From: Rhodospirillaceae bacterium
GTDB taxonomy: Bacteria > Pseudomonadota > Alphaproteobacteria > Rhodospirillales > Rhodospirillaceae
Assembly (NCBI GenBank): GCA_029245025.1
Contig: JAQWQC010000014.1
Location: 1-64,000 of the forward strand
Reading direction: 5' to 3'
DNA length: 64,000 nt
Shown piece by piece: positions 1 to 64,000 of the stretch (positions are counted from its first letter, which is position 1; each line of letters starts with the position of its first letter). Both the position numbers and the translations under genes were made by a program. A model generated the notes under the pieces. That model saw nothing but the letters and a program-made list of their open reading frames with translations. It had not been told where the DNA came from and did not search any database.

Positions 1-777
1 TCTCGCCCGGGTGCGTTTAACTCCAACCTCTCTCCGGGTGCATTGGCACCGGGTGTGGCAGAGGCTGTTGCCGCGGCGACGGGTGCGGGTCTAGAAGTCG
101 ACCCGGAAACGTTGGACTCGTTCGACGTCGGTATCAAGTCCAAGTTTATGGATGGACGCGGTACCGTGACGTTGACCGGTTACATTGGTTCAATCAAGGA
201 TCAACAGACCCCACAGTCGATCACTTTGCTGCAGCCGTCATTGTTCATCGGCACAGTGCTCACTAACCTGGGCAAGACCAACATGAAGGGTATCGAGTTT
301 GAGACATCCTTCCAGGTGACTGATGAGTTCAACGTGTCTGCGTCGTATTCCCTTAACGATACGAGTATCAAGCGCGGCGATGATCTGTCTGTTGTGTCAA
401 TCGGCGCTTCCCCGAACGTTACGGGCAACCGGCTGGCGCAAGCGCCGAGGACTCAAGGATTCATCAATGGGACGTACACCAATGCATTGAACAGTTCGAT
501 GGATTGGTATGCCGGCGCTGACCTCATATACGTTGGCGGCAAGTACGTCACCAGAGCTAACTTGTTGTCGACCGGTTCGCAGTACTTGCTTAATGCACGG
601 ATCGGCATTGACATGGCGGATGTGCGTGTTGAGTTGTGGGGCAAGAATATCCTTGGCGATGAAACACCCGACCAAGCGCAGAAAGCTTTTGACTATCAAA
701 CCTTTACGCCAACCGCGCTTAACATCGCTCTGCCGAAAAAGACGACCTACGGTTTGAGGGTCAACTATAATTTCTAA
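1..777 (+). CDS. TonB-dependent receptor, C-terminal part (5' truncated by window edge)
   Basis: The reading frame is open from base 1, so this is the 3' end of a longer gene; the ATG-less upstream codons continue the same frame. About 258 residues are visible. They show alternating beta-strand sequence, including a segment near base 290 (NMKGIEFETSFQVTDEFNVS) typical of TonB-dependent receptor barrels, and the protein ends in an aromatic residue (VNYNF), the usual outer-membrane barrel C-terminal signal. The family imports siderophores, vitamins or other ligands across the outer membrane using TonB energy; the substrate cannot be told from this part. A strong terminator follows, separating it from the PQQ dehydrogenase. 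Confidence 0.85.
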   Translation, partial: SRPGAFNSNLSPGALAPGVAEAVAAATGAGLEVDPETLDSFDVGIKSKFMDGRGTVTLTGYIGSIKDQQTPQSITLLQPSLFIGTVLTNLGKTNMKGIEFETSFQVTDEFNVSASYSLNDTSIKRGDDLSVVSIGASPNVTGNRLAQAPRTQGFINGTYTNALNSSMDWYAGADLIYVGGKYVTRANLLSTGSQYLLNARIGIDMADVRVELWGKNILGDETPDQAQKAFDYQTFTPTALNIALPKKTTYGLRVNYNF

Positions 778-803
778 GCACTAAGTTCCCCTCCCACGGG
801 AAT

Positions 804-856
804 TCTCACTCCATCGACCAGCCCATGTTTTTGGTCCGATGGAGTGAGAGCTCTTT
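804..856 (+). terminator. Rho-independent terminator after the TonB receptor
   Basis: A perfect 13-bp inverted repeat (804-816 with 837-849) extends by a further ACCA/TGGT pairing around a single bulged base and is followed by CTCTTTTCT. It lies 27 bases after the stop codon. Confidence 0.85.
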
Positions 857-886
857 TCTAGACTAGGATATGGTATTCATCACATC

Positions 887-3052
887 ATGATTAGAAAGCT
901 TGTGAGGGATAAAGCCATGGAAAGACAAAGGGGTTCTGGTTTTTTTTGGTTTTCCACATACCTCACGATATCGTTTTTCTTCCTTCTTTCGAATCAAGCA
1001 GACCTTCGAGCCTCTGATAAAAACCAAGCTTTAGTTGTTACGGTTGACCGTTTAGAAAACGCAGATTCTGAACCGGGAAACTGGCTCTCCCATGGCCGGA
1101 CATATTCCGAACAACGATACAGCCCACTTAACCAAATTGATTCTTCTAGTGTCGAAGACTTAGCGCTAGACTGGTATTTCGATCTCAACGACCACAATGT
1201 TGTTGAAGCGACGCCCATTGTTGTTGACGGTCTCATGTACGTGACTGAAGCCATGGGTAAGGTCTTTGCCTTGGACGCGAGGACCGGGCAAGAGGTCTGG
1301 TACTTTGACCCTGAAGTTCCCCCTGAAACGCTTGTTCGGGCCTGCTGTCAGCCGGTCAACCGCGGCGTGGCAGCTGGCAATGATAAAATCTTCGTTGGCG
1401 CGCTCGATGGCCGACTCATCGCCCTTGACGCGCAATCGGGCGAAAAAATATGGGAGCAAGTCACCACTGATCCGACGCAGGCGTACACCATCACGGGTGC
1501 TCCGCGCGTTGTGAAAAACCGGGTGATCATCGGCAATGCGGGCGCTGAGTATGACGTGCGCGGGTATGTGTCTGCTTACGACGCAGATACAGGAGAAATG
1601 GATTGGCGCTTTTATACGATACCCGGTGACCCCAGCCTGGGGTTCGAAAACGATGCGTTGAAAGAAGCGGCGGAAACCTGGACCGGTGAGTGGTGGAAAA
1701 TCGGCGGTGGCGGGACGGTCTGGGACGCTATTGTTTATGACCCTGATCTCGACCTCCTCTACATAGGAACCGGAAACGGAACGCCGTGGAATCAAACCGC
1801 GCGGTCACCTGACGGGGGAGATAATTTGTATCTGTCCTCCATCGTGGCATTGCGCCCGGATACAGGGGAGTACGTTTGGCACTATCAGACGACGCCGGCT
1901 GACAACTGGGATTTTACGGCAACGCAACCGATCATTCTCGCCGACATCGAGATAGAAGGGGCGGTCCGCAAGGTCTTGATGCAGGCGCCAAAGAACGGCT
2001 TCTTTTACGTGTTGGACCGCGTTACGGGAAAAGTGATTTCCGCTGAGCCGTTTTCTGGTGTGAATTGGGCTAGTCACATAGATCTTGAGACTGGGCGACC
2101 TATCGAGAATCCCGGCATGCGACCTGTTGGTAATGAGCCCATTTATATAGAGCCCGGGCCGTCAGGCGCACACAATTGGAATCCAATGGCCTTTAGTCCT
2201 GAAACCGGCCTTGTTTACATCCCCACGCTTGATAGTCGGTTCTTGTGGCGGAATGATCCGAATTTCGAATACGCGCCGGGTCTTTGGAATTTGGGATACG
2301 ACCTTAGCGTCAAGATGGATTTCTCTAGTGTTGGGGTGGAGCGAAAGAGGGGCAGTTATCTCCTCGCGTGGGATCCGGTTACACAAAGTGAAGCTTGGCG
2401 TGTAGATGGAAGTGGAGGCGGCACTCTGGCCACAGCAGGCGGTTTGGTCTTCCGCGGCACACGGGCAGGTCAGTTTGCGGCCTATGATGCCTCTACTGGA
2501 CGAGAACTCTGGTCTGCTGATGTTCAAAACAGCGGCGTGGCTGGGCCTATTTCCTATCAGATCGGGGAAGATCAGTATGTCGCCATCGCGCTTGGGCGCG
2601 GCGCTGCGACCATGATGACGGGTGCTGTTTATCGGCCATCCGATTTACCCCATGCGAACCGCGTGGTTGCTTTTAAGCTCGGTGGTGCGGCAACGCTGCC
2701 AGAGTACACCTACACGCCTGAAGACCTGAGGGCGCCGCCCACCGAAGAGATTGATGCGGAGACCGCCGCTGTGGGTGTGGGCCGACAGGTCTTTCACCGC
2801 TATTGTTTTGGGTGTCATGGCCGTGAAGCACGGGGCAACAGGATTCAGCCTGACCTTCGTTTCTCCGATTACCTGGACAATGGGTTATGGAATGATGTGG
2901 TCTTAGACGGCCTGTTGATGGGGGTTGGCATGGTGTCGTTCAGCGATGAGGTGAGCGCTGACCATGCTGAAGCCCTTCGCCAGTACGTTATTTTTGAGGC
3001 GCAAAGGGCTAATCAATCGACATTTAATCAAAGTGGTGGGCCGGTTCAATAA
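887..3052 (+). CDS. PQQ-dependent dehydrogenase with C-terminal cytochrome c domain
   Basis: The 721-residue length fits the quinohaemoprotein alcohol dehydrogenase type (type II ADH), which oxidises alcohols or related substrates in the periplasm and passes electrons through haem c. Seen: an N-terminal hydrophobic export segment (about residues 19-36), the VVEATP segment with a Glu expected to bind PQQ/calcium (about 107), the vicinal Cys-Cys pair at 153-154, an IGTGNGTPWN segment near 297, and DNWDFT at 339-344, where the family carries its catalytic Asp. A CFGCHG haem motif (C640, C643, H644) begins the cytochrome domain. An internal ATG at codon 11 is an alternative start. The substrate is unknown. 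It stands 97 bases before the exported operon and may be its redox partner (inference). Confidence 0.9.
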   Translation: MIRKLVRDKAMERQRGSGFFWFSTYLTISFFFLLSNQADLRASDKNQALVVTVDRLENADSEPGNWLSHGRTYSEQRYSPLNQIDSSSVEDLALDWYFDLNDHNVVEATPIVVDGLMYVTEAMGKVFALDARTGQEVWYFDPEVPPETLVRACCQPVNRGVAAGNDKIFVGALDGRLIALDAQSGEKIWEQVTTDPTQAYTITGAPRVVKNRVIIGNAGAEYDVRGYVSAYDADTGEMDWRFYTIPGDPSLGFENDALKEAAETWTGEWWKIGGGGTVWDAIVYDPDLDLLYIGTGNGTPWNQTARSPDGGDNLYLSSIVALRPDTGEYVWHYQTTPADNWDFTATQPIILADIEIEGAVRKVLMQAPKNGFFYVLDRVTGKVISAEPFSGVNWASHIDLETGRPIENPGMRPVGNEPIYIEPGPSGAHNWNPMAFSPETGLVYIPTLDSRFLWRNDPNFEYAPGLWNLGYDLSVKMDFSSVGVERKRGSYLLAWDPVTQSEAWRVDGSGGGTLATAGGLVFRGTRAGQFAAYDASTGRELWSADVQNSGVAGPISYQIGEDQYVAIALGRGAATMMTGAVYRPSDLPHANRVVAFKLGGAATLPEYTYTPEDLRAPPTEEIDAETAAVGVGRQVFHRYCFGCHGREARGNRIQPDLRFSDYLDNGLWNDVVLDGLLMGVGMVSFSDEVSADHAEALRQYVIFEAQRANQSTFNQSGGPVQ

Positions 3053-3149
3053 TTGCCGAGACATATGTAATATTTGATCAATGAGAAATATGGCCTGACC
3101 CGACTGGGTAAAAATATTGAGCTAAGAGAATGGAACGAGAAAACTGACC

Positions 3150-3653
3150 ATGGTTTGGCAACGAACTCAATCAATAGGCAAAGTGAGCATGCCGTTTTAT
3201 GGAATGCTGCTATCGCTGATTGTCAGTTTTCCTGCGCAGTCCGAAGACGCGTGGGGCGGCATCCGCCTTTTTGAGGCAGACCTCTCCGCAGGCTACCAAA
3301 CTATCCTAACCCAGAGTGATGGCGTCGGATTTGCAAAGGTGGATTTCGATGTCAACACGATGAAGATGACCTGGGAGGTCGAGTACGAAGGCCTCACGTC
3401 ACCGCTGACAGGTATAACGCTACACGGTCCGGCGCAGCCCGGCACCAATGCGGTCGCAATTATTGACCTCGGTGTAAATGGCTTGAAAAGCCCAATCTCC
3501 GGCTCAATGACGGTATCAGATGCACATGTCCAATACATGCTGTTGGGGTGGACCTATGTGCTTCTCAAAACAGAGAAATATGACCATGGCGAGCTACGCG
3601 GGAAGCTCGACACTGTCCCGCCTCCGGGGTTTAAGAAAACCAAATTTAACTAA
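3150..3653 (+). CDS. Exported CHRD-domain protein
   Basis: A 167-residue protein with an N-terminal hydrophobic signal sequence (about residues 14-29, MPFYGMLLSLIVSFPAQS) followed by a CHRD domain over about residues 38-158. The domain shows the usual pattern: an aromatic-rich strand (MTWEVEYEGLTSPLTGITLHG), a bridge region (PGTNAVAIIDLG) and the terminal HGELRGKL motif. CHRD domains were first described in chordin and occur in many secreted bacterial proteins of unknown function. The gene lies 30 bases upstream of the 404-residue unknown gene and likely opens the coupled run that follows. I infer a periplasmic or cell-surface location; a function cannot be read from sequence. Confidence 0.8.
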   Translation: MVWQRTQSIGKVSMPFYGMLLSLIVSFPAQSEDAWGGIRLFEADLSAGYQTILTQSDGVGFAKVDFDVNTMKMTWEVEYEGLTSPLTGITLHGPAQPGTNAVAIIDLGVNGLKSPISGSMTVSDAHVQYMLLGWTYVLLKTEKYDHGELRGKLDTVPPPGFKKTKFN

Positions 3654-3683
3654 GGTGGGGCGACCGGGAATAACAGAGCAGGA

Positions 3684-4898
3684 ATGCATGAGATGACCTG
3701 TTGCAGAGGAAAGAAAAATAGAGTGGCTATCAAATACGAATTCGGATTGATCTCGAAGAGCGCCGTTCATGTTTCCGCGACCGCGCTTATGATGTGGGGT
3801 TTGTCTGCGCCAGTTCAAGACGCATCTGCAGCTGAAGCGAACAGGCTCGGTTTTGTTGTCGAGTCTTGGTACACCGCCATTTACGACACTGAATATATGG
3901 AGGAGTGCCCAGAAGGGATCGTCATCGGTAATGATGAGATTTGGTTCAACGGGCTGTCTCCTGAAGACAAAGACATCGAGACCGGGAGTGGCACGCTTCA
4001 AGTGTTAGACTTGCCCCGACGGCCGACCCAATACCTGCGTGGTCCTAATGGGGAGGATGTTTGCTGGCATCCAGAATCGGTCATCGATCCGCCTATGCGT
4101 ACGGTCACTGGCAAGTATTCCTACGGTATGAATCTCGATGGAAACGAGAACGGGAACGCAACGCCCAACACATGTGCTCATGGCAATTTTCAGACGCCGG
4201 ATGGATCAGTGTCTGGTGTGGACAACCAGCTTTATAGGTTAATGGGCTGCGTCTACGGTTACCGATCCGAAGGCTACCTTGAACATCACGCTAACCGGGA
4301 GCGTCAGGATGAGAGCAAAGGGATTATTCTCATTGACGTGAAGAATGTCGACGACCCACGCAATGATGACGATGTTGAAGTCTCATTTTACCTGTCAGCA
4401 ACGGATCTCCATTTTGATACGGCCGGGCGTATTGTGCCGTATGGCAGCTATCAAACAATAGAGAACAGATACGGTGACACGGTATCAGGTCAGATAATCA
4501 ATGGTGTGCTCACCACAAATTCTGGTGATGTCACGCTGCCGCTTCATGGAAATGATGGTTTCACTGACATGGTGTTCCGCGACTTCCGTATTGAAATGGA
4601 TATTTCTGAGGAAGGCGAACGGGCAAAAGGTCTCTGGGCTGGTTATCATCCGGTGTCTAGTTTTTGGGATCACATACAGAAGGTGCAGCACAATGTTCCG
4701 GTGGGGCAGTACAGTTGTCCAGCGATGTATGTCGCCGCGAACGAGCTTGCAGACGGCTATCCTGATCCTGAAACCGGCCAGTGTACGGCATTGTCATCTG
4801 CATTCACCTTCGATGCAGTCGCAGGGTTTATTATTACCGATAATCATAAAAGTGATGCGGAACGTTTGGCTGAAAACATAACCAGTGTGCGCAAATGA
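3684..4898 (+). CDS. Exported protein of unknown function
   Basis: I do not recognise this 404-residue protein. An export signal is plausible from about residue 25 to 50 (AVHVSATALMMWGLSAPV, then an Ala-rich cleavage-like site). The mature part is acidic and rich in Gly, Asp and aromatic residues. It has conserved-looking cysteines in CPEGIVIGNDEIWF (near 74), DVCWHPES (near 131), TPNTCAHGNFQTPDG (near 160), LMGCVYGY (near 190), YSCPAMY (near 348) and TGQCTALS (near 370). These could form disulfides in the periplasm. The stop overlaps the next start by ATGA, so translation is coupled to the DUF1592-type gene. The context strongly suggests it works with the DUF1592 and DUF1552 proteins. Confidence 0.8.
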   Translation: MHEMTCCRGKKNRVAIKYEFGLISKSAVHVSATALMMWGLSAPVQDASAAEANRLGFVVESWYTAIYDTEYMEECPEGIVIGNDEIWFNGLSPEDKDIETGSGTLQVLDLPRRPTQYLRGPNGEDVCWHPESVIDPPMRTVTGKYSYGMNLDGNENGNATPNTCAHGNFQTPDGSVSGVDNQLYRLMGCVYGYRSEGYLEHHANRERQDESKGIILIDVKNVDDPRNDDDVEVSFYLSATDLHFDTAGRIVPYGSYQTIENRYGDTVSGQIINGVLTTNSGDVTLPLHGNDGFTDMVFRDFRIEMDISEEGERAKGLWAGYHPVSSFWDHIQKVQHNVPVGQYSCPAMYVAANELADGYPDPETGQCTALSSAFTFDAVAGFIITDNHKSDAERLAENITSVRK

Positions 4899-6601
4899 CC
4901 TTCAAAAGTAACGAGAGTAGGGAGTCTGGCCGCCGTTGGTCTTCATGCCTGAGGGCGATGTTCACGGTCACTGCCATCCTTTTGACCGCTTCGGCTTGTA
5001 GTGACCCCGCGCCCCATATTGAAGGGGCAGAGCCAACGTTGCGGCGTTTAACAGAGCAGCAGTACCGCAACGTCGTTTCGGACTTGTTTGGTGGCCATAT
5101 TATAGTCTCGGGGAGCTTTGATCCGATTCTCCGGAAGGATGGCCTGGTCTCGATTGGTGCTGGTAACGCAACTATTTCGGCATCCAGCTTTGATAAATAT
5201 GAGAAACTGGCTCACGCCATCGCAAATCAGGTTGTAAGCGAACAGAATCGTGGACTGTTTGTACCATGTGAGCCAACTCGCATTAGTGGGCCAGATGAGT
5301 CCTGTGCGAAAGCATTTTTGCAGCCCGTAGGTCGTTTATTGTTCCGCCGACCGCTTGATCACTTAGAGCTGTCGCAAGCTGTTGATTTGGCCAATGCAGC
5401 AAGCGACCAACTCGGCAGTTTCTACGAAGGCCTCGCCTTCGGTCTCACGTCTTTAATGGTAAGTCCAAAATTCCTCTTCGTTATAGACGAGGTTAAAGAT
5501 GCATCGACTGAGGATGTGGAGCTTACAGATTATGCGAAGGCGGCTCGGTTGAGTTTCTTCCTTTGGAATACCACGCCTGATGTGGCGCTGCTGGATGCTG
5601 CAGACTCCGGAGCGCTTTCCACGCCAAAAGGCTTGAAGGCTGAGTTAGACCGTATGATGCAATCGCCGCGACTGCGCCGTGGTGTGCAAGCCTTCTTTGC
5701 GGACATGTTTCATCTTGATGAGTTTGACCATCTGGAAAAAGACAATCTCATCTACCCGGCATTTGACCCGCAGGCCATGGATGATGCTAGGAAGCAACTC
5801 CTCCTTACAATCGAACACCACTTGCTTGATGAGGACGCGGATTACCGAGATCTGTTTGTGACCCGCAAGACGTTTATGAGCGGGCCCTTGGGCCGTGTTT
5901 ATAGAACGCCAGTCTCAGAACCTGATCTGTGGACGCCGTATGAATTTTCAGACGGCGAAGGGCGATCAGGCATTCAGTCTCTTGCAGGATTTATTGCGTT
6001 ACACTCTCACCCGGGTCGAAGTTCCCCTACCATACGCGGAAAAGCCGTCAGAGAATTACTCTTGTGCCAAACTATTCCTGATCCCCCAGCTGATATAGAT
6101 TTCAGTGTCTTTAATGAGCCCAGTTCGCAGGAATTGGTCGCGCGAGAACGACTTGATGTACACAATTCTGTACCATCCTGCGCCGGGTGCCATAGGCTCA
6201 CGGACGGCATTGGTCTATCTCTCGAGAACTACGATGGTGCAGGGCAATTCAGAACGACGGATAGGGGTTTTGAAATTGACGTCAGCGGAAACCTTGATGG
6301 TATTGATTACACGAACCAGTTCGGATTGGCCAATGCTTTAAGTCAGAACCCTGCGATTCCGGCGTGTCTGGTGGAACAGACGTTGGCCTATGGTTTGGCG
6401 CGCAAGCCAGGTCCTGAAGAAAAAGATTGGGTTGGGTTTCTTTTCAATCAATTTGCTGAAGGCGGGTATCGCTTTAAGCCCCTCCTTCACTCTGTTGCCG
6501 CAAGTGATAATTTTTTTGCCGTTATTGCGCCACAACAGGGGCGCGGTGCTGAAACACGAGTGGGAACTCTGAAGACGCCAAATAAAGGTTCAGACTCATG
6601 A
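4895..6601 (+). CDS. DUF1592/DUF1588-type exported lipoprotein with CxxCH motif
   Basis: 568 residues. A lipobox-like LLTASACSD follows the hydrophobic signal (Cys near residue 35). The domain order matches the planctomycete-type multidomain family: LRRLTEQQYRNVVSDLFG (DUF1587-like start, about 50), a DUF1595-like helix block (about 140-195), a DUF1592 block with ARLSFFLWNTTPD (about 220-290), DUF1588 with the SCAGCHRLTDGIGLSLENYD motif (C429, C432, H433), and a C-terminal DUF1585-like block. The CxxCH suggests covalent haem c, but in this family the motif's role is not established. Start and stop overlap neighbours by ATGA on both sides. The next gene, DUF1552, is its usual partner in other genomes (family knowledge). 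Confidence 0.88.
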   Translation: MTFKSNESRESGRRWSSCLRAMFTVTAILLTASACSDPAPHIEGAEPTLRRLTEQQYRNVVSDLFGGHIIVSGSFDPILRKDGLVSIGAGNATISASSFDKYEKLAHAIANQVVSEQNRGLFVPCEPTRISGPDESCAKAFLQPVGRLLFRRPLDHLELSQAVDLANAASDQLGSFYEGLAFGLTSLMVSPKFLFVIDEVKDASTEDVELTDYAKAARLSFFLWNTTPDVALLDAADSGALSTPKGLKAELDRMMQSPRLRRGVQAFFADMFHLDEFDHLEKDNLIYPAFDPQAMDDARKQLLLTIEHHLLDEDADYRDLFVTRKTFMSGPLGRVYRTPVSEPDLWTPYEFSDGEGRSGIQSLAGFIALHSHPGRSSPTIRGKAVRELLLCQTIPDPPADIDFSVFNEPSSQELVARERLDVHNSVPSCAGCHRLTDGIGLSLENYDGAGQFRTTDRGFEIDVSGNLDGIDYTNQFGLANALSQNPAIPACLVEQTLAYGLARKPGPEEKDWVGFLFNQFAEGGYRFKPLLHSVAASDNFFAVIAPQQGRGAETRVGTLKTPNKGSDS

Positions 6602-7950
6602 CTCTCTTGAAGATAAGCAAACCCAACAGGCGTGCATTTTTACGCGGAACATTGGCTGGGGCCACCGTGGGTGTTGGTGTGCCGTTTTTGAATCTGTTCC
6701 TGAATGAGCATGGCTCGGCTTTGGCTTCGGGGGCTCCCATGCCATTGAGGTTTGGAACTTGGTTTTGGGGCCTTGGGCATACACCAGGACGTGGAATGCG
6801 GCCTCTTGAAGGAACCGACTATGAATTCATCGAAGAATGCACGTCTCTCGAACGGTATAAAAAAGAGTACATAAACTATTACAGTGGGTTCAATACGCCA
6901 CTCGATGGCGCGGCCAGTGCGGTCCACTATACCGGTTGGGTTGCTGGGAAGACGGGGAGTGTTCCGCAAGGCTTTGGGGAGATTCCAGCCCCCACCCTTG
7001 ATACCATCATTGCAGATAAGATCGGTACCCAAAGCCGATTTAAGTCGCTCGAACTCTCGAGCACGGGCAACCCGATAGACAGTTACTCTTATCGTGGCAC
7101 GGGCAATCACAATGCGGCCGAAGTGTCGCCCCTGAATTTTTATCTCCGGCTATTCGGAACCGAATTCCGCGACCCGGCTGATAAAGATTTTAAACCTGAC
7201 CCTCGTGTCATGTTGCGGCAAAGCGTTTTGTCTGCCGTGGAGGACGATCGCAAACGATTGGTCCAAACGGTGGGCTATGACGACAAGGCGCGACTGGACC
7301 AGTATTTCACATCAGTCCGTGAGCTAGAGCAGCAACTGGAAGTGTCACTGTCAGCGCCGCCAGCCATGGACGCTTGCCATAAACCAGAGCAGCCAGAGGA
7401 AGGTCCACTTGGGTACGAAGTGGAAACCGTCAATGGTACCCATGATACCCTGGCGCAGATTTTAGCGCTGGCACTCGCTTGTGATCAGACCAGAGTGTTC
7501 AACATGATGTATTGTCAGGCGGCATCTGAGTTGCGGGTTAAGGGCACGACGTTCACCCACCACATCCTGTCCCATGAAGAGCCGCCCGATGATCACCTTG
7601 GATACCAGGTGCAAACGGCATGGTTTAACGAACGAAGTTTCGAGGCCCTGGCTCGTATGCTTGATACGTTTTCTAGCATTCGGGAGGGCGATGGAACTCT
7701 CTTAGACAACATGCTTGTTTTTGCTCAAACGGACACCAGCGATGCTAAAACTCACTCCGTGATCGGTATTCCAAGCCTGACGATTGGCAAAGCTGCTGGT
7801 CGCGTAAAGACTGGCTTGCACATAAATGGCAGTGCTTCACCGCAATCTCGCATAGGTTTGACGTTGATGCAGATGATGGATGTTCCAGTAGCCGAGTGGG
7901 GTACGCGCTCGCTGCGAACGTCTGACCCGATCTCTGAGATCTTGGCATGA
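6598..7950 (+). CDS. DUF1552 domain protein, Tat-exported
   Basis: 450 residues. The N-terminus has a twin-arginine type signal (NRRAFLRGTLAGATVGVGVP), so folded export by Tat is likely. The rest matches DUF1552: a PLRFGTWFWGLGHTPGRGM start to the mature region, a long middle part and the C-terminal SVIGIPSLTIGKAAGRVKTG region. DUF1552 is distantly related in layout to DUF1501/sulfatase-like exported proteins, but its chemistry is unknown. It overlaps the DUF1592-type gene upstream and the PF03640 gene downstream by ATGA, so the three are translationally coupled. I infer a joint periplasmic function, perhaps oxidative because of the CxxCH partner and the nearby PQQ enzyme. Confidence 0.88.
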   Translation: MTLLKISKPNRRAFLRGTLAGATVGVGVPFLNLFLNEHGSALASGAPMPLRFGTWFWGLGHTPGRGMRPLEGTDYEFIEECTSLERYKKEYINYYSGFNTPLDGAASAVHYTGWVAGKTGSVPQGFGEIPAPTLDTIIADKIGTQSRFKSLELSSTGNPIDSYSYRGTGNHNAAEVSPLNFYLRLFGTEFRDPADKDFKPDPRVMLRQSVLSAVEDDRKRLVQTVGYDDKARLDQYFTSVRELEQQLEVSLSAPPAMDACHKPEQPEEGPLGYEVETVNGTHDTLAQILALALACDQTRVFNMMYCQAASELRVKGTTFTHHILSHEEPPDDHLGYQVQTAWFNERSFEALARMLDTFSSIREGDGTLLDNMLVFAQTDTSDAKTHSVIGIPSLTIGKAAGRVKTGLHINGSASPQSRIGLTLMQMMDVPVAEWGTRSLRTSDPISEILA

Positions 7951-9044
7951 TGAAGGCTCTAAAGGCGCTTGGTATTCTTGCGACCGTCTCTGGAACAGCC
8001 GCTGCGCAAGTCGATGGCGTTCCAGAAGGAGTTGATATTCAAAGGACAGGGGCAGGCGTTTACTTCATGACCCAGACACAGCAGTCGCTGTATTGGAATG
8101 GGTCCGAGGTGACGGCAGGCGAAGTGACCTGCCTTGAAGACTGTTTGGAGACATGGGTTCCTTTCCAGGCCAATTCAAATGGTCAGGGCGAGGGGTTATG
8201 GAGCGTCATCAACCGCCCAGATGGCTCTTTGCAGTGGGCCTACAAAGACAGGCCACTCTACACCTATGTGAAAGATACGTTCCCAGCAGCTAGGCTCGGA
8301 GACGGAGCGGCGCGTGGGCGATGGCAAGTTTTGTTTGAAGTGCATCAGGTCCCAGCCAGTATGACAATTGCATCGACAGCACTTGGTTTTGTGCTGGCCG
8401 ACCATAGGGGGCGCACGCTTTACTCTCTCGCGACCGTGCCTGATTCTGATGCCCTATCTACGCTTAGGAATCATTGGACCCCATTTGAAGCCCCATGGCT
8501 TGCTTTAGATCAAGGGGATTGGAGCATTCAAACTAGCGCCGCAGGTGCTCGTCAGTGGTCGTATAACGGGGATATATTGTTTACCTACGACAAGGACAAT
8601 GATCCGCAAGATGTTCACGGGCATGGATTGGACGGTGAGTGGTCCGCCGTCATCCTAGAACCCGCGCCTGGATTACCGTCGTGGATTACTGTCGAACAAG
8701 TGGACCTTGGGCTAGCCTATGCCAATGAGAATGGGCTTACGATTTATGCGCCGGTTGACATCAACGCAATTAATGCGGCGCAGTCGTGCCCCGAAGAATG
8801 TATGAAAGCGAATTGGCGGGCAATTCTAGCAAAGCCTGGAGAGCAATCCGTTGGAAACTGGGTCATTGTTGAAAACAAGGCCGGGCAACTGCAGTGGTCC
8901 TATAAAGGACAACTTCTTTACACACATACTCGGGATAGAATGCCCGGAGAAATGAAAGGGAATGGCATCGCTGTTGGCTATCGCATTGGTGACGGTTGGC
9001 GCATCATTCCTGTTGATAGCGGACTTCGCAGATCCCGGACCTAG
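7947..9044 (+). CDS. Secreted PF03640-like repeat protein (three repeats)
   Basis: 365 residues with a short N-terminal signal (about residues 1-20, ending GTAAAQ). The mature protein is three copies of a roughly 100-residue unit resembling the Secreted repeat of unknown function (PF03640, COG4315). Each unit carries a strand with G.TLY-like sequence, a W-P-F or W-A segment, then QW(A/S)Y(K/N)G..L(Y/F)(T)Y..D. The closing motifs are QWAYKDRPLYTYVKD, QWSYNGDILFTYDKD and QWSYKGQLLYTHTRD. Repeats 1 and 3 keep a CxxxC pair (CLEDC, CPEEC); repeat 2 lacks it. The gene overlaps DUF1552 by ATGA and closes the operon before a terminator. The family's role is unknown. Confidence 0.85.
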   Translation: MMKALKALGILATVSGTAAAQVDGVPEGVDIQRTGAGVYFMTQTQQSLYWNGSEVTAGEVTCLEDCLETWVPFQANSNGQGEGLWSVINRPDGSLQWAYKDRPLYTYVKDTFPAARLGDGAARGRWQVLFEVHQVPASMTIASTALGFVLADHRGRTLYSLATVPDSDALSTLRNHWTPFEAPWLALDQGDWSIQTSAAGARQWSYNGDILFTYDKDNDPQDVHGHGLDGEWSAVILEPAPGLPSWITVEQVDLGLAYANENGLTIYAPVDINAINAAQSCPEECMKANWRAILAKPGEQSVGNWVIVENKAGQLQWSYKGQLLYTHTRDRMPGEMKGNGIAVGYRIGDGWRIIPVDSGLRRSRT

Positions 9045-9076
9045 CGACATACTGAGTGTATCGACGGGTCTTTTTT
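9038..9076 (+). terminator. Terminator of the exported-protein operon
   Basis: GACC at 9038 pairs with GGTC at 9067. The inner stem CGACATAC/GTGTATCG has one mismatch and one wobble. Six T follow directly. It overlaps the stop codon of the PF03640 gene. Confidence 0.65.
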
Positions 9077-9110
9077 GTAATAGCTGAAAATTCGAAGGTA
9101 CCCAGAAAAG

Positions 9111-10412
9111 ATGAATGAACATGTTGGCACTATGACATCGGCCCAAGAGTTCAAGAGCGGCTGGCGGGTTTTACTGGTCGCTGCCATGGGCGTGACCTGC
9201 GGTATTACGGCTGTCCCGATCTACACCATCGGCGCTTTTGTCGGGCCGTTGGAGGATGCGTATGGATGGTCGCGCGGTGCCATTCAAAGCGCGACGGTTT
9301 TCTGCTACCTCACTCTTATTTTTGCTGGTCCCGTCGCTGGGTATCTAACAGACCACTACGGGCCACGGCGGGTAGCGCTATGGTCTGTATTTGGTATGTC
9401 CGTGGCTGTCGGTAGCGCCTCGGTTTTGGCGGGCACGCTCTGGGGTTTGTATCTTGCCTATGCGTTGATCGGAATTCTTGGTGCTGGCACATCACCTGTG
9501 GTCTGGACACGGGCCGTGAGTAGCTGGTTCGAAAAGAAACGCGGGCTTGCTTTTGGGCTGACTCTTATGGGGACTGGCTTGTTCGCCACTGTGGGCCCCC
9601 TTTATGTGACCTGGGCTATTGCAGAATACGGATGGCGCGGTGGTTACTTGGCCCTTGCTTTTGTGCCCATCGTATTTGTCTTGCCGCTTGTCTACGTCTG
9701 GTTTTTTGTGCGCGCGAGTAGTGGTGATGACTCAGCACATGCTGCTGAAAACGTTGATAACCCTGAGGCGGGGATGGACCTAAATGCAGCTCTAAAAACG
9801 TCTCAGTTCTGGATCATCGCTTTTTCGTTTCTGTTTTTTTCAACCAGTATTTCGGGCTTTATCTCCAGCTTCATTCCGATGTTAACGGATGGTGGTCTAT
9901 CGCGCGCTGAAGCGGCTTCCATGGCCGGTTCTATCGGGCTGGCGGTTCTTCTTGGGCGTGTTCTTACGGGTATCCTGTTGGATCATGTTCGAGCCTCAGT
10001 CTTGTCGACAGTTGTTATGGCTTTCCCCGCCATTGGTTGTCTGCTTTGGGGGCTCGGTGTGCTCGGGCCGTCCGGCCCGTTGATTGCAGCAATTTTGGTC
10101 GGATTTGCAGGCGGTGCGGAATTCGATTTGGTCGCTTATATGACGTCCCGCTATTTTGGGCTGCGCCACTACGGCAAACTCTACGGTATTCTATTTTCAC
10201 CTGTGATTGCTGGCGCCGCTATTGGTCCACTTATGTTTGGGTTTGGGTTCGATAACTTTGGGTCGTACGCACCAGTGCTCCTTTTGGCTGCGGCTCTGTT
10301 TGTGGTGGGCGGTCTTTCTCAGTTGTTTCTGGGAAAATACCCGAGCTCTTTCATTAAGGGTTGTCCTTCCCGAAAACCTCATCCGCTTGAAATAAGCTTG
10401 GATCATCTGTAA
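9111..10412 (+). CDS. MFS transporter, C-terminus replaced by IS sequence
   Basis: 433 residues with about twelve membrane segments and the MFS loop motif GYLTDHYGPRR (about residues 76-86). The overall layout resembles the oxalate/formate antiporter-like or monocarboxylate-type MFS branch; the substrate is not readable. A second ATG at codon 8 is an equally good start. The native gene appears cut: from about base 10359 the sequence is the left inverted repeat of the adjacent IS, so roughly the last 17-19 residues (from about KGCPSRK to the end) are IS-encoded and unlike a transporter tail. The twelve membrane segments seem complete, so function may survive. Confidence 0.85.
   Translation: MNEHVGTMTSAQEFKSGWRVLLVAAMGVTCGITAVPIYTIGAFVGPLEDAYGWSRGAIQSATVFCYLTLIFAGPVAGYLTDHYGPRRVALWSVFGMSVAVGSASVLAGTLWGLYLAYALIGILGAGTSPVVWTRAVSSWFEKKRGLAFGLTLMGTGLFATVGPLYVTWAIAEYGWRGGYLALAFVPIVFVLPLVYVWFFVRASSGDDSAHAAENVDNPEAGMDLNAALKTSQFWIIAFSFLFFSTSISGFISSFIPMLTDGGLSRAEAASMAGSIGLAVLLGRVLTGILLDHVRASVLSTVVMAFPAIGCLLWGLGVLGPSGPLIAAILVGFAGGAEFDLVAYMTSRYFGLRHYGKLYGILFSPVIAGAAIGPLMFGFGFDNFGSYAPVLLLAAALFVVGGLSQLFLGKYPSSFIKGCPSRKPHPLEISLDHL
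10359..10391 (+). repeat. IS left terminal inverted repeat
   Basis: Matches the reverse complement of the right end at 21 of 33 positions with no gaps. TGTCC near the tip and ACCTCATCCGC (10376-10386) are identical and equally spaced in both ends. Confidence 0.75.
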
Positions 10413-10422
10413 TCCGATTGGC

Positions 10423-11442
10423 ATGGCCCAGTTCACGATACTTTTCTTTCTGACTATCTTGGCGCTTGTTAAGTCACCGAAGCGTCTCGCTTTAGAGAAC
10501 ATCGCCCTTCGGCATCAGGTCTCGGTTTTGAGGCGGAAGCATCCGGGTCGTATCCGAGTTTCCCGCATAGATCGGTTGTTTCTGAGTTGGCTGACAAAGG
10601 TATTCCTTTCAGTTCTTGACGCCATTGTAATTGTGAAACCTGAGACGGTGTTGAGGTGGCATCGGCATGGGTTCAGGCTGCTTTGGCGCTGGAAGTCCCG
10701 TAATCTGGGCGGTCGGCCAATCATCGATAAAGAACTACGCGATCTCATCAAGATGGTAGCCCGCGACAATCCGCTATGGGGTGCTCCACGTATCCATGGA
10801 GAGTTGCTTAAGCTGGGTTTTGATGTCTCTGAATCGACTGTGAGCAAGTATCTCAAGCGAACTTATCGGCCCAAAGGCCAGAGCTGGAAGACGTTTATTG
10901 GCAGCCACAAAGAAGCAATCGCCGCGGTTGATCTATTCATTGTTCCTACAGTCGGCTTCAAGATTCTGTATGGAATCGCAATTCTACATTTAGGTAGTCG
11001 TAAACTTGTTTGGACCAACGCGACCTATCACCCCACAGCTGAGTGGATTGCCAATCAGGTTAGCCAGGCCTTTCCTTGGGAGACCGCACCGCAGTATCTC
11101 GTGCGCGATCGAGACGCCATTTACGGAAATGTGTTTAAACGACGATTGGACGCAATGGGTATCAGAGACCGCCCGACGGCATATAGGTCTCCTTGGCAAA
11201 ACGGATATGTAGAGCGTGTCATTGGGTCGATACGACGAGAGTGTCTGGATCACACGATCATCTTTGGTGAGGCTCACTTGCGCCGAACGCTTAAGAGTTA
11301 CGCTCAGTATTACAATCGGGCTCGGACTCATCTGTCTTTAGAGAAAAATTCACCGGTTCCGCGCCCTGTTGAGCATGATGGCGCTATTACCAAGTGTCAG
11401 CACTTAGGTGGACTGCACCACGAGTACCGGCGGATGAGGTAA
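10423..11442 (+). CDS. IS transposase, integrase-core (rve) DDE type
   Basis: 339 residues. The N-terminal part has the ENIALRHQVSVLRRK segment (about 25-39) and a helix-turn-helix-like NPLWGAPRIHGELLKLG (about 116-132) shared by a large group of rhizobial and marine integrase-core transposases related to the IS3/IS481 superfamily. The catalytic residues are visible: D170 (AAVDLFIVPT), D229 or D231 (LVRDRDAIYG) and E264 (NGYVERVIGS). The protein ends in GGLHHEYRRMR, whose codons run into the right inverted repeat. Length is normal for the group and no frameshift is seen, so it may be active. I cannot assign the exact IS family from sequence alone. Confidence 0.92.
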   Translation: MAQFTILFFLTILALVKSPKRLALENIALRHQVSVLRRKHPGRIRVSRIDRLFLSWLTKVFLSVLDAIVIVKPETVLRWHRHGFRLLWRWKSRNLGGRPIIDKELRDLIKMVARDNPLWGAPRIHGELLKLGFDVSESTVSKYLKRTYRPKGQSWKTFIGSHKEAIAAVDLFIVPTVGFKILYGIAILHLGSRKLVWTNATYHPTAEWIANQVSQAFPWETAPQYLVRDRDAIYGNVFKRRLDAMGIRDRPTAYRSPWQNGYVERVIGSIRRECLDHTIIFGEAHLRRTLKSYAQYYNRARTHLSLEKNSPVPRPVEHDGAITKCQHLGGLHHEYRRMR

Positions 11443-11457
11443 AAACGAGGGACAGCC
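11425..11457 (-). repeat. IS right terminal inverted repeat
   Basis: Reverse complement of the left end, with identical TGTCC and ACCTCATCCGC blocks. It contains the last codons and stop of the transposase. Confidence 0.75.
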
Positions 11458-11523
11458 GATATTGGGCGCCAATCACACGCCATTAGCCCGCAACCGTTTG
11501 AACTGTTTAGACAATGTGGGAGA

Positions 11524-11547
11524 GGGGAGAGAAGTCTCTCTAACCCC
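11524..11547 (-). terminator. Hairpin downstream of tRNA-Gln
   Basis: GGGG/CCCC outer and AGAGA/TCTCT inner pairing just beyond the 3' end of the minus-strand tRNA. No T run follows on that strand, so it may be a processing or factor-dependent stop rather than a classic terminator. Confidence 0.4.
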
Positions 11548-11556
11548 AAGTCTGGT

Positions 11557-11631
11557 TGGCTGGGGCGGCAGGATTCGAACCTGCGAATGCCGATACCAAA
11601 AACCGGTGCCTTACCACTTGGCCACGCCCCA
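11557..11631 (-). tRNA. tRNA-Gln (anticodon TTG)
   Basis: Read on the minus strand, the acceptor TGGGGCG pairs with CGCCCCA, followed by discriminator G and an encoded CCA (11557-11559). The T arm carries GGTTCGAATCC. The anticodon stem CCGGT/ATCGG (one wobble) encloses a TTTTGGT loop, which places TTG at positions 34-36. The length is 75 nt including CCA. It is a single tRNA with no other RNA gene beside it. The IS ends 100 bases beyond its 3' end. Confidence 0.93.
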
Positions 11632-11727
11632 CCAGGGAATGGCGGGACCATAAGGGAAACTGTGCGTCGCCGCAACGCCTTGAATAGGCCTATTTTCGTG
11701 CATCTTTTGTGTTAGCGCGGGCTGCGA

Positions 11728-13797
11728 TTACAGCGTGTCTAAGGCCTCAATAAATGCGCCAGGGGTAAGTATTTGCGGCTGAACCTGGGGCTGCCCGGCG
11801 GCGTCATAGAGTACGTATAGCGGCACGCCAGATCGCCCGAAGGACTCCAGCGCCGCGGTGATAGAGGGATCCCGGTTGGTCCAATCCGCTTTCAGGTAAA
11901 CCACACCTTTGCTTTCTAGAGCGGCTTGAACGTCAGCGTTTGAAAGCACCGCTTTTTCGTTCACCAAACAGGTGATACACCAGGCGGCGGTAAAGTTGAT
12001 GAACACCGGTGTACCGCGCGCGCGCAGTTCATCCAGACGGGCGGGTGAATAAGGCTCTGAGTTGCTAGCCGCATTTCCCGCTTGAGCGGACTGTGCGTTT
12101 GGTGCTTGTGGAATACCTGCTAAGACGATCGCTCCAAGCGCTGCTGCAAACGCTAGTCCGGTTCCAATGACCGGCCGATCATCGCCGCTGCTTCCGATCA
12201 TCCAAGCGGTAAATGCCACGAGTATGATGCCGGCCAATGTCGCAGCGAGACCCATCGGATCTACTTGCTGTGCAACCACCCAGATGAGCCAGGCCACCGC
12301 CCCATACATGGGGAAGGCGAGCACCTGTTTGAAGGTTTCCATCCATGCGCCCGGCTTTGGTAATGCGCGGGCGGCGGCAGGCATGAAACCAATCAGCAGA
12401 AATGGAGCTGCAAGTCCGAGGGCGAGCCCTTCAAACACAGCAATAACAACCAGAGGGGGTTGAGTCAGCGCATAGCCGATCGCTGGTGCCATCAGTGGGG
12501 CCGTGCAGGGCGTGGCGACTACAGCAGCCAAGACACCGGTGAGGAATGATCCAACAGGACCGTCTCCCTTTATCCAGGTCGAACCAAATCCCATCAAAGC
12601 GTTGCCGATGTTGAACACACCCGACAAGCTCAAACCAACGGCGAGCATGATGTAGGCTAAAATTGTGACAAAGCCCGGGGATTGGAGTTGGAATCCCCAA
12701 CCCAGCCGGTCGCCGCTCGCTTTTAATACAAGAAGCACAGCCACCAGAACGCCAAATGATGCCAGCACACCAGCGGTGTAGGTGAGGGCGTCGCGACGGG
12801 CGCTGCCGCCTTCGCCATACTTAACGACCGCCAGTGCTTTCATGGACAAGACGGGCAAAACGCAGGGCATTAGATTCAACAAGATGCCGCCAAGGAATGC
12901 GAATAGCAGCGCTGCGACCAAGCTCATATCAGTTGCGGCCATCTCCGCAACCGGCGGAGCAGCTGCGCCAAGTATCATGGGAGCATTTTCAAAGGCGAAA
13001 GCGCGTTGTGTTAATCCTGCACCGACGGTGATCAGTCCGCCCAGAGTCTCCACTTGATCCGGGCCTGGCACTGTCGCAACCGTAAGGCGGAATCCTGTAG
13101 CCGTCCGCGTCACTCTTTGCGGCGCCGTGTTGTCCATTAGGTATGTTGCGTATGGAAAAAAAGTAATCTCTCCACTTGGTACATCACCCCAATCTCCATC
13201 CACAGTTAGCACTTCGGGTGTCATCGATGCGCTGACTGCCCCTGGTAAGGGTTCAGGGAGGGCGAGGGCAACGGAATTTAAGTATGCCCCATCCATGGTT
13301 GAGGCTTGCGGAGCGGCTGGGTCGATCGTGATGGGGATTGAGAACGAACCATCTTCAGGAATACAAATGTCGGCGCAGACTAACCATGTAACACGCGCAG
13401 AAAGAAGCACATTGCCTGTCTGTGATTCGTCGGCGACGGATAGACGGGCCAGCAAGGTGACTTCATCGCTATAGCCGAAGTTCATGAGGGTGCCGTAAGG
13501 CTGGCGCTCTGGTGTTGGCCATTGAATAGGCCCTGCTTCAAGATCGGGCACCGAGCTCCAATTGATCATCGTGGCCAGGCCTGAGTCACCTGGATTGCGC
13601 CAATAAGTATGCCAGCCTGGGTCTATCTCTAGTTTGAGGCCGACCCAAATTGTATCCCCGGGTGCGACGGCGGGGCGTTCCGTCATCAGTGTGGCGGTTA
13701 CGCGTTCTGTCGTCACAGTCGCTTGAGTCCATGCGGGGCCGACAGATGACAGCGCGAATGTGCCGATCAGGCATATAGTGGTGAGAAAGCGATTCAT
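11728..13797 (-). CDS. DsbD/ScsB-like protein-disulfide reductase
   Basis: 689 residues in three parts. After a signal sequence (about 1-24) comes a periplasmic domain with a Cys pair (CADICIPEDGSF, near residue 135) as in the DsbD alpha domain. Next is a membrane domain of about eight helices with the paired cysteines LNLMPCVLP and VATPCTAPLMAP. Last is a C-terminal thioredoxin domain with AAWCITCLVNEKAV (near residue 605). Such proteins carry electrons from cytoplasmic thioredoxin across the membrane to periplasmic partners; the layout matches the ScsB/DsbD family. The start ATG at 13797 gives a good signal peptide. Partner proteins are not adjacent. Confidence 0.88.
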   Translation of the reverse strand: MNRFLTTICLIGTFALSSVGPAWTQATVTTERVTATLMTERPAVAPGDTIWVGLKLEIDPGWHTYWRNPGDSGLATMINWSSVPDLEAGPIQWPTPERQPYGTLMNFGYSDEVTLLARLSVADESQTGNVLLSARVTWLVCADICIPEDGSFSIPITIDPAAPQASTMDGAYLNSVALALPEPLPGAVSASMTPEVLTVDGDWGDVPSGEITFFPYATYLMDNTAPQRVTRTATGFRLTVATVPGPDQVETLGGLITVGAGLTQRAFAFENAPMILGAAAPPVAEMAATDMSLVAALLFAFLGGILLNLMPCVLPVLSMKALAVVKYGEGGSARRDALTYTAGVLASFGVLVAVLLVLKASGDRLGWGFQLQSPGFVTILAYIMLAVGLSLSGVFNIGNALMGFGSTWIKGDGPVGSFLTGVLAAVVATPCTAPLMAPAIGYALTQPPLVVIAVFEGLALGLAAPFLLIGFMPAAARALPKPGAWMETFKQVLAFPMYGAVAWLIWVVAQQVDPMGLAATLAGIILVAFTAWMIGSSGDDRPVIGTGLAFAAALGAIVLAGIPQAPNAQSAQAGNAASNSEPYSPARLDELRARGTPVFINFTAAWCITCLVNEKAVLSNADVQAALESKGVVYLKADWTNRDPSITAALESFGRSGVPLYVLYDAAGQPQVQPQILTPGAFIEALDTL

Positions 13798-13862
13798 TCA
13801 ACAGATTCTAATGTCCCCACCCCAGGTTTCAAGTCAAGAGCGCAGGAGCGGTGCGCCTTTAA

Positions 13863-14738
13863 TTAGACTGTTTTACTCACCAAAGGGGTCGTTTCGACCC
13901 ACCAGGACGGCTGGGATTGGCGTAAGTTTTCCCGTCCCGCTTTGGCCTCGTCTGCAGTTTCGAATAGTCCAAAGCAAGTCGGGCCAGAACCGCTCATTCT
14001 CGCTAGTTGGCACCCTGGGAGGGAGTTGAGCTTGTTCAAGACGTCGCCAATGACTGGTGCGATTGCGCGGGCGGGGGCGGTGAGGCTATTTTCCCGCTTG
14101 GTCAGATAAGTGGTCAGTGCCTCAAAGGCTTCGCCTTCAGACCAAACCTCGGTGGTTGTGTGGATTGGCCCATCGAACGCATTGAACACATCAGCTGTTG
14201 CAAGAGAGATGCGCGGGTTGGCGAGCACCAACCATGCTTTAGGCCACGGCGGGAGGGTTTCAACACGTTCGCCGATGCCCCTGATTCGTGCGGCTTGCCC
14301 GTGACGGCACATCGGAACATCAGCCCCCAGATGTAAAGCTAAAGTTTGATCGCTGATCGGGCCGCTGTTCGATGCACCCCAGAGCGTCGTGCAACCTAAA
14401 ATCACAGCGGCGGCATCGGCTGACCCACCCCCAAGCCCAGCTGCGACGGGAATATTCTTTTCAAGTTCGATATTCACGCCGGTTGTTACGCCGAGGTGGG
14501 TCTGCATATGCCGGGCAGCACGGACCGCAAGATTACTCTCGTCTGGTTTCATGCCGTGAGATTCGGGCCCCGTAATATGCAAACAAATATCATCCGCGGG
14601 CCTTAGGGTCAGGGTGTCAGTTACAGTGGTGAACCCAATAAGAGAGTCCAGTTCGTGGTATCCGTCGTCACGACGACCTGTGATGTGCAGGGTGAGGTTA
14701 ATTTTGGCCGCAGCGGCCAGGGTTAAGGCCGCCGTCAT
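13863..14738 (-). CDS. ispE: 4-diphosphocytidyl-2-C-methyl-D-erythritol kinase
   Basis: IspE phosphorylates CDP-methylerythritol with ATP in the non-mevalonate isoprenoid pathway (cytosol). I chose the ATG at 14738 (MTAALTLAAAAKINLTLHIT) although the frame is open further upstream; it gives 291 residues, normal for the family, and leaves a 10-base gap to the TPR gene upstream. Visible motifs are AKINLTL at the N-terminus, the GHMP kinase loop PVAAGLGGGSADAAA (about 95-109) and the C-terminal ARMSGSGPTCFGLF motif. The longer frame upstream overlaps the TPR gene and is a shadow. Confidence 0.95.
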   Translation of the reverse strand: MTAALTLAAAAKINLTLHITGRRDDGYHELDSLIGFTTVTDTLTLRPADDICLHITGPESHGMKPDESNLAVRAARHMQTHLGVTTGVNIELEKNIPVAAGLGGGSADAAAVILGCTTLWGASNSGPISDQTLALHLGADVPMCRHGQAARIRGIGERVETLPPWPKAWLVLANPRISLATADVFNAFDGPIHTTTEVWSEGEAFEALTTYLTKRENSLTAPARAIAPVIGDVLNKLNSLPGCQLARMSGSGPTCFGLFETADEAKAGRENLRQSQPSWWVETTPLVSKTV

Positions 14739-14748
14739 TAAACCGACC

Positions 14749-16446
14749 CTAGTTGCGCGCCAATCCGCGTTGCAGTTTCGCCCGCAACTCTTCGGATTGC
14801 TCTTCGTCTGGTTCCATAGACAATGCACGCCTCCATTGGAATCGCGCTTCGGTCTCTCGACCAACCGTCCAATAGGCATCCCCAAGATGTTCGTTGATCG
14901 TTGGGTCAGAAGTGTTGAGGGTGACCGCACGTTCAAGCTGGACGACGGCATCCCCGTATTCGCCCATGAGGTACATTGCCCAACCAAGGCTATCGACGAT
15001 ATATCCGTCTTCGGGGCGCTGGCTGACCGCCAATTCAATCATGCGCCTTGCCTCAGAGACATTCTCGCCGCGGTCCAACCAAGAGTAGCCAAGGTAATTA
15101 AGTACCTGGGCTTGTTCGGGACTGAGTTGGAGCGCCTTCTTGAAATCTTTTTCGGCACGTTTCCATTTCTGAGCCCGCTCAAGAGCCATGCCGCGTGTAT
15201 AATAGAGAGCCCATCCGTCAGGTTCTCCATCGGGGTACCGGCTAAACGCACGATCGTAAAAATCGACAGCTTCTTCAAAGCGTTCTCTATTTCGCAATAT
15301 GTCCCCAACGGTAACCAGCGGCTCTGGAAAATTTGGCCGTCGTCGTGCCAAATCTTCGAGCATTTCGATCGCTTCGTCCGTCCGATCTTCACGCTCCAGA
15401 TTCTCAGCCAATCTCAATTGCGCAATGAGATAGCCGGGATCATCGGGGCCGATGGCCCGCAACATTTCGTTCGCGGGCTGATATTGTTGACGGGCAGACA
15501 TAGCGTCGGCAACTTCGCGACGGAGTACGTCTAGATCAGGATTCAAGTATAGCGCCATGTGGGCATAGACGATTGCAAGTGTAAGACCGGAAGACCGGCG
15601 GGCACTCGACATGCGAATACGTGTGATTGCGTAAAGGGCTTCGGCCATGCCCATTTGGGCGGTCAGTACCGGTGGAGTTTGTTCTGGGTCTTCGTATTGA
15701 TTGAGATAGCCATCCCAAAGCGCCGAACCGCCACGCTTTTCTCGAAAGTTCTCTACGGCTTTAACCGCTTCATCGCTGTAACCAAGACGATGCAATCCGT
15801 TTGTTGCCAGGCGCAGAATTGAAAGAGGTTGATTGTCGACATTTGCAGCAAGCGCTCGATAGTACACCAGTGCGGCTTCATCACGATCGTAAAATTCGTT
15901 GAGCATTGCCGACATCGTCGCAGACAACACGCGCCATTCCTTGCGTCCTTCATAAGGTGCTAAAGCGGATAATGCCTCTGTATGGTTGTCAGTTGGTGCT
16001 TTCGCCCAGGCACGAAGAAGCGGAAGAGCTAGACCTATCGTGCTGCGACCTGGAATGCCTTCGATCAAAGTCTGTGCGTCTTGGAACTCTCCATTTTTGT
16101 AATGGTCAATAGCCATCAACAGTGGGGCAACGGAAAGGCTGGGTCGATCAGCATAGGCGGATTTGGCGTAGGGTAGGGCGCCATCGATATCGCCGGATTG
16201 GGCTTTTTGAAAAAATGCACGGAACATGATAGTCCGATTGCCCGGGTCAATAGCTAACGCCTGGTCAAAGTAATTTGCCGCTGCCGCTGGGTCAGCTGTT
16301 GCCTGGGCGTGGAGACCAGATAAGTACGACGCCGCTAAACCAGTAGGTTCGGACTCCGCTTGCGAGGGGAAAACAAAAGTGAGACCGATAGCCAAAACCG
16401 CGGCCAAGGTCCATGTCTGGTCTCTCATCGAGGAATTAATTTTCAT
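14749..16446 (-). CDS. Exported tetratricopeptide-repeat protein
   Basis: 565 residues with an N-terminal signal sequence (about 10-31, ending PSQAES). The rest is helical repeats. TPR units are clearest at the C-terminal half, for example EEAVDFYDRAFSRYPDGEP, KRAEKDFKKALQLSPEQAQ, DAVVQLERAVTLNTSDPT and TEARFQWRRALSMEPDEE. In alphaproteobacteria a TPR protein of this kind commonly sits between ispE and the ETF-QO gene (family context). It probably acts in the periplasm or on the outer membrane as a protein-protein scaffold; no enzymatic motif is visible. It precedes ispE by 10 bases and is likely co-transcribed with it. Confidence 0.88.
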   Translation of the reverse strand: MKINSSMRDQTWTLAAVLAIGLTFVFPSQAESEPTGLAASYLSGLHAQATADPAAAANYFDQALAIDPGNRTIMFRAFFQKAQSGDIDGALPYAKSAYADRPSLSVAPLLMAIDHYKNGEFQDAQTLIEGIPGRSTIGLALPLLRAWAKAPTDNHTEALSALAPYEGRKEWRVLSATMSAMLNEFYDRDEAALVYYRALAANVDNQPLSILRLATNGLHRLGYSDEAVKAVENFREKRGGSALWDGYLNQYEDPEQTPPVLTAQMGMAEALYAITRIRMSSARRSSGLTLAIVYAHMALYLNPDLDVLRREVADAMSARQQYQPANEMLRAIGPDDPGYLIAQLRLAENLEREDRTDEAIEMLEDLARRRPNFPEPLVTVGDILRNRERFEEAVDFYDRAFSRYPDGEPDGWALYYTRGMALERAQKWKRAEKDFKKALQLSPEQAQVLNYLGYSWLDRGENVSEARRMIELAVSQRPEDGYIVDSLGWAMYLMGEYGDAVVQLERAVTLNTSDPTINEHLGDAYWTVGRETEARFQWRRALSMEPDEEQSEELRAKLQRGLARN

Positions 16447-16536
16447 AACTGTATTCTAAATGGCATGCCGCTTTAAAAAAAACCCGTAATCGTATGGGGT
16501 GTCTTCACCATTTCGTTAACGGTTGCTGCTTCGGCC

Positions 16537-18207
16537 TTACATATTTGGGTAATTTGGCCCACCACCCCCTTGGGGGACGGTCCAATTTATGTTGTGGCTC
16601 GGGTCCTTGATGTCACAGGTTTTGCAGTGGACACAGTTTTGGGCGTTGATCTGGAACCGTTTTCCGCTGCCTTGGCCAGCATCGACCACTTCATACACTC
16701 CAGCAGGACAATAGCGTTGAGCTGGTTCATCCCATTCCGGAAGGTTTTTATCGATCGGTAGGGTGGGGTCGCTTAGGTGAAGGTGGATCGGCTGATTTTC
16801 TTCATGATTAGTGTTTGAAATAAAAACCGAGCTCAGCTTATCGAACGAGATTGTCCCGTCTGGCTTCGGATAAGAAATTGGCTTGGCTTGATCAGCGGGG
16901 ACTAACGTATCCGCATCCCGTTTGCCGTGCTTCAACGTAAAGGGAATTCCAATGCCGAGATTGTTCATCCACATATCAAGCCCACCGAACATTAATCCGG
17001 CGAAAGTACCGAGCCTGCTCCAGAGCGGCTTTACATTTCGGACGCGCTTCAAGTCTTTGTATATCCAAGATGCTTTGTAGGCCTCTCCGAAGGCCGTTAG
17101 TTCATCGCGATTGCGTCCACTGGATACGGCCTCAAAAGCAGCTTCCGCAGCTAGCATCCCCGATTTCATGGCATTGTGACTGCCTTTGATTCGAGGCAAG
17201 TTAACCAAACCTGCTGAGCAGCCAATCAACGCGCCACCCGCAAAAGTCAGTTTGGGAACAGACTGAAAGCCGCCTTCCGTAATCGCGCGGGCACCATAAG
17301 AAACTCTGCGACCACCCTCGAGCACGGGTTTTATTTTTGGGTGGTGTTTGAAGCGTTGGAATTCGTCGAACGGCGATAGGTGAGGGTTTTTGTAATTCAA
17401 GTGAAGTACGAAGCCGATGGCGACTTGATTATCTTCAAAGTGATACATGAATGAGCCGCCGCCTGTGTCGCTTGAAAGCGGCCACCCCATGGTGTGGGTG
17501 ACCTGTCCCATAACGTGGTTCCCGGGCTTCACTTCCCACAGTTCTTTTAATCCGATACCAAATTTCGGGACGTCGCAGTCTGCATCTAGATCAAATTTAG
17601 AGATCAACTCTTTGGCCAAAGATCCACGTACGCCCTCTGCGATGAGCGTATACTTGCCAATCAATTCGATGCCTGGCTCGTAACTTGCTGTGTATTCACC
17701 ATCACGACCGACACCCATATCGCCAGTAGCGACGCCGCGCACAGAACCGTCATCTGTATACAACACCTCAGCCCCAGCGAACCCGGGATAGACTTCCACT
17801 TCCATCGCTTCGGCTTGTTCAGCAAGCCAGCGACAAACGTTGCCCAAGCTGACTATGTAGTTGCCATGATTACTCATCAACGGCGGCATAATAAAGTTGG
17901 GAACTCCGAGGCCACCTTTTTCTGTCAGATACAGAAAGCGATCTTGGGTGACTTCAGTATGGAGCGGCGCTCCTTTGTCCTTCCAGTCCGGGATCAATTC
18001 ATTTAGGGCAATGGGATCGATTACAGCGCCAGATAATATATGGGCACCTACTTCAGAGCCCTTCTCTAGGACACAGACGGAGATCTCTTGGTCTTTCTCT
18101 GAGGCTAGTTGTTTGAGGCGGATGGCTGCTGACAGACCAGCAGGCCCGCCGCCGACTATAACCACGTCGAACTCCATCGCTTCCCGTGCTGTTGCCCCAC
18201 CGTCCAT
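16537..18207 (-). CDS. Electron transfer flavoprotein-ubiquinone oxidoreductase
   Basis: This enzyme takes electrons from reduced ETF and passes them to ubiquinone in the inner membrane, linking acyl-CoA oxidation to respiration. I prefer the ATG at 18207 (MDGGATAREAMEFDV), which has AAGGGA nine bases upstream, over the 18252 start; this gives 556 residues, normal length. Seen: the FAD-binding motif VVIVGGGPAGLSAA near residue 15, a GGALIGCSAGLVN region, and the C-terminal 4Fe-4S motif CVHCKTCDIKDP with its upstream CPAGVYE cysteine. It works with EtfA/EtfB encoded at 46.7-48.4 kb. Confidence 0.95.
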   Translation of the reverse strand: MDGGATAREAMEFDVVIVGGGPAGLSAAIRLKQLASEKDQEISVCVLEKGSEVGAHILSGAVIDPIALNELIPDWKDKGAPLHTEVTQDRFLYLTEKGGLGVPNFIMPPLMSNHGNYIVSLGNVCRWLAEQAEAMEVEVYPGFAGAEVLYTDDGSVRGVATGDMGVGRDGEYTASYEPGIELIGKYTLIAEGVRGSLAKELISKFDLDADCDVPKFGIGLKELWEVKPGNHVMGQVTHTMGWPLSSDTGGGSFMYHFEDNQVAIGFVLHLNYKNPHLSPFDEFQRFKHHPKIKPVLEGGRRVSYGARAITEGGFQSVPKLTFAGGALIGCSAGLVNLPRIKGSHNAMKSGMLAAEAAFEAVSSGRNRDELTAFGEAYKASWIYKDLKRVRNVKPLWSRLGTFAGLMFGGLDMWMNNLGIGIPFTLKHGKRDADTLVPADQAKPISYPKPDGTISFDKLSSVFISNTNHEENQPIHLHLSDPTLPIDKNLPEWDEPAQRYCPAGVYEVVDAGQGSGKRFQINAQNCVHCKTCDIKDPSHNINWTVPQGGGGPNYPNM

Positions 18208-18287
18208 CGCATATTCCCTTCGAATCGAACTATCTGAATTTGGCCAGAACATAGCCGTTTGGACCGGGTCCGGTCCATGGTAAGCCT

Positions 18288-19151
18288 ATGAATATGAGCA
18301 AAAACGCATCATCACCTGATCTGCCAGCGGATCAGGCTCTCCGTTTCTACCTGGATGCGGGCGTTGACGAGACTATTGGCACAGAGCCGTTGGATAGGTA
18401 CGCGTTGTCTCAGGCTACCGCTAAGGTGCCGAAGCCCAACCGACAGCCGACGCCGGCAACGTCTCAGGGCAAGTCCCACTCCTCTGGATCGAAGCTAGGC
18501 ATGCCAGCTTCACTGGCCGCGCCGGCACTATCTTCTGCGGCGAGTCAGTCCGCAACGGCATTGGCCGCCGCTACCTCATCGCTTGCAGAGCTAAGGGCTG
18601 CTGTTGAAGGATTCGAGGGCTGTTCTTTAAAGTCGACCGCTAAGTCCACAGTGTTTGCCGATGGCAATTCTGACGGCCGATTGATGGTCATTGGCGAAGC
18701 GCCTGGCGGAGACGAAGATCGGCAGGGGCTGCCGTTTGTTGGCGTGTCTGGAAAGCTCTTAGACTTAATGCTCGAGTCCATTGGGTTTACCCGCGAGAGC
18801 GCCTACATCACCAACGTGGTCCCTTGGCGTCCGCCGGGCAACCGAAAGCCTACACCGGAAGAGGTGGCGCTTTGTGTTCCGTTTCTTGAGCGTCATATCG
18901 TGCTGGTTAAACCTGAGGTCATACTTATGGTCGGTGGTTTGTCTGCGAAAACGCTTTTGAACAGAACCGAAGGCATTACGCGCTTACGCGGTCGGTGGGA
19001 AACAGTGGCGACCCCGGGGGTAGACGTGCCAATTCCCGCAATCGCAACATTTCATCCAGCATATTTGTTGCGTTCACCGCAGCAGAAGCGCCTGGTTTGG
19101 CGTGATTTGTTGGCGGTAAAAGAGAAGCTAGACACCTCCGCACCGTCGTGA
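18288..19151 (+). CDS. Uracil-DNA glycosylase, family 4-like, with reduced cysteine set
   Basis: 287 residues. It removes uracil from DNA in base-excision repair. The first 95 residues are a low-complexity Ala/Ser/Pro-rich extension; the catalytic domain follows, with [17 protein letters not shown] (motif 1), [13 protein letters not shown] and [12 protein letters not shown] (motif 2 loop). Classical family 4 enzymes bind a 4Fe-4S cluster through four cysteines, but this protein has only two (GCSLK near residue 113 and ALCVPF near 199), so a canonical cluster looks impossible. It is divergent from ETF-QO, with 80 bases between starts, and abuts moaB. Confidence 0.9.
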
Positions 19152-19190
19152 TTGGGTCTCGCGAATCAGCAATACTCATGGACAGAGATT

Positions 19191-19721
19191 ATGGCCGGCA
19201 TTGACGAAAGAAAACCCTTTGTCCCGATCAACATCGGTGTACTTACGATCACTGACAGTCGCTCGTTAGAAACTGATACGTCGGGTCAGTTGTTGGCCGA
19301 GCGCTTGGTCACTGCCGGTCATGCATTGGCTGAGCGCAAGCTAGTTAAAGACGAGGTGCCTGACATTGTTGCGCAACTGAATGCCTGGATTGATGACCCA
19401 AACGTTGACGTGGTGATCACTAACGGCGGTACCGGCCTAACTGGGCGTGACGTGACACCTGAAGCCTTTGAACAGGTCTGCGAGAAGGATATTCCCGGTT
19501 TTGGCGAACTGTTTCGTTGGGTCAGTTTAAAATCAATCGGAACATCGACGGTTCAGTCTCGGGCGACGGCAGGTGTAGCCCGCGGCACCTATTTGTTTGC
19601 CCTACCCGGGTCGAACGGCGCCGTAAAGGACGGCTGGGACGAAATCTTGAGATACCAACTCGACATTCGGCACACGCCCTGTAACTTCGTGGAATTGATT
19701 CCGAGATTGCGGGAAACGTAG
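19191..19721 (+). CDS. moaB: Molybdenum cofactor biosynthesis protein MoaB
   Basis: MoaB/Mog family proteins adenylylate molybdopterin during molybdenum cofactor synthesis; many MoaB copies are less defined. The ATG at 19191 (MAGIDERKPFVPINIGVLT) fits the family N-terminus and gives 176 residues; a TTG at 19152 directly after the UDG stop would add 13 unlikely residues. Motifs seen are VLTITDSRS near the start and the molybdopterin-binding TNGGTGLTGRDVTPEA (about 85-100). It lies close behind the uracil-DNA glycosylase gene, an arrangement common in alphaproteobacteria. Confidence 0.9.
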   Translation: MAGIDERKPFVPINIGVLTITDSRSLETDTSGQLLAERLVTAGHALAERKLVKDEVPDIVAQLNAWIDDPNVDVVITNGGTGLTGRDVTPEAFEQVCEKDIPGFGELFRWVSLKSIGTSTVQSRATAGVARGTYLFALPGSNGAVKDGWDEILRYQLDIRHTPCNFVELIPRLRET

Positions 19722-19729
19722 TCAGACTG

Positions 19730-20317
19730 TCATCGTCGCAGACGTGCGTAACTCTCGCCGTCATCTACATCGCTAAGTTCATCCACCAATGTAACGCGCA
19801 AATGTCGCAGGTTGGTCTGCGTGTCTTTGAGTGCGTGTTGAGTCGACCACCGCACAGTATGAAACGGGTCGCGTACGGGTCGTCGGTTGGCGAATCCGAC
19901 CAACCAATACCCGCCATCTTTAGCTGGGCCGAAGACCGCATCCGCGTGACCCAGGGTGCGAAACGCGTTGTTGATGTGGTCCATAGACACCCCTGGAATA
20001 TCACTGCCTATCAAAACAACCGGGATACCGCGCGGGAAACTGGTCAGACCACGCTCCATGCGCGTTCCGATGTCCCCGCGACCTTGCTTCAGTAAATGCG
20101 TTAAGTGCGGCCATTGTCTTCGCGTTGTCATTTCTCGATCAGGTGTAACCTGGATTACTGTTTTCCAGGGTCCGCGACGCAGTCGCCTAACAGTCTCGGT
20201 GAGTGTGATGCGATAGAACTGCCAAGCCTTCATGCGCCCGATATCAAGGGCGAGGCGGGTCTTAACCGCACCAAAGCGCGGCGCTCGGACCATGATAATA
20301 AGTACACCTTTATTCAT
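19730..20317 (-). CDS. TIGR04282-type glycosyltransferase (DUF2064)
   Basis: 195 residues from the ATG at 20317 (MNKGVLIIMVRAPRFGAVKT). The frame is open 29 codons further up but that part is antisense to the neighbour's coding end. Family features are APRFGAVKTRLA near the N-terminus, VVLIGSDIPGVS (about 100-112) and GPAKDGGYWLVG (about 130-141). TIGR04282 proteins are GT-A fold enzymes often next to TIGR04283 enzymes, as here, and were named from a predicted arsenosugar pathway. No arsenic genes are near, so the true substrate is open. Start and upstream stop overlap by ATGA, showing coupling. Confidence 0.85.
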   Translation of the reverse strand: MNKGVLIIMVRAPRFGAVKTRLALDIGRMKAWQFYRITLTETVRRLRRGPWKTVIQVTPDREMTTRRQWPHLTHLLKQGRGDIGTRMERGLTSFPRGIPVVLIGSDIPGVSMDHINNAFRTLGHADAVFGPAKDGGYWLVGFANRRPVRDPFHTVRWSTQHALKDTQTNLRHLRVTLVDELSDVDDGESYARLRR

Positions 20318-21006
20318 CCGTAAAGCTTTGCGATCCAGCGCGGTGGCACGCCACATATATACAAAAATAGGCAGAACAGATTGCGCAATGGTCTCGCCCA
20401 CCAACCGCCTCGGCGAAAGCGATCCGCTGAGGTGACAGCGGCGCTATCAAATATATGGATCTGCCGCTTTCCGATACGACGCACTAAGTCGGCATCTTCC
20501 ATTAACGGTATTTTCTGATAGCCGCCAACCTTATTGTATAGGTCGCGGTGAATGAGAAGCCCTTGGTCTCCGTATGGTAATCCTAATAAACGACAGCGCC
20601 ACGCAACCATTCGTTCCACGCGACGCGCTTGGCCCGCGGTGTCATCAAGTGCAAACCGAAAGGCGGCTGCGCGGTCCCGGTTGTTTGCGTCATATACAAA
20701 TGAGCGAACTTCTTCCACCCAGCTGTTTTGCAGCACCGTGTCTGCATGAAGAAATAGTATCCATTGCCCTGCCGCTGATGCAGCGCCGTGCGCCAGCTGC
20801 TGACCTCGACCACGATTTGATTGAACGACAGTGACTCCGGCATCACGAGCAATGCTTACTGTTTCGTCCTCTGATCCTCCGTCTGCGACGATGATTTGTG
20901 ATGCCAGTGGCCAGGCGGTAAGCGCTACCAAGCTCGCAGGTAAGTGAGCAGAAGCGTTCAGGGTTGGAATGACGACGGACAAGTCTATAGCCGGTGACTC
21001 GCTCAT
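20314..21006 (-). CDS. TIGR04283-type family 2 glycosyltransferase
   Basis: 230 residues. The N-terminal GT2 fold is clear: LSVVIPTLNASAHLP, IIVADGGSEDET (nucleotide-sugar binding) and FLHADTVLQNSW (the HAD variant of the DXD region). PYGDQGLLIHRD and GGYQKIPLMEDADLVRRI follow, as in TIGR04283. The C-terminus ends in an amphipathic or membrane-near helix (NLFCLFLYICGVPPRW). It is the upstream partner of the TIGR04282 gene in a two-gene operon. The product may be a glycosylated lipid or small molecule; the arsenosugar label comes from other genomes and is not supported by neighbours here. Confidence 0.87.
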   Translation of the reverse strand: MSESPAIDLSVVIPTLNASAHLPASLVALTAWPLASQIIVADGGSEDETVSIARDAGVTVVQSNRGRGQQLAHGAASAAGQWILFLHADTVLQNSWVEEVRSFVYDANNRDRAAAFRFALDDTAGQARRVERMVAWRCRLLGLPYGDQGLLIHRDLYNKVGGYQKIPLMEDADLVRRIGKRQIHIFDSAAVTSADRFRRGGWWARPLRNLFCLFLYICGVPPRWIAKLYG

Positions 21007-21102
21007 AGTGGGTCGTTAACCCTTTTCTGTTGATGGCAATCACTTGGGGTTGGCGGCATAATGCGCCAAGTCCTGCAAGATCACCAATAGGAACGCTATT
21101 TC

Positions 21103-21717
21103 ATGCCCGACTTCTCAATAGAGCGCGAGGTCGCTGGCGTCGTCGCTGGTATAGATGAAGCGGGCCGTGGACCTTGGGCTGGTCCGGTGGTGGCCGGGGC
21201 TGCGATCTTGGATAGCGACGCACTTGCGGAGCCTCTAGTTGCGGGTCTTGATGATTCCAAAGCGCTTACAGCAGCCCGACGAGAGTCTTTATATATTTCT
21301 CTCACCGAAAGCACGGCTACGACGGTTAGTGTCGGCATCGCCTCAGTCAAAGAAATTGATACACTTAATATAATGAAGGCAACGTTTCTCGCCATGACCC
21401 GCGCCGTTGAAGCGTTAGGTAGATCCATCGACTTTGCCTTGATCGACGGCAATTGCGCGCCACAGCTTGCGTGCTCTGTTAAAACCGTGGTGAAGGGCGA
21501 CAGCCGCAGTTTGTCTATCGCTGCAGGCTCAATTATGGCCAAGGTCACACGGGATCGTTTGATGGCTGCACTGGCCCTAGATTTCCCCGGGTATGGCTGG
21601 GATACCAATCAAGGTTATGGCACCAAAGGTCATAAAGAAGGCCTGGAGAGGTTGGGGGTAACACCTCATCATCGAAAGTCCTACGCCCCAATTCGGGCCT
21701 TATTGGAAATTACCTAA
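21103..21717 (+). CDS. rnhB: Ribonuclease HII
   Basis: 204 residues. RNase HII cuts the RNA strand of RNA-DNA hybrids and removes single ribonucleotides. The signature AGIDEAGRGPWAGPVVAGA (about 14-32) carries the catalytic Asp and Glu; further acidic residues lie in LIDGN and in KVTRDRLM. The C-terminal block GYGWDTNQGYGTKGHKEGL is typical. Its position directly upstream of ccrM is the classic alphaproteobacterial order. Confidence 0.95.
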   Translation: MPDFSIEREVAGVVAGIDEAGRGPWAGPVVAGAAILDSDALAEPLVAGLDDSKALTAARRESLYISLTESTATTVSVGIASVKEIDTLNIMKATFLAMTRAVEALGRSIDFALIDGNCAPQLACSVKTVVKGDSRSLSIAAGSIMAKVTRDRLMAALALDFPGYGWDTNQGYGTKGHKEGLERLGVTPHHRKSYAPIRALLEIT

Positions 21718-21765
21718 CCTCAGAATTGTATCTTTTGACCCATATCTAGCGGTTGGTGAATTGCG

Positions 21766-23093
<1,328 letters not shown>

Positions 23094-23312
23094 CGTGGGC
23101 GTTTTTAGATCTCCCAAAATTTTGAAATCCTGGCGGGTGAGGGAAAGCAGCGCACGTCTGGGCAAGGCGCCGGAATACTTTCGGGCGCGGCGATCTAAAA
23201 AAAGCTAAGAGCGCGCCCTATAAATAATGGATAGGCTTAGGGCACCGCCTGGTCAGCCTTTGGAGTCAATTTCAGACATTTGATAAAACTAAGAAAACAA
23301 AAAACCTAACTA

Positions 23313-23333
23313 GCTCCGGAGCTTATCCGGGGC
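23313..23333. terminator. Hairpin between ccrM and the convergent MFS gene
   Basis: GCTCCGG (23313-23319) pairs with CCGGGGC (23327-23333) around a 7-base loop. A weak T-rich stretch follows on the plus strand. It may end both converging transcripts. The remaining intergenic bases 23094-23312 hold nothing else I can name. Confidence 0.45.
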
Positions 23334-23361
23334 GGGTTTCTATTTGTCCAGACCTTAGGGT

Positions 23362-24738
23362 CTATTCGGTTGGAGCGGGTTGCGCGCCTTCCGCCGCCAG
23401 TTCCGCTGCATCAAACGCAGCGAGCTCGCGTCGATAGAGCCGCAACGTCGTGGGCATCAACAGAACCACAGGCACGCCAAAAATCAGAGCGGGCAGGGAT
23501 ACCGCGTAACGCAGTCCTTCGGCACCAAATACGTAATCAGACAGCAAACCTACCGATGTTGGTCCCAGCATCAAACCAGCGATGCTCATGCACATATAGT
23601 AGAGGGCGACGACCTGACCTCGCATTGTGCTTGGGACGATATTGAGGAGGGCTGTAACACCCACAGCGGAAATCATCGCCAGGCCAACCGTATTGAGAGC
23701 TATCATGACAAAGGCGAACTCACCCGACGGCATCAAAGGGATCGCTACACCGGTGGGTATTAGAAAGAAGACGCCTAGCATTGCAATGAGCAGCGGAGTG
23801 TCCGCTTTGCCTTTGGACGACATTTTGTCAGATAGCCAACCCGATATGTTGATCGTCAGCGGTGCAACGGTAATCAGAATAATGGCATTGGTGATGGCGT
23901 ATTGCTCGGCTGACCATCCCCATGTGCGTGAAAACATCGCTGGATTCCAACCATGGCTATACGCGATAATGGTCATTAAACTGAAGATGGTCATAAAACT
24001 GAGGTAGCTCGTCCAACGGCGTCCGACGTACCTCAGCATCTCGCCAAAAGAACCGGTTTTGTCGCCTACTCCAGTGATAACCTGACGTCGCACTGGCTCA
24101 CGCTTAAAGAAAAAGAGTGCGGATAGGGCGAGGCCGGGTAGGCCAACGACAATAAAAGCGAACTGCCAAGGGGCGACAATACCAAGGAGGGGTAGGCTCA
24201 CTTCCGCGCCACTCTTAGCCCAGGTGAGAACTGTCGCACCGATAAACGAGGCTGTGGCGGCGCCTAGCGACATCGCCATCGAATACACAGCAATCGGTTT
24301 GCCCCGTTGTTCCTTCGGAAAAGAGTCCGCGATCATCGACATCGCGCAGGGGCTTAGGGTTGCCTCACCGACACCAACGCTCATGCGCGCAATAAACATA
24401 TGTAAGAAATTCTTTGCGACCCCGGAAAGTGCAGTCGCGGCGGACCATAAGGCGATACCAAAACCGACGATCCAGGTGCGCCTTTTTTTGTCAGCCAACC
24501 AGCCAAATGGCAGCCCCATGGTTGCGTAAAACAAGGCGAACGCCGGGCCGAGGAGGAGACCAATTTGTGTGTCTGTCAGTTTTAGATCTGCCTTTATCGG
24601 CTCAACCAGCAAGCTCAATATGAAGCGATCAACGAAAGACAGGATATAGGCCAGGGTCAGCAAGGCCACCATGGTCCAAGCGACAGTCGGCTTAGGGTAA
24701 GGCGCGTTTTTGCCCGCTACAGTTATTGAATCAGTCAT
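23362..24738 (-). CDS. Spinster-like MFS transporter
   Basis: 458 residues with twelve predicted membrane helices. The N-terminal half has the spinster-type pattern LAYILSFVDRFILSLLVEPIK (from about residue 28, helix 1), the loop GWLADKKRR (about 78-86) and the motif GVGEATLSPCAMSMIADSF (about 119-137). Bacterial members are poorly characterised exporters or importers of lipids, sugars or organic acids. The acidic C-terminus (DAAELAAEGAQPAPTE) is cytoplasmic. It is divergent from another MFS gene of a different subfamily at 24958, and the shared 219-base spacer holds an inverted repeat that could be an operator. Confidence 0.85.
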   Translation of the reverse strand: MTDSITVAGKNAPYPKPTVAWTMVALLTLAYILSFVDRFILSLLVEPIKADLKLTDTQIGLLLGPAFALFYATMGLPFGWLADKKRRTWIVGFGIALWSAATALSGVAKNFLHMFIARMSVGVGEATLSPCAMSMIADSFPKEQRGKPIAVYSMAMSLGAATASFIGATVLTWAKSGAEVSLPLLGIVAPWQFAFIVVGLPGLALSALFFFKREPVRRQVITGVGDKTGSFGEMLRYVGRRWTSYLSFMTIFSLMTIIAYSHGWNPAMFSRTWGWSAEQYAITNAIILITVAPLTINISGWLSDKMSSKGKADTPLLIAMLGVFFLIPTGVAIPLMPSGEFAFVMIALNTVGLAMISAVGVTALLNIVPSTMRGQVVALYYMCMSIAGLMLGPTSVGLLSDYVFGAEGLRYAVSLPALIFGVPVVLLMPTTLRLYRRELAAFDAAELAAEGAQPAPTE

Positions 24739-24819
24739 GCATCCCCAACCTGACTTTGGAAATCTTTATGACCTCGATGGTACACACTGAGAGAAGATGG
24801 CGCGATAGGGCGCGTGGGT

Positions 24820-24843
24820 TTTTCCCTCACCCATGTGGGAAAA
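24820..24843. promoter_or_regulatory. Inverted repeat in the spacer between divergent MFS genes
   Basis: TTTTCCC (24820-24826) and GGGAAAA (24837-24843) form a perfect 7-bp inverted repeat with 10 bases between. The inner CCCATGTGGG resembles the palindrome upstream of ccrM. No regulator gene is adjacent, so the binding protein is unknown. Confidence 0.4.
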
Positions 24844-24957
24844 TTCCCCAGGGTAGTTCTGCCGCGCAATGTTAGGTATTAGCGTTAGATCTAATCCTGA
24901 ATAGCCAATCGACCAAAGATATGGTGAACTGTGGCTCTTCAAGGGGGGTGTTGGAAA

Positions 24958-26211
24958 ATGAAAAGAGTTGCGACAGCAAGTTTTATTGGCACGGCGTTAG
25001 AGGGCTATGATTTCTTGCTCTATGCCAGCGCCGCAGCCCTGGTTTTTGGGCAGCTCTTTTTCCCGGTGACGGATGACCCAATCATCGGCACCTTGTTGGC
25101 CTATTCTACGTTTACAGTCGGATTTATCGCACGCCCCATTGGCGGCATCATTGCGGGCCACTATGGCGACAAGATTGGCCGCAAGCCGATGTTGGTGTTG
25201 ACCCTCACCGTGATGGGCGTCGCGACGATGCTTATCGGGTTTCTCCCGACCTATGCTCAGATCGGCGTGCTTGCGCCGATCCTCCTAACCATTTTGCGAT
25301 TCATTCAAGGTTTGGCCTATGGCGGAGAGTGGGGCGGTGCCATTTTGATGGTCGTTGAATATGCTCCCGAAGAGCATCGTGGTTTTTGGGGTAGCATTCC
25401 GCAAGCAGCTGTGCCCTTCGGCTTTCTCCTAGCCACTGCGGTCCTAAGTTTATCAATATCTCTCAGCGGAGATCAGTTCCTGGTCTGGGGGTGGCGCATA
25501 CCATTCATTCTAAGCATCTTGCCTGTTCTCGTCGGCCTCTACATTCGGATGAAGATTGACGAAACGCCCGAATTCCAGAAAGTCCGCGAACAAAGCGCTG
25601 CGGCCAAAGCACCGTTGGTTGAAGCGCTGAGTCTCTATTGGAAGCAAATTCTGTTGGCGACAGGTGTGTTTGTTCTGGTCAGCGGCCCGTACTACATCAT
25701 TATCTCGTTTATGTTGTCTTACGGCACCGGGACTCTAGATGTGCCCCGAGAAGTGATGTTGACAGGTGTATTGATCGCCTCTGGCATACAAATTTTTGCC
25801 TGTGTTGGGTTCGCGGCGTTGTCCGATAAAGTTGGCCGTCGACCGGTTTTGTTTGGTGGCGGCATTTTCATGCTGCTCTACGCTTATCCGTTGTTCTGGC
25901 TGGTCAACACCGCCGATCCAATGATCATATGGGCGGCTCTCAGTCTTGGTCTTTTTGCCTTTGGTGCCTTGTACGGGCCTATTGCGGCGTACTTCGCGGA
26001 GTTGTTTGTCTCTAACGTCCGTTACACCGCTGCATCACTGGGCTATCAGGTGGGGCAAATTTTCGGCGGCGGAATTGCACCGTTCATCTCGACAGGATTA
26101 TTAGCCATGACCGGCGGCGCTTATTGGCCGGTGCCGCTCTATATGATTGTTCTGACTCTGATTGGCTTGGCGAGTATTTGGGGGTTGGCCGAAACCAATC
26201 GGCAGTCGTGA
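24958..26211 (+). CDS. MHS-family MFS metabolite:proton symporter
   Basis: 417 residues from the ATG at 24958, which has AAGGGGGG ten bases upstream; a GTG at 24931 is in frame but lacks such support. The N-terminal SFIGTALEGYDFLLYASAAA and GHYGDKIGRKPML loop are diagnostic of the metabolite:H+ symporter group (ProP, KgtP and shikimate-type carriers). FIQGLAYGGEWGGAILMVVE and EYAPEEHRGFWGSIPQ follow. It has twelve membrane helices. The substrate is probably a small carboxylate or osmolyte, but this cannot be decided. Confidence 0.88.
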   Translation: MKRVATASFIGTALEGYDFLLYASAAALVFGQLFFPVTDDPIIGTLLAYSTFTVGFIARPIGGIIAGHYGDKIGRKPMLVLTLTVMGVATMLIGFLPTYAQIGVLAPILLTILRFIQGLAYGGEWGGAILMVVEYAPEEHRGFWGSIPQAAVPFGFLLATAVLSLSISLSGDQFLVWGWRIPFILSILPVLVGLYIRMKIDETPEFQKVREQSAAAKAPLVEALSLYWKQILLATGVFVLVSGPYYIIISFMLSYGTGTLDVPREVMLTGVLIASGIQIFACVGFAALSDKVGRRPVLFGGGIFMLLYAYPLFWLVNTADPMIIWAALSLGLFAFGALYGPIAAYFAELFVSNVRYTAASLGYQVGQIFGGGIAPFISTGLLAMTGGAYWPVPLYMIVLTLIGLASIWGLAETNRQS

Positions 26212-26222
26212 GCGCCCGGCAG

Positions 26223-26447
26223 TTAATCCGTTAGGCCAGCCGTAACAAAGTCCACGGTAGTTCCTAGGGAGCGACCATTGGTGTGAAGCCGATCGAATGT
26301 GAGTCCGGCACAGTGACTTTCCGCGCGAGCATATTGACGAGCACCCACCTTACACACGCCTGCCATTTCGGTTGCGCGGTTGCCGTCAGCCAATCTCTGG
26401 TTTCTGATGCGAGTCCCAAGTGCCGCATAGAATTCTCTATCTAAATA
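26223..26447 (-). pseudogene. Remnant resembling an XRE-type helix-turn-helix regulator
   Basis: A 74-codon open frame on the minus strand without a start codon near its beginning. Its translation contains LGTRIRNQRLADGN, a middle helix-turn-helix-like stretch (ATEMAGVCKVGARQYARAES) and a closing SLGTTVDFVTAGL. The spacing follows that of alphaproteobacterial XRE regulators (LG.RIR..R ... GVS..Q..KYE.G ... AL.V....FF.GL), but several key positions are changed. I read it as a decayed fragment. Only a profile search could confirm this; chance similarity is possible. Confidence 0.3.
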
Positions 26448-26605
26448 TCAGCATTGCTAACCCCACGTGCTTTGCCTCCTCTAGGGGAAGCTTGCTGCAT
26501 AAGTTTCGCCACCTCATGTTTTGTGAGAGGTGACAAATGCACTTTAAGGTTATGTGGAGCAGTTCTTCTGTGCGATTTTTGTGAAGTTTTGTGGTCAGCG
26601 TAACC
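26441..26605 (-). pseudogene. Short remnant possibly from a tyrosine recombinase
   Basis: Open for 54 codons on the minus strand after a stop at 26606-26608 and ending at 26441. The end part reads HLSPLTKHEVAKLMQQASPR, similar in pattern to the start of the core domain of FimB/phage-type tyrosine recombinases (LT..EV..L..AA). The frame then stops and the catalytic domain is missing. Coding-like sequence continues beyond the upstream stop. This is a weak call made from pattern only. Confidence 0.2.
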
Positions 26606-26941
26606 CTACTTTCGTGAGCCGCTACATTCCCTGACCTTAGGACATCTAAAGTGTGATTTCGAGCTACGATCAACTGATCGAAATCATAGGTCTCTCTCGT
26701 AAATTTTGGTAAATGTCCTGACTACGAGGGTGCAACGAGTCTCTATATCAGATAAATCGTAACTGTTGCGGCGTCTCCGCGTCGAGTTACACAAGATCGA
26801 ATGGAACCTTGGCGGCGACAATGCGCTCGCTGAATTTCTACGTCAGCAACTTGCTTATAGGGAAGCTGGTACAGCCGATGAGCGTCGTGAACAAGTATTC
26901 CGCCGAGCTGTTTAGGATCGCTAAAATCCATTACCACACAT
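26606..26941. other. Rest of a 730-base gap without intact gene
   Basis: No complete gene is visible. A plus-strand open frame 26763-26915 has no ATG start; its end reads WNLGGDNALAEFLRQQLAYR and then an Arg/Glu-rich tail. It looks coding in composition but I cannot name it. I see no RNA gene or terminator here. Together with the two remnants just to the left, the stretch looks like a decayed insertion. Confidence 0.35.
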
Positions 26942-28195
26942 TTACTTCACCGCGCCAAACATCCACCAGCGTTCGCCCTTGTAGCCACCCAGCGTACTGA
27001 GTTGACGACCAATCTTGCCCAGGTCTTTTGACTCATGGCGGTGGCGGGCGACGATGGTTGACCAAGGTTGAAAGCGACCGGGTTCAATATCGGCCTCGGT
27101 GCCAGCGTCAAACAGGTTTTCTTTTTTAAACCCAGCTTTTTGCATGGCCGCGAACACATCAAGGGTGTGCAGCTTTGTCCAGAAGGGTTCGTTGTTGTAG
27201 TAGGCGTCCCAGTCGCGCATGAAGCGGTCAAAGATCGGCGTATCTTTATCAAAGTTCGGCTGTTCCAAATGTAGCATCACCCCGCCGGGGGCGAGCAAGC
27301 TGTACATGTGGGTCATGGCCTCGCCAACGGTTTTGGTTGAGGTCTCGTGCCAGAACATTACCGAGATGATGAGGTCGACACTGCCCGGTTCTAGGTCGAC
27401 CGTCTCTGCCAGACCTTGGATGAAATTGACATTGTCGTAGCCCATATCGTGCGCCCGCGCATGGCCATAGCGCAGCATTGGTGCCGCGGTATCGACGACG
27501 ATGATCTCAGCATCCGGATAAGCGGCCGCAAGAGGTAGCGTGTTGCCGCCGATGCCGCCACCCATATCAACAACGCGTTTGGGGTTGAGGTCGGGAAAAC
27601 GGTCGCGGACGAAGTTGGCCATTGCACGGCCACCGCCGTCGCCCTTGGGGCCGAAGCTCGCGCCGCCGATGGGGAAAAGACTGACTTCATAGGTTGCGGC
27701 GGCTGTCACGTCATCGGGTTTGGCTTCAGTGTAATAACTACCGGGCATGAGGTGGTTGTCCACCGCCGCCTGATAGCTTGGAATTTCCACGCCCAAATTT
27801 AAGGACAACGTGTTGCCACCATCATTCAACGCTTTGGCTGTTTCGCTCAAGGTGTCGACCCGCCGCAGAGCGACCTCACGACTGACCTGCTGGCTGGCTT
27901 CCTGGGTGTTGCGGCGTAAGGCCGCCCACTGCTGATAGTAGGGGTCGTCCAGCATGGCCTTGCGGACATCGGTGGCTGTGCTCGGATCCTTCCCATGCGC
28001 TTTTACAAACGATGGCCGCACTCTTTGTTCGTAAGCAGCGCGCACGCCCGGCGATAGCCTTCTGCCAATATACACATTGAGCCCGGTTAGGAAGTTTAGC
28101 CGAGCCGATTCATCATGATCCGTGTTTGGAAACACAGCATGGCCATCGGCGCGATCGAAGGTGGGAGGGAGATTTCCCGTGGCGGTAGACATCAA
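26942..28195 (-). CDS. SAM-dependent methyltransferase
   Basis: 417 residues. The class I methyltransferase core lies in the second half: motif I VVDMGGGIGGNTLPLA (about residues 210-225), motif II IIVVDTAAPMLRYG and motif IV VDLIISVMFWHETS. GGVMLHLEQPNF closes the core. The first 190 residues are helical and may dimerise or bind substrate, an arrangement like O-methyltransferase or ubiquinone/polyketide-type enzymes, but I do not recognise a specific family. It lies 6 bases after the YcnI-like gene, so the two form an operon. Confidence 0.8.
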   Translation of the reverse strand: MMSTATGNLPPTFDRADGHAVFPNTDHDESARLNFLTGLNVYIGRRLSPGVRAAYEQRVRPSFVKAHGKDPSTATDVRKAMLDDPYYQQWAALRRNTQEASQQVSREVALRRVDTLSETAKALNDGGNTLSLNLGVEIPSYQAAVDNHLMPGSYYTEAKPDDVTAAATYEVSLFPIGGASFGPKGDGGGRAMANFVRDRFPDLNPKRVVDMGGGIGGNTLPLAAAYPDAEIIVVDTAAPMLRYGHARAHDMGYDNVNFIQGLAETVDLEPGSVDLIISVMFWHETSTKTVGEAMTHMYSLLAPGGVMLHLEQPNFDKDTPIFDRFMRDWDAYYNNEPFWTKLHTLDVFAAMQKAGFKKENLFDAGTEADIEPGRFQPWSTIVARHRHESKDLGKIGRQLSTLGGYKGERWWMFGAVK

Positions 28196-28201
28196 AGATT
28201 C

Positions 28202-28738
28202 TCAATTTCCGCCGCGCGGAGGTGGCAACTCACCAGTGGTCACAAAGGGAGCGGGGTGGGCGTACGAACCCCAATTCCGACCTTCCTCGGGCACCTCAAC
28301 CCATTTGTTTTCTCCCTCAACGCATTCCTGGATGGTCAGGAAGTAAATTGTCGCGTTGGCTTTGCGCGGCATGAGTGCGAGAAAATTAAAGCGGTCGAAT
28401 TCTAGGTCTCCCAGCTCGCCTCCGCGCCAAATGATTTCATCAATGGATTCTGAATAGGTGACCCCTTCGGATGTAATAGGGGGCTGCATCTTGCGCATAT
28501 TCATGCTGAGGTCCCACCCGGCTTTGACCTCGGGCCGCACCATGAAGATATCGTCAGGGATACGAATGCGCACGCCCGTCGTGGCGTTTCCAGCGCAGCC
28601 GTGGGGAATGCCGATCTGCACCAAGTGCCAGCCACCGGCCGGGGCGTCTTTATCGACACTGAGAGCATGTCCCCAGGCCGACGAACCCAGGACTAGGCAG
28701 GCGGCAAATACAGCAGAGCTGAGAAGGTTGCGGGTCAT
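28202..28738 (-). CDS. YcnI-like (DUF1775) exported copper-binding-type protein
   Basis: 178 residues. A signal peptide (about 1-23, ending SSAWG) would be cleaved to leave His as the first mature residue (HALSVDKDAPAGGWHLV). That is the feature of YcnI proteins, where the N-terminal His helps bind Cu(II). The domain continues with IPHGCAGNATTGVRIRIPDD and IIWRGGELGDLEFDRF, matching DUF1775. Unlike Bacillus YcnI there is no C-terminal membrane anchor visible, so it is probably soluble in the periplasm. Its operon partner is a methyltransferase rather than copper genes, which is unusual. Confidence 0.82.
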   Translation of the reverse strand: MTRNLLSSAVFAACLVLGSSAWGHALSVDKDAPAGGWHLVQIGIPHGCAGNATTGVRIRIPDDIFMVRPEVKAGWDLSMNMRKMQPPITSEGVTYSESIDEIIWRGGELGDLEFDRFNFLALMPRKANATIYFLTIQECVEGENKWVEVPEEGRNWGSYAHPAPFVTTGELPPPRGGN

Positions 28739-28955
28739 GGCGAGGGTCTCCTGATGTGTTTCGCTATAATCTTATACGCATTGCTGGGAAGGGCATAGCG
28801 GCTGTCTGTCCGTAAGCATGTCTACTTTTACGTGTGTCACTCGATTGACGCTCACGCGTTCACTCCTGGTGCGCGCTTTACTTTCCAGCAGGGCCTGATC
28901 TTCCTCCGGCCTACTGGCCGCGCTACTCTGTGACTTACAGACAGAGGGGGCGATC

Positions 28956-29765
28956 GTGGCGAAAGCAGCTTACGAACCATCGGGAACAATCCGCGATCAG
29001 GTTTCAGAAGAAGAGTGGAACCTGCGCGTTGATCTTGCGGCGTGTTACAGGCTGTGTGCCCTGTTCGGCTGGAACGATTTCATCTTCACGCACATCTCGG
29101 TGCGGCTTCCCGGCAACGACCGACATTATCTCATCAATCCCTTCGGGCTGTTCTTTGACGAAATCACCGCATCAAGTTTGGTAAAGATTGATGCGGGCGG
29201 AGAAATCCTTCTTGATGAAACCGGCCTGGGATACAACGTCGGCGGTTATGTCATTCACGGGGCTGTGCATGCGGCCCGAGACGACGCCCATTGCGTGATT
29301 CATCTGCACACCAACGAAGGTGTTGCGGTGTCTGGGCAGAAAGACGGTTTACTGCCCTTGAACCAAGACTCCATGAGTTTGATTCCAGACCTCGCCTATC
29401 ATGACTTTGAAGGCATTGCCTTAGACACCGATGAGCGCGATCGTTTGGTTGATCACATTGGTGACAAGAACGCCGTTATTCTGCGCAACCATGGTCTGCT
29501 CACTATGGGAGCTGACGTCGCGATCGCTTTCTTAAAAATGTATTCCCTGCAGAAATCTTGCACCATGCAAGTGATGACCTTAGCAGGCGGCGTGGAGATC
29601 GGCTATCCGTCGCAAGAGGCACAAGATAAGGTCCGGGTTCAAGTCACTGGCCGTCGTCAAAAAAGCGCGATCGGGGGTGCGACCACCAGGCTCTCTGTGC
29701 CGCAACTGGCGTGGAACGGATTTCTGCGGAAGCTCGACAAAATTGACCAGAGCTATAAAGACTGA
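28956..29765 (+). CDS. Class II aldolase/adducin family protein
   Basis: 269 residues from a GTG start with GAGGGGG six bases upstream. The fold signature is clear: ACYRLCALFGWNDFIFTHIS, then the zinc-binding HLHT (about residue 119) and the later LRNHGLLTMG (about 180). Family members are zinc-dependent fuculose/ribulose-phosphate aldolases, decarboxylases or unknown enzymes; the N-terminal extension and C-terminal tail resemble the many unassigned class II aldolase-like proteins of alphaproteobacteria. Substrate unknown. It stands alone, with its end 10 bases from the convergent unknown gene. Confidence 0.87.
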   Translation: MAKAAYEPSGTIRDQVSEEEWNLRVDLAACYRLCALFGWNDFIFTHISVRLPGNDRHYLINPFGLFFDEITASSLVKIDAGGEILLDETGLGYNVGGYVIHGAVHAARDDAHCVIHLHTNEGVAVSGQKDGLLPLNQDSMSLIPDLAYHDFEGIALDTDERDRLVDHIGDKNAVILRNHGLLTMGADVAIAFLKMYSLQKSCTMQVMTLAGGVEIGYPSQEAQDKVRVQVTGRRQKSAIGGATTRLSVPQLAWNGFLRKLDKIDQSYKD

Positions 29766-29774
29766 GCGACGATC

Positions 29775-30410
29775 TTAAATGGTGGAACGCGTTCCATGCT
29801 GGCCAGGAGAACCCGCGCCGGGTACTGGAGGAGTGCCACTTAAAAAGGACGCTGGGTCTGCGTCGTCCGGCGCCAAGCCCTGAACTGTTGTGTAAAGTTC
29901 TTCTTCTTTTGCTATGCTCTCGGGAGTAAAGCTGGCGACTTGGTCCCAGGTCGCTTCGTCAAACACTTCTTCTTGCAGAGCCAGAGTTGAGTGTTGTCCG
30001 CTCAAGAGAATCTTGAAATAGATCTCCATAAAAGCCTCGACGGCAGAATTGAAATCAGCCCACCCAGACTCTCCTGCTGCTTTGTAGGCTACAGCAGCCG
30101 AAACCAGGGCGTCCAGGGCGTCGCGGCTTTTGGCCAGACGCATATCGAGGTTTTCAAGCGTTGTGTTCTGGTCACTTCTATCGGTCACATGCGGCTTAAG
30201 AAAGTCGTGAATGCGTTGGTCTTGCGCATGAAGGCGATCCATCGCAGCCTTTATGTAAGCAACGCATGCACCAAAGAATTCCTGTTTAATGTCAGCGCCG
30301 CCATCTTTCTGTTTCAAGCCCGCGTCAAAGGATTTGCGGACTTGAGAAAGGCGCGCCCGCTCCCGTGAAGTTTGAACTCGCGCTTCATAGCCTCCAGAGA
30401 CATGGGCCAT
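29775..30410 (-). CDS. Protein of unknown function next to nrdJ
   Basis: I do not recognise this 211-residue protein. It is mostly helical with charged segments (SRERARLSQVRKSFDAGLK and RLHAQDQRIHDFLKPHV) and a Pro/Gly-rich tail (SGTPPVPGAGSPGQHG). There is no signal or membrane helix, so it is probably cytosolic. It begins 36 bases after the nrdJ stop in the same direction, so it is likely co-transcribed with nrdJ and may assist or regulate it (inference from position only). Confidence 0.75.
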   Translation of the reverse strand: MAHVSGGYEARVQTSRERARLSQVRKSFDAGLKQKDGGADIKQEFFGACVAYIKAAMDRLHAQDQRIHDFLKPHVTDRSDQNTTLENLDMRLAKSRDALDALVSAAVAYKAAGESGWADFNSAVEAFMEIYFKILLSGQHSTLALQEEVFDEATWDQVASFTPESIAKEEELYTTVQGLAPDDADPASFLSGTPPVPGAGSPGQHGTRSTI

Positions 30411-30446
30411 CTATTCGAGTCCTTCCATTTGCCGGGTAAAACCTGG

Positions 30447-32729
30447 TCAGCTGCACTTCGAGAAGCCGCAACTGGTGCATGAGTCGCACCCTTCTTGGCG
30501 CAGTAAAGCATACGTGCCGCACTTGGGGCAGGCTCGAAAACGCTTATCCCGTTTTGGTGTGTCGAGCCGCACCACATTGGCGGGTTCCTCAGTATCGTTC
30601 GATCCAACACTTTTTTTACCTGGTGCTAAGAAGCCTATTGAGATCATATGTTTTTCGATTACGCCGCCGATCGCAGCCAGCAAACTCGGGACATAGCGTC
30701 CGTTTATCCACTGTCCACCGCGAGGGTCAAACACGGCTTTGAGCTCTTCGACGACAAACCCAACATCACCGCCGCGCCGGAACACCGCCGAAATCATGCG
30801 CGTTAAGGCGACCGTCCATGCGTAATGCTCCATATTCTTTGAGTTTATGAATACTTCGAAGGGGCGGCGCTGACGGCTACCGTCTGTATTTTCTAAGTCG
30901 ATGTCATTGACCGTGATGTAAATGGCGTGGTCACTCTCGGGCCAGCGCAGTTTGTAGGTTTGCCCCGGCACTACGTCTGGCCGATCCAGAGGCTTGGTGG
31001 TAGTATCTTCTGGCTCGGGAGATTCGCTTTCCGTGGCGTTAGCTTCGAGCACGGCACCGCGCACGTCTGATGGTCTATATGTCGTGCAGCCCTTGCAGCC
31101 GTTGTCGTATGCCGACATGTAAACGTCTTTGAACTGCTCGAACGGGAAGTCGGCTGGTACGTTGATGGTTTTTGAGATGGCGCTGTCGATATGTTTTTGT
31201 ACAGCTGCCTGCATAGCGAGGTGAGCGTCAGGTAGCAAAGTTTGCGCATCTACAAAATAGTCAGGCAAAGGTGTGTCATCGCCGTTTAATTCACGGAACA
31301 GACGATAAGCGTAGTCGCTGACCACTTGGCCTTTTCGGCTACCATCCGGCTGAACTACATGGCGCGTGTAGGTGAAGCTAAAGACTGGCTCTATTCCAGA
31401 CGAGACATTATCGGCAAACAAAGAGATTGTTCCCGTCGGCGCGATCGACGTCAGTAGGGCATTGCGAATACCGTGTTTTGCAATGCCGTCCTGGATGTCT
31501 TGGGGTAATTCCTGGATTGTCGGGCTGGCCAGATAGGCGTCTTTGTCGAATAGCGGGAATGCGCCTTTCTCTTTGGCCAATTCCACCGAAGCTCGATAGG
31601 CACCATGAGAAATAATCGCTGCCCATTGTTCTGCTGCGGCGACAGAGTCAGGTGACCCATATGTTAAGCCGCTCAAAATAAGGGCGTCGGCCAGCCCGGT
31701 CATGCCTAGGCCAATGCGACGTTTATTGATCGCTTCGTTGCGTTGTTCTGCCACAGGGTACTTTGAGGCTTCGACGACGTTATCCAGCATGCGCGTCGCT
31801 GTTCCGGCTAAGTCTGCGAGAGCCTCTGCATCAATCTCTGCTTGTTCTGTGAACGGGTTTTTAACCAGACGGGCCAAATTGATCGACCCAAGCAAGCAGG
31901 TTCCATAGGGCGGCAAAGGTTGTTCGCCACAAGGGTTGGTTGCTGCAATGGTTTCGCAATAAGACAAATTATTGCGGGCGTTAATACGATCAATGAAGAT
32001 GACGCCTGGTTCAGCATAGTCGTAGGTCGCCTGCATCAATGAATCCCACAACGCCTTCGCACTGACGGTTTTGTGGGTTGTGCCGTTGAATTTCAGTTCC
32101 CACTTTTCATCGGCTTTGACTGCAGCCATAAATGGGTCCGTTGCCAAAACCGAAAGATTGAAATTGGTCAGCCGCCCTTGGTTCTGCTTTGCGGCAATGA
32201 AGTCTTCAATATCAGGATGGTCGCACCGCATGGTCGCCATCATAGCGCCACGTCGGGACCCCGCGCTCATGATCGTCTTGCACATGGCATCCCAGACATC
32301 CATGAATGACAATGGCCCTGATGCATCTGCGCCGACGCCCTTAACCAGAGCGCCCTTGGGACGCAGGGTCGAGAAGTCGTATCCGATGCCACCGCCTCGC
32401 TGCATCGTCAGAGCCGCTTCTTTGAGGTTCTCAAAAATCGACGCCATGTCGTCGCCGACAGTCCCCATGACAAAACAATTGTGCAAGGTCACCGTTCTTC
32501 CGGTGCCAGCGCCAGCCAAAATGCGCCCGCCTGGCAATAGACGATAGTCAGCAAGTGCTTGATAAAAATAAGGTTCCCAGGTTGAAGGGTCGGTTTCCAC
32601 ACTCGCTAGGGCATCTGCAACACGCTTCCAGGTGTCTTTGACGGATTTGTCCACAGGCTGGCCATTAGTATCTTTGAAGCGGTATTTCATGTCCCAGATT
32701 TCGTTTGCGATGGCAGAAATTCCAGCCAC
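30447..32729 (-). CDS. nrdJ: Adenosylcobalamin-dependent ribonucleotide reductase (class II)
   Basis: Reduces ribonucleotides to deoxyribonucleotides using adenosylcobalamin, without needing oxygen. The GTG at 32729 (MAGISAIANEIWDMKYRFKD) has AGGAG eight bases upstream and is preferred over the TTG at 32795; this gives 760 residues, the short class II form. Seen: LHNCFVMGT (disulfide cysteine), QRGGGIGYDFSTLRPKG, ATNPCGEQPLPPYGTCLLGS (catalytic Cys region), SIAPTGTISLFADNVSSGIEP and GCKGCTTYRPSDVRG. A C-terminal cysteine-rich end (CPKCG, CDSCTSCGFSKC) resembles a zinc ribbon. It depends on B12; a PduO-type adenosyltransferase lies at 48.6 kb. Confidence 0.95.
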   Translation of the reverse strand: MAGISAIANEIWDMKYRFKDTNGQPVDKSVKDTWKRVADALASVETDPSTWEPYFYQALADYRLLPGGRILAGAGTGRTVTLHNCFVMGTVGDDMASIFENLKEAALTMQRGGGIGYDFSTLRPKGALVKGVGADASGPLSFMDVWDAMCKTIMSAGSRRGAMMATMRCDHPDIEDFIAAKQNQGRLTNFNLSVLATDPFMAAVKADEKWELKFNGTTHKTVSAKALWDSLMQATYDYAEPGVIFIDRINARNNLSYCETIAATNPCGEQPLPPYGTCLLGSINLARLVKNPFTEQAEIDAEALADLAGTATRMLDNVVEASKYPVAEQRNEAINKRRIGLGMTGLADALILSGLTYGSPDSVAAAEQWAAIISHGAYRASVELAKEKGAFPLFDKDAYLASPTIQELPQDIQDGIAKHGIRNALLTSIAPTGTISLFADNVSSGIEPVFSFTYTRHVVQPDGSRKGQVVSDYAYRLFRELNGDDTPLPDYFVDAQTLLPDAHLAMQAAVQKHIDSAISKTINVPADFPFEQFKDVYMSAYDNGCKGCTTYRPSDVRGAVLEANATESESPEPEDTTTKPLDRPDVVPGQTYKLRWPESDHAIYITVNDIDLENTDGSRQRRPFEVFINSKNMEHYAWTVALTRMISAVFRRGGDVGFVVEELKAVFDPRGGQWINGRYVPSLLAAIGGVIEKHMISIGFLAPGKKSVGSNDTEEPANVVRLDTPKRDKRFRACPKCGTYALLRQEGCDSCTSCGFSKCS

Positions 32730-32981
32730 GGGTAATACTCCTGGTGTTGAAACAGTGGGTCGATAGGGCGCGCACCATAAGGTCAATTGGACCAAGAGTC
32801 TCGCAGAAGTGGGCCTTTTATGGAGTACTGTGAAGAAGTCTCACGGTTCGGCTCCTCGATAGACATATGATGACCCCTGAGAAATCAGAAGTCACGGACT
32901 GTCACATAACTGTCTGATAACACACCTAAATTGTCGGCATCGAAAGCGGTGTGCTTGATGAAGGATTATAAACCCACAGAC

Positions 32982-32990
32982 TTATCCACA
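32982..32990 (+). promoter_or_regulatory. DnaA box (TTATCCACA) upstream of nrdJ
   Basis: An exact match to the strong DnaA box consensus TTATNCACA, about 250 bases upstream of the nrdJ start in the 286-base spacer to plsC. A single box cannot be an origin. DnaA controls nrd genes in other bacteria, so regulation is possible; a chance 9-base match is also possible. Confidence 0.35.
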
Positions 32991-33015
32991 ATTAGGTTAT
33001 GGGGAGGTATGGGTT

Positions 33016-33756
33016 TTAGGTGGCGGTCTCGCTCTCAACGAACTCAAAGCCATCGGGCTTGGGCAACGCGCCGCTCGCTGTCTCTAGTCTTTTGCGCAGC
33101 TCCGCCAAGAATTCGTCCCTTCTTAAACCGGCCGGAATGGCAGGTAAGAATTCAAAAACGATAGTCCCCGGCAACTTTTTTAGCCGTGTTTTCCCCCAGA
33201 TTAGACCCGTATTCAGTGCCATCGGTATGAGTGGCGCCTGACAATGATTGTACAGGGCGACGATACCCGGTTTGTACTCCTTTCTTTGTCCCGGTGCAGT
33301 GCGCGTTCCTTCGGGGAAAATGAGTATGGATTCGCCATTATTGATTGCCGCATCGGCTCCTTTCAGGATGTGCCGCATAGCACTGGCCCCACCTGAGCGG
33401 TTTATTGTGACTAGTCCCGCGCGCTTGATGTACCAGCCAACCAACGGAATCCACTGCAAAGATTCTTTAAGAATAAAAACCGGATACTCAAAGAGCATGA
33501 ACAGAATATACGTTTCAAACGCCGATTGATGTTGTGCGGCAACAATGCAAGGCCCATCAGGAAGATGCTGCTGGCCCCGAATTTCGAAACGTACATCAAT
33601 AAGCCAGCGCGCCAGAATGGTTATGCCGCGTGACCAAAAACGGATAACCCCTAAAGCACTTTGACGTGTTACCAGGAACGGCAAACCAACCACCGCTACC
33701 GTTAATGTCCAGGGCAAGAATACGACGAGATACAAAAGAGATCGAATAAAGGTCAC
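33016..33756 (-). CDS. plsC: 1-acyl-sn-glycerol-3-phosphate acyltransferase
   Basis: 246 residues, GTG start overlapping the upstream stop (GTGA). Transfers a fatty acyl chain to lysophosphatidic acid at the inner membrane in phospholipid synthesis. An N-terminal membrane helix (LVVFLPWTLTVAVVGLPFLV) precedes the acyltransferase motifs: HQSAFET (motif I, HX4D/E form, about 76-82), the glycerol-phosphate-binding FPEGTRTAPGQ (motif III, about 144) and a later PLIPMALNTG. It is the last gene of the ftsE-ftsX-DUF218-plsC run. Confidence 0.92.
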   Translation of the reverse strand: MTFIRSLLYLVVFLPWTLTVAVVGLPFLVTRQSALGVIRFWSRGITILARWLIDVRFEIRGQQHLPDGPCIVAAQHQSAFETYILFMLFEYPVFILKESLQWIPLVGWYIKRAGLVTINRSGGASAMRHILKGADAAINNGESILIFPEGTRTAPGQRKEYKPGIVALYNHCQAPLIPMALNTGLIWGKTRLKKLPGTIVFEFLPAIPAGLRRDEFLAELRKRLETASGALPKPDGFEFVESETAT

Positions 33757-34391
33757 GCGTTCATTGCCTGTGTTGTGTTGCCGTGTCTTGTGTTGTCAGA
33801 GACGGTTAGGCGATTTCTCAGCGTTGAGAAAAGATATTTTGTGTATTCCCGAGCCAATAAGCTGGCGGTGCCAGGGTAACGCCACCAGTCGGCTTTGACC
33901 TGCTCTGGAAATACGGGATGGGCGATAATCTCTGAATCTGGCATCGCATGCCGCAATTCACTTAACGCCCTAGGCATGTGATACGCGGCCGTAACCAAGC
34001 GTATGGATTTAACATTGTTCGCCCTAGACCATTTAGCGGTTTCAACGGCGTTGCCCGGTGTGTCCTCGGCTTCTGAACCACCCGAGATTTTTTCCAATAG
34101 AGCCCCCCGATTTGGTTCGTCCGATGCGATAAGGTTGGAGATGTTTACTGCCGGGTCCATCCCCGAAATAAATAATTGGTCCGCGCGCCCTTGAGCCAAA
34201 AGACGTACTCCTTCGTCAATACGACCGCTACCTCCAGTCAGTACCACAATGGCATCGGTTTGCACCTCTTTTTCACCCAAAGACGCAGGCACCAACTGCG
34301 CGTATGAGACGAGGCCAATGCCCCATCCGAAGACTAGCAGGCTTGCGATGACGATTGAGGCGCGCAACGCCTTTGATCTCACTATAGTCAT
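33753..34391 (-). CDS. YdcF-like DUF218 membrane-associated protein
   Basis: 212 residues from the ATG at 34391, two bases after the ftsX stop; the frame is open further up but that part lies antisense or out of frame within ftsX. A single N-terminal membrane helix (ASIVIASLLVFGWGIGLV) is followed by the DUF218 fold: DAIVVLTGGSGRIDEGVRLL, ADQLFISGMDP, SEAEDTPGNAVETAKW and SIRLVTAAYHMPRA. DUF218 proteins (YdcF, SanA, ElyC) are linked to envelope integrity; biochemical activity is unclear. In alphaproteobacteria a DUF218 gene commonly sits between ftsX and plsC. Confidence 0.88.
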   Translation of the reverse strand: MTIVRSKALRASIVIASLLVFGWGIGLVSYAQLVPASLGEKEVQTDAIVVLTGGSGRIDEGVRLLAQGRADQLFISGMDPAVNISNLIASDEPNRGALLEKISGGSEAEDTPGNAVETAKWSRANNVKSIRLVTAAYHMPRALSELRHAMPDSEIIAHPVFPEQVKADWWRYPGTASLLAREYTKYLFSTLRNRLTVSDNTRHGNTTQAMNA

Positions 34392-34393
34392 CG

Positions 34394-35284
34394 CTAGACC
34401 ATAGACCGTAGAGTGCTGAGTACCGTGATGAAGGCTGTCACCGTTGCGAGAGTTGCTGCAAAGAGTGACACCAAAGGTGGCAATACCCAAAACCCTAGGC
34501 TCAATCCTATGTCGGGAAGAAAACCACTTTCCACGTTGCGAGCGAGTAAGCCAATGGCGAAAAGCGCAAATGCTCCCGCCACCAAACCTCCTGCCGATCC
34601 TTTGAAGGCCGCGCTCAGTGTTCTTTTGGCAAATTGGGTTGCCACGTATGCGTCTCGCGCACCAGTCAGGTGCAGAACAGAAATAACTTCTTTGAATTCG
34701 GCCAAGCTCGCTCGAGTGGCATAGACGATTGTCAGCGCCAACGCAGTCGTGACGATAAGGGCGACACCTATCGTTAATAAGCGGAACCCTTCTGTCAGAT
34801 CAATCAAGTGCTCGAACCAAAGACGGTGATCATCGATGATAGCGTCGTGCACAACCGTTGTAACGGCTGACCGCAATGCTTCTATTGTTGCGGTTGATCC
34901 ATCAACGAGGGTGACATCTATCAAGTCGGGCAGGGGTAGGTCGCTTGCGGCAGCGCGTTCTCCAAGCCAAGGGGCGAGCAGCGCGTCGATCTCAGTATTG
35001 GCGAGAACTCTGACTCCCTCGACGCTGGGTAAATCCTTAAGCGCTTTTACAGCGCGGTCAGTTCTGGCCTGGTTGGCTTCTTGTTCAGAATCTGCAGGTA
35101 GCGCGGGGATTTGCACGGTGACGGTGCCGGTTACAGCCTTGGACCAACCCGACAGAATAGTGTCGAACACTGCTACCCCGCTCACCGCTAGGGTCCCCAG
35201 AAAAACCATGATAGCGACAAGCCACGGAATAAAGCGAGAAGCGCTGTCACCACTCCATGGTAAATCTGTTCTCAAGCTAATCAT
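34394..35284 (-). CDS. ftsX: Cell division ABC-transporter-like permease FtsX
   Basis: 296 residues. Partner of FtsE at the divisome, where the complex activates peptidoglycan hydrolases. The N-terminal membrane helix (IPWLVAIMVFLGTLAVSGVAV) is followed by a periplasmic domain (about 45-165) and three C-terminal helices (LLTIGVALIVTTALALTIVY and two more). The conserved VLHLTGARDAYVATQF segment, between the membrane helices, contacts FtsE. Its start overlaps the ftsE stop by ATGA. Confidence 0.93.
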   Translation of the reverse strand: MISLRTDLPWSGDSASRFIPWLVAIMVFLGTLAVSGVAVFDTILSGWSKAVTGTVTVQIPALPADSEQEANQARTDRAVKALKDLPSVEGVRVLANTEIDALLAPWLGERAAASDLPLPDLIDVTLVDGSTATIEALRSAVTTVVHDAIIDDHRLWFEHLIDLTEGFRLLTIGVALIVTTALALTIVYATRASLAEFKEVISVLHLTGARDAYVATQFAKRTLSAAFKGSAGGLVAGAFALFAIGLLARNVESGFLPDIGLSLGFWVLPPLVSLFAATLATVTAFITVLSTLRSMV

Positions 35285-36039
35285 GTCTGTGGCTCATTGA
35301 TCGCTTGATCAGATTCGGCGGCGCTCCTGTAACTGAGTGGGGGGAGTTCCGTCAAAGCGCTGTCGGCCAATGCCAGCCTTGAATATTCAAATCGTGCAAC
35401 CAATTGCTCGTTGTGCGTTGCAATGATGATGTTTGATCCCAGTTTGTTTAACTCGATAAATAACTGCATCAACCGCATGGCGATTGCATCGTCAACACTG
35501 CCCGTTGGTTCGTCAGCAAGAATTAGCCGTGGTCGATTCACTACGGCTCTTGCGATAGCGACCCGCTGCTTCTGACCACCTGAGAGAACGGCTGGCTTTG
35601 CATTCATAAAGTTATCAAGCCCAACCCATGACAAAAGCTCAGTAACGTTGCTTTTGATTTCCGGTTCAGGAGCGGCGGCAACCCGCAACGGAAGTGCAAC
35701 GTTGTCGAATACCGAAAGGTGTTGGAGTAGCCGAAAATCCTGAAACACCACACCTAACTTACGACGAATAGCAGGTAAGGAGCGCCGAGCGGCGGCTGTC
35801 ACGTCTGTTCCAAACAAATGAACAGACCCCATGGTCGGCCGCTGTGCCAGATAGAGTAGTTTGAGTAAGGAGGTTTTGCCCGCACCAGAGGGACCGGTCA
35901 GAAAATGGAATGACCCTGGGGGCAGGGCCAGATTGAGGGCGGACAATACATCAGAGCCGTCGTCGTAGCGCAGACTCACGTTTTTGAGTTCCACGGCAGC
36001 GGTGCCATCTGGCGTCTCTGGGGGTTTGAAAATCTGCAC
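35281..36039 (-). CDS. ftsE: Cell division ATP-binding protein FtsE
   Basis: 252 residues. ABC ATPase of the FtsEX complex. Walker A is GPSGAGKTSLL (about 49), the Q-loop VVFQDFRLLQHLSVFDNVAL (about 98), the signature LSGGQKQRVAIARA (about 149), Walker B LILADEPTGSVD (about 167) and the switch His IIATHNEQLV. The C-terminal tail (about 225-252) is longer than usual and acidic. It heads an operon ftsE-ftsX-DUF218-plsC and is divergent from the broken zinc-ribbon gene. Confidence 0.95.
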   Translation of the reverse strand: MQIFKPPETPDGTAAVELKNVSLRYDDGSDVLSALNLALPPGSFHFLTGPSGAGKTSLLKLLYLAQRPTMGSVHLFGTDVTAAARRSLPAIRRKLGVVFQDFRLLQHLSVFDNVALPLRVAAAPEPEIKSNVTELLSWVGLDNFMNAKPAVLSGGQKQRVAIARAVVNRPRLILADEPTGSVDDAIAMRLMQLFIELNKLGSNIIIATHNEQLVARFEYSRLALADSALTELPPLSYRSAAESDQAINEPQT

Positions 36040-36193
36040 TCTTTGGGCCTGTTAATCTGTTTAGTCTCTCTTAACCTAAAACGAACGTCTTGCCTGTAGT
36101 GTAAGACGCAGTTGTCCCAGTGTTTCAGCCGTCTTGTAGTAGGGCAGACTCGTTATATGGTATACTATCCCAGCGTCCAACACAGGACATTGC

Positions 36194-37378
36194 ATGTGCA
36201 TAGCGTGCCCGTATTGTAACGTAGGTTCTGAAATCCCGACTGATTTGCTTGGCCGCAAGGGCCTAAGCCTGAAAAGTGCCACCTGTGGCCACCCCTGTTT
36301 TCAGGTAGCCGTCGTTGATGAAATTGATCTCGCTGATTGTCTTGCTTAGTCAAGAGCTAAGGAAACTGACAGTCTATGCTCTTGATGAATGCGGGGCTAT
36401 GGGTGGCCCATAGGCGGCCCCCGCAGCGACTTCGCTCAAGGGATATGACGCCCTAACCAATGCGCCAGGGGATGATGCTTTATCCTGGACGGGAAAAGAA
36501 AAATCAAACGGATTTGAGCAGCAGGTTGCACCTGATCAAGGTTTTGCGTCTGGGAGGGCAGGTTCAGCTCCTGCTGGCATCGCTCCACAGCCGCCTGGCG
36601 AGGTGCCTGTTTCATGGTTACAGCAAACGCCCGGAGCCAATGGCGGCTCAATGCTGGGTGGCGAAAGTGGCTGCCCAGGCGCTCCCGGCGCAGCTCAACG
36701 GGGTGTTGAAGAAGGTGCGAGTGGTGGCCTGGCCAGCCGATTCTGGAGGATGGGGCCTCCGGCGATTCTGATGCCCAAGGCGGCCCGATAGAAGAAGGGG
36801 CTAGCGGCGGACCTGATGAAGGTGATTAAGGTTTCAGTTGGCTCGCTAAACGACCAGATGATGACAAACTAGGAGGTAGCTCTAGGGCAGGCTCAAGGGA
36901 TAGCGATGCCGGTAAACCGGATAAGAAAAAACCGAAAAAGAAAAGCAAACCTGTCGATCCGGCTTATGTGACGGCTGCCGTGATGACAATTATAGTCGTG
37001 CTGATCGGCTGTATTTTATTTGTGGCGCGTGATCAGTTGGCCGAAATTTGGCCGGATATTAAGGGCGTTTATGAAGCGCTGAATCTAGATGACGATTAGC
37101 CTCAGGGTCTCCGGATTTCTGCGCCGCAACCTGCTCGTATTATGAAGGGTGGCGTTCAGGCTCTTATTTTCACAGGGTTCATTATCAATTTAACGCCCGA
37201 TAGTCAGAACGTGCCCAATATTAAGTTGATTCTGGTCAACAAAGACAATGAAGTTGTGCGGGAAACGATGGCACGACCTGATTCAGCGACCGTGGAATCT
37301 AATTCACCATTGCCATACAGAATTGAATTGCAGCTTCCTGTATAGTTTGCCACGACCCTTCGGGTTGATTGGGACTAA
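36194..37378 (+). pseudogene. Broken MJ0042 zinc-ribbon / DUF3426 membrane protein gene
   Basis: Pieces of one gene lie in order but in different frames with stops. 36194-36349 encodes 51 residues with a zinc ribbon of MJ0042 type (CPYC at about residues 5-8, then TCGHPCFQ) and stops at TAG. 36414-36790 (other frame) is a Gly/Pro-rich linker. From about 36770, in the first frame again, come a TAA, a basic stretch, a membrane helix (AAVMTIIVVLIGCILFVA), DQLAEIWPDIKGVYEALNL, then TAG at 37097-37099. The same frame goes on to a DUF3426-like end (TGFIINLTPDSQNVPNIK). A further TAG lies at 37343-37345 before ATTLRVDWD and TAA. The order zinc ribbon-linker-helix-DUF3426 beside ftsE is the alphaproteobacterial norm, so this is a decayed copy of a usually intact gene. 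Confidence 0.7.
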
Positions 37379-39891
37379 AACTGTTCCAATAAGCGCCTGA
37401 GGTATTGTCGTTCTTCTCGCGGGCGAAGTCGCTGACCTGAGCGGCGCCTGATTTCTTGAAGGATTTCACGGGAACGCTGTGACAAGCCGCGTGTGTCGGG
37501 ATCGGTCGGCAACTCTGTATCTTTGTCGTCATCTGGACCGAGGTTTGGTCCCATTGCCCCAAGGGGTTTTCCAGCCTGACCCGGGATCGGAATAAGACCC
37601 GTTAGTCCCTGTTCAGCTAGTGCTTCCATGATTTGTTGTGCAGCACCCTGCATGCCATTTTGAAGATTGGCTAAAGCATCTGCTTGTGCGTCTGATGCAG
37701 GGCGCCAAGATTCTTGGCGCAAAGCGCGTTCTGCATCTCGCATGGCTTGATCCGCGTCCCCTAGTTCGTCGGGTAGCTGCCCTGTCATCTCTGCCATTTT
37801 ACTCATCAAGTCGCCTAGACGCTGTCGCAATTCTTTTTGTTGTTCTGCGTCGTCCTCACCGTCTATTGCTTTATGTGATTGTTCCTCGCCGCTATCGTTT
37901 TGCTGATTTTGCTGTTCTGAATCGCGAGCAGCTTCTTGATCACGTGGTCCGCTTTGGGCATGTTCCAGCGCCTGCTGCCGAGATTGCTCAAAGGTTTTGT
38001 TGAGCATATCTGACTGTTGCTGGGTGATTTGCTTAAGGTCTTCCATAATCTGCCGGGCGGCTTCGACTTCTGGATTATCCATGGGGCTGAGTGCTGTGTT
38101 GCGAAGCTGCTCTAACATGTTCTTGAGTTCTGACAGCATCTCTTTGGCCGCGTCCTCTGCGCCCATGTCAGAGAGTTGGCGTAATTGCTCCATCATCTCA
38201 GCTAGATCCTGGGAACCCACCGTTTGCATGTCACCGGTCTGTCCACTAAGCGAGAAACTTCCCTCCGGCATGTTTTTCATTAGGGCTTGATAATACTCCA
38301 TGAGGGCGCGTTGAAGGTGCTCAATGCGTCGCCCAATTTCTTCCTGGGATGCGCCGTTTTCTATCGCTTCACTGAGCGCGTCTTCGGCATCTTTCAGTGC
38401 CTGCTCAGCAAAAGCCATCACACCATCTTCTAAGCGTATGGCCGCGCGCCACATTAGATCGATGACGCTGTCCAAAACGTCGGTCGCATCTTGTAATTCG
38501 AGCCGGCTACGGGCGCTGGCGATTGCCAGATGTGCGATTACGTCGCCGCCGTAACTTTCAGGCACTTCAATGATACGGCTTAACGCGCTGGCAGCCGCAG
38601 GCGCAGTGGAGGGATCTTCGATCAAATCTTTGCGGTATTGAATAATTGTCGCGGCAACGAGATGGGAAAACGTGCGTTCAGGAAGGCGAAAGGTGGTCAC
38701 TTCACTCATGCCGCTCTGTCCGGCGGCATCGCGGGCTGTCAGTTTTAGGGCGACATCTTTGCCAGCCCAAGGATGGGCGGTGAAATCATGAAAAGATTGT
38801 TGCTCAATTTTCTTTGGGGTTAGCGGTGGCACAGAAACAGAGAAATCCCTAGCCCAATTTTTTGAATAAGGGCGTGTTTCTTCTGGCCGGTCGATGCGGC
38901 CTGATATGGAGACCACTCCATAATCATCCTCTGCGCCGTATCTAAGGCCGACACGAAAGCGGCCCGTTTCGTTGGGTGGTTCGCTCAACGCAATTTCAGG
39001 CTGATTGTCGGTAAGTGGAGAGAGTGGCCAGCTCGCCAATATTTTGCTCGTTTGTCGCACTACCACCTCAGTCCCTATCGGAAGCGGTCCTTCGTATCTC
39101 TGGCTTGCGTCGTCACTCATTGCGAGGTCGATGCTAGTTTCGTTGACGACCAGTCGGGCTGGGCGTTTTGTGCCGGTGACAATCACCAAGACCTGAGTTC
39201 CTTCGGGCACGACGATTGGATCATCCGTCATCATCTCGACTAAGGGGTCAAGCAGAATGGGAGGTCTGTTTGTATAAGTCGGGGGTGTAACCCAAACCTT
39301 CACGTCGACGAAACCAGTGTCGCTGGTCAGCGCTGGATTTACAGCGCGAACGAAGCGAGGTCCGATATCACCTTGAGCCCCAAGGATTCCGACCACACAA
39401 AGCAGCACAACTAATCCGCGAATTGCGAACTGATCTATTGCGGCGACAACTGCGCCTGGGCGCGGGGTGCGCAACCGTTCAATAAACCCAAACATGCGCA
39501 GACGATGCGCTAGCCAAAGTTTGTTTTGTCCCAGACCTGCTTTGTAGCCGAGATTATCCTCCCAGGCCGTAAGTGGTCGGTGGCTCATGCCCGATAAAGT
39601 TTCCAGATGATGTTTTGCTTGAAGAGCGGTTGGCCAAGAGAAGCTAGAAAACCCTGTTCGCACTTTCCAAAGTAATGCGATAATGAAGATGGAAAGGCAC
39701 AGTCCGTGTAAAAAACCGGGAAGTAGCGGCAAAAGGTCAAACAACGCAACGGCGACAAAGCCGCCGAGCATAAGAATCGGGACCCAAGCTGCTGCCGTTA
39801 TGCGTTCAAGCCCGAGGCTAAGGCGCGATAACATTAGGCGGCGGGCTATGAGGCGGCGGAGCCGCAATAATTCACGCCAATTACGAGACAT
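37375..39891 (-). CDS. DUF4175 / TIGR02302 large membrane protein
   Basis: 838 residues. Two or three N-terminal membrane helices (WVPILMLGGFVAVALFDLLP, GLCLSIFIIALLW and AIRGLVVLLCVVGILGA), a periplasmic part with FVDVKVWVTPPTYTNRPP and DYGVVSISGRIDRPEE, then a long helical, Gln/Met/Asp-rich region (about 500-760) of likely coiled coil, and a basic C-terminus. The family occurs widely in alphaproteobacteria, commonly between lysA and ftsE; function is unknown, and the envelope location is inferred. Its end meets the end of the broken DUF3426 gene. Confidence 0.88.
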   Translation of the reverse strand: MSRNWRELLRLRRLIARRLMLSRLSLGLERITAAAWVPILMLGGFVAVALFDLLPLLPGFLHGLCLSIFIIALLWKVRTGFSSFSWPTALQAKHHLETLSGMSHRPLTAWEDNLGYKAGLGQNKLWLAHRLRMFGFIERLRTPRPGAVVAAIDQFAIRGLVVLLCVVGILGAQGDIGPRFVRAVNPALTSDTGFVDVKVWVTPPTYTNRPPILLDPLVEMMTDDPIVVPEGTQVLVIVTGTKRPARLVVNETSIDLAMSDDASQRYEGPLPIGTEVVVRQTSKILASWPLSPLTDNQPEIALSEPPNETGRFRVGLRYGAEDDYGVVSISGRIDRPEETRPYSKNWARDFSVSVPPLTPKKIEQQSFHDFTAHPWAGKDVALKLTARDAAGQSGMSEVTTFRLPERTFSHLVAATIIQYRKDLIEDPSTAPAAASALSRIIEVPESYGGDVIAHLAIASARSRLELQDATDVLDSVIDLMWRAAIRLEDGVMAFAEQALKDAEDALSEAIENGASQEEIGRRIEHLQRALMEYYQALMKNMPEGSFSLSGQTGDMQTVGSQDLAEMMEQLRQLSDMGAEDAAKEMLSELKNMLEQLRNTALSPMDNPEVEAARQIMEDLKQITQQQSDMLNKTFEQSRQQALEHAQSGPRDQEAARDSEQQNQQNDSGEEQSHKAIDGEDDAEQQKELRQRLGDLMSKMAEMTGQLPDELGDADQAMRDAERALRQESWRPASDAQADALANLQNGMQGAAQQIMEALAEQGLTGLIPIPGQAGKPLGAMGPNLGPDDDKDTELPTDPDTRGLSQRSREILQEIRRRSGQRLRPREERQYLRRLLEQF

Positions 39892-39943
39892 AGGGGAGTT
39901 TAGGCTGAGGTCTGGTTTGGTTCAATTCTAGAACCAGGTAGCG

Positions 39944-41221
39944 CTAGTCCTCTTCCGTCATCCAATCTGGAAGGCTTTCCAACGCCCACAGGTCCTCGAC
40001 AGTAGGCCTTTTCCTAATAATGGCGAAGGAGCCTCCGTTCACCATAATTTCTGGGACCAGAGGTCTGGCATTGTAGGTTGATGCCATTACGGCCCCATAC
40101 GCACCCGCAGTTGCGAATGCGATTAGATCGTCTTCGTCGAGCGGACTAAGAGTTGCATCACGGGTGAAGCGATCTCCGGTCTCGCACACCGGTCCAACGA
40201 TATCTATTATTCTTTTGGCCGAATCTGCATTCTGCTCGGTGACAGGCAACACATCATGATGGGCGTCATACATCGCTGGTCGGGCAAGATCGTTCATCGC
40301 CGCGTCAACGATAACAAATTCTTTCGTTTCACCGGGCTTCACATAGACAACTTTAGTGACCAGGATACCGGCGTTCGCGGCGATCACTCTTCCTGGTTCG
40401 AACAAGATTGTACAGCCAAGATTGCCTACCGTACGGCGCACCACTTCGCCATATTCGGCCGGGCTTGGTGGCGCCGTATTGTCGCTTTTGTAGGGCACGC
40501 CAAGGCCGCCACCTAAGTCTACTGTCCGAATATCAATTCCAGCTTCGCGTAGTCCCTCAACTAGACCGGCCACTTTTATGAAGGCAGTTTCGAATGGAGC
40601 GAGGTCAGTGATCTGTGATCCAATGTGGACGGCAACGCCACGCACGTCGATCCCAGGCAGTGCATCAGCAATTTCGTAAAGCCGCAGTGCATCTTCCCAA
40701 GCGACACCAAACTTGTCTTCTTTGCGTCCGGTTGAAATTTTGTCGTGGGTTGCTGCATCTACGTCTGGGTTTACCCGGAACGCTATAGGTGCCGCGTATC
40801 CTGCTTTGGAGGCAATATCATTCAATCGGTTGAGTTCAGCTTCGGACTCAACGTTGATCTGACCAACGCTACTATCTAATGCGAGTGCGAGTTCTTCAGC
40901 TGTCTTGCCAACGCCTGAGAACACGATTTTCTCTGCTGCGATACCAGCGGCGAGGGCACGCTTTAACTCGCCACCGGAGACCACATCGCAACCAGCACCC
41001 AAGTTTCCGAGAAGGCGCAGAACAGCTAAGTTTCCGTTGGCTTTGGCGGAGAAGCATACGCGCGTGTCGAGCCCCTCAAGTGCATCGGTAAATACGCGGT
41101 AGTGACGGGTCAGTGTTGCCTCAGAATAGCAATAGAACGGAGTTCCAACTGCTGATGCAATAGCGGGTATCGGCACGTCTTCAGCGTGAAGGACGCCATC
41201 GCGGTATTGAAAGTGGTCCAT
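39944..41221 (-). CDS. lysA: Diaminopimelate decarboxylase
   Basis: 425 residues. Converts meso-diaminopimelate to lysine with PLP in the cytosol. Seen: the PLP-lysine segment VCFSAKANGNLAVLRLL (about 54-70), GGELKRAL, VAVHIGSQITD (about 196), VDLGGGLGVPY and CETGDRFTRD near residue 335, a family catalytic Cys region. The fold is an alanine-racemase-like barrel with a C-terminal beta domain. Length is typical. It is downstream of argH and lptM, the common alphaproteobacterial order. Confidence 0.95.
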   Translation of the reverse strand: MDHFQYRDGVLHAEDVPIPAIASAVGTPFYCYSEATLTRHYRVFTDALEGLDTRVCFSAKANGNLAVLRLLGNLGAGCDVVSGGELKRALAAGIAAEKIVFSGVGKTAEELALALDSSVGQINVESEAELNRLNDIASKAGYAAPIAFRVNPDVDAATHDKISTGRKEDKFGVAWEDALRLYEIADALPGIDVRGVAVHIGSQITDLAPFETAFIKVAGLVEGLREAGIDIRTVDLGGGLGVPYKSDNTAPPSPAEYGEVVRRTVGNLGCTILFEPGRVIAANAGILVTKVVYVKPGETKEFVIVDAAMNDLARPAMYDAHHDVLPVTEQNADSAKRIIDIVGPVCETGDRFTRDATLSPLDEDDLIAFATAGAYGAVMASTYNARPLVPEIMVNGGSFAIIRKRPTVEDLWALESLPDWMTEED

Positions 41222-41239
41222 TGTGATCTGTCCGTAGAT

Positions 41240-41377
41240 CTACTGACGCGGATATTGTTTCGGATATTGAGAATCCGGTGGTGGCGTCAACGCGCTTTTC
41301 TTTCCGCATGCGGTCAGGCTGCCGAGGCATAAAACTATGGCGACACATACCAACAAAACGTTTATTGGGCGGGTCAT
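41240..41377 (-). CDS. lptM: Small lipoprotein LptM (YifL-like)
   Basis: 45 residues. The hydrophobic signal ([15 protein letters not shown]) ends in a lipobox LTAC, followed by the family's [10 protein letters not shown] motif and a Gln/Tyr/Pro tail. LptM assists maturation of the LPS translocon in E. coli (established there); the same role is inferred. Its ATG overlaps the argH stop (ATGA at 41374-41377) and it ends 18 bases before lysA. The argH-lptM-lysA order is widespread in proteobacteria. Confidence 0.85.
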
Positions 41378-42768
41378 AGGTTGCCTCCCGTCAAAAACCG
41401 TTCACGCGCGGCGGAGACTTGTGCCCGCACATTCTCTGGAGCGGTTCCTCCATAACTCGTTCTGCTGTTTACGGAGGCTTCCACGGATACAACTTGAAGC
41501 GCGTCGGCAGTCAACCGCTCGTCGACTGAGCTTAAGTCACTTACTGATAAGTCTTCAAGGTCACAGTCTTTATCTTCGGCTAGCTTTACAACTTGTCCGG
41601 CGATATGATGGGACTCGCGAAAGGCCACATTCTTCTCCCGCACGAGCCAATCCGCAAGGTCTGTGGCGGTTGTGTAACCTGCACCCGCAGCGTCCTGCAT
41701 TGTTGCTTTGTTGACGCCTATATCAGAGATCATGCCTGTTGCGGCTGCCACGCATAACTCAAGCGTATCGAAAACGGCGAAGACGGGTTCTTTGTCTTCC
41801 TGCATATCCTTCGAGTAGGTCAGAGGTAATCCTTTGACAACGATCAGCAGGCCGTTCATCGCCCCGATAACACGACCAACCTTGCCGCGTAGCAATTCAG
41901 CTGCATCCGGATTTCGTTTTTGAGGCATCATCGAGCTGCCCGTTGAGAACTCATCTGTGAAAGCGACAAAGCCGAACTGCGCACTTGCCCAGATCACCAA
42001 TTCTTCTGCTAACCGAGACAGATGGACGGATAGGATTGATGAGGCGGCCAGGAACTCTAGTGCAAAGTCACGATCAGAAACAGCGTCTAGGGAATTTGCC
42101 ATCGGTCTGTCGAAATCCAAGTCTTTTGATGTCCGATCCCGATCAAGTGGGAACGAGGTACCGGCCAATGCACCAGCGCCTAGCGGGTTTTCATTCAACC
42201 GCGTCCGCGCGTCGGCAAAACGGCCCCTGTCCCTGCCGATCATTTCCACATACGCCAGTAAATGATGTCCAAATGTCACCGGTTGGGCCGCCTGCAAATG
42301 GGTAAACCCAGGCATGATTGTATCCGCATGCGCTTCAGCTTTATCAATCAGGACCTTTTGTAGTCCCTTTAGCTGATCGTCGATAGTGTCGATAGCGGCC
42401 CGCACCCAGAGGCGAAAATCTGTCGCAACTTGGTCATTCCGTGACCGAGCTGTGTGCAGCCGCCCAGCTGGCTCGCCGATCAAATCCGCCAAGCGACCTT
42501 CGATATTCATGTGGATATCTTCCAACGCCCGCTTGAATGTGAAGCTACCGTCGCCTATTTCTTTCTCAATCTTGAGAAGCCCGTCCATAATGGCTTCGCC
42601 GTCGTCTTTCGACAGAATGCCCTGGGCTACAAGCATGGCACAATGCGCCCGCGAGCCCCGGATGTCCTGCTTCGCGAGGCGCTGGTCGAAGTCGATAGAA
42701 GCGTTGATAGCTTCCATTATGTCAGATGGGCCGCCGGAAAACCGACCGCCCCAGATTTGGCTGGTCAT
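41374..42768 (-). CDS. argH: Argininosuccinate lyase
   Basis: 464 residues, typical length. Splits argininosuccinate into arginine and fumarate, last step of arginine synthesis. The fumarase/aspartase-superfamily signature [12 protein letters not shown] (about 281-292) is intact; [18 protein letters not shown] and [19 protein letters not shown] are also present. It heads the argH-lptM-lysA operon and is divergent from tlpA, 42 bases between starts. Confidence 0.96.
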
Positions 42769-42810
42769 GAGACACCTCCTGCCTGTTGGGCAGTATAAAA
42801 GGACTAAACG

Positions 42811-43374
42811 ATGCTAAAGGCCTTAATTTTCGCGGCCCAAAGCCTTACAACGCTCGTCGTAGTCGCGGTCCTTACCATCGCGCTGGCGCCCCTGTCCAGC
42901 GCAGCAGACTCTGGGATCGCAAAACTGAAATGGCATGACGAGCCGCTCGTTGCACCAGATACACCTTTTCGGGACCGAGACGGGACAGACCTAGCTATCG
43001 CCGACTTTGCGGGAAAAGTCCTAGTCGTTAACCTTTGGGCGACATGGTGCGCTCCCTGTATTCGGGAAATGCCCACGCTTAACGCACTCCAGGCCGATCT
43101 TGGTGGAGCTCGATTACATGTGATTGCTCTTTCTCAAGATAGGGAAGGGGCTCGCGTAGCGGCACCTTTTATAGAAAAAAATGGTTGGTCCAACTTGGAC
43201 CTCTATGTTTCCGACGGAACAACGTTCGCTCGGGCCGCCAACATCCGCGGTCTCCCCACCACACTGATAATCAATCCCAATGGGATGGAAGTGGCGCGGC
43301 TGGAGGGAACAGCCGAATGGAATGACTCTGCGATTAAAGACGTTTTGTTAGGTCTTGCCGAACCAGGCCCTTAA
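42811..43374 (+). CDS. tlpA: TlpA-type thioredoxin-like protein
   Basis: 187 residues with an N-terminal membrane anchor or signal (about 10-31). The thioredoxin domain shows [19 protein letters not shown], the WCAPC active site near residue 75, and a cis-Pro segment [14 protein letters not shown]. TlpA proteins reduce periplasmic disulfides, for example in cytochrome oxidase assembly. Divergence from argH is common in alphaproteobacteria. Its stop overlaps that of the convergent PAP2 gene by 4 bases. Confidence 0.9.
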
Positions 43375-44051
43375 GACATTGACAGTCGCACAGATTGATT
43401 GTTCCGTTCAAACCAGCGGCGCATCAGGAAAGCGATTGCAATGCTCAAGAAGCTTCCGACGATAACGTCACTGACAAAGTGAACAGCTGTGATAAAACGG
43501 CTGATGCTGACTATTAACGCGATAACAAAATACAAAGGCGCAAATCGCGGTGTCAAAAATGCCAGTGCTATCATCGCTGACCAAATTGACTGGGCGTGGC
43601 CTGACGGCATGCTAGCCATCTTTAGGGCTACCCCAAATGGCTCGAACCCAGATTGGTGGTCATTAAAAAGGTAGCGCGGGCGATATCGACCAATGGCTAT
43701 TTTTAAGAAATTGATCAGCACAGCTGCTGTCAGCATAGATACCAGCATGAAGACCCATGCGCGTACCTGGTTTCTGAACCTAGTGATGTGTTCTTCGTCT
43801 TTTGCTCGGTGGGCGAGGGCAAGACTAGAAGTAAGTCCAGCGGCTGCCAGTCCATACCAAAAGGCACCGTTCGCAGCTTCCGTGAGTGTCCCCATTAGTC
43901 TGTGAATGCTGGGATCGAGTTCTGTCTTAAAATACCAAGCCAACGGAACGTCCCAGAACAAAATGAAACCACCAGAGACGATGGTGACTAGTAGGAGCCA
44001 GGGGCGCAGTCGTATCAAGTCCCCCTTAAGAATATGATAGGTGGGCTTCAT
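43371..44051 (-). CDS. PAP2-family membrane phosphatase
   Basis: 226 residues, about six membrane helices. The three PAP2 motifs are present: KIAIGRYRPR (motif 1), MPSGHAQS (motif 2, about 145) and SRFITAVHFVSDVIVG (motif 3). Such enzymes dephosphorylate lipid phosphates such as undecaprenyl-PP, phosphatidic acid or lipid A. The start abuts the stop of the GT39 gene, so they form a pair. It is similar in role to, but distinct from, the PAP2 gene at 51.9 kb. Confidence 0.9.
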   Translation of the reverse strand: MKPTYHILKGDLIRLRPWLLLVTIVSGGFILFWDVPLAWYFKTELDPSIHRLMGTLTEAANGAFWYGLAAAGLTSSLALAHRAKDEEHITRFRNQVRAWVFMLVSMLTAAVLINFLKIAIGRYRPRYLFNDHQSGFEPFGVALKMASMPSGHAQSIWSAMIALAFLTPRFAPLYFVIALIVSISRFITAVHFVSDVIVGSFLSIAIAFLMRRWFERNNQSVRLSMS

Positions 44052-45710
44052 TCAATCACCCCTTGGGGGGAGACTGCGAATGATCGACAAAGATTCTTTC
44101 CGGCCTTTGGAATAATTGTAGCCTTCCACGGTATCGATAACGGCCATGACGCCCTGGGTGGAGGCAATCATTTCACCCACGTTTTCCAATTGAGTTGTTG
44201 CGACAACACCTAAAGCCAATGGGTCGGCGGCAACGTGTGCGGCGACATTGCGAGGGGTGGTTAGCCAGGCATTTGTGCCAATCAGAAATACAACGGATGG
44301 TTCATGATAACGCGATAGAGCAATGCCAGGGCTATCCGGAGTTATATGTGTCTGGATTGCCACGGCTAACCTTGGGCTTAATGCAAGGTCACGCATGTTG
44401 GGGAGAACCCACCCGACAATCAGCCCAAAGCTTAAAACCGCCGTCACCAGTACGATGAACATCAAATCTGTGCGTTGCAACCAGAGTGTGCCGATGGCCG
44501 TTACGAGAACCAGAATCAAGAGGCCTGATGAAGTTTGATTGCCGCCATAGGAGAGAGTTGCCCAATACAGGCCGCCTCCAAGCACTAAGGTGATCCCGGT
44601 CCACAAAACATTGTTCCAGCGCGCTCTAATTGTTTCGGATTTAGAAAGCATCGCAGCTGCCGCAAGCGCCAGGCCTGGGATCGCAGGAAGGACATAATGG
44701 GGCAACTTGGTCGGCACCAACTCAAACATCAGCCACGTCGCAGCAGCCCATGCCAATGCAAAGCGTATTGCAGGGTCTTGGCGGTGGCTCCAGGCCATGA
44801 TGGCGCCTGGGATAAGAAGTAGTGAAGCTGGCCAAAGTGTGATTGGGGCAACGATCAGATGAGTACCGGGTGGCGCGCCGTGGCCCTCGGCGCCATCGAA
44901 CAACTTCGGTAAAAAGTCCTCCGTCAAAGAGTCTATAACGATGTTGTCTTGTCCGTTTGCTACCGATGCCAATAGCCATGGTAGAACAAACGCCAAGGCA
45001 ATCGGCACACCCACTTCTGGCTGCAAGCCGCGCAGCCAAGTGACATTTCGATCGGCGATAGACAACGCAATAGCTGTTGCGCTGGCGACTAAGATTGTAA
45101 TTGGCCCCTTTATCAAAAGGCCAGCACCTATCGCCGCCCAGAACAAGAGGGCAATCCTTAGTCGAGGTATGCGGTTTGGTGGGGCGCGGTAGAACTCATA
45201 AAGCGCGATGTGCGCAAGAACAACTGTTAGCAACACAACCGCATCAGTTTTGGCGAGATGAGCTTCTACCGCTGTGATTAAGGTGCAAGCCGTAAGTCCG
45301 GCAGCAATCAGGCCGATGTGAGCATCAAACATTCTGCGGCCAAGTACAAAAATACCCAGTATGGCGAGCCAGGCTGCCAATGCTGACGGCAGACGATACG
45401 CCCATAGTGCGCTGGTGTCTCCTTGAGCGCTGTACTTGATAGAGGGGTACTGCAGCCAATGAATCCCGATTGGTTTCTTAGTTCGCGGTTCTTCTTGAAA
45501 TTGGATGACGGCGACATTGCCAGTTTCGAGCATCTGTTTTGTGGCCTGCATAAATCGTGACTCATCACGATCTGTCGGCGGCAAAGAGGCGAGTCCAGGT
45601 AGGAACAAAGCCATACAGAGCGCCGTCAAGACCAGAAACGGTCGAATACCATGTGTGAGGCTGGTCACTGAGCCTGACATCCTAGTTCCAAATACAAGAA
45701 CGGCCCCCAT
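44052..45710 (-). CDS. ArnT-like GT39 lipid-linked sugar transferase
   Basis: 552 residues (or 542 from the ATG at 45680). About twelve membrane helices. The first periplasmic loop has PPTDRDESRFMQATKQMLET, the acidic D-D/E motif of ArnT/PMT-type GT-C enzymes that use polyprenyl-phosphate sugars, and RTKKPIGIHWLQY follows as in ArnT. ArnT adds aminoarabinose to lipid A; whether this copy does so is unknown. A paired PAP2 gene follows with no gap, suggesting the two act in the same envelope-modification path. Confidence 0.87.
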   Translation of the reverse strand: MGAVLVFGTRMSGSVTSLTHGIRPFLVLTALCMALFLPGLASLPPTDRDESRFMQATKQMLETGNVAVIQFQEEPRTKKPIGIHWLQYPSIKYSAQGDTSALWAYRLPSALAAWLAILGIFVLGRRMFDAHIGLIAAGLTACTLITAVEAHLAKTDAVVLLTVVLAHIALYEFYRAPPNRIPRLRIALLFWAAIGAGLLIKGPITILVASATAIALSIADRNVTWLRGLQPEVGVPIALAFVLPWLLASVANGQDNIVIDSLTEDFLPKLFDGAEGHGAPPGTHLIVAPITLWPASLLLIPGAIMAWSHRQDPAIRFALAWAAATWLMFELVPTKLPHYVLPAIPGLALAAAAMLSKSETIRARWNNVLWTGITLVLGGGLYWATLSYGGNQTSSGLLILVLVTAIGTLWLQRTDLMFIVLVTAVLSFGLIVGWVLPNMRDLALSPRLAVAIQTHITPDSPGIALSRYHEPSVVFLIGTNAWLTTPRNVAAHVAADPLALGVVATTQLENVGEMIASTQGVMAVIDTVEGYNYSKGRKESLSIIRSLPPRGD

Positions 45711-45766
45711 TGCACTGGAGGCCGCCTTGGAAACGCAAGAAAAAACGTCGCACCAGTTTCGCTGAT

Positions 45767-46657
45767 CTATCTTGTTGGCACTGGTTCCTCACATGAATAG
45801 TCATAGAAACCCTTGCCGGTTTTGCGACCGAGCCACCCTGCTTCGACGTATTTAACAAGCAGTGGGCAGGGACGATACTTAGAGTCGGCTAGACCTTCGT
45901 AGAGGACGCTCATGATCGACAAGCAGGTATCAAGACCAATAAAGTCGGCCAATTCCAGCGGTCCCATCGGATGGTTGGCGCCGAGTTTCATGGCTGTATC
46001 AATGGCCGAAACAGAGCCAACGCCTTCATACAGAGTGTAGATTCCTTCATTGATCATCGGGATCAGAATGCGATTGACGATGAATGCTGGGAAATCTTCT
46101 GACGATACAGTTTCCTTCCCGAGTTTTACGGCAACGTCTCGCACGGCAGAAAAAGTGTCTTCGGCTGTCGCTATACCGCGTATCAGCTCTACGAGCTTCA
46201 TGACCGGTACTGGGTTCATAAAGTGCAGACCCATAAACCGTTCCGGACGATCAGTGCCTGCACCTAAGCGTGTGATGGAAATGGAAGAGGTGTTGGAGCA
46301 AAGAATAGCGTCGTCACGGATGATCGGACAAACGTCATTAAAGATCTGTCGCTTGATTTCTTCTTTTTCGGTCGCGGCTTCGATCACCATGTCGGCGTCG
46401 GACATACATTCAAGCGCTGAAGACGTCTCAATGCGCTGAATTGCAGCATCTTTAGCGTCTGCAGTTATACGTTCTTTTTTAACCTGCCGCGCCATGTTGC
46501 CATCAATACCGGCCAAGGCTTTTTTGAGCTGCTCGTCGCTAATATCGAAGATTTTGACGTTGTAGCCTGCGAGGGCGCTCACATGGGCAATGCCGCTACC
46601 CATTTGGCCAGCACCAATAATACCAATCGTCTTCACTTCGTAACTTGATTTAGACAC
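45767..46657 (-). CDS. 3-hydroxybutyryl-CoA dehydrogenase
   Basis: 296 residues, GTG start. Oxidises 3-hydroxyacyl-CoA with NAD+. The nucleotide-binding motif [21 protein letters not shown] (about 11-31) and the signature [15 protein letters not shown] (about 145), with the catalytic His, are intact; [13 protein letters not shown] closes the domain. Its place downstream of etfBA with a 78-base gap is common in alphaproteobacteria and fits beta-oxidation or butyryl-CoA/PHB metabolism. Confidence 0.93.
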
Positions 46658-46735
46658 TCGACTCTCGTCCTTTCTGGCCTGCGCAACGCGACCGCTATCA
46701 TCACTCAGTTAACGTTCCTTTTGAGTCGGCCTCGA

Positions 46736-47665
46736 CTAGAGGGCGTCTGACAATTGCGGAACCACATCAAACAGGTCGCCTACAAGTCCATAGTCAGCAA
46801 TCTGGAAGATTGGCGCTTCCTCATCTTTGTTGATTGCGACGATGACGTTGCTGTCTTTCATGCCGGCCAAGTGCTGGATAGCGCCGGAAATGCCAATCGC
46901 CACGTATAGGTCCGGTGCAACAATCTTACCGGTTTGACCAACCTGGTAGTCGTTGGGGACATAGCCAGCATCGACTGCTGCTCGCGACGCGCCAACTGCG
47001 GCACCCAACTTGTCGGCTAGTGATTCGATAATCGCGAAGTTTTCAGAACTACCAACACCGCGGCCACCTGAGATCACAATGCTAGCTGACGTTAGCTCCG
47101 GCCGCTCGGATTTAGAGAGCTCCTGGCTAACAAAGGTTGAAACCGCAGGGTCATTGGCGGCGCTGATAGCATCTATCCCAGCAGATCCACCTTCAGCGGC
47201 AGCCTTGTCAAAGGTTGAGCTACGCACCGTAATCAGTTTCACGGAGTCGTTGCTCTGGACCGTGGCCATCGCGTTGCCAGCATAGATCGGGCGAACGAAG
47301 GTATCGGCCGAAACAACAGCGGCTATATCGGATATCTGAGCCACATCAAGAAGGGCTGACACGCGCGGCATGAAATTCTTGCCGGTCGTCGTGGCCGACG
47401 CGAGAATATGTGTGTAATCGCCAGCAAGGCTGACAACCAGACCAGCGATAGGCTCTGCCAACTGGTGCTTATAGCGCGCATCATCTGCAATTGCGACGCT
47501 GGCAACACCAGCAATCCTTGCTGCTTGATCTGCCACAGAAGAGCATCCGGCTCCAGCGACGAGGATATGAATGTCGCCGCCAATCTCAGATGCGGCTTGG
47601 ACTGTGCTTAATGTTGCCGGTTTGAGTTCGGCATTGTCGTGTTCAGCTACAACTAGACAAGTCAT
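46736..47665 (-). CDS. etfA: Electron transfer flavoprotein alpha subunit
   Basis: 309 residues. Binds FAD and, with EtfB, accepts electrons from acyl-CoA and other dehydrogenases. The C-terminal FAD domain shows [17 protein letters not shown] (about 197), the signature [20 protein letters not shown] (about 236) and [14 protein letters not shown]. Its start overlaps the etfB stop by ATGA. The electron acceptor ETF-QO is encoded at 16.5-18.2 kb. Confidence 0.95.
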
Positions 47666-48414
47666 GCGATCACCTTGGCTTCGTTGCGGAGTTTTTCCAC
47701 CAATTCGGAAACGTTAGCAACTTTGATGCCACCTTCACGTTTTGATGGCTCTTCAACTTTGAGTGTGACGATGCGTGGTGCGGTATCTACACCAAGCTCG
47801 TCAGGAGTCGCGGTATCGATAGGTTTCTTCTTCGCCTTCATAATGTTTGGCAAAGAGGCGTATCTAGGTTCGTTGAGACGTAAGTCTGTGGTGACCACGC
47901 ACGGCATTGAAAGCGCGATTGTTTCTAACCCGCCATCAATTTCGCGTGTCACGTTTGCTTTGCCATCTACTAAATCAACCTTTGAAGCAAATGTACCCTG
48001 AGGCCAGCCCAGCAGTGCTGCCAGCATTTGCCCAGTCTGGTTCGCGTCGTCGTCAATGGCCTGTTTGCCTACGATCACAAGGTCAGCGCTTTCTTTGTCG
48101 ACTAATGCTTTCAACATTTTAGCTACAGCGAGGGGCTGCAGTTCGTCATCAGTCTGTACCAGGATGCCGCGGTCGGCACCCATGGCAAGTGCAGTGCGGA
48201 TCGTCTCTTGGCACTGCTGCACACCCATACTAACTGCGACAATTTCTTCTGCTGTGCCGGCTTCTTTAAGACGGACAGCTTCTTCAACAGCGATTTCGTC
48301 AAACGGGTTCATGGACATTTTGACGTTTGCCAATTCAACGCCAGTGTTGTCTGCTTTGACGCGAACTTTGACGTTGTAGTCAACCACCCGTTTGACGGCT
48401 ACCAAGACCTTCAT
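47662..48414 (-). CDS. etfB: Electron transfer flavoprotein beta subunit
   Basis: 250 residues. N-terminal [20 protein letters not shown], then [39 protein letters not shown] (the AMP-binding region) and the etfB signature [20 protein letters not shown], all in order. It heads etfB-etfA, coupled by an ATGA overlap. About 200 bases separate it from the adenosyltransferase upstream; that spacer includes a TATGCA/TGCATA hairpin. Confidence 0.95.
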
Positions 48415-48612
48415 GGTGACGGTTCCGTATACACTTGGTGAAAAAATCGGGCGCTGAATGCGCTATCGCTATGCAAAAAACCCTGCTGCATAGCCCGAAA
48501 CGAGATAAAGAGGTAATCCTTTGGCTGGGGTAAGTCAACGCTCAATATGTTGCGTTGCAGCATCGTGTTCGCACCGCAAAACCAGGCGAAAGCCTGCGAT
48601 TGTAAGGAGGCC

Positions 48613-49197
48613 TTACCTATTCTCGCCAGGCTTCCACAAAACATCACCCGTGCTGCTATTATTTGCCCAGCGGGCCATCACAAAAAGCAGATCCGATAGT
48701 CGATTTATGTAGGTCAACGCCTGCGGGTTGATGGCTTCTTGCTTGGCAAGTGAGGTCATCATGCGCTCGGCACGCCGGGTCACCGTTCTGGCGTGATGGA
48801 GATGGGCGGCTGCGGCTGTGCCGCCCGGAAGCACGAAGGAGGTGAGAGGGTCTAGACCAGCGTTTAGGTGGTCGATGTCCTGTTCCAGTGCTGTCACCTG
48901 CGCTGGTGTGATTCTAAGCGCCGGTGCTGAAGCATCTGACTGGGTTTCGGGGGTGCAAAGGTCTGCGCCCAGATCGAACAAGTCGTTCTGTATGCGTGTG
49001 AGTGTCTGCACCATATCTGTTGTGGGCTCACCCTTAGGAGTGAGCGCGATAATGGCGAGGCCGATGACGGCGTTTGTCTCATCGATTTCGCCGTAGGCCG
49101 ATACTCTAGGCGCGTGCTTTGGGAGGCGAGTCCCATCGCCAAGTCCTGTTTCGCCTTTATCTCCCGTACGCGTGTAGATCTTGTTGAGTTTTACCAT
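48613..49197 (-). CDS. Cob(I)alamin adenosyltransferase, PduO type
   Basis: 194 residues. Makes adenosylcobalamin from ATP and cob(I)alamin. The N-terminal KIYTRTGDKGETGLGDGTR holds the ATP-binding motif, with SAYGEIDETNAVIGLA following; the C-terminal RRAERMMTSL and INRLSDLLFVMARWAN carry the remaining cofactor contacts. It supplies the cofactor needed by NrdJ. A PduO-type gene upstream of etfBA is a frequent alphaproteobacterial arrangement. It is divergent from lptG. Confidence 0.92.
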   Translation of the reverse strand: MVKLNKIYTRTGDKGETGLGDGTRLPKHAPRVSAYGEIDETNAVIGLAIIALTPKGEPTTDMVQTLTRIQNDLFDLGADLCTPETQSDASAPALRITPAQVTALEQDIDHLNAGLDPLTSFVLPGGTAAAAHLHHARTVTRRAERMMTSLAKQEAINPQALTYINRLSDLLFVMARWANNSSTGDVLWKPGENR

Positions 49198-49311
49198 CTG
49201 CCTGGTCCATTACGCTCCAAAGGTTGCTAGAATAAGGCCTCTCGCCGTTCACCGTTGGTGTGTTTTCCAGTATGTTTGGTCTTTATCCCTAATGAAACAG
49301 GTTCTCTGCTC

Positions 49312-50418
49312 TTGATCAGGCTTTCACCAACGCTGTCACTGTACATCGGTTGGCAATTCATTGTCGCCTTTGTGAGCGTTCTCCTCGTCGTCATGGGGTT
49401 GATCATGCTGTTCGACCTCATCGAGTTGGTCCGAAGATCGGTTGTGGCTGACGACCTGGGTATGGGCGTTCTGCTCGGCTTAGCAGCATTGAAATTACCA
49501 CACACACTTCAAGATGTTCTGCCTTTTGCTGTTATGATTGGTATGATGTTTGCGCTGTTTCGGCTGGCGCGCAATTCCGAGCTAGTGGTCATGCGCTCGG
49601 CAGGTGTGTCTGTTTGGCAGTTCTTAGCCCCAACCCTTTTTCTGGTCGCTGGGCTTGGCGTGTTCAATCTGCTAGTCGTGAATCCGTTCTCTGCGAGTTT
49701 GTATCAAACCTATGAGCAATTGAAGGATGAGATATTTCTGAAACGAAATAATGCATTGAACATCGGTAGAGAGGGTTTGTGGCTGCGCGAGAGTTCAGAC
49801 GACAAACAAACAGTCGTGCACGCAAGCAGCGTTCGGCAGGACGGCAGTATATTGTTTATTGGCGGTATAAGTCTGTTTGAGATGGACAAGGCTGATCGTT
49901 TTGTGCGGCGCTATGAAGCCAAAGAGGGTCAATTACTTGACGGGTTCTTTAAGCTTGATTCGGTTTGGGAAACATCACCGATTATAGAGTCAATATTCCA
50001 TGCGGAATTATTTCTTCCGACTTCGATTTCAATTGGCCAGGTGCAGGAAAGTTTCGCTGCACCTAAAACGATGTCATTTTGGGATCTGCCGCAATTCATT
50101 CGGTTTTCTGAAGAAGCAGGATTCTCGGCACGTTCGCACCGACTGTATTGGCACTCTTTAGTGGCTTCACCATTCTTATTCTGTGCGATGGTGTTGGTCG
50201 CTTCGGCATTTTACCTGACGACAAATAATCGTCTCGGAGGCTGGACAAGGCGCGGGTTGGCCGGTTTGGGGGCCGGCTTCATGTTGTATTTCTTTTCACG
50301 TTTGACCTATGCGCTGGGCTTATCCGCAATCTTACCACTTCCATTAGCTGCGTGGGCCCCAACGACGGTAGCTGCTTCACTTGGACTGACCTACTTGCTT
50401 CACCATGAGGATGGTTAA
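49312..50418 (+). CDS. lptG: LPS export permease LptG
   Basis: 368 residues from a TTG at 49312 (MIRLSPTLSLYIGWQFIV), which fits the family N-terminus; a GTG at 49255 would add 19 residues without family likeness. Six membrane helices with the YjgP/YjgQ pattern: VLLVVMGLIMLFDLIELVRR, LKLPHTLQDVLPFAVMIGMM, ARNSELVVMRSAGVSVWQFL (coupling region), a periplasmic jellyroll domain and the final helices. It acts with LptF and LptB to extract LPS. LptF is not adjacent, which is somewhat unusual. Confidence 0.8.
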   Translation: MIRLSPTLSLYIGWQFIVAFVSVLLVVMGLIMLFDLIELVRRSVVADDLGMGVLLGLAALKLPHTLQDVLPFAVMIGMMFALFRLARNSELVVMRSAGVSVWQFLAPTLFLVAGLGVFNLLVVNPFSASLYQTYEQLKDEIFLKRNNALNIGREGLWLRESSDDKQTVVHASSVRQDGSILFIGGISLFEMDKADRFVRRYEAKEGQLLDGFFKLDSVWETSPIIESIFHAELFLPTSISIGQVQESFAAPKTMSFWDLPQFIRFSEEAGFSARSHRLYWHSLVASPFLFCAMVLVASAFYLTTNNRLGGWTRRGLAGLGAGFMLYFFSRLTYALGLSAILPLPLAAWAPTTVAASLGLTYLLHHEDG

Positions 50419-51922
50419 TTCAAGCATGACCACTGAAAGTACCAAAGACGCCGCCAACTTGGTTTGGGTTTCTCTGGCCTTTGCCGTTGTTATGGCAACA
50501 ACTTTGTTCCGTTTATTGGTTGTTTTCTCTTCGCCATTACCGCTCTTTTTTGATGAGGCGCAGTATTGGACCTGGGCGCAAGACCTCGCGTTTGGATACT
50601 ATTCAAAGCCCCCTGTGATCGCTTGGGCAATCGCTGGCACCACTGCTATATGCGGTGATGGAGAGGGGTGTGTTCGTCTCAGCGCGCCGTTGTTTCATGG
50701 CGGCACGTCGATGATCATCTTTTTTATAGCAAAGACACTTTTTGACGGGCGTGCCGGATTCTGGGCGGCAGTAACCTTTGCTCTGATGCCTGCTGTCAGC
50801 TTATCCGGGATGATTGTGTCGACTGATGTGTACTTACTATTTTTTTGGTCTTTGGCTTTGTTGGCGATTATTCGTGCGGAAGGAATAGACCGGTGGGCAT
50901 GGTGGGGGGTCCTTGGCTTTGCGCTCGGTTTCGGCTTGTTAAGTAAGTATGCGATGGCGTTCTTCTTGATGGGGATCGCTGTCGATTCCTTATGGCGCCG
51001 ACAAGACTCGCCTGTTTGGCGCCGGCATAAATTCTGGTGGGCTCTCGGCCTCGCTGCGGTGATTTACCTACCGAACCTCATGTGGAATTGGTCCAATGGA
51101 TTTCCCAGCTACATTCACACTGGGGAGAACATCAATATCAATGGAGATCTCATCAACCCAGCAAAGGCTCTTGAGTTTGTAGCAAGTCAGTTTGGTGTCT
51201 TTGGACCAATTTTGTTTACCTGTTTTCTCGCGCTCACAGTGATGCTTTTGGTGCAGCGGTCAGCAAACAACACGCTTACGGATGTGCAGCGTCAGCTTTT
51301 CTCTTATTCACTTCCGATACTAGGGCTGATTACCTTCCAGGCCTTTTTGACACGAGCCCACGCGAATTGGGCGGCGACAGCCTATGTCGCTGCGACCGTT
51401 CTTGTGGCTGCGGAGTTGCTAAAACGGAAGCGTGTAAATTGGTTGAAAGGTTCGCTTGCACTTCATGTCTTGGCCGCTGTTGTTCTCTACAATTTTGACC
51501 TCATCGCCCGCACATTTGATATTCCAATCACACCGGGGATGGATCCCGCCCGTCGCATGCGCGGATGGGATCATGCGGGCAAATGGGCGAGCGATCTTCA
51601 GCGCGAAATGCCTGGCTTGAAGCTTCTTTTTGACGATCGGAAAGTGATGTCCGCCCTGACCTACTATGTAAAACCGCATCCCTTCGACGCCGTGATGTGG
51701 AATCCAACAGGTAAGCGTAACAATCACTTTGAGTTATTCACTGATATAACGGGGTCAGAAGGAGATGATTTTCTCTATGTGATTCGCCAAGACTGGCCAG
51801 AAAGAGCTGGTTCTTCCTTCGCCAAATCGAAACTGATTGCCACATTTCGTTCGCGTGCATATTCGGGTGATGCATTGGAACTCAGTGCATACTTGTTGAG
51901 CGATTTTAGAGGCTACGAGTAG
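50405..51922 (+). CDS. GT39-family membrane glycosyltransferase
   Basis: 505 residues; ATGs at 50405, 50411 and 50426 are possible starts, the last lying just after the lptG stop. It has about ten membrane helices. The first loop carries PLPLFFDEAQYWTWAQDLAF, GYYSKPPVIAWAIA and the acidic DE motif of dolichyl/undecaprenyl-phosphate sugar transferases. It belongs to the same broad class as the 44.05-45.7 kb gene but its sequence is quite different. It overlaps lptG and is overlapped by the PAP2 gene, so lptG-GT39-PAP2 form one operon directed at LPS or other lipid modification. Confidence 0.86.
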   Translation: MRMVNSSMTTESTKDAANLVWVSLAFAVVMATTLFRLLVVFSSPLPLFFDEAQYWTWAQDLAFGYYSKPPVIAWAIAGTTAICGDGEGCVRLSAPLFHGGTSMIIFFIAKTLFDGRAGFWAAVTFALMPAVSLSGMIVSTDVYLLFFWSLALLAIIRAEGIDRWAWWGVLGFALGFGLLSKYAMAFFLMGIAVDSLWRRQDSPVWRRHKFWWALGLAAVIYLPNLMWNWSNGFPSYIHTGENININGDLINPAKALEFVASQFGVFGPILFTCFLALTVMLLVQRSANNTLTDVQRQLFSYSLPILGLITFQAFLTRAHANWAATAYVAATVLVAAELLKRKRVNWLKGSLALHVLAAVVLYNFDLIARTFDIPITPGMDPARRMRGWDHAGKWASDLQREMPGLKLLFDDRKVMSALTYYVKPHPFDAVMWNPTGKRNNHFELFTDITGSEGDDFLYVIRQDWPERAGSSFAKSKLIATFRSRAYSGDALELSAYLLSDFRGYE

Positions 51923-52611
51923 TGGTGCGCCCGTCCATTTTATTTGTGGGCAAACACCCTTGGTTCTTTGCTGTGGGACTTGCTGGTCTCGTGAGTGTGT
52001 TCCCGGTCCTCGATTTATGGACCAGTGGACTCTTTTTCAATCATTCGACAGCGAATTGGACTCCACGGTCTAATTTCATGCAGTTCGCGCGAAGCGGGGT
52101 GCCGCCTCTGATCATCGGGGCACTACTCTTTTGTCTCGTGTTGTGGCTGGCCGGTAAAATATTGCGGCAACAGTTTTGGGATATGTCCGGACGGGAAGCC
52201 GGTTTTCTTTTGTTGACGATACTTCTTGGGCCCGGGTTGGTCGTTGAGAGCGTCCTCAAGGTTTATTCTGGAAGGGCTCGTCCTCGCGACATAGCTGTTT
52301 TTGGCGGCGAAGACCCTTTCACACCCGCTATTTGGCTGGCAGAGGCTTGCAGCCGTAACTGTTCCTTCGTGTCGGGTCATGCTGCGCTGGCGTTTTGGGT
52401 GACAGCTTTTGCGTTTCTTTTTCCGGTCGGGCGCCGCCGACCAATACTTTTGATGGGCATAGTGTGCGGATTGCTCATGGGATTGGTGCGAATGGCTGAA
52501 GGCGCACATTTTCTCAGCGATATCTTATTTGCTGGCCTTATTGTAGTTGGGATTAATACCTATGTGGCCAAACTCATGCTCAGCAATAGGAATGCAAACG
52601 ATGGCGCTTAA
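51922..52611 (+). CDS. PAP2-family membrane phosphatase
   Basis: 229 residues from a GTG that shares one base with the upstream stop. About six membrane helices. PAP2 motifs: KVYSGRARPRD (motif 1, about 113), SFVSGHAALAFW (motif 2) and RMAEGAHFLSDILFAG (motif 3). Several LpxE/LpxF-type lipid A phosphatases share this layout, but the substrate is not decided. Ends the lptG-GT39-PAP2 operon. Confidence 0.88.
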   Translation: MVRPSILFVGKHPWFFAVGLAGLVSVFPVLDLWTSGLFFNHSTANWTPRSNFMQFARSGVPPLIIGALLFCLVLWLAGKILRQQFWDMSGREAGFLLLTILLGPGLVVESVLKVYSGRARPRDIAVFGGEDPFTPAIWLAEACSRNCSFVSGHAALAFWVTAFAFLFPVGRRRPILLMGIVCGLLMGLVRMAEGAHFLSDILFAGLIVVGINTYVAKLMLSNRNANDGA

Positions 52612-52732
52612 AGGCCTTGCATGCAAGTTATCGGGAAAACTTGCTGATACGTTTGTAGAAAAGTCAGATCGCGGACCTTGGCAGCCCGCGCAATGGGAGT
52701 GTCCTCGCCTCTTGTTGATCGATTAGGATAGG

Positions 52733-53051
52733 ATGCCGGAACTATACAGACGTCGGCGGGTTTTTTGCGTTTTGGCATCAAGGTGCAAGCACCCCGTGTA
52801 TTTATGTTGGTCATACGGAAGATCTCGCGACCACCGCTTGAAGCGGCGCAGAATAACCCGGATTCAGCGCAATACGATCGCAATGACGGTGTTTATGTGA
52901 CGTGGGCTGGGTGTGAGCTAGAGGGCCGCGCTGGCGAGGTCTTGTTTTGAAGAATATTTTGAACCCAGCTATCGATCAATTATTGCTGGGTGTTCCAGAA
53001 GAAGCCGACCCAGAAACCAAGTCAATCGAATTTCTACTTCCGCTCGACTAA
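52733..53051 (+). pseudogene. Probable frameshifted small gene in a 500-base gap
   Basis: From an ATG with AGGATAGG just upstream, the pieces make sense only when joined across frames: MPELYRRRR (frame of 52733), FFAFWHQGASTPCIYVGHTE (frame shifted by +1), DGVYVTWAGCELEGRAG (+1 again), EEYFEPSYRSIIAG (+1 again) and VPEEADPETKSIEFLLPLD with a TAA (+1 again). Each piece looks coding. The likely original product was about 100 residues. I do not recognise the family; the YVGHTEDL piece recalls GIY-YIG-like sequences but the rest does not. Sequencing indels at T runs are an alternative. The remaining bases of 52612-53112 show nothing else. Confidence 0.35.
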
Positions 53052-53112
53052 ACTCGTGTTCTTTTTGGTCGACGGGGAGTCATTCGTACTTGGTCTTGGC
53101 CGTTGAATCGTT

Positions 53113-53916
53113 ATGCTCTCGGGTATGAAAAAATATTATGTCGATGGCCCTATAGGGCAAGTTCACGTGCGAGAGTTGGGGGAAGGTCCGGCCCTTGTGT
53201 TGCTTCACCAAACGGCGTGGTCTTCGCTGCAGTTTAAACACGCGATGCCATATTTGGCCGACCGTGGGTTGCGCTGTATCGCTATTGATACTCCAGGATA
53301 CGGTTTGTCAGATGGACCTGAAGACCCGCCGTCTGTGCAGGATTACGCAGATTCTCTATCTGTTGCTTTTGACCAATTAGACGTCGATCAGCCTGCTGTA
53401 CTGGGGCATCACACCGGGGTTTCTATTGCGACGGCTTTTGCGGCCAAGTATCCAGAGAAGATCAGGCAATTGCTTCTCCATGGAATACCTATCTACACTC
53501 CGGAGAGGCGAGCTGAGCGGTTGGCAAAACCGCACTTTGATCAAAGCCCCAAGCCCGATGGTTCGCATTTTACAGACCGCTGGGCGTTGGCCAACTCCGC
53601 GTCCGGTGGAACGGCCTCGCCAAACGCGATCCATTGGTCTTTGGTTCAATTCTTTTGGGCAGGGCCGAACGAATGGTTCGGTCACCATGCCGCGTTTAAA
53701 TACGACATCGATGTTGACTACAAAGCGCTCACTGTTCCGACTGTAGTGATCTCCAACACCGGCGATGTTTTGCACGAGAGGATGCCTTATCTCCGAGAAA
53801 CGCGACCAGATTTTAAGTTTGCTGAGCTAGACGGCGGAACGTTCCACATTATTTTCGACGAGCCTGAACGGTGGTCAGCACTGGTGGCGGATCATGTTCT
53901 AGGTGTGGCGTCATGA
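53113..53916 (+). CDS. Alpha/beta hydrolase with His at the nucleophile elbow
   Basis: 267 residues, or 263 from the ATG at codon 5, which aligns with the start of its neighbour. The alpha/beta-hydrolase fold is clear: ALVLLHQTAWSS (oxyanion strand-loop), AIDTPGYGLSDGP, and the elbow LGHHTGVSIATAFA. The nucleophile position in G-x-Nuc-x-G is His100 rather than Ser. The other triad members appear present: Asp218 (SNTGDV) and His245 (GGTFHII). The next gene is a paralogue with the same elbow. It may be a non-hydrolytic or unusual family member; activity cannot be inferred. No signal sequence. Confidence 0.83.
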   Translation: MLSGMKKYYVDGPIGQVHVRELGEGPALVLLHQTAWSSLQFKHAMPYLADRGLRCIAIDTPGYGLSDGPEDPPSVQDYADSLSVAFDQLDVDQPAVLGHHTGVSIATAFAAKYPEKIRQLLLHGIPIYTPERRAERLAKPHFDQSPKPDGSHFTDRWALANSASGGTASPNAIHWSLVQFFWAGPNEWFGHHAAFKYDIDVDYKALTVPTVVISNTGDVLHERMPYLRETRPDFKFAELDGGTFHIIFDEPERWSALVADHVLGVAS

Positions 53917-54701
53917 AACCCTGCCGCGGATACGTCGAAGGCCCGACGGGTCAAATCCATTTCCAGACGCTCGGAGAGGGGATTTTGTTAGTGTTGTTTT
54001 ATCAGTCACCAAGCTCATCCAACATGTTTCACAAGGCTTATCCTTTGTTGGCGGCGGCTGGCATTCAGGCCATTGGTGTTGATACACCTGGGTTCGGCAG
54101 TTCTGATGTGCCCGACCCAAGGCCATCGGTCCAAGATTACGCCACCGCCTTTGCACCGGTGCTAGATCACTTTGGATTAAAGGCCGCCCATTTTCTTGGT
54201 CACCACACAGGTGCCGCGAATGTTGCGGAGTTTGCTCGCCAACATCCTGACCGGGTTGAGACCCTCATTCTTAACGGTCCGCCAATATTCTCCAAAGAGG
54301 AACGAGAGGGGCGGGTGGGCGCGCCAGGTCCGACACCCATTGAGCCAGACGGCAGTCACCTGACGACACGATGGAATGCGCGCATAGCTGCGACGGTCGG
54401 TTGGTCTGATATCGACGCAATGCACAATAATGTGCTGCAAACGCTATGGGCCGGTGAAACATTCTGGTATGGCCACGCGGCAGCCTATGAATACGATATT
54501 ACCGATGCCTTCATGGGGCTAAAAATGTCCGCTTTGATTCTCACCAACACGGGTGACGACATCTACCATCTGAGCTGCCGGGCGCGGGACATGCGACCGG
54601 ACATGGCGTTTGTCGAGTTAGATGGTGGAACCCACGATATCGTCGATGAACAACCTCAAGCGTGGACCGATGCGGTGATTACTTTCATCAAAGGCGCGTG
54701 A
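53913..54701 (+). CDS. Second alpha/beta hydrolase with the same GHHTG elbow
   Basis: 262 residues from the ATG at 53913, which overlaps the preceding stop by ATGA. Clearly a paralogue of the upstream gene: YVEGPTGQIHFQTLGEG, GVDTPGFGSSDVPDP, LGHHTGAANVAEFARQHP and TNTGDDIYH. Again the nucleophile place holds His (His98). Near the C-terminus the motif is GGTHDIVDE, so the His is one position earlier than in the neighbour (GGTFHII) if aligned without a gap. Local duplication is the simplest origin. It lies 72 bases upstream of the type III PKS gene. Confidence 0.83.
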   Translation: MKPCRGYVEGPTGQIHFQTLGEGILLVLFYQSPSSSNMFHKAYPLLAAAGIQAIGVDTPGFGSSDVPDPRPSVQDYATAFAPVLDHFGLKAAHFLGHHTGAANVAEFARQHPDRVETLILNGPPIFSKEEREGRVGAPGPTPIEPDGSHLTTRWNARIAATVGWSDIDAMHNNVLQTLWAGETFWYGHAAAYEYDITDAFMGLKMSALILTNTGDDIYHLSCRARDMRPDMAFVELDGGTHDIVDEQPQAWTDAVITFIKGA

Positions 54702-54773
54702 GGAAAGCCCTATTCTCCTGGATTTCGCCGTAATTTTAAGCGGTAGATGACTCACCTCTGATAGCATGAGCTC

Positions 54774-55841
54774 ATGACGTCTGAACCAGCACATATTTAT
54801 TCCGTCAAGACGGCTTACCCTCCGCATGTCATGCGCCAGGTCGACGTGACCACTAAAGCTGCCGAAGTCTTTGATCATAAACCAGATTATTTCAGGAGGA
54901 TGGCGGCGGCCTATGGCAATGCCGGTGTGGAGACACGCCACTCCTGTGTTCCACTCGACTGGTATCTCGAGCCCCACGGCTGGCCAGAGCGCACGCGGCT
55001 GTACGAAGAGAACGCCATTGCGCTGCTTGCAGAGGCGGGGGCGTCCTGTATGGCTGCTGCCGATGTCTTGCCGACTGACATTGCGGCAACCGTGGTTGTG
55101 TCAAGTACCGGCGTCGTCACGCCGAGTTTGGATTCCCTGCTCCAAGGACCGTTAGGCTTGAAACCCCATGTTCAGAGACTTCCAATTTTTGGGCTTGGGT
55201 GTGCGGGGGGTGTCGTTGGCCTGTCCCGCGCTGCAGCTGTGGCGAGCAGCTTGCCCGGGCGTTGGGTTCTCTTTCTCTGTGTTGAGTTGTGTGGTTTGAC
55301 CTTTCGACCGTCGGACGACAGCAAAGCCAACCTCATTGGTACCGCAATCTTTGGGGACGGCGCCGCTGCTCTGTTAATCAAAGTGCCCGAGGCCGCTAGC
55401 AACCGAGCGCCTTGTGCAGCAGTCTCCGCATGGGGCGAGCACACATGGCCAGACTCTCGCGAAACAATGGGATGGAGGGTTGAGGACGACGGTCTCGGCG
55501 TTGTGTTCTCAAGAGAGATTCCCAACTTAGTGCGCCGAGAATTGCGCCCGGTCACGGATCACTTTCTCCAAAATAATTGCCTCACGCTTTCTGATTTGGA
55601 TGGTGTTCTGTGTCACCCCGGCGGCGGAAAAGTTTTGTCAGCGATGGAGGCGTCTCTGGAGTTGGAGGGCGGTGATTTGCGTCATGCGCGGTCTGTCCTG
55701 CGTGATCGTGGTAATATGTCAGCGGTAACAGTGCTCGCGGTTCTAGAGCGGGCACTGGAGTCACATGATACTGGGAGGCACCTCATGACCGCGCTCGGCC
55801 CAGGTTTTACTGCCGCAATGGCGTTGGTGGACTTGAAATGA
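54774..55841 (+). CDS. Type III polyketide synthase (chalcone/stilbene synthase family)
   Basis: 355 residues, thiolase fold. The catalytic triad is intact: C143 in GLGCAGGVVGL, H281 in LCHPGGGKVL and N314 in DRGNMSAVTVLAVL. The enzyme extends an acyl-CoA starter with malonyl-CoA; bacterial relatives make alkylpyrones and alkylresorcinols. The next gene is an isoprenylcysteine-methyltransferase-like protein 18 bases downstream, the same pairing as in Bacillus bpsA-bpsB and Streptomyces srsA-srsB. I infer a methylated alkylpyrone or resorcinol lipid product. The start is supported by fit to the family. Confidence 0.92.
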   Translation: MTSEPAHIYSVKTAYPPHVMRQVDVTTKAAEVFDHKPDYFRRMAAAYGNAGVETRHSCVPLDWYLEPHGWPERTRLYEENAIALLAEAGASCMAAADVLPTDIAATVVVSSTGVVTPSLDSLLQGPLGLKPHVQRLPIFGLGCAGGVVGLSRAAAVASSLPGRWVLFLCVELCGLTFRPSDDSKANLIGTAIFGDGAAALLIKVPEAASNRAPCAAVSAWGEHTWPDSRETMGWRVEDDGLGVVFSREIPNLVRRELRPVTDHFLQNNCLTLSDLDGVLCHPGGGKVLSAMEASLELEGGDLRHARSVLRDRGNMSAVTVLAVLERALESHDTGRHLMTALGPGFTAAMALVDLK

Positions 55842-55859
55842 TGGCGGGGGTCTAAGGTC

Positions 55860-56360
55860 ATGCAATGGGCTGCTATCGCAATACTGGTGTGCGTTGCCCT
55901 TCAAAGGTTAGGTGAGTTGGTCCTCGATGAGAGGAACACAAGCGCACTGATGGCTGATAGCGGCGTTGAATTTGGTGCAAGGCACTATCCCTTATTTCTC
56001 ATCCTTCACAGTTCCTGGTTGATCAGTCTGTTTGCTTGGACAGTGTGGAAGTCCCCGGAGGTCCATTGGATTTTGTTCGGTGTATACCTTTTGCTTCAAG
56101 CTGCGCGTGTTTGGATCTTAACAACACTTGGCCGATTCTGGACGACACGCATTATAATTGTTCCCGGTGCGCCGCTTGTCACTTCTGGGCCTTATAGATT
56201 TGTACGTCATCCCAATTATTGGATTGTCATTTTTGAAATCGCGCTCTTGCCAGCAGTTTTGGGGGCCTGGGAAATCGCAGTCGTTTTTTCGCTCATGAAC
56301 GCTGCGCTCTTGTTTCATCGCATACGTGTCGAAAATGCAGCACTCTCACCGCGTCGCTGA
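55860..56360 (+). CDS. ICMT-family membrane methyltransferase, partner of the type III PKS
   Basis: 166 residues, about four or five membrane helices. The conserved C-terminal region GPYRFVRHPNYWIVIFEI carries the RHPxY motif of the isoprenylcysteine carboxyl methyltransferase/PEMT-like group that binds AdoMet. In other bacteria such a protein next to a type III PKS methylates the alkylpyrone product (BpsB). That role is inferred from adjacency. It is convergent with recX, with 6 bases between. Confidence 0.88.
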   Translation: MQWAAIAILVCVALQRLGELVLDERNTSALMADSGVEFGARHYPLFLILHSSWLISLFAWTVWKSPEVHWILFGVYLLLQAARVWILTTLGRFWTTRIIIVPGAPLVTSGPYRFVRHPNYWIVIFEIALLPAVLGAWEIAVVFSLMNAALLFHRIRVENAALSPRR

Positions 56361-56366
56361 ATCTGA

Positions 56367-56957
56367 CTACATCAAGTCATCTTCTGTTTCCGCTTCGACA
56401 ACTTTCCTGGCGATGTCGAATTTAAATCCCGCCCGGCCTAGTACGGCGAGTTCCTTCTGCTTCAATTCAGACGTGATCTCTTTGATTCTAAATGGGCCCA
56501 AACGCCGACGTGTTGCATAGGCGCGGGCCGCTTCTAGGTCCGGATCGCCAAATTCCGCTGTCGCATGCTCAAGGGCGGCATTGATGGTGCTGGTGGCTAT
56601 TCCTTTTGACGCGAGGTAAGCGCGTATCTTGAGTGGAGATTGACCACGTCGCAGCATGGTTAGGGTTTTGCCGTCCGCGTATCGAGTGTCGTCGATGGCT
56701 GTAGAACGGACCAAACCATCCACGACTTCATCGATCCAGGCCTTTGCCTGTTCCATATCTGTGTCGTAATGGCGGGACGCTTTAAGTGTGCGTCGGTAAA
56801 GCACCCGGCGCAAATTCTCTGCGCTGGTAGCGAAACGCTCCAAATGGTAAAGGGCAATATTACGGAGGCGGTCTTTGGTGATGCGCCGTGGCACTTTACG
56901 CGCGGGCTTCCGCGTATCCTTGGCTGCTTCCTTCCTGTTTGAAGTTCGGTCTACCAC
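56367..56957 (-). CDS. recX: Regulatory protein RecX
   Basis: 196 residues, GTG start. RecX binds and modulates RecA filaments. Three-helix repeats typical of the family are visible: NIALYHLERFATSAENLRRV, DGLVRSTAIDDTRYADGKTL and GQSPLKIRAYLASKGIATS. The basic N-terminal extension (about 1-30) is common in alphaproteobacteria. recA is not in this window. Confidence 0.85.
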   Translation of the reverse strand: MVDRTSNRKEAAKDTRKPARKVPRRITKDRLRNIALYHLERFATSAENLRRVLYRRTLKASRHYDTDMEQAKAWIDEVVDGLVRSTAIDDTRYADGKTLTMLRRGQSPLKIRAYLASKGIATSTINAALEHATAEFGDPDLEAARAYATRRRLGPFRIKEITSELKQKELAVLGRAGFKFDIARKVVEAETEDDLM

Positions 56958-57026
56958 GCAGCCACCCCTTGATATCCATGTCTGCGAAGCCTAAACCAAC
57001 TAACCGAGCAAGGCACGAGGTGAGGC

Positions 57027-57842
57027 TTGAACAATACGACCCAGAATCGAGAGTTTTTGATACCTCATCCTCGCGATGTGGGGGCCGTGAATTGGCGCGG
57101 CATGTGGGAACTTTATATGAAAGAGGTCCGCCGCTTCTCGAAGGTGGCCACTCAGACCGTTGGTGCGCCAATGGTCACCACTTTACTGTTCCTTATCATT
57201 TTTACGTTCGCTTTTGACCGTCCGGCTGTTGCTGGTGTGCCGTTCAATGACTTTCTAGTGCCCGGTCTCATAATGATGTCGATCGTTCAGAACGCGTTTG
57301 CAAACACGTCCTCTTCTATTCTGGTCGCTAAAGTTCAAGGTAATATTGTAGACGTATTAATGCCGCCTCTTAGCGCTGTGGAATTAACGGTCGCTTGGAC
57401 TTTTGGTGCCGTGACGCGCGGCATCGTTGTCGGTATTTCGGCGGCAATTGCCATGTCATTTTTTGCCGATATGCATCTGCACAATCCGTTTCTGATCGTC
57501 TATCACGCCCTAATGGGCGCAGTCTTCATGGCTTGTGGTGGTATTATTGGGGCGATCTGGGCCGATAAGTTTGATCACATGGCAGCAGTGACCAATTTCG
57601 TGATTACACCGCTCACCTTCCTCTCGGGCACGTTCTACACGATTGACCGTTTACCTGAAGGTTTGCGTTTCATTTGCCAGTACAACCCATTTTTCTATGC
57701 CATAGACGGCTTTCGCCATGGGTTTCTTGGTCAGGATTCAACCCAGGTGGGATTGGGAGTAGCGATTACGGGTTTAACCGCGTTGGCAGCACTAACGACT
57801 ACTTATTTGATGCTCAAGAGTGGCTATAAACTCAAGGCCTAG
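57027..57842 (+). CDS. ABC-2 type transporter permease
   Basis: 271 residues from a TTG with GAGGTGAGG upstream. Six membrane helices with the ABC-2 pattern: MKEVRRFSKVATQTVGAPMV, FLVPGLIMMSIVQNAFANTS and FLSGTFYTIDRLPEGLRFI. It resembles the NodJ/DrrB-type permeases that export lipids, sugars or drugs. No ATPase gene is adjacent; in alphaproteobacteria this permease gene commonly stands just before argD, so it presumably pairs with an ATPase elsewhere. The substrate is unknown. Confidence 0.85.
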   Translation: MNNTTQNREFLIPHPRDVGAVNWRGMWELYMKEVRRFSKVATQTVGAPMVTTLLFLIIFTFAFDRPAVAGVPFNDFLVPGLIMMSIVQNAFANTSSSILVAKVQGNIVDVLMPPLSAVELTVAWTFGAVTRGIVVGISAAIAMSFFADMHLHNPFLIVYHALMGAVFMACGGIIGAIWADKFDHMAAVTNFVITPLTFLSGTFYTIDRLPEGLRFICQYNPFFYAIDGFRHGFLGQDSTQVGLGVAITGLTALAALTTTYLMLKSGYKLKA

Positions 57843-57917
57843 GCTGGGTTCTTCCCATTGCTGCTAAGGCCAAATGATTGACAAAATAGGGTTGAGAGCG
57901 ATAAAACGGCTGAACTC

Positions 57918-57949
57918 GGGCGGTCTTTTGGCCGCCCCTTCTATTTTTC
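57918..57949 (+). terminator. Rho-independent terminator after the ABC permease
   Basis: GGGCGGTC (57918-57925) pairs with GGCCGCCC (57930-57937), one wobble, around a TTTT loop, then CTTCTATTTTT. Confidence 0.85.
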
Positions 57950-57992
57950 ACGTCAGAGAAACGTGACTAATGGGCAATAACTAATGTTTCAT

Positions 57993-58030
57993 GCCCCGCG
58001 GACAGGACAGTGCGCGGGGCCTTGTGTTTT
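57993..58030 (+). promoter_or_regulatory. Second strong hairpin in the argD leader
   Basis: GCCCCGCG (57993-58000) pairs perfectly with CGCGGGGC (58013-58020), followed by CTTGTGTTTT, ending about 24 bases before the argD start. It could be a second terminator or an attenuator for argD-argF-hslO. No regulatory partner is identified. Confidence 0.4.
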
Positions 58031-58053
58031 AAGAAAGCGATGAGGGTCAGGCC

Positions 58054-59229
58054 ATGTCGACGCAGGCTGTTATGTCCACTTATGCAAGAACAGACCTTGT
58101 TTTCGAACGGGGTGAAGGGTCGTGGCTGATCTCTGCCGATGGCCAGAGCTTTCTTGATTTTAACAGCGGTATCGCCGTGAGTGCCCTCGGCCACGCTCAC
58201 CCGCATCTGGTAGAGGCGTTGCAAGATCAGGCTGGAAAGTTTTGGCATTGCTCAAACTTGTACCGCATTGATGGTCAGGAAAAATTGGCTCAGCGGCTCA
58301 TCGATGCGTCTTTCGCAGATACGGCGTTCTTCTGCAATTCGGGTGCTGAGGCGTTGGAGTGTGCCATTAAGACAGCGCGGCGGTATCACCAAGCTGGTGG
58401 GCGTCCTGAGAAGTACCGGATCATTACAGCTGATAACGCATTCCATGGTCGGACTTTGGCAACGATTGCAGCAGGTGGGCAGGCTAAACATCTGGATGGT
58501 TTTGCGCCCGTGGTTGATGCCTTTGATCATATTCCTTTTGGCAATCTGAATGAAGCACGGGCAGCGGTCACCGAAGAAACGGCAGCTGTGCTTGTTGAGC
58601 CGGTCCAGGGTGAGGGCGGCTTGGCCGTGGCGACCGACGATTATCTAAAAGGGCTTCGCGCCATGGCCAATGATCATGGATTACTCTTGATTTACGACGA
58701 AGTTCAATGCGGCATGGGCCGGACAGGCAATATGTTTGCCTACGAGAAATCCGGTGTAGCGCCAGATATCATGGCTCTTGCAAAAGCGCTGGGTGGTGGG
58801 TTTCCTGTTGGCGCTTGCTTGGCAACGGCCGAGGCTGCCGAGCACATGGTTCCGGGTACTCATGGATCGACCTTTGGAGGTAACCCGCTCGCGATGGCTG
58901 CCGCAAATGCCGTTCTAGACGTCATGCTGGCTGGGGGGTTCGTGGCCAGAGTGCAAGCGGCTTCGAAGAAGTTGCGCTCCGGTTTAGATGGCCTTGTTGC
59001 GAACAATGAGAGTGTGTTTGAAGGTGTGCGCGGCAGGGGACTCATGCTTGGGCTTAAGTGCCACGTCCCGAATGGTGATGTCGTAAATGCGCTTATTGAC
59101 CAGCATATGCTTACGGTTGTCGCGGGCGATAATGTTGTTCGGCTTCTTCCCCCTTTGACGGTATCTAATGAAGACATTGAATTGGCTTTAGCTAAGTTGG
59201 ACGCAGCTGCAAAAGTGCTGGCGGGTTGA
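58054..59229 (+). CDS. argD: Acetylornithine aminotransferase
   Basis: 391 residues, GAGGG seven bases upstream of the ATG. PLP-dependent step in arginine synthesis (acetylornithine to the semialdehyde); the same enzyme often serves lysine synthesis as the succinyl-DAP transaminase. Class III motifs are present: [17 protein letters not shown] (about 91), [14 protein letters not shown] (about 210) and the PLP-lysine [14 protein letters not shown] (about 244). It is one base from argF, so they form an operon with hslO. Confidence 0.95.
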
Positions 59230-59230
59230 T

Positions 59231-60142
59231 ATGTCAAGCGCGCTGAAACATTTTCTCGACTTAGATGTCGTTGATAAGGTGACGTTAAGGGAGATTCTTG
59301 ATCTTGGTGTTGCTTCGAAAGCGGCTGCCCCATCGAGCAGAAGCGACGGGCCGCTGGTTGGCAAGACGCTCGCTATGATGTTTGAAAAACCATCGACCAG
59401 GACGCGCGTGTCTTTCGAAGTGGGTATGAAGCAACTCGGTGGTGAGGTTGTTGTTCTTTCCCAGCATGAAACACAGTTTGGACATGGAGAAACAATCGCT
59501 GATACGGCGCGGGTCTTATCTCGGTTTGTGGATGTTATTATGCTTCGAACCGATGACCCGCAAAAACTCGCCGACCTAGCCGAATATGCGACTGTGCCGG
59601 TCATTAATGGCCTGACTGATTTATCTCATCCGTGTCAATTGATGGCCGACGTTATGACGTTTGAGCAGCATCGTGGACCGATTGCCGGACGCACTGTCGC
59701 ATATAGCGGCGATGGTAATAACGTCGTCAACAGCCTCATACATGCGGCGACACAGTTTGATTTCAATTTGCGATTGGCCTGTCCCGATTCTTTGCGGCCC
59801 GACCCTGCAATTCTGCGGTGGGCGATAGAATGTGGCGCGGATGTTACGGTGACAGATGATACGTTGGAGGCTGTCGACCAGGCAGATTGTGTGGTGACGG
59901 ACACCTGGGTCTCAATGCACAACAAAGCGGAAAGCCGAGTGCAGTTGCTGACTCCCTATAGGGTCACCCAAGAAGTTATGGGGCATGCCAAGGATGATGC
60001 GCTCTTTATGCATTGCTTGCCGGCCCATCGCGGCGATGAGGTTGTTGACGAAGTAATAGATGGTCGCTGGTCTGTCGTGTGGGATGAGGCGGAGAATCGA
60101 CTGCACGCGCAAAAAGGTATCCTGCAGTGGTGCCTAAGCTGA
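59231..60142 (+). CDS. argF: Ornithine carbamoyltransferase
   Basis: 303 residues. Makes citrulline from ornithine and carbamoyl phosphate. The carbamoyl-phosphate motif [14 protein letters not shown] (about 51), LTDLSHPCQ (about 126), the ornithine-binding SMHNKAE and the [11 protein letters not shown] motif (about 259) are all intact. It follows argD by one base and precedes hslO by 10 bases, the standard alphaproteobacterial order. Confidence 0.96.
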
Positions 60143-60152
60143 CTCTGACCCC

Positions 60153-61127
60153 ATGACTAAGAGTCCAATTGATCAACAGTCTGGCGTAAGTCAGCCCTTT
60201 CTGCTCTATGACGGCGCCGTGCGAGGCCGCATTGTGCGGCTGAATGGTGTCGCGGATACAGTTCTTCGGGGGCACCATGACTATCCAGATGATGTTACAA
60301 AAATTCTAGGTGAGTCCATGGCCGCTGCTGCTGCACTGGCGGATGGCCTTAAATTTGAGGGCTCTTTCACGCTTCAAATACAGGGTGATGGTCCGGTTCA
60401 TATGTTGGTTACCGATATTACAAGCGATCGAGTGATGCGGGGGTGTGCCAAGTTTCATGAGGATGAACTCGCAACTTTAAAAAGCGGTCGTGACACGGCT
60501 GTGTCGCTCTTGGATGTGCTAGGAACAGGTCACATTGCGTTTACAGTGGACCAGGGGGCGGATATGGAGCGCTACCAGGGCATTATCGAGCTTGCCGGCA
60601 CATCAATTGGTGACTGTGTTCATCAATACTTCCAGCAGTCAGAACAGTTGGAGACAGCCATTAAGATTGTTTCTGGTCGGACCGATCCAAACGTTTCTGA
60701 CTCACCCTGGCAGGCTGCTGCATTAATGGTTCAAAGAATGCCAGTTGAAGGTGGTTGTGCGCCAACTGACGAAGACGAGGATGCGTGGCGTGCGGCGGTT
60801 ATTCTTATGAGTAGTGTTTCAAATGAAGAATTGCTGAACCCCTCATTAACTGAGGAAGATGTTCTGAGCCGCCTATACGGAACAGTTGGTGGTAGATTAC
60901 TTGATCGTCGCGACCTTACGGCTGGCTGCCGGTGTTCGCGCGCAAGGTCTGCGAAGATACTGGCATCTTTCCCAATGGATGAAATTTTATCCATGGCGGA
61001 AAACGGCAAAGTTTCAATGACCTGCGAATTCTGCGAATCAAATTTTCAATTCACCGAGAATGAGCTTTCTGCAGTGAAAGAATCGTCGTCAGGTGAATTC
61101 GATTCTGTGCAGGGGATTAGCCAATAG
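60153..61127 (+). CDS. hslO: Redox-regulated chaperone Hsp33
   Basis: 324 residues. Cytosolic holdase switched on by oxidation. The N-terminal Hsp33 domain is clear (VADTVLRGHHDYP, MAAAAALADGLKFEGSFTLQ). The zinc-binding redox switch at the C-terminus has CRC and CEFC (TAGCRCSR and MTCEFCESNFQ), the family's CxC and CxxC pairs. Last gene of argD-argF-hslO; its end is 2 bases from the convergent trkH. Confidence 0.94.
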   Translation: MTKSPIDQQSGVSQPFLLYDGAVRGRIVRLNGVADTVLRGHHDYPDDVTKILGESMAAAAALADGLKFEGSFTLQIQGDGPVHMLVTDITSDRVMRGCAKFHEDELATLKSGRDTAVSLLDVLGTGHIAFTVDQGADMERYQGIIELAGTSIGDCVHQYFQQSEQLETAIKIVSGRTDPNVSDSPWQAAALMVQRMPVEGGCAPTDEDEDAWRAAVILMSSVSNEELLNPSLTEEDVLSRLYGTVGGRLLDRRDLTAGCRCSRARSAKILASFPMDEILSMAENGKVSMTCEFCESNFQFTENELSAVKESSSGEFDSVQGISQ

Positions 61128-61129
61128 GG

Positions 61130-62578
61130 CTAACCGCGCCAAAACCTCGGAAGAACCAGCACCAACACCGTATACAGTTCCAGGCGTCCGAGAAGCATTC
61201 CTAGAGCCAATAGCCATTTAGCGGCATCTGGCAGGGGGGCGTAGGTTCCTGCTGGACCTATTGTGGTGCCAAGACCGGGACCCACATTAGAGACCGCGCT
61301 GGCAGCGCCCGAAAACGCTGTGATGAAATCAAGACCGAGGGCGGCAAGCGCTATCGCCAACAGGCAAACGGTCAAAGCATATAGATAGAAAAAGCCCATC
61401 ACCGAGGTTGCGACAGAGTCATTAATGGGTCGTTTGTTGAAGTAAGGCGTAAAGACGCCGTGGGGCTGAAGCAGTTGACGAAGTTGTACCCGAGCTACTT
61501 CAAAAAGTACTTGGAATCTAAATATTTTAATTCCGCATGTGGTTGAGCCTGCGCAGCCACCTACAAACATAAGCATGAATAGAACAACGACGACGAGGCC
61601 ACCCCATTGTCCAAAATCGGCTGTCGCATACCCGGTACCGGTGATGACTGATACTGTATTAAATGCTGCGTACCTTGCAGCTGCCAGTGGAGCGTAGGTG
61701 TCAGTAAAAACGAGGTAGCTCGCTATAATGCTAATGAATACCACTAGGACACCGATAAACCACTGTACCTGTGTATCATTCCACAGGTCATCGGCGCGGC
61801 CGCGCAAGACCTGGAAATAAAGTAAGAACGGGATGCCACCGACGATCATACCCATCGTTGCAATGGTATCTATGGCCGCGCTGTCGAAATAACCAATGGA
61901 CGCGTCGTGGGTCGAGTAGCCCCCAGTGGCGATGGTCGTCATGGCATGCGTTGTAGCGTCAAGGCCTCCCATGCCAGCTAGCCAATATAAGGCCGCCCAG
62001 AGCGCGGTTAGTCCGATGAAAACAAGCACAAGTGCAGCGGCCAACTGGGTTGCGCGGGGCAAGAATTTTTCCTGCGCCTCGAAGCCCTCAACCTTGAACA
62101 TTTGCATACCACCAACTTTGAGCATGGGCAGTATGGTGAGGGCCATAAGGATGATGCCGAGCCCACCGAGCCACTGCAGAATGCCACGCCAGAGCAGGAG
62201 TCCGGGTGGCGCTTGATCCAGACCAGTGATCACCGTGGCGCCCGTTGTGGTGATGCCAGACATCGCTTCGAAGAACGCATCTGTAAAAGAGAGGCGGAAA
62301 TCCGAAATCATAAACGGCACGGATGCGAATGCTGGAAGTACGATCCAGGATAATGTGGTGAGCAGGAAGGCTTGCCGTAACGTGAGTGTGACTTCACCTG
62401 TTCGGGTGGTCATAACGGTTGCGGCACCGACAAAAAGTGTAAATGCGGCGGATACAGCAAAGGCCGCCCAGTCTGGATTCCCTAAAAGCAAATCTACTAT
62501 TGCAGGGATACCCATGCCTACAGCCAAAACAATTAACAATAGTCCAAGGACGAGAAAGACAGGCCTAAGGTCGATCAT
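61130..62578 (-). CDS. trkH: Potassium uptake protein TrkH/TrkG family
   Basis: 482 residues, about ten membrane helices and the repeated pore-loop pattern of the Trk/Ktr/HKT family: MSGITTTGATVITGLDQ (loop 1), IATGGYSTHDASIGY (loop 2), ITGTGYATADFGQWG (loop 3) and SNVGPGLGTTIGPAG (loop 4). It moves K+ into the cell with TrkA, which is not in the window. The start at 62578 gives a good first helix. Confidence 0.93.
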   Translation of the reverse strand: MIDLRPVFLVLGLLLIVLAVGMGIPAIVDLLLGNPDWAAFAVSAAFTLFVGAATVMTTRTGEVTLTLRQAFLLTTLSWIVLPAFASVPFMISDFRLSFTDAFFEAMSGITTTGATVITGLDQAPPGLLLWRGILQWLGGLGIILMALTILPMLKVGGMQMFKVEGFEAQEKFLPRATQLAAALVLVFIGLTALWAALYWLAGMGGLDATTHAMTTIATGGYSTHDASIGYFDSAAIDTIATMGMIVGGIPFLLYFQVLRGRADDLWNDTQVQWFIGVLVVFISIIASYLVFTDTYAPLAAARYAAFNTVSVITGTGYATADFGQWGGLVVVVLFMLMFVGGCAGSTTCGIKIFRFQVLFEVARVQLRQLLQPHGVFTPYFNKRPINDSVATSVMGFFYLYALTVCLLAIALAALGLDFITAFSGAASAVSNVGPGLGTTIGPAGTYAPLPDAAKWLLALGMLLGRLELYTVLVLVLPRFWRG

Positions 62579-62718
62579 AACTGTCTTGGCCCTGTAGCCA
62601 ATGGTTCATGGGCGGGCTCTAATATGTGCACCACAGTAACTGTCGAAGCACCATCATACCCCACCTCAGCACCGTTCAAAAGGCCTCCGGGCAGGATGAA
62701 ATTTAGTTAGACCTGGAT

Positions 62719-63357
62719 TTATGTCTTGCCAATAAAGGCAAGAAACTCGCGTCGCGTGGACGGATCATCCCGGAATGCACCGAGCATTGTGCTAGTCACC
62801 ATTGTTACATCAGGTTTATGGACGCCACGAGTACTCATGCATTCATGGTTACCCTCAACCACGACGGCCACACCCTTTGGTGCTAACACATCGTTTATGG
62901 TTTTTGCGATTTGAGCCGTCATCTTTTCCTGGATTTGTAGCCGTTTTGCATAGGCTTCTGCGACACGCGCTAACTTAGAAATGCCTACGACCCGATTATT
63001 AGGAAGGTACGCTATATGTGCTTTGCCAATGATGGGAACCATGTGGTGTTCGCAGTGAGACTCATAGTCTATATCGCGTAGCACCACCATTTCGTCATAG
63101 CCTTCAGTCTCTTCGAATGTAGTCCTTAAGATTGATTCGGGATCCTGCCAGTATCCGGCAAAGAATTCTTTGTAGGACCTCGCGACGCGGTCCGGTGTGC
63201 CAAGTAGGCCCTCGCGGTCTGGGTCATCGCCCGCCCATTTAATCAAGGTGCGGACCGCTTCTTCCGCCTCAGTTTGAGTCGGCCGATCCATTGCGCTTTT
63301 GCGGTCCCCATGGTCACGAGGCGCGTTCTCCATAAATCCATGGCGGCGTTGGGTCAT
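62719..63357 (-). CDS. folE: GTP cyclohydrolase I
   Basis: 212 residues from the ATG at 63357 ([16 protein letters not shown]), which has AAAGGGA seven bases upstream; the longer start at 63411 has no such site. Converts GTP to dihydroneopterin triphosphate for folate synthesis. Seen: the zinc-binding [20 protein letters not shown] (about 96-115), VGISKLARV and [18 protein letters not shown]. The 100-base leader holds two direct repeats and a small hairpin. Confidence 0.95.
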
Positions 63358-63376
63358 GTCTTGTCCCTTTGAATGA

Positions 63377-63394
63377 GCGCATTCCTTGATGCGC
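63377..63394 (-). promoter_or_regulatory. Small hairpin just upstream of the folE ribosome-binding site
   Basis: GCGCAT (63377-63382) and ATGCGC (63389-63394) form a perfect 6-bp stem with a 6-base loop, 20 bases before the folE start. It could influence translation; no known riboswitch consensus is recognised. Confidence 0.35.
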
Positions 63395-63413
63395 TTTCTT
63401 GTATGTTCCAAGT

Positions 63414-63433
63414 GTACGTAATTAGTACGTAAT
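63414..63433 (-). repeat. Tandem 9-bp repeats with 11-bp spacing upstream of folE
   Basis: On the plus strand GTACGTAAT occurs at 63414-63422 and 63425-63433, one helical turn apart, and each is near-palindromic. This is a typical layout for a dimeric or cooperative regulator site in the folE promoter. Confidence 0.45.
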
Positions 63434-63457
63434 CACCAGCCCTACGGATCAATAGGT

Positions 63458-63850
63458 CTAGTTGACGACCGCAGAATCGTAAGGGCTATCTAAGGAAAAG
63501 GCCGGAATTTCAACGTCGAATCGCTCACCCTGAGCGCTCTCCATTTCGTAGGATCCAACCATAATGCCCGAGGGTGTGGGGAGTGGGGTGCCACTGGTGT
63601 ATTCAAAGCAATCACCTGGATTGAGAACAGGCTGCTCGCCAATAACTCCAGGGCCCTTGACTTCCTGTAGCCGGCCAAGTTTGTCAGTAATGCGCCAGTG
63701 TCGCTTGAGAAGTTGCACAGTTTCGTCGCCGACGTTCTCAATATTGACCCTGTATGCCCATACGTATCGCTCTTCGTCTGGCTCTGATTGTTCGTCCAAG
63801 TAAAAGGGTTGAACGGTGATGATAATTGAGCGGGTCGTTTTTTCGTACAT
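63458..63850 (-). CDS. apaG: ApaG (Co2+/Mg2+ efflux-associated) protein
   Basis: 130 residues, single fibronectin-III-like ApaG domain. Seen: [25 protein letters not shown] (in two pieces, about 29-53), [17 protein letters not shown] (about 64-80) and [20 protein letters not shown] (about 84-103). The function is not well defined; it is linked to Co2+ resistance and Mg2+ efflux phenotypes in enterobacteria. Neighbouring metZ and apaG are common in alphaproteobacteria. Confidence 0.93.
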
Positions 63851-63949
63851 TCTATAACCGGTCGCTAATTGAAAAGGGATAAGGGCGCCGCGGGCTAGAG
63901 TTTATCATAGGCTAGCTTATAGGCCACAACCACTTTCTCAGACGATACC

Positions 63950-64000
63950 TTAGTTAGCGAGGGCTTGATCTAAATCTGCGATGAGGTCGTCTGCGAATTC
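63950..64000 (-). CDS. C-terminal end of a MetZ-like (Cys/Met metabolism PLP) enzyme, partial
   Basis: Only 16 codons and a TAA are visible: EFADDLIADLDQALAN. Such endings occur at the C-terminus of O-succinylhomoserine sulfhydrylase/cystathionine gamma-synthase-type enzymes, and this gene is the usual neighbour upstream of apaG in alphaproteobacteria. Identity rests mostly on context. Confidence 0.45.
   Translation of the reverse strand, partial: EFADDLIADLDQALAN

Follow-up and report, generated by a model that had tools for sequence, protein, structure and literature searches.

Four genes of the window (the whole 64,000-nucleotide stretch of DNA that was analysed), encoding an orphan protein, a DUF1592-type protein, a DUF1552 protein and a PF03640 repeat protein, are inherited as units. 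It is proposed, at what we regard as even chances, that this cassette specifies one exported multi-protein oxidoreductase module, present as many diverged copies in some genomes. The orphan belongs to a protein family that is unmatched in both Pfam and NCBIfam.

The window locus and its proteins

The original prediction described five exported proteins encoded at 3150-9044, and ORF positions together with a Pfam/NCBIfam profile scan place all five frames there, on the forward strand. The first (3150..3653) encodes a 167-aa CHRD-domain protein (PF07452, 3.6e-11); its stop lies 30 bp before the start of the orphan gene, and it stands outside the overlapping set. The orphan gene (3684..4898; 404 aa, unmatched in Pfam and NCBIfam at E<=0.1) is followed by the genes for the DUF1592-type protein (4895..6601), the DUF1552 (HXXSHH) protein (6598..7950; PF07586, 1.8e-40, 139.9 bits against a cut-off of 30) and the triple PF03640 repeat protein (7947..9044; PF03640, 2e-31, three stretches). 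The "four genes" said to overlap by ATGA are indeed four genes joined by three such overlaps, read in the sequence at 4895..4898 (orphan/DUF1592), 6598..6601 (DUF1592/DUF1552) and 7947..7950 (DUF1552/PF03640). The predicted mixture of export types also holds as far as N-termini can tell, with putative Sec-type signals on the CHRD, orphan and PF03640 proteins, a lipoprotein-type N-terminus on the DUF1592-type protein and a Tat-type RR on the DUF1552 protein; these routes were assigned by eye and from conserved N-terminal alignment columns of relatives, not by a signal-peptide predictor.

The DUF1592-type protein carries the domains PSD3, PSD5, PSD4, PSCyt3 and PSD2, all above their Pfam cut-offs, and the haem-type motif that had been predicted is its single CxxCH, a CAGCH inside PSCyt3. 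The motif residues C429, C432 and H433 are invariant in 41/41 relatives, as is H423, and no column of this alignment holds Met at 85% or more; the lipobox Cys column is C in 36 of the 41. The CxxCH motif suggests that this protein binds haem c. In the DUF1552 protein the Tat-type pair R11 and R12 is invariant in 26/26 relatives, together with H110, H322, H326, E363, D370 and H386, and the protein possibly carries a metal site. The HxxSHH motif that names the family reads H-I-L-S-H-E in the window; at the last H position 21 of the 26 relatives have E and none has H. The profile membership stands, and the motif is a variant. Kinship through an alkaline-phosphatase-like fold, which we presumed, lay behind a comparison with DUF1501, and hhalign of DUF1552 against six DUF1501 proteins gave a probability of 1.3%, which is not significant (1.1% for the orphan as control).

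The orphan family has no name. A scan of 49 members returned no credible Pfam match, the only hits being four single-member matches with E-values of 0.034-0.095, and the 49-row alignment contains 14 invariant columns, which include C25, D130-N131-Q132, R135, C139, D307 and D311 (mature-protein numbering). A PDB sequence search with the orphan found no relative at E<=5, and profiles of the orphan, DUF1552, DUF1592 and PF03640 found no credible match among PDB sequences.

Four genes inherited as units

The conserved co-occurrence in related genomes on which the original prediction depended was found for the four overlapping genes, which are kept together and often overlap or are fused. A gene-neighbourhood search showed the order orphan-DUF1592-DUF1552-PF03640 at 47/62 orphans of other genomes with enough flank, and the window's genome itself holds the four coupled genes four times, plus one orphan-PF03640 fusion. 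Overlaps of four bases (NTGA) were counted at 58/80 distinct DUF1592-DUF1552 junctions, 28/79 orphan-DUF1592 junctions and 16/73 DUF1552-PF03640 junctions, counts that include the window and its genome's own copies; because such overlaps recur at many distinct junctions, they are more than chance. Over 62 cassettes the distances of the four proteins correlate at 0.81-0.93, and none of 500 within-genome shuffles reached the observed correlation for any of the six protein pairs. Of 73 family genomes, 37 contain the orphan, and the same 37 contain DUF1552, with closely matching copy numbers (Spearman 0.93); several genomes hold at least 20 diverged cassette copies.

The five-gene association that had been predicted thus stands for the four overlapping genes, but CHRD proved frequent rather than obligatory. 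Among 59 orphans whose flanks are long enough, 33 have CHRD near them, upstream in 22 cases, downstream in 9 and fused in 2, sometimes on the opposite strand; CHRD and orphan share a single open frame in 4 loci. It is only slightly less than evenly probable that the functional core consists of orphan, DUF1592 and DUF1552, with PF03640 and CHRD as clade-specific extras, an arrangement compatible with the oxidoreductase module. The absence of PF03640 from loci L084 and L086, the lack of CHRD near the other 26 orphans, and the Sphingobium plasmids, where neither PF03640 nor CHRD was matched in the three DUF1592-DUF1552 loci scanned or in a fourth that was read for its second copy, all speak for such a core. 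Against it, PF03640 distances co-vary with those of the other three proteins (r 0.81-0.88), 4 loci encode PF03640 and the orphan in a single frame, and in Novosphingobium RL4 a PF03640 match lies immediately upstream.

The PQQ/cytochrome c dehydrogenase noted just upstream is present, as a PQQ-type dehydrogenase with a cytochrome stretch (887-3052) upstream of the CHRD gene, but its presence there is not conserved: of 80 loci, none but the window has such a gene nearby, and it was rejected as a cassette partner.

Neighbouring genes and plasmid copies

Several families recur near the cassettes (test vs control, per Mb): dihaem cytochrome c (16 vs 0), HiPIP (13 vs 0), molybdopterin oxidoreductase (7 vs 0), ChrR-type cupin (13 vs 0), double cupin (36 vs 2) and TonB receptor (36 vs 10, near 18/80 loci), an enrichment that is biased upward by the choice of families for their recurrence and is measured against hand-picked control places. 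FAD_binding_2 flavoproteins, considered as partners, were not enriched (11 vs 10 per Mb), nor were solute-binding and methyltransferase neighbours over control, and the 20 recurrent neighbour representatives scanned included no SusD that would make a SusC/SusD pair. HiPIP and dihaem cytochrome c adjoin some copies in the window's clade, not the window copy itself. The predicted redox system therefore survives in part: the invariant haem-c motif and the redox neighbours support it, but the PQQ dehydrogenase has no part in it.

Cytochrome b561 is encoded about 1.85 kb past DUF1592 on 12/12 Sphingobium plasmids carrying the cassette, which are close kin; in Novosphingobium RL4 it follows the match at about 2.2 kb. 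Cytochrome c' lies between DUF1552 and b561 in both loci scanned. Cytochrome b561 relatives also occur on 42 plasmids outside these Sphingobium plasmids and RL4. On TomTYG65 no orphan adjoins the DUF1592 gene.

The S. herbicidovorans copy adjoins a KshA_C gene (196 bits, over its cut-off), an HsaA-like gene (398 bits) and an HsaC-like gene (269 bits), the last two against a cut-off of 450; the HsaA-like gene listed for the Tom plasmids is far from the cassette. Strain MH of this species degrades alpha-tomatine, according to the part of the source consulted (PMC10653915). HsaC at E<=1e-40 is found in only 3/73 family genomes, all of them cassette carriers and none over the cut-off, and the window's genome has no HsaC-type dioxygenase of 9,10-seco steroid catabolism at that threshold; therefore the steroid link does not carry over, and the idea that the window's own clade has a steroid ring pathway was rejected.

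Proposed function and relation to known systems

The location, activity and substrate of the cassette proteins can be proposed as follows. The electron-transfer subunit would be the DUF1592 lipoprotein, with one haem c bound by its PSCyt3 domain. The catalytic or metal site would sit in the DUF1552 protein, which would fold first and then leave by the Tat route, and the orphan and PF03640 repeats would bind substrate or keep the complex assembled. Small periplasmic carriers, of different kinds in different clades, would accept the electrons: in sphingomonads cytochrome c' and cytochrome b561, whose genes lie directly downstream of the cassette, and in the window's clade instead dihaem cytochrome c and HiPIP, encoded near some copies. 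The substrates may be small organic molecules, part of them taken in by TonB receptors, and in Sphingobium possibly steroid-type compounds; many diverged copies would mean many substrates. A bolder version, which we put forward tentatively as possible rather than probable, is a new class of periplasmic metallo-oxidoreductase, with a haem-c lipoprotein, a Tat-exported DUF1552 catalytic subunit and an orphan substrate-binding subunit. Some genomes would hold at least 20 versions of it, each specific for its own substrate; it would initiate the degradation of steroid- or terpenoid-like compounds outside the cytoplasm and pass the electrons on to the quinone pool or high-potential carriers.

We consider it unlikely that the cassette is instead a non-enzymatic exported assembly that binds haem or metal, maintains the envelope or conducts electrons outside the cell. 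Every part appears exported, each copy has one CxxCH, and we know of no catalysis by PF03640 or CHRD proteins, all of which would suit such an assembly, but the 20 or more diverged copies in several genomes and the catabolic neighbours fit a range of substrates better than housekeeping.

The closest known genes are those of PSCyt3/PSD1-5 ("planctomycete-specific cytochrome"), which have the same domains with CxxCH as the window protein. The cassette version is compact and comes with a recurring set of partners: a lipoprotein-type protein with an upstream orphan, DUF1552, PF03640 and often CHRD. A DUF1592-DUF1552 pair with frames of 858-2165 codons is present in four other genomes of the phylum, and there the orphan, PF03640 and CHRD are absent in the stretches read. 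In Verrucomicrobia, PSCyt3 genes usually adjoin a family of unknown genes and are frequent in some genomes (section of PMC5615132); this family is probably DUF1552, although the section does not use that name.

A carbohydrate-oxidising role, with poly- or oligosaccharides or glycosides as substrates and the orphan and PF03640 as sugar-binding parts, seems doubtful to us, though such a role was proposed for the Verrucomicrobia PSCyt proteins, whose genes occur with carbohydrate-binding modules and are inversely related to glycoside hydrolase density (same section of PMC5615132). Cbp2D of Cellvibrio japonicus has a DUF1587 domain with single-CxxCH cytochrome domains, of which X183 was studied as an electron donor for LPMO; it differs in being one large protein with a carbohydrate-binding module, and DUF1552, the orphan and PF03640 are not named in the portion consulted (PMC8981238). 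Many copies per genome, the TonB receptors, a recurrent glycosyltransferase (4 loci) and SGL-type protein (5 loci), and Sphingobium plasmid genes that lie no more than 13 kb from copies or orphans (alpha-L-rhamnosidase-type, glycosyl hydrolase, beta-xylosidase) would also agree with sugar oxidation. However, no glycoside hydrolase, lyase or carbohydrate-binding module was found in the 20 recurrent neighbour representatives scanned or in the 8 window proteins, the S. herbicidovorans copy is closest to steroid/aromatic-type genes, and the glycosidases there fit the sugar part of saponins.

The literature search, covering sources in part, gave no function for the cassette families and no description of the cassette. 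In DUF1501-DUF1800 pairs, likewise, a Tat-type protein has a partner whose function is unknown (PMC5122149, in part); their Pfam families differ from those of the cassette. Because named strains of Hyphomonas and Peristeroidobacter carry the cassette, as do Sphingobium plasmids, its function is testable by deletion in laboratory strains.

The gene set and its proteins

The five open reading frames of the original prediction were all found where it had placed them: a CHRD protein (3150-3653), a 404-residue orphan protein (3684-4898), a DUF1592-type protein with five PSD/PSCyt3 domains (4895-6601), a DUF1552 protein (6598-7950) and a PF03640 protein with three repeats (7947-9044). Pfam recognizes all except the orphan, for which a comparison with the PDB likewise gave nothing worth naming, and an NCBIfam scan of all five proteins returned zero families above cut-off. 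The claimed coupling is borne out as well, three ATGA overlaps linking the orphan, DUF1592, DUF1552 and PF03640 genes (here the cassette); 30 bp separate the end of the CHRD gene from the orphan start. Around the set lie the end of a TonB receptor gene (43-777), a gene for a PQQ-type alcohol dehydrogenase that includes a cytochrome stretch (887-3052) and, beyond PF03640, an MFS carrier gene (9111-10412). An integrase-core (rve_3) transposase-like gene (10423-11442) immediately follows the MFS gene, and a DsbD-type thiol:disulfide interchange protein is encoded at 11728-13797, about 2.7 kb 3' of the cassette, and might bear on the maturation of haem c.

Judged from their sequences, the cassette proteins look exported, and a haem-c motif is recognizable among them. 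Across 41 relatives of the DUF1592 protein there is no variation at the Cys pair and His of CxxCH, at H423 or at four other Cys, and no Met column of at least 85%, a pattern which suggests that the protein carries one haem c with a sixth ligand that is non-Met or open. The DUF1552 protein, presumably the catalytic member, has an invariant RR, H110, H322, H326, E363, D370 and H386 in 26 relatives; in its variant of the HxxSHH motif the final His is replaced by Glu in 21 of the 26 and is retained in none. An alignment of 49 orphan rows shows 14 invariant columns, including C25, D130-N131-Q132, R135, C139, D307 and D311 (mature protein numbering). Our literature search found no paper linking DUF1592 or DUF1552 with PF03640, CHRD or the orphan; PSCyt3 genes adjoining unknown families are described as common in some genomes, with no function given in the section concerned (PMC5615132).

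A conserved functional unit

The orphan profile found 168 relatives in species genomes, the best 80 of which were kept, giving 76 loci; cassette partners were detected with profiles made from the copies in the window's own genome. Together with the window and three loci of its genome (L014-L016), these hold 109 distinct orphans, 66 of them with at least 6.5 kb downstream (four own and 62 from other genomes). Three of the four own orphans counted are canonical and one is a fusion on contig C20; one additional complete own set, too close to its locus end, was left uncounted. The gene-neighbourhood comparison proposed in the original prediction revealed orphan-DUF1592-DUF1552-PF03640 on one strand at 47 of the 62 orphans of other genomes, in a sample of few clades with many loci from some genomes. 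Among the 15 misses, the orphan stands alone in L053 and L066, is fused to PF03640 in L054, has PF03640 only in L069 and lacks PF03640 in L084 and L086. The other nine orphans, in L083, L085, L087, L089 and L092, have PF03640 and DUF1552 upstream (three of these loci carry DUF1592 upstream too), and the set is therefore permuted there, not absent. CHRD is near 33 of the 59 orphans with sufficient flank on both sides. One frame joins CHRD and the orphan in four loci (L025, L026, L063, L072), and the orphan and PF03640 in four (L016, L041, L042, L054).

Pairwise distances of the four cassette proteins correlate with r of 0.81-0.93 over 62 complete cassettes from 24 genome labels (taken from contig prefixes, each locus from L078 on being its own label). 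Shuffling partners inside the same label gave a mean r of 0.26-0.40, and none of 500 shuffles reached the observed r for any of the six protein pairs. In the window's family, Rhodospirillaceae, the orphan occurs in 37 of 73 genomes and DUF1552 in exactly those 37, the genomes being mutually related and the positives falling in 7 of 23 genera; orphan and DUF1552 numbers per genome correlate (Spearman 0.93, counts near 25 being "at least" values). Among 299 genomes drawn across the phylum the orphan was found in two and DUF1552 in six, those two included. We conclude that the orphan-DUF1592-DUF1552-PF03640 set is a conserved functional unit.

In the other four of those six DUF1552 genomes, which are distant ones (L119-L122), large DUF1592 frames of 858-2165 codons adjoin DUF1552, and the stretches examined contain no match to the orphan, PF03640 or CHRD; the pair is therefore wider than the cassette. 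In family genomes, DUF1501 genes have another large gene just upstream (L151, L153, L157, L158), which may be a DUF1800 partner.

Sphingomonad plasmids

Among 72,556 plasmids the orphan matched 13 records: one is Novosphingobium RL4 and 12 are from Sphingobium, namely S. herbicidovorans MH and 11 Tom strains. Searching with the S. herbicidovorans DUF1592 protein recovered these 12 Sphingobium plasmids, all with at least 79% identity, along with RL4 and three distant records. TomMM15 has a TonB receptor followed by a gene on the reverse strand and then by orphan, DUF1592, DUF1552, cytochrome c' and cytochrome b561; S. herbicidovorans MH shows the same run from orphan to b561, with a TonB receptor and a regulator on the reverse strand ahead of it. 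In 12 of 12 Sphingobium plasmids the distance from DUF1592 to the b561 gene, which comes just beyond DUF1552, is about 1.85 kb; in RL4 the gene is about 2.2 kb past the match, and b561 relatives occur on 42 other plasmids too. TomTYG65 has no orphan beside its DUF1592 gene, its orphan match being elsewhere.

HsaC-like, HsaA-like and KshA-type genes come next in S. herbicidovorans MH, within about 7 kb of DUF1552 (KshA_C over its Pfam cut-off, HsaA and HsaC under the NCBIfam cut-offs). HsaA-like genes of at least 96% identity are on the same 12 Sphingobium plasmids; those listed for the Tom plasmids are far from the DUF1592 gene. One study of these strains reports 14 isolates from alpha-tomatine-treated soils, names strains TomTYG65, TomTYG72, TomTYG74 and TomMM15, and describes S. 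herbicidovorans MH as degrading alpha-tomatine and as being without one steroid enzyme (PMC10653915); the words DUF1552 and DUF1592 were absent from it in our literature search. Because the strains are close kin, the association of cassette and steroid genes in Sphingobium is correlation only. Tested directly in the window's clade by a search for an HsaC-type gene, the steroid link failed; it holds for sphingomonads alone.

Neighbouring genes and copies in the same genome

Recurrent neighbours were clustered and 20 representatives named by Pfam; the frequencies of 15 kinds were then compared between 80 test loci and 20 control stretches of 20 kb at hand-chosen places in six genomes. Because the families were picked for recurring in the test set, the figures matter only for how large the contrast is; per Mb, test versus control, it is 36 vs 2 for double cupins, 36 vs 10 for TonB receptors, 24 vs 2 for small cupins, 16 vs 0 for dihaem cytochromes c, 15 vs 2 for MFS, 13 vs 0 for both HiPIP and ChrR-type cupins, 8 vs 0 for both SGL and 4Fe-4S, 7 vs 0 for molybdopterin oxidoreductases and 7 vs 2 for alpha/beta hydrolases. 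FAD-binding (11 vs 10), solute-binding (8 vs 18) and methyltransferase genes (7 vs 18) were not enriched. The PQQ dehydrogenase pointed out in the original prediction is indeed upstream in the window, but only one of the 80 loci has such a gene, the window itself. The neighbours support the view that the cassette moves electrons; it probably oxidises organic substrates.

The window's genome (36 contigs, 3.09 Mb) has four DUF1552, four DUF1592-type and five orphan genes. Contig C3 holds three further sets beyond the window copy, two diverging from one CHRD gene between them and the third with a CHRD gene just upstream on the opposite strand; another CHRD gene on C3 lies apart from the sets. On C20 the orphan and PF03640 repeats are fused as a single gene (L016, 8122-10038) with no DUF1592 or DUF1552 nearby. 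The other own orphans are 43-46% identical to that of the window, and in a tree of 52 orphans, in which the sphingomonad rows are long and of doubtful position, no two of the five own copies pair and the window copy has no firm position. We take the copies for old paralogues, and they may well differ in substrate.

Glyoxalase/VOC proteins, exported-looking by eye, are encoded downstream of the C20 fusion (L016, 12006-13705), and glyoxalase-family genes also adjoin cassette copies in L123 and L145. The three cassettes of C3 lie within about 26 kb (L014-L015, about 41-68 kb and flanks), near genes for double cupins, HiPIP, a dihaem cytochrome c relative, an arylmalonate-decarboxylase-like protein, MFS and DASS carriers and a PcaD-like hydrolase scoring slightly below its cut-off.
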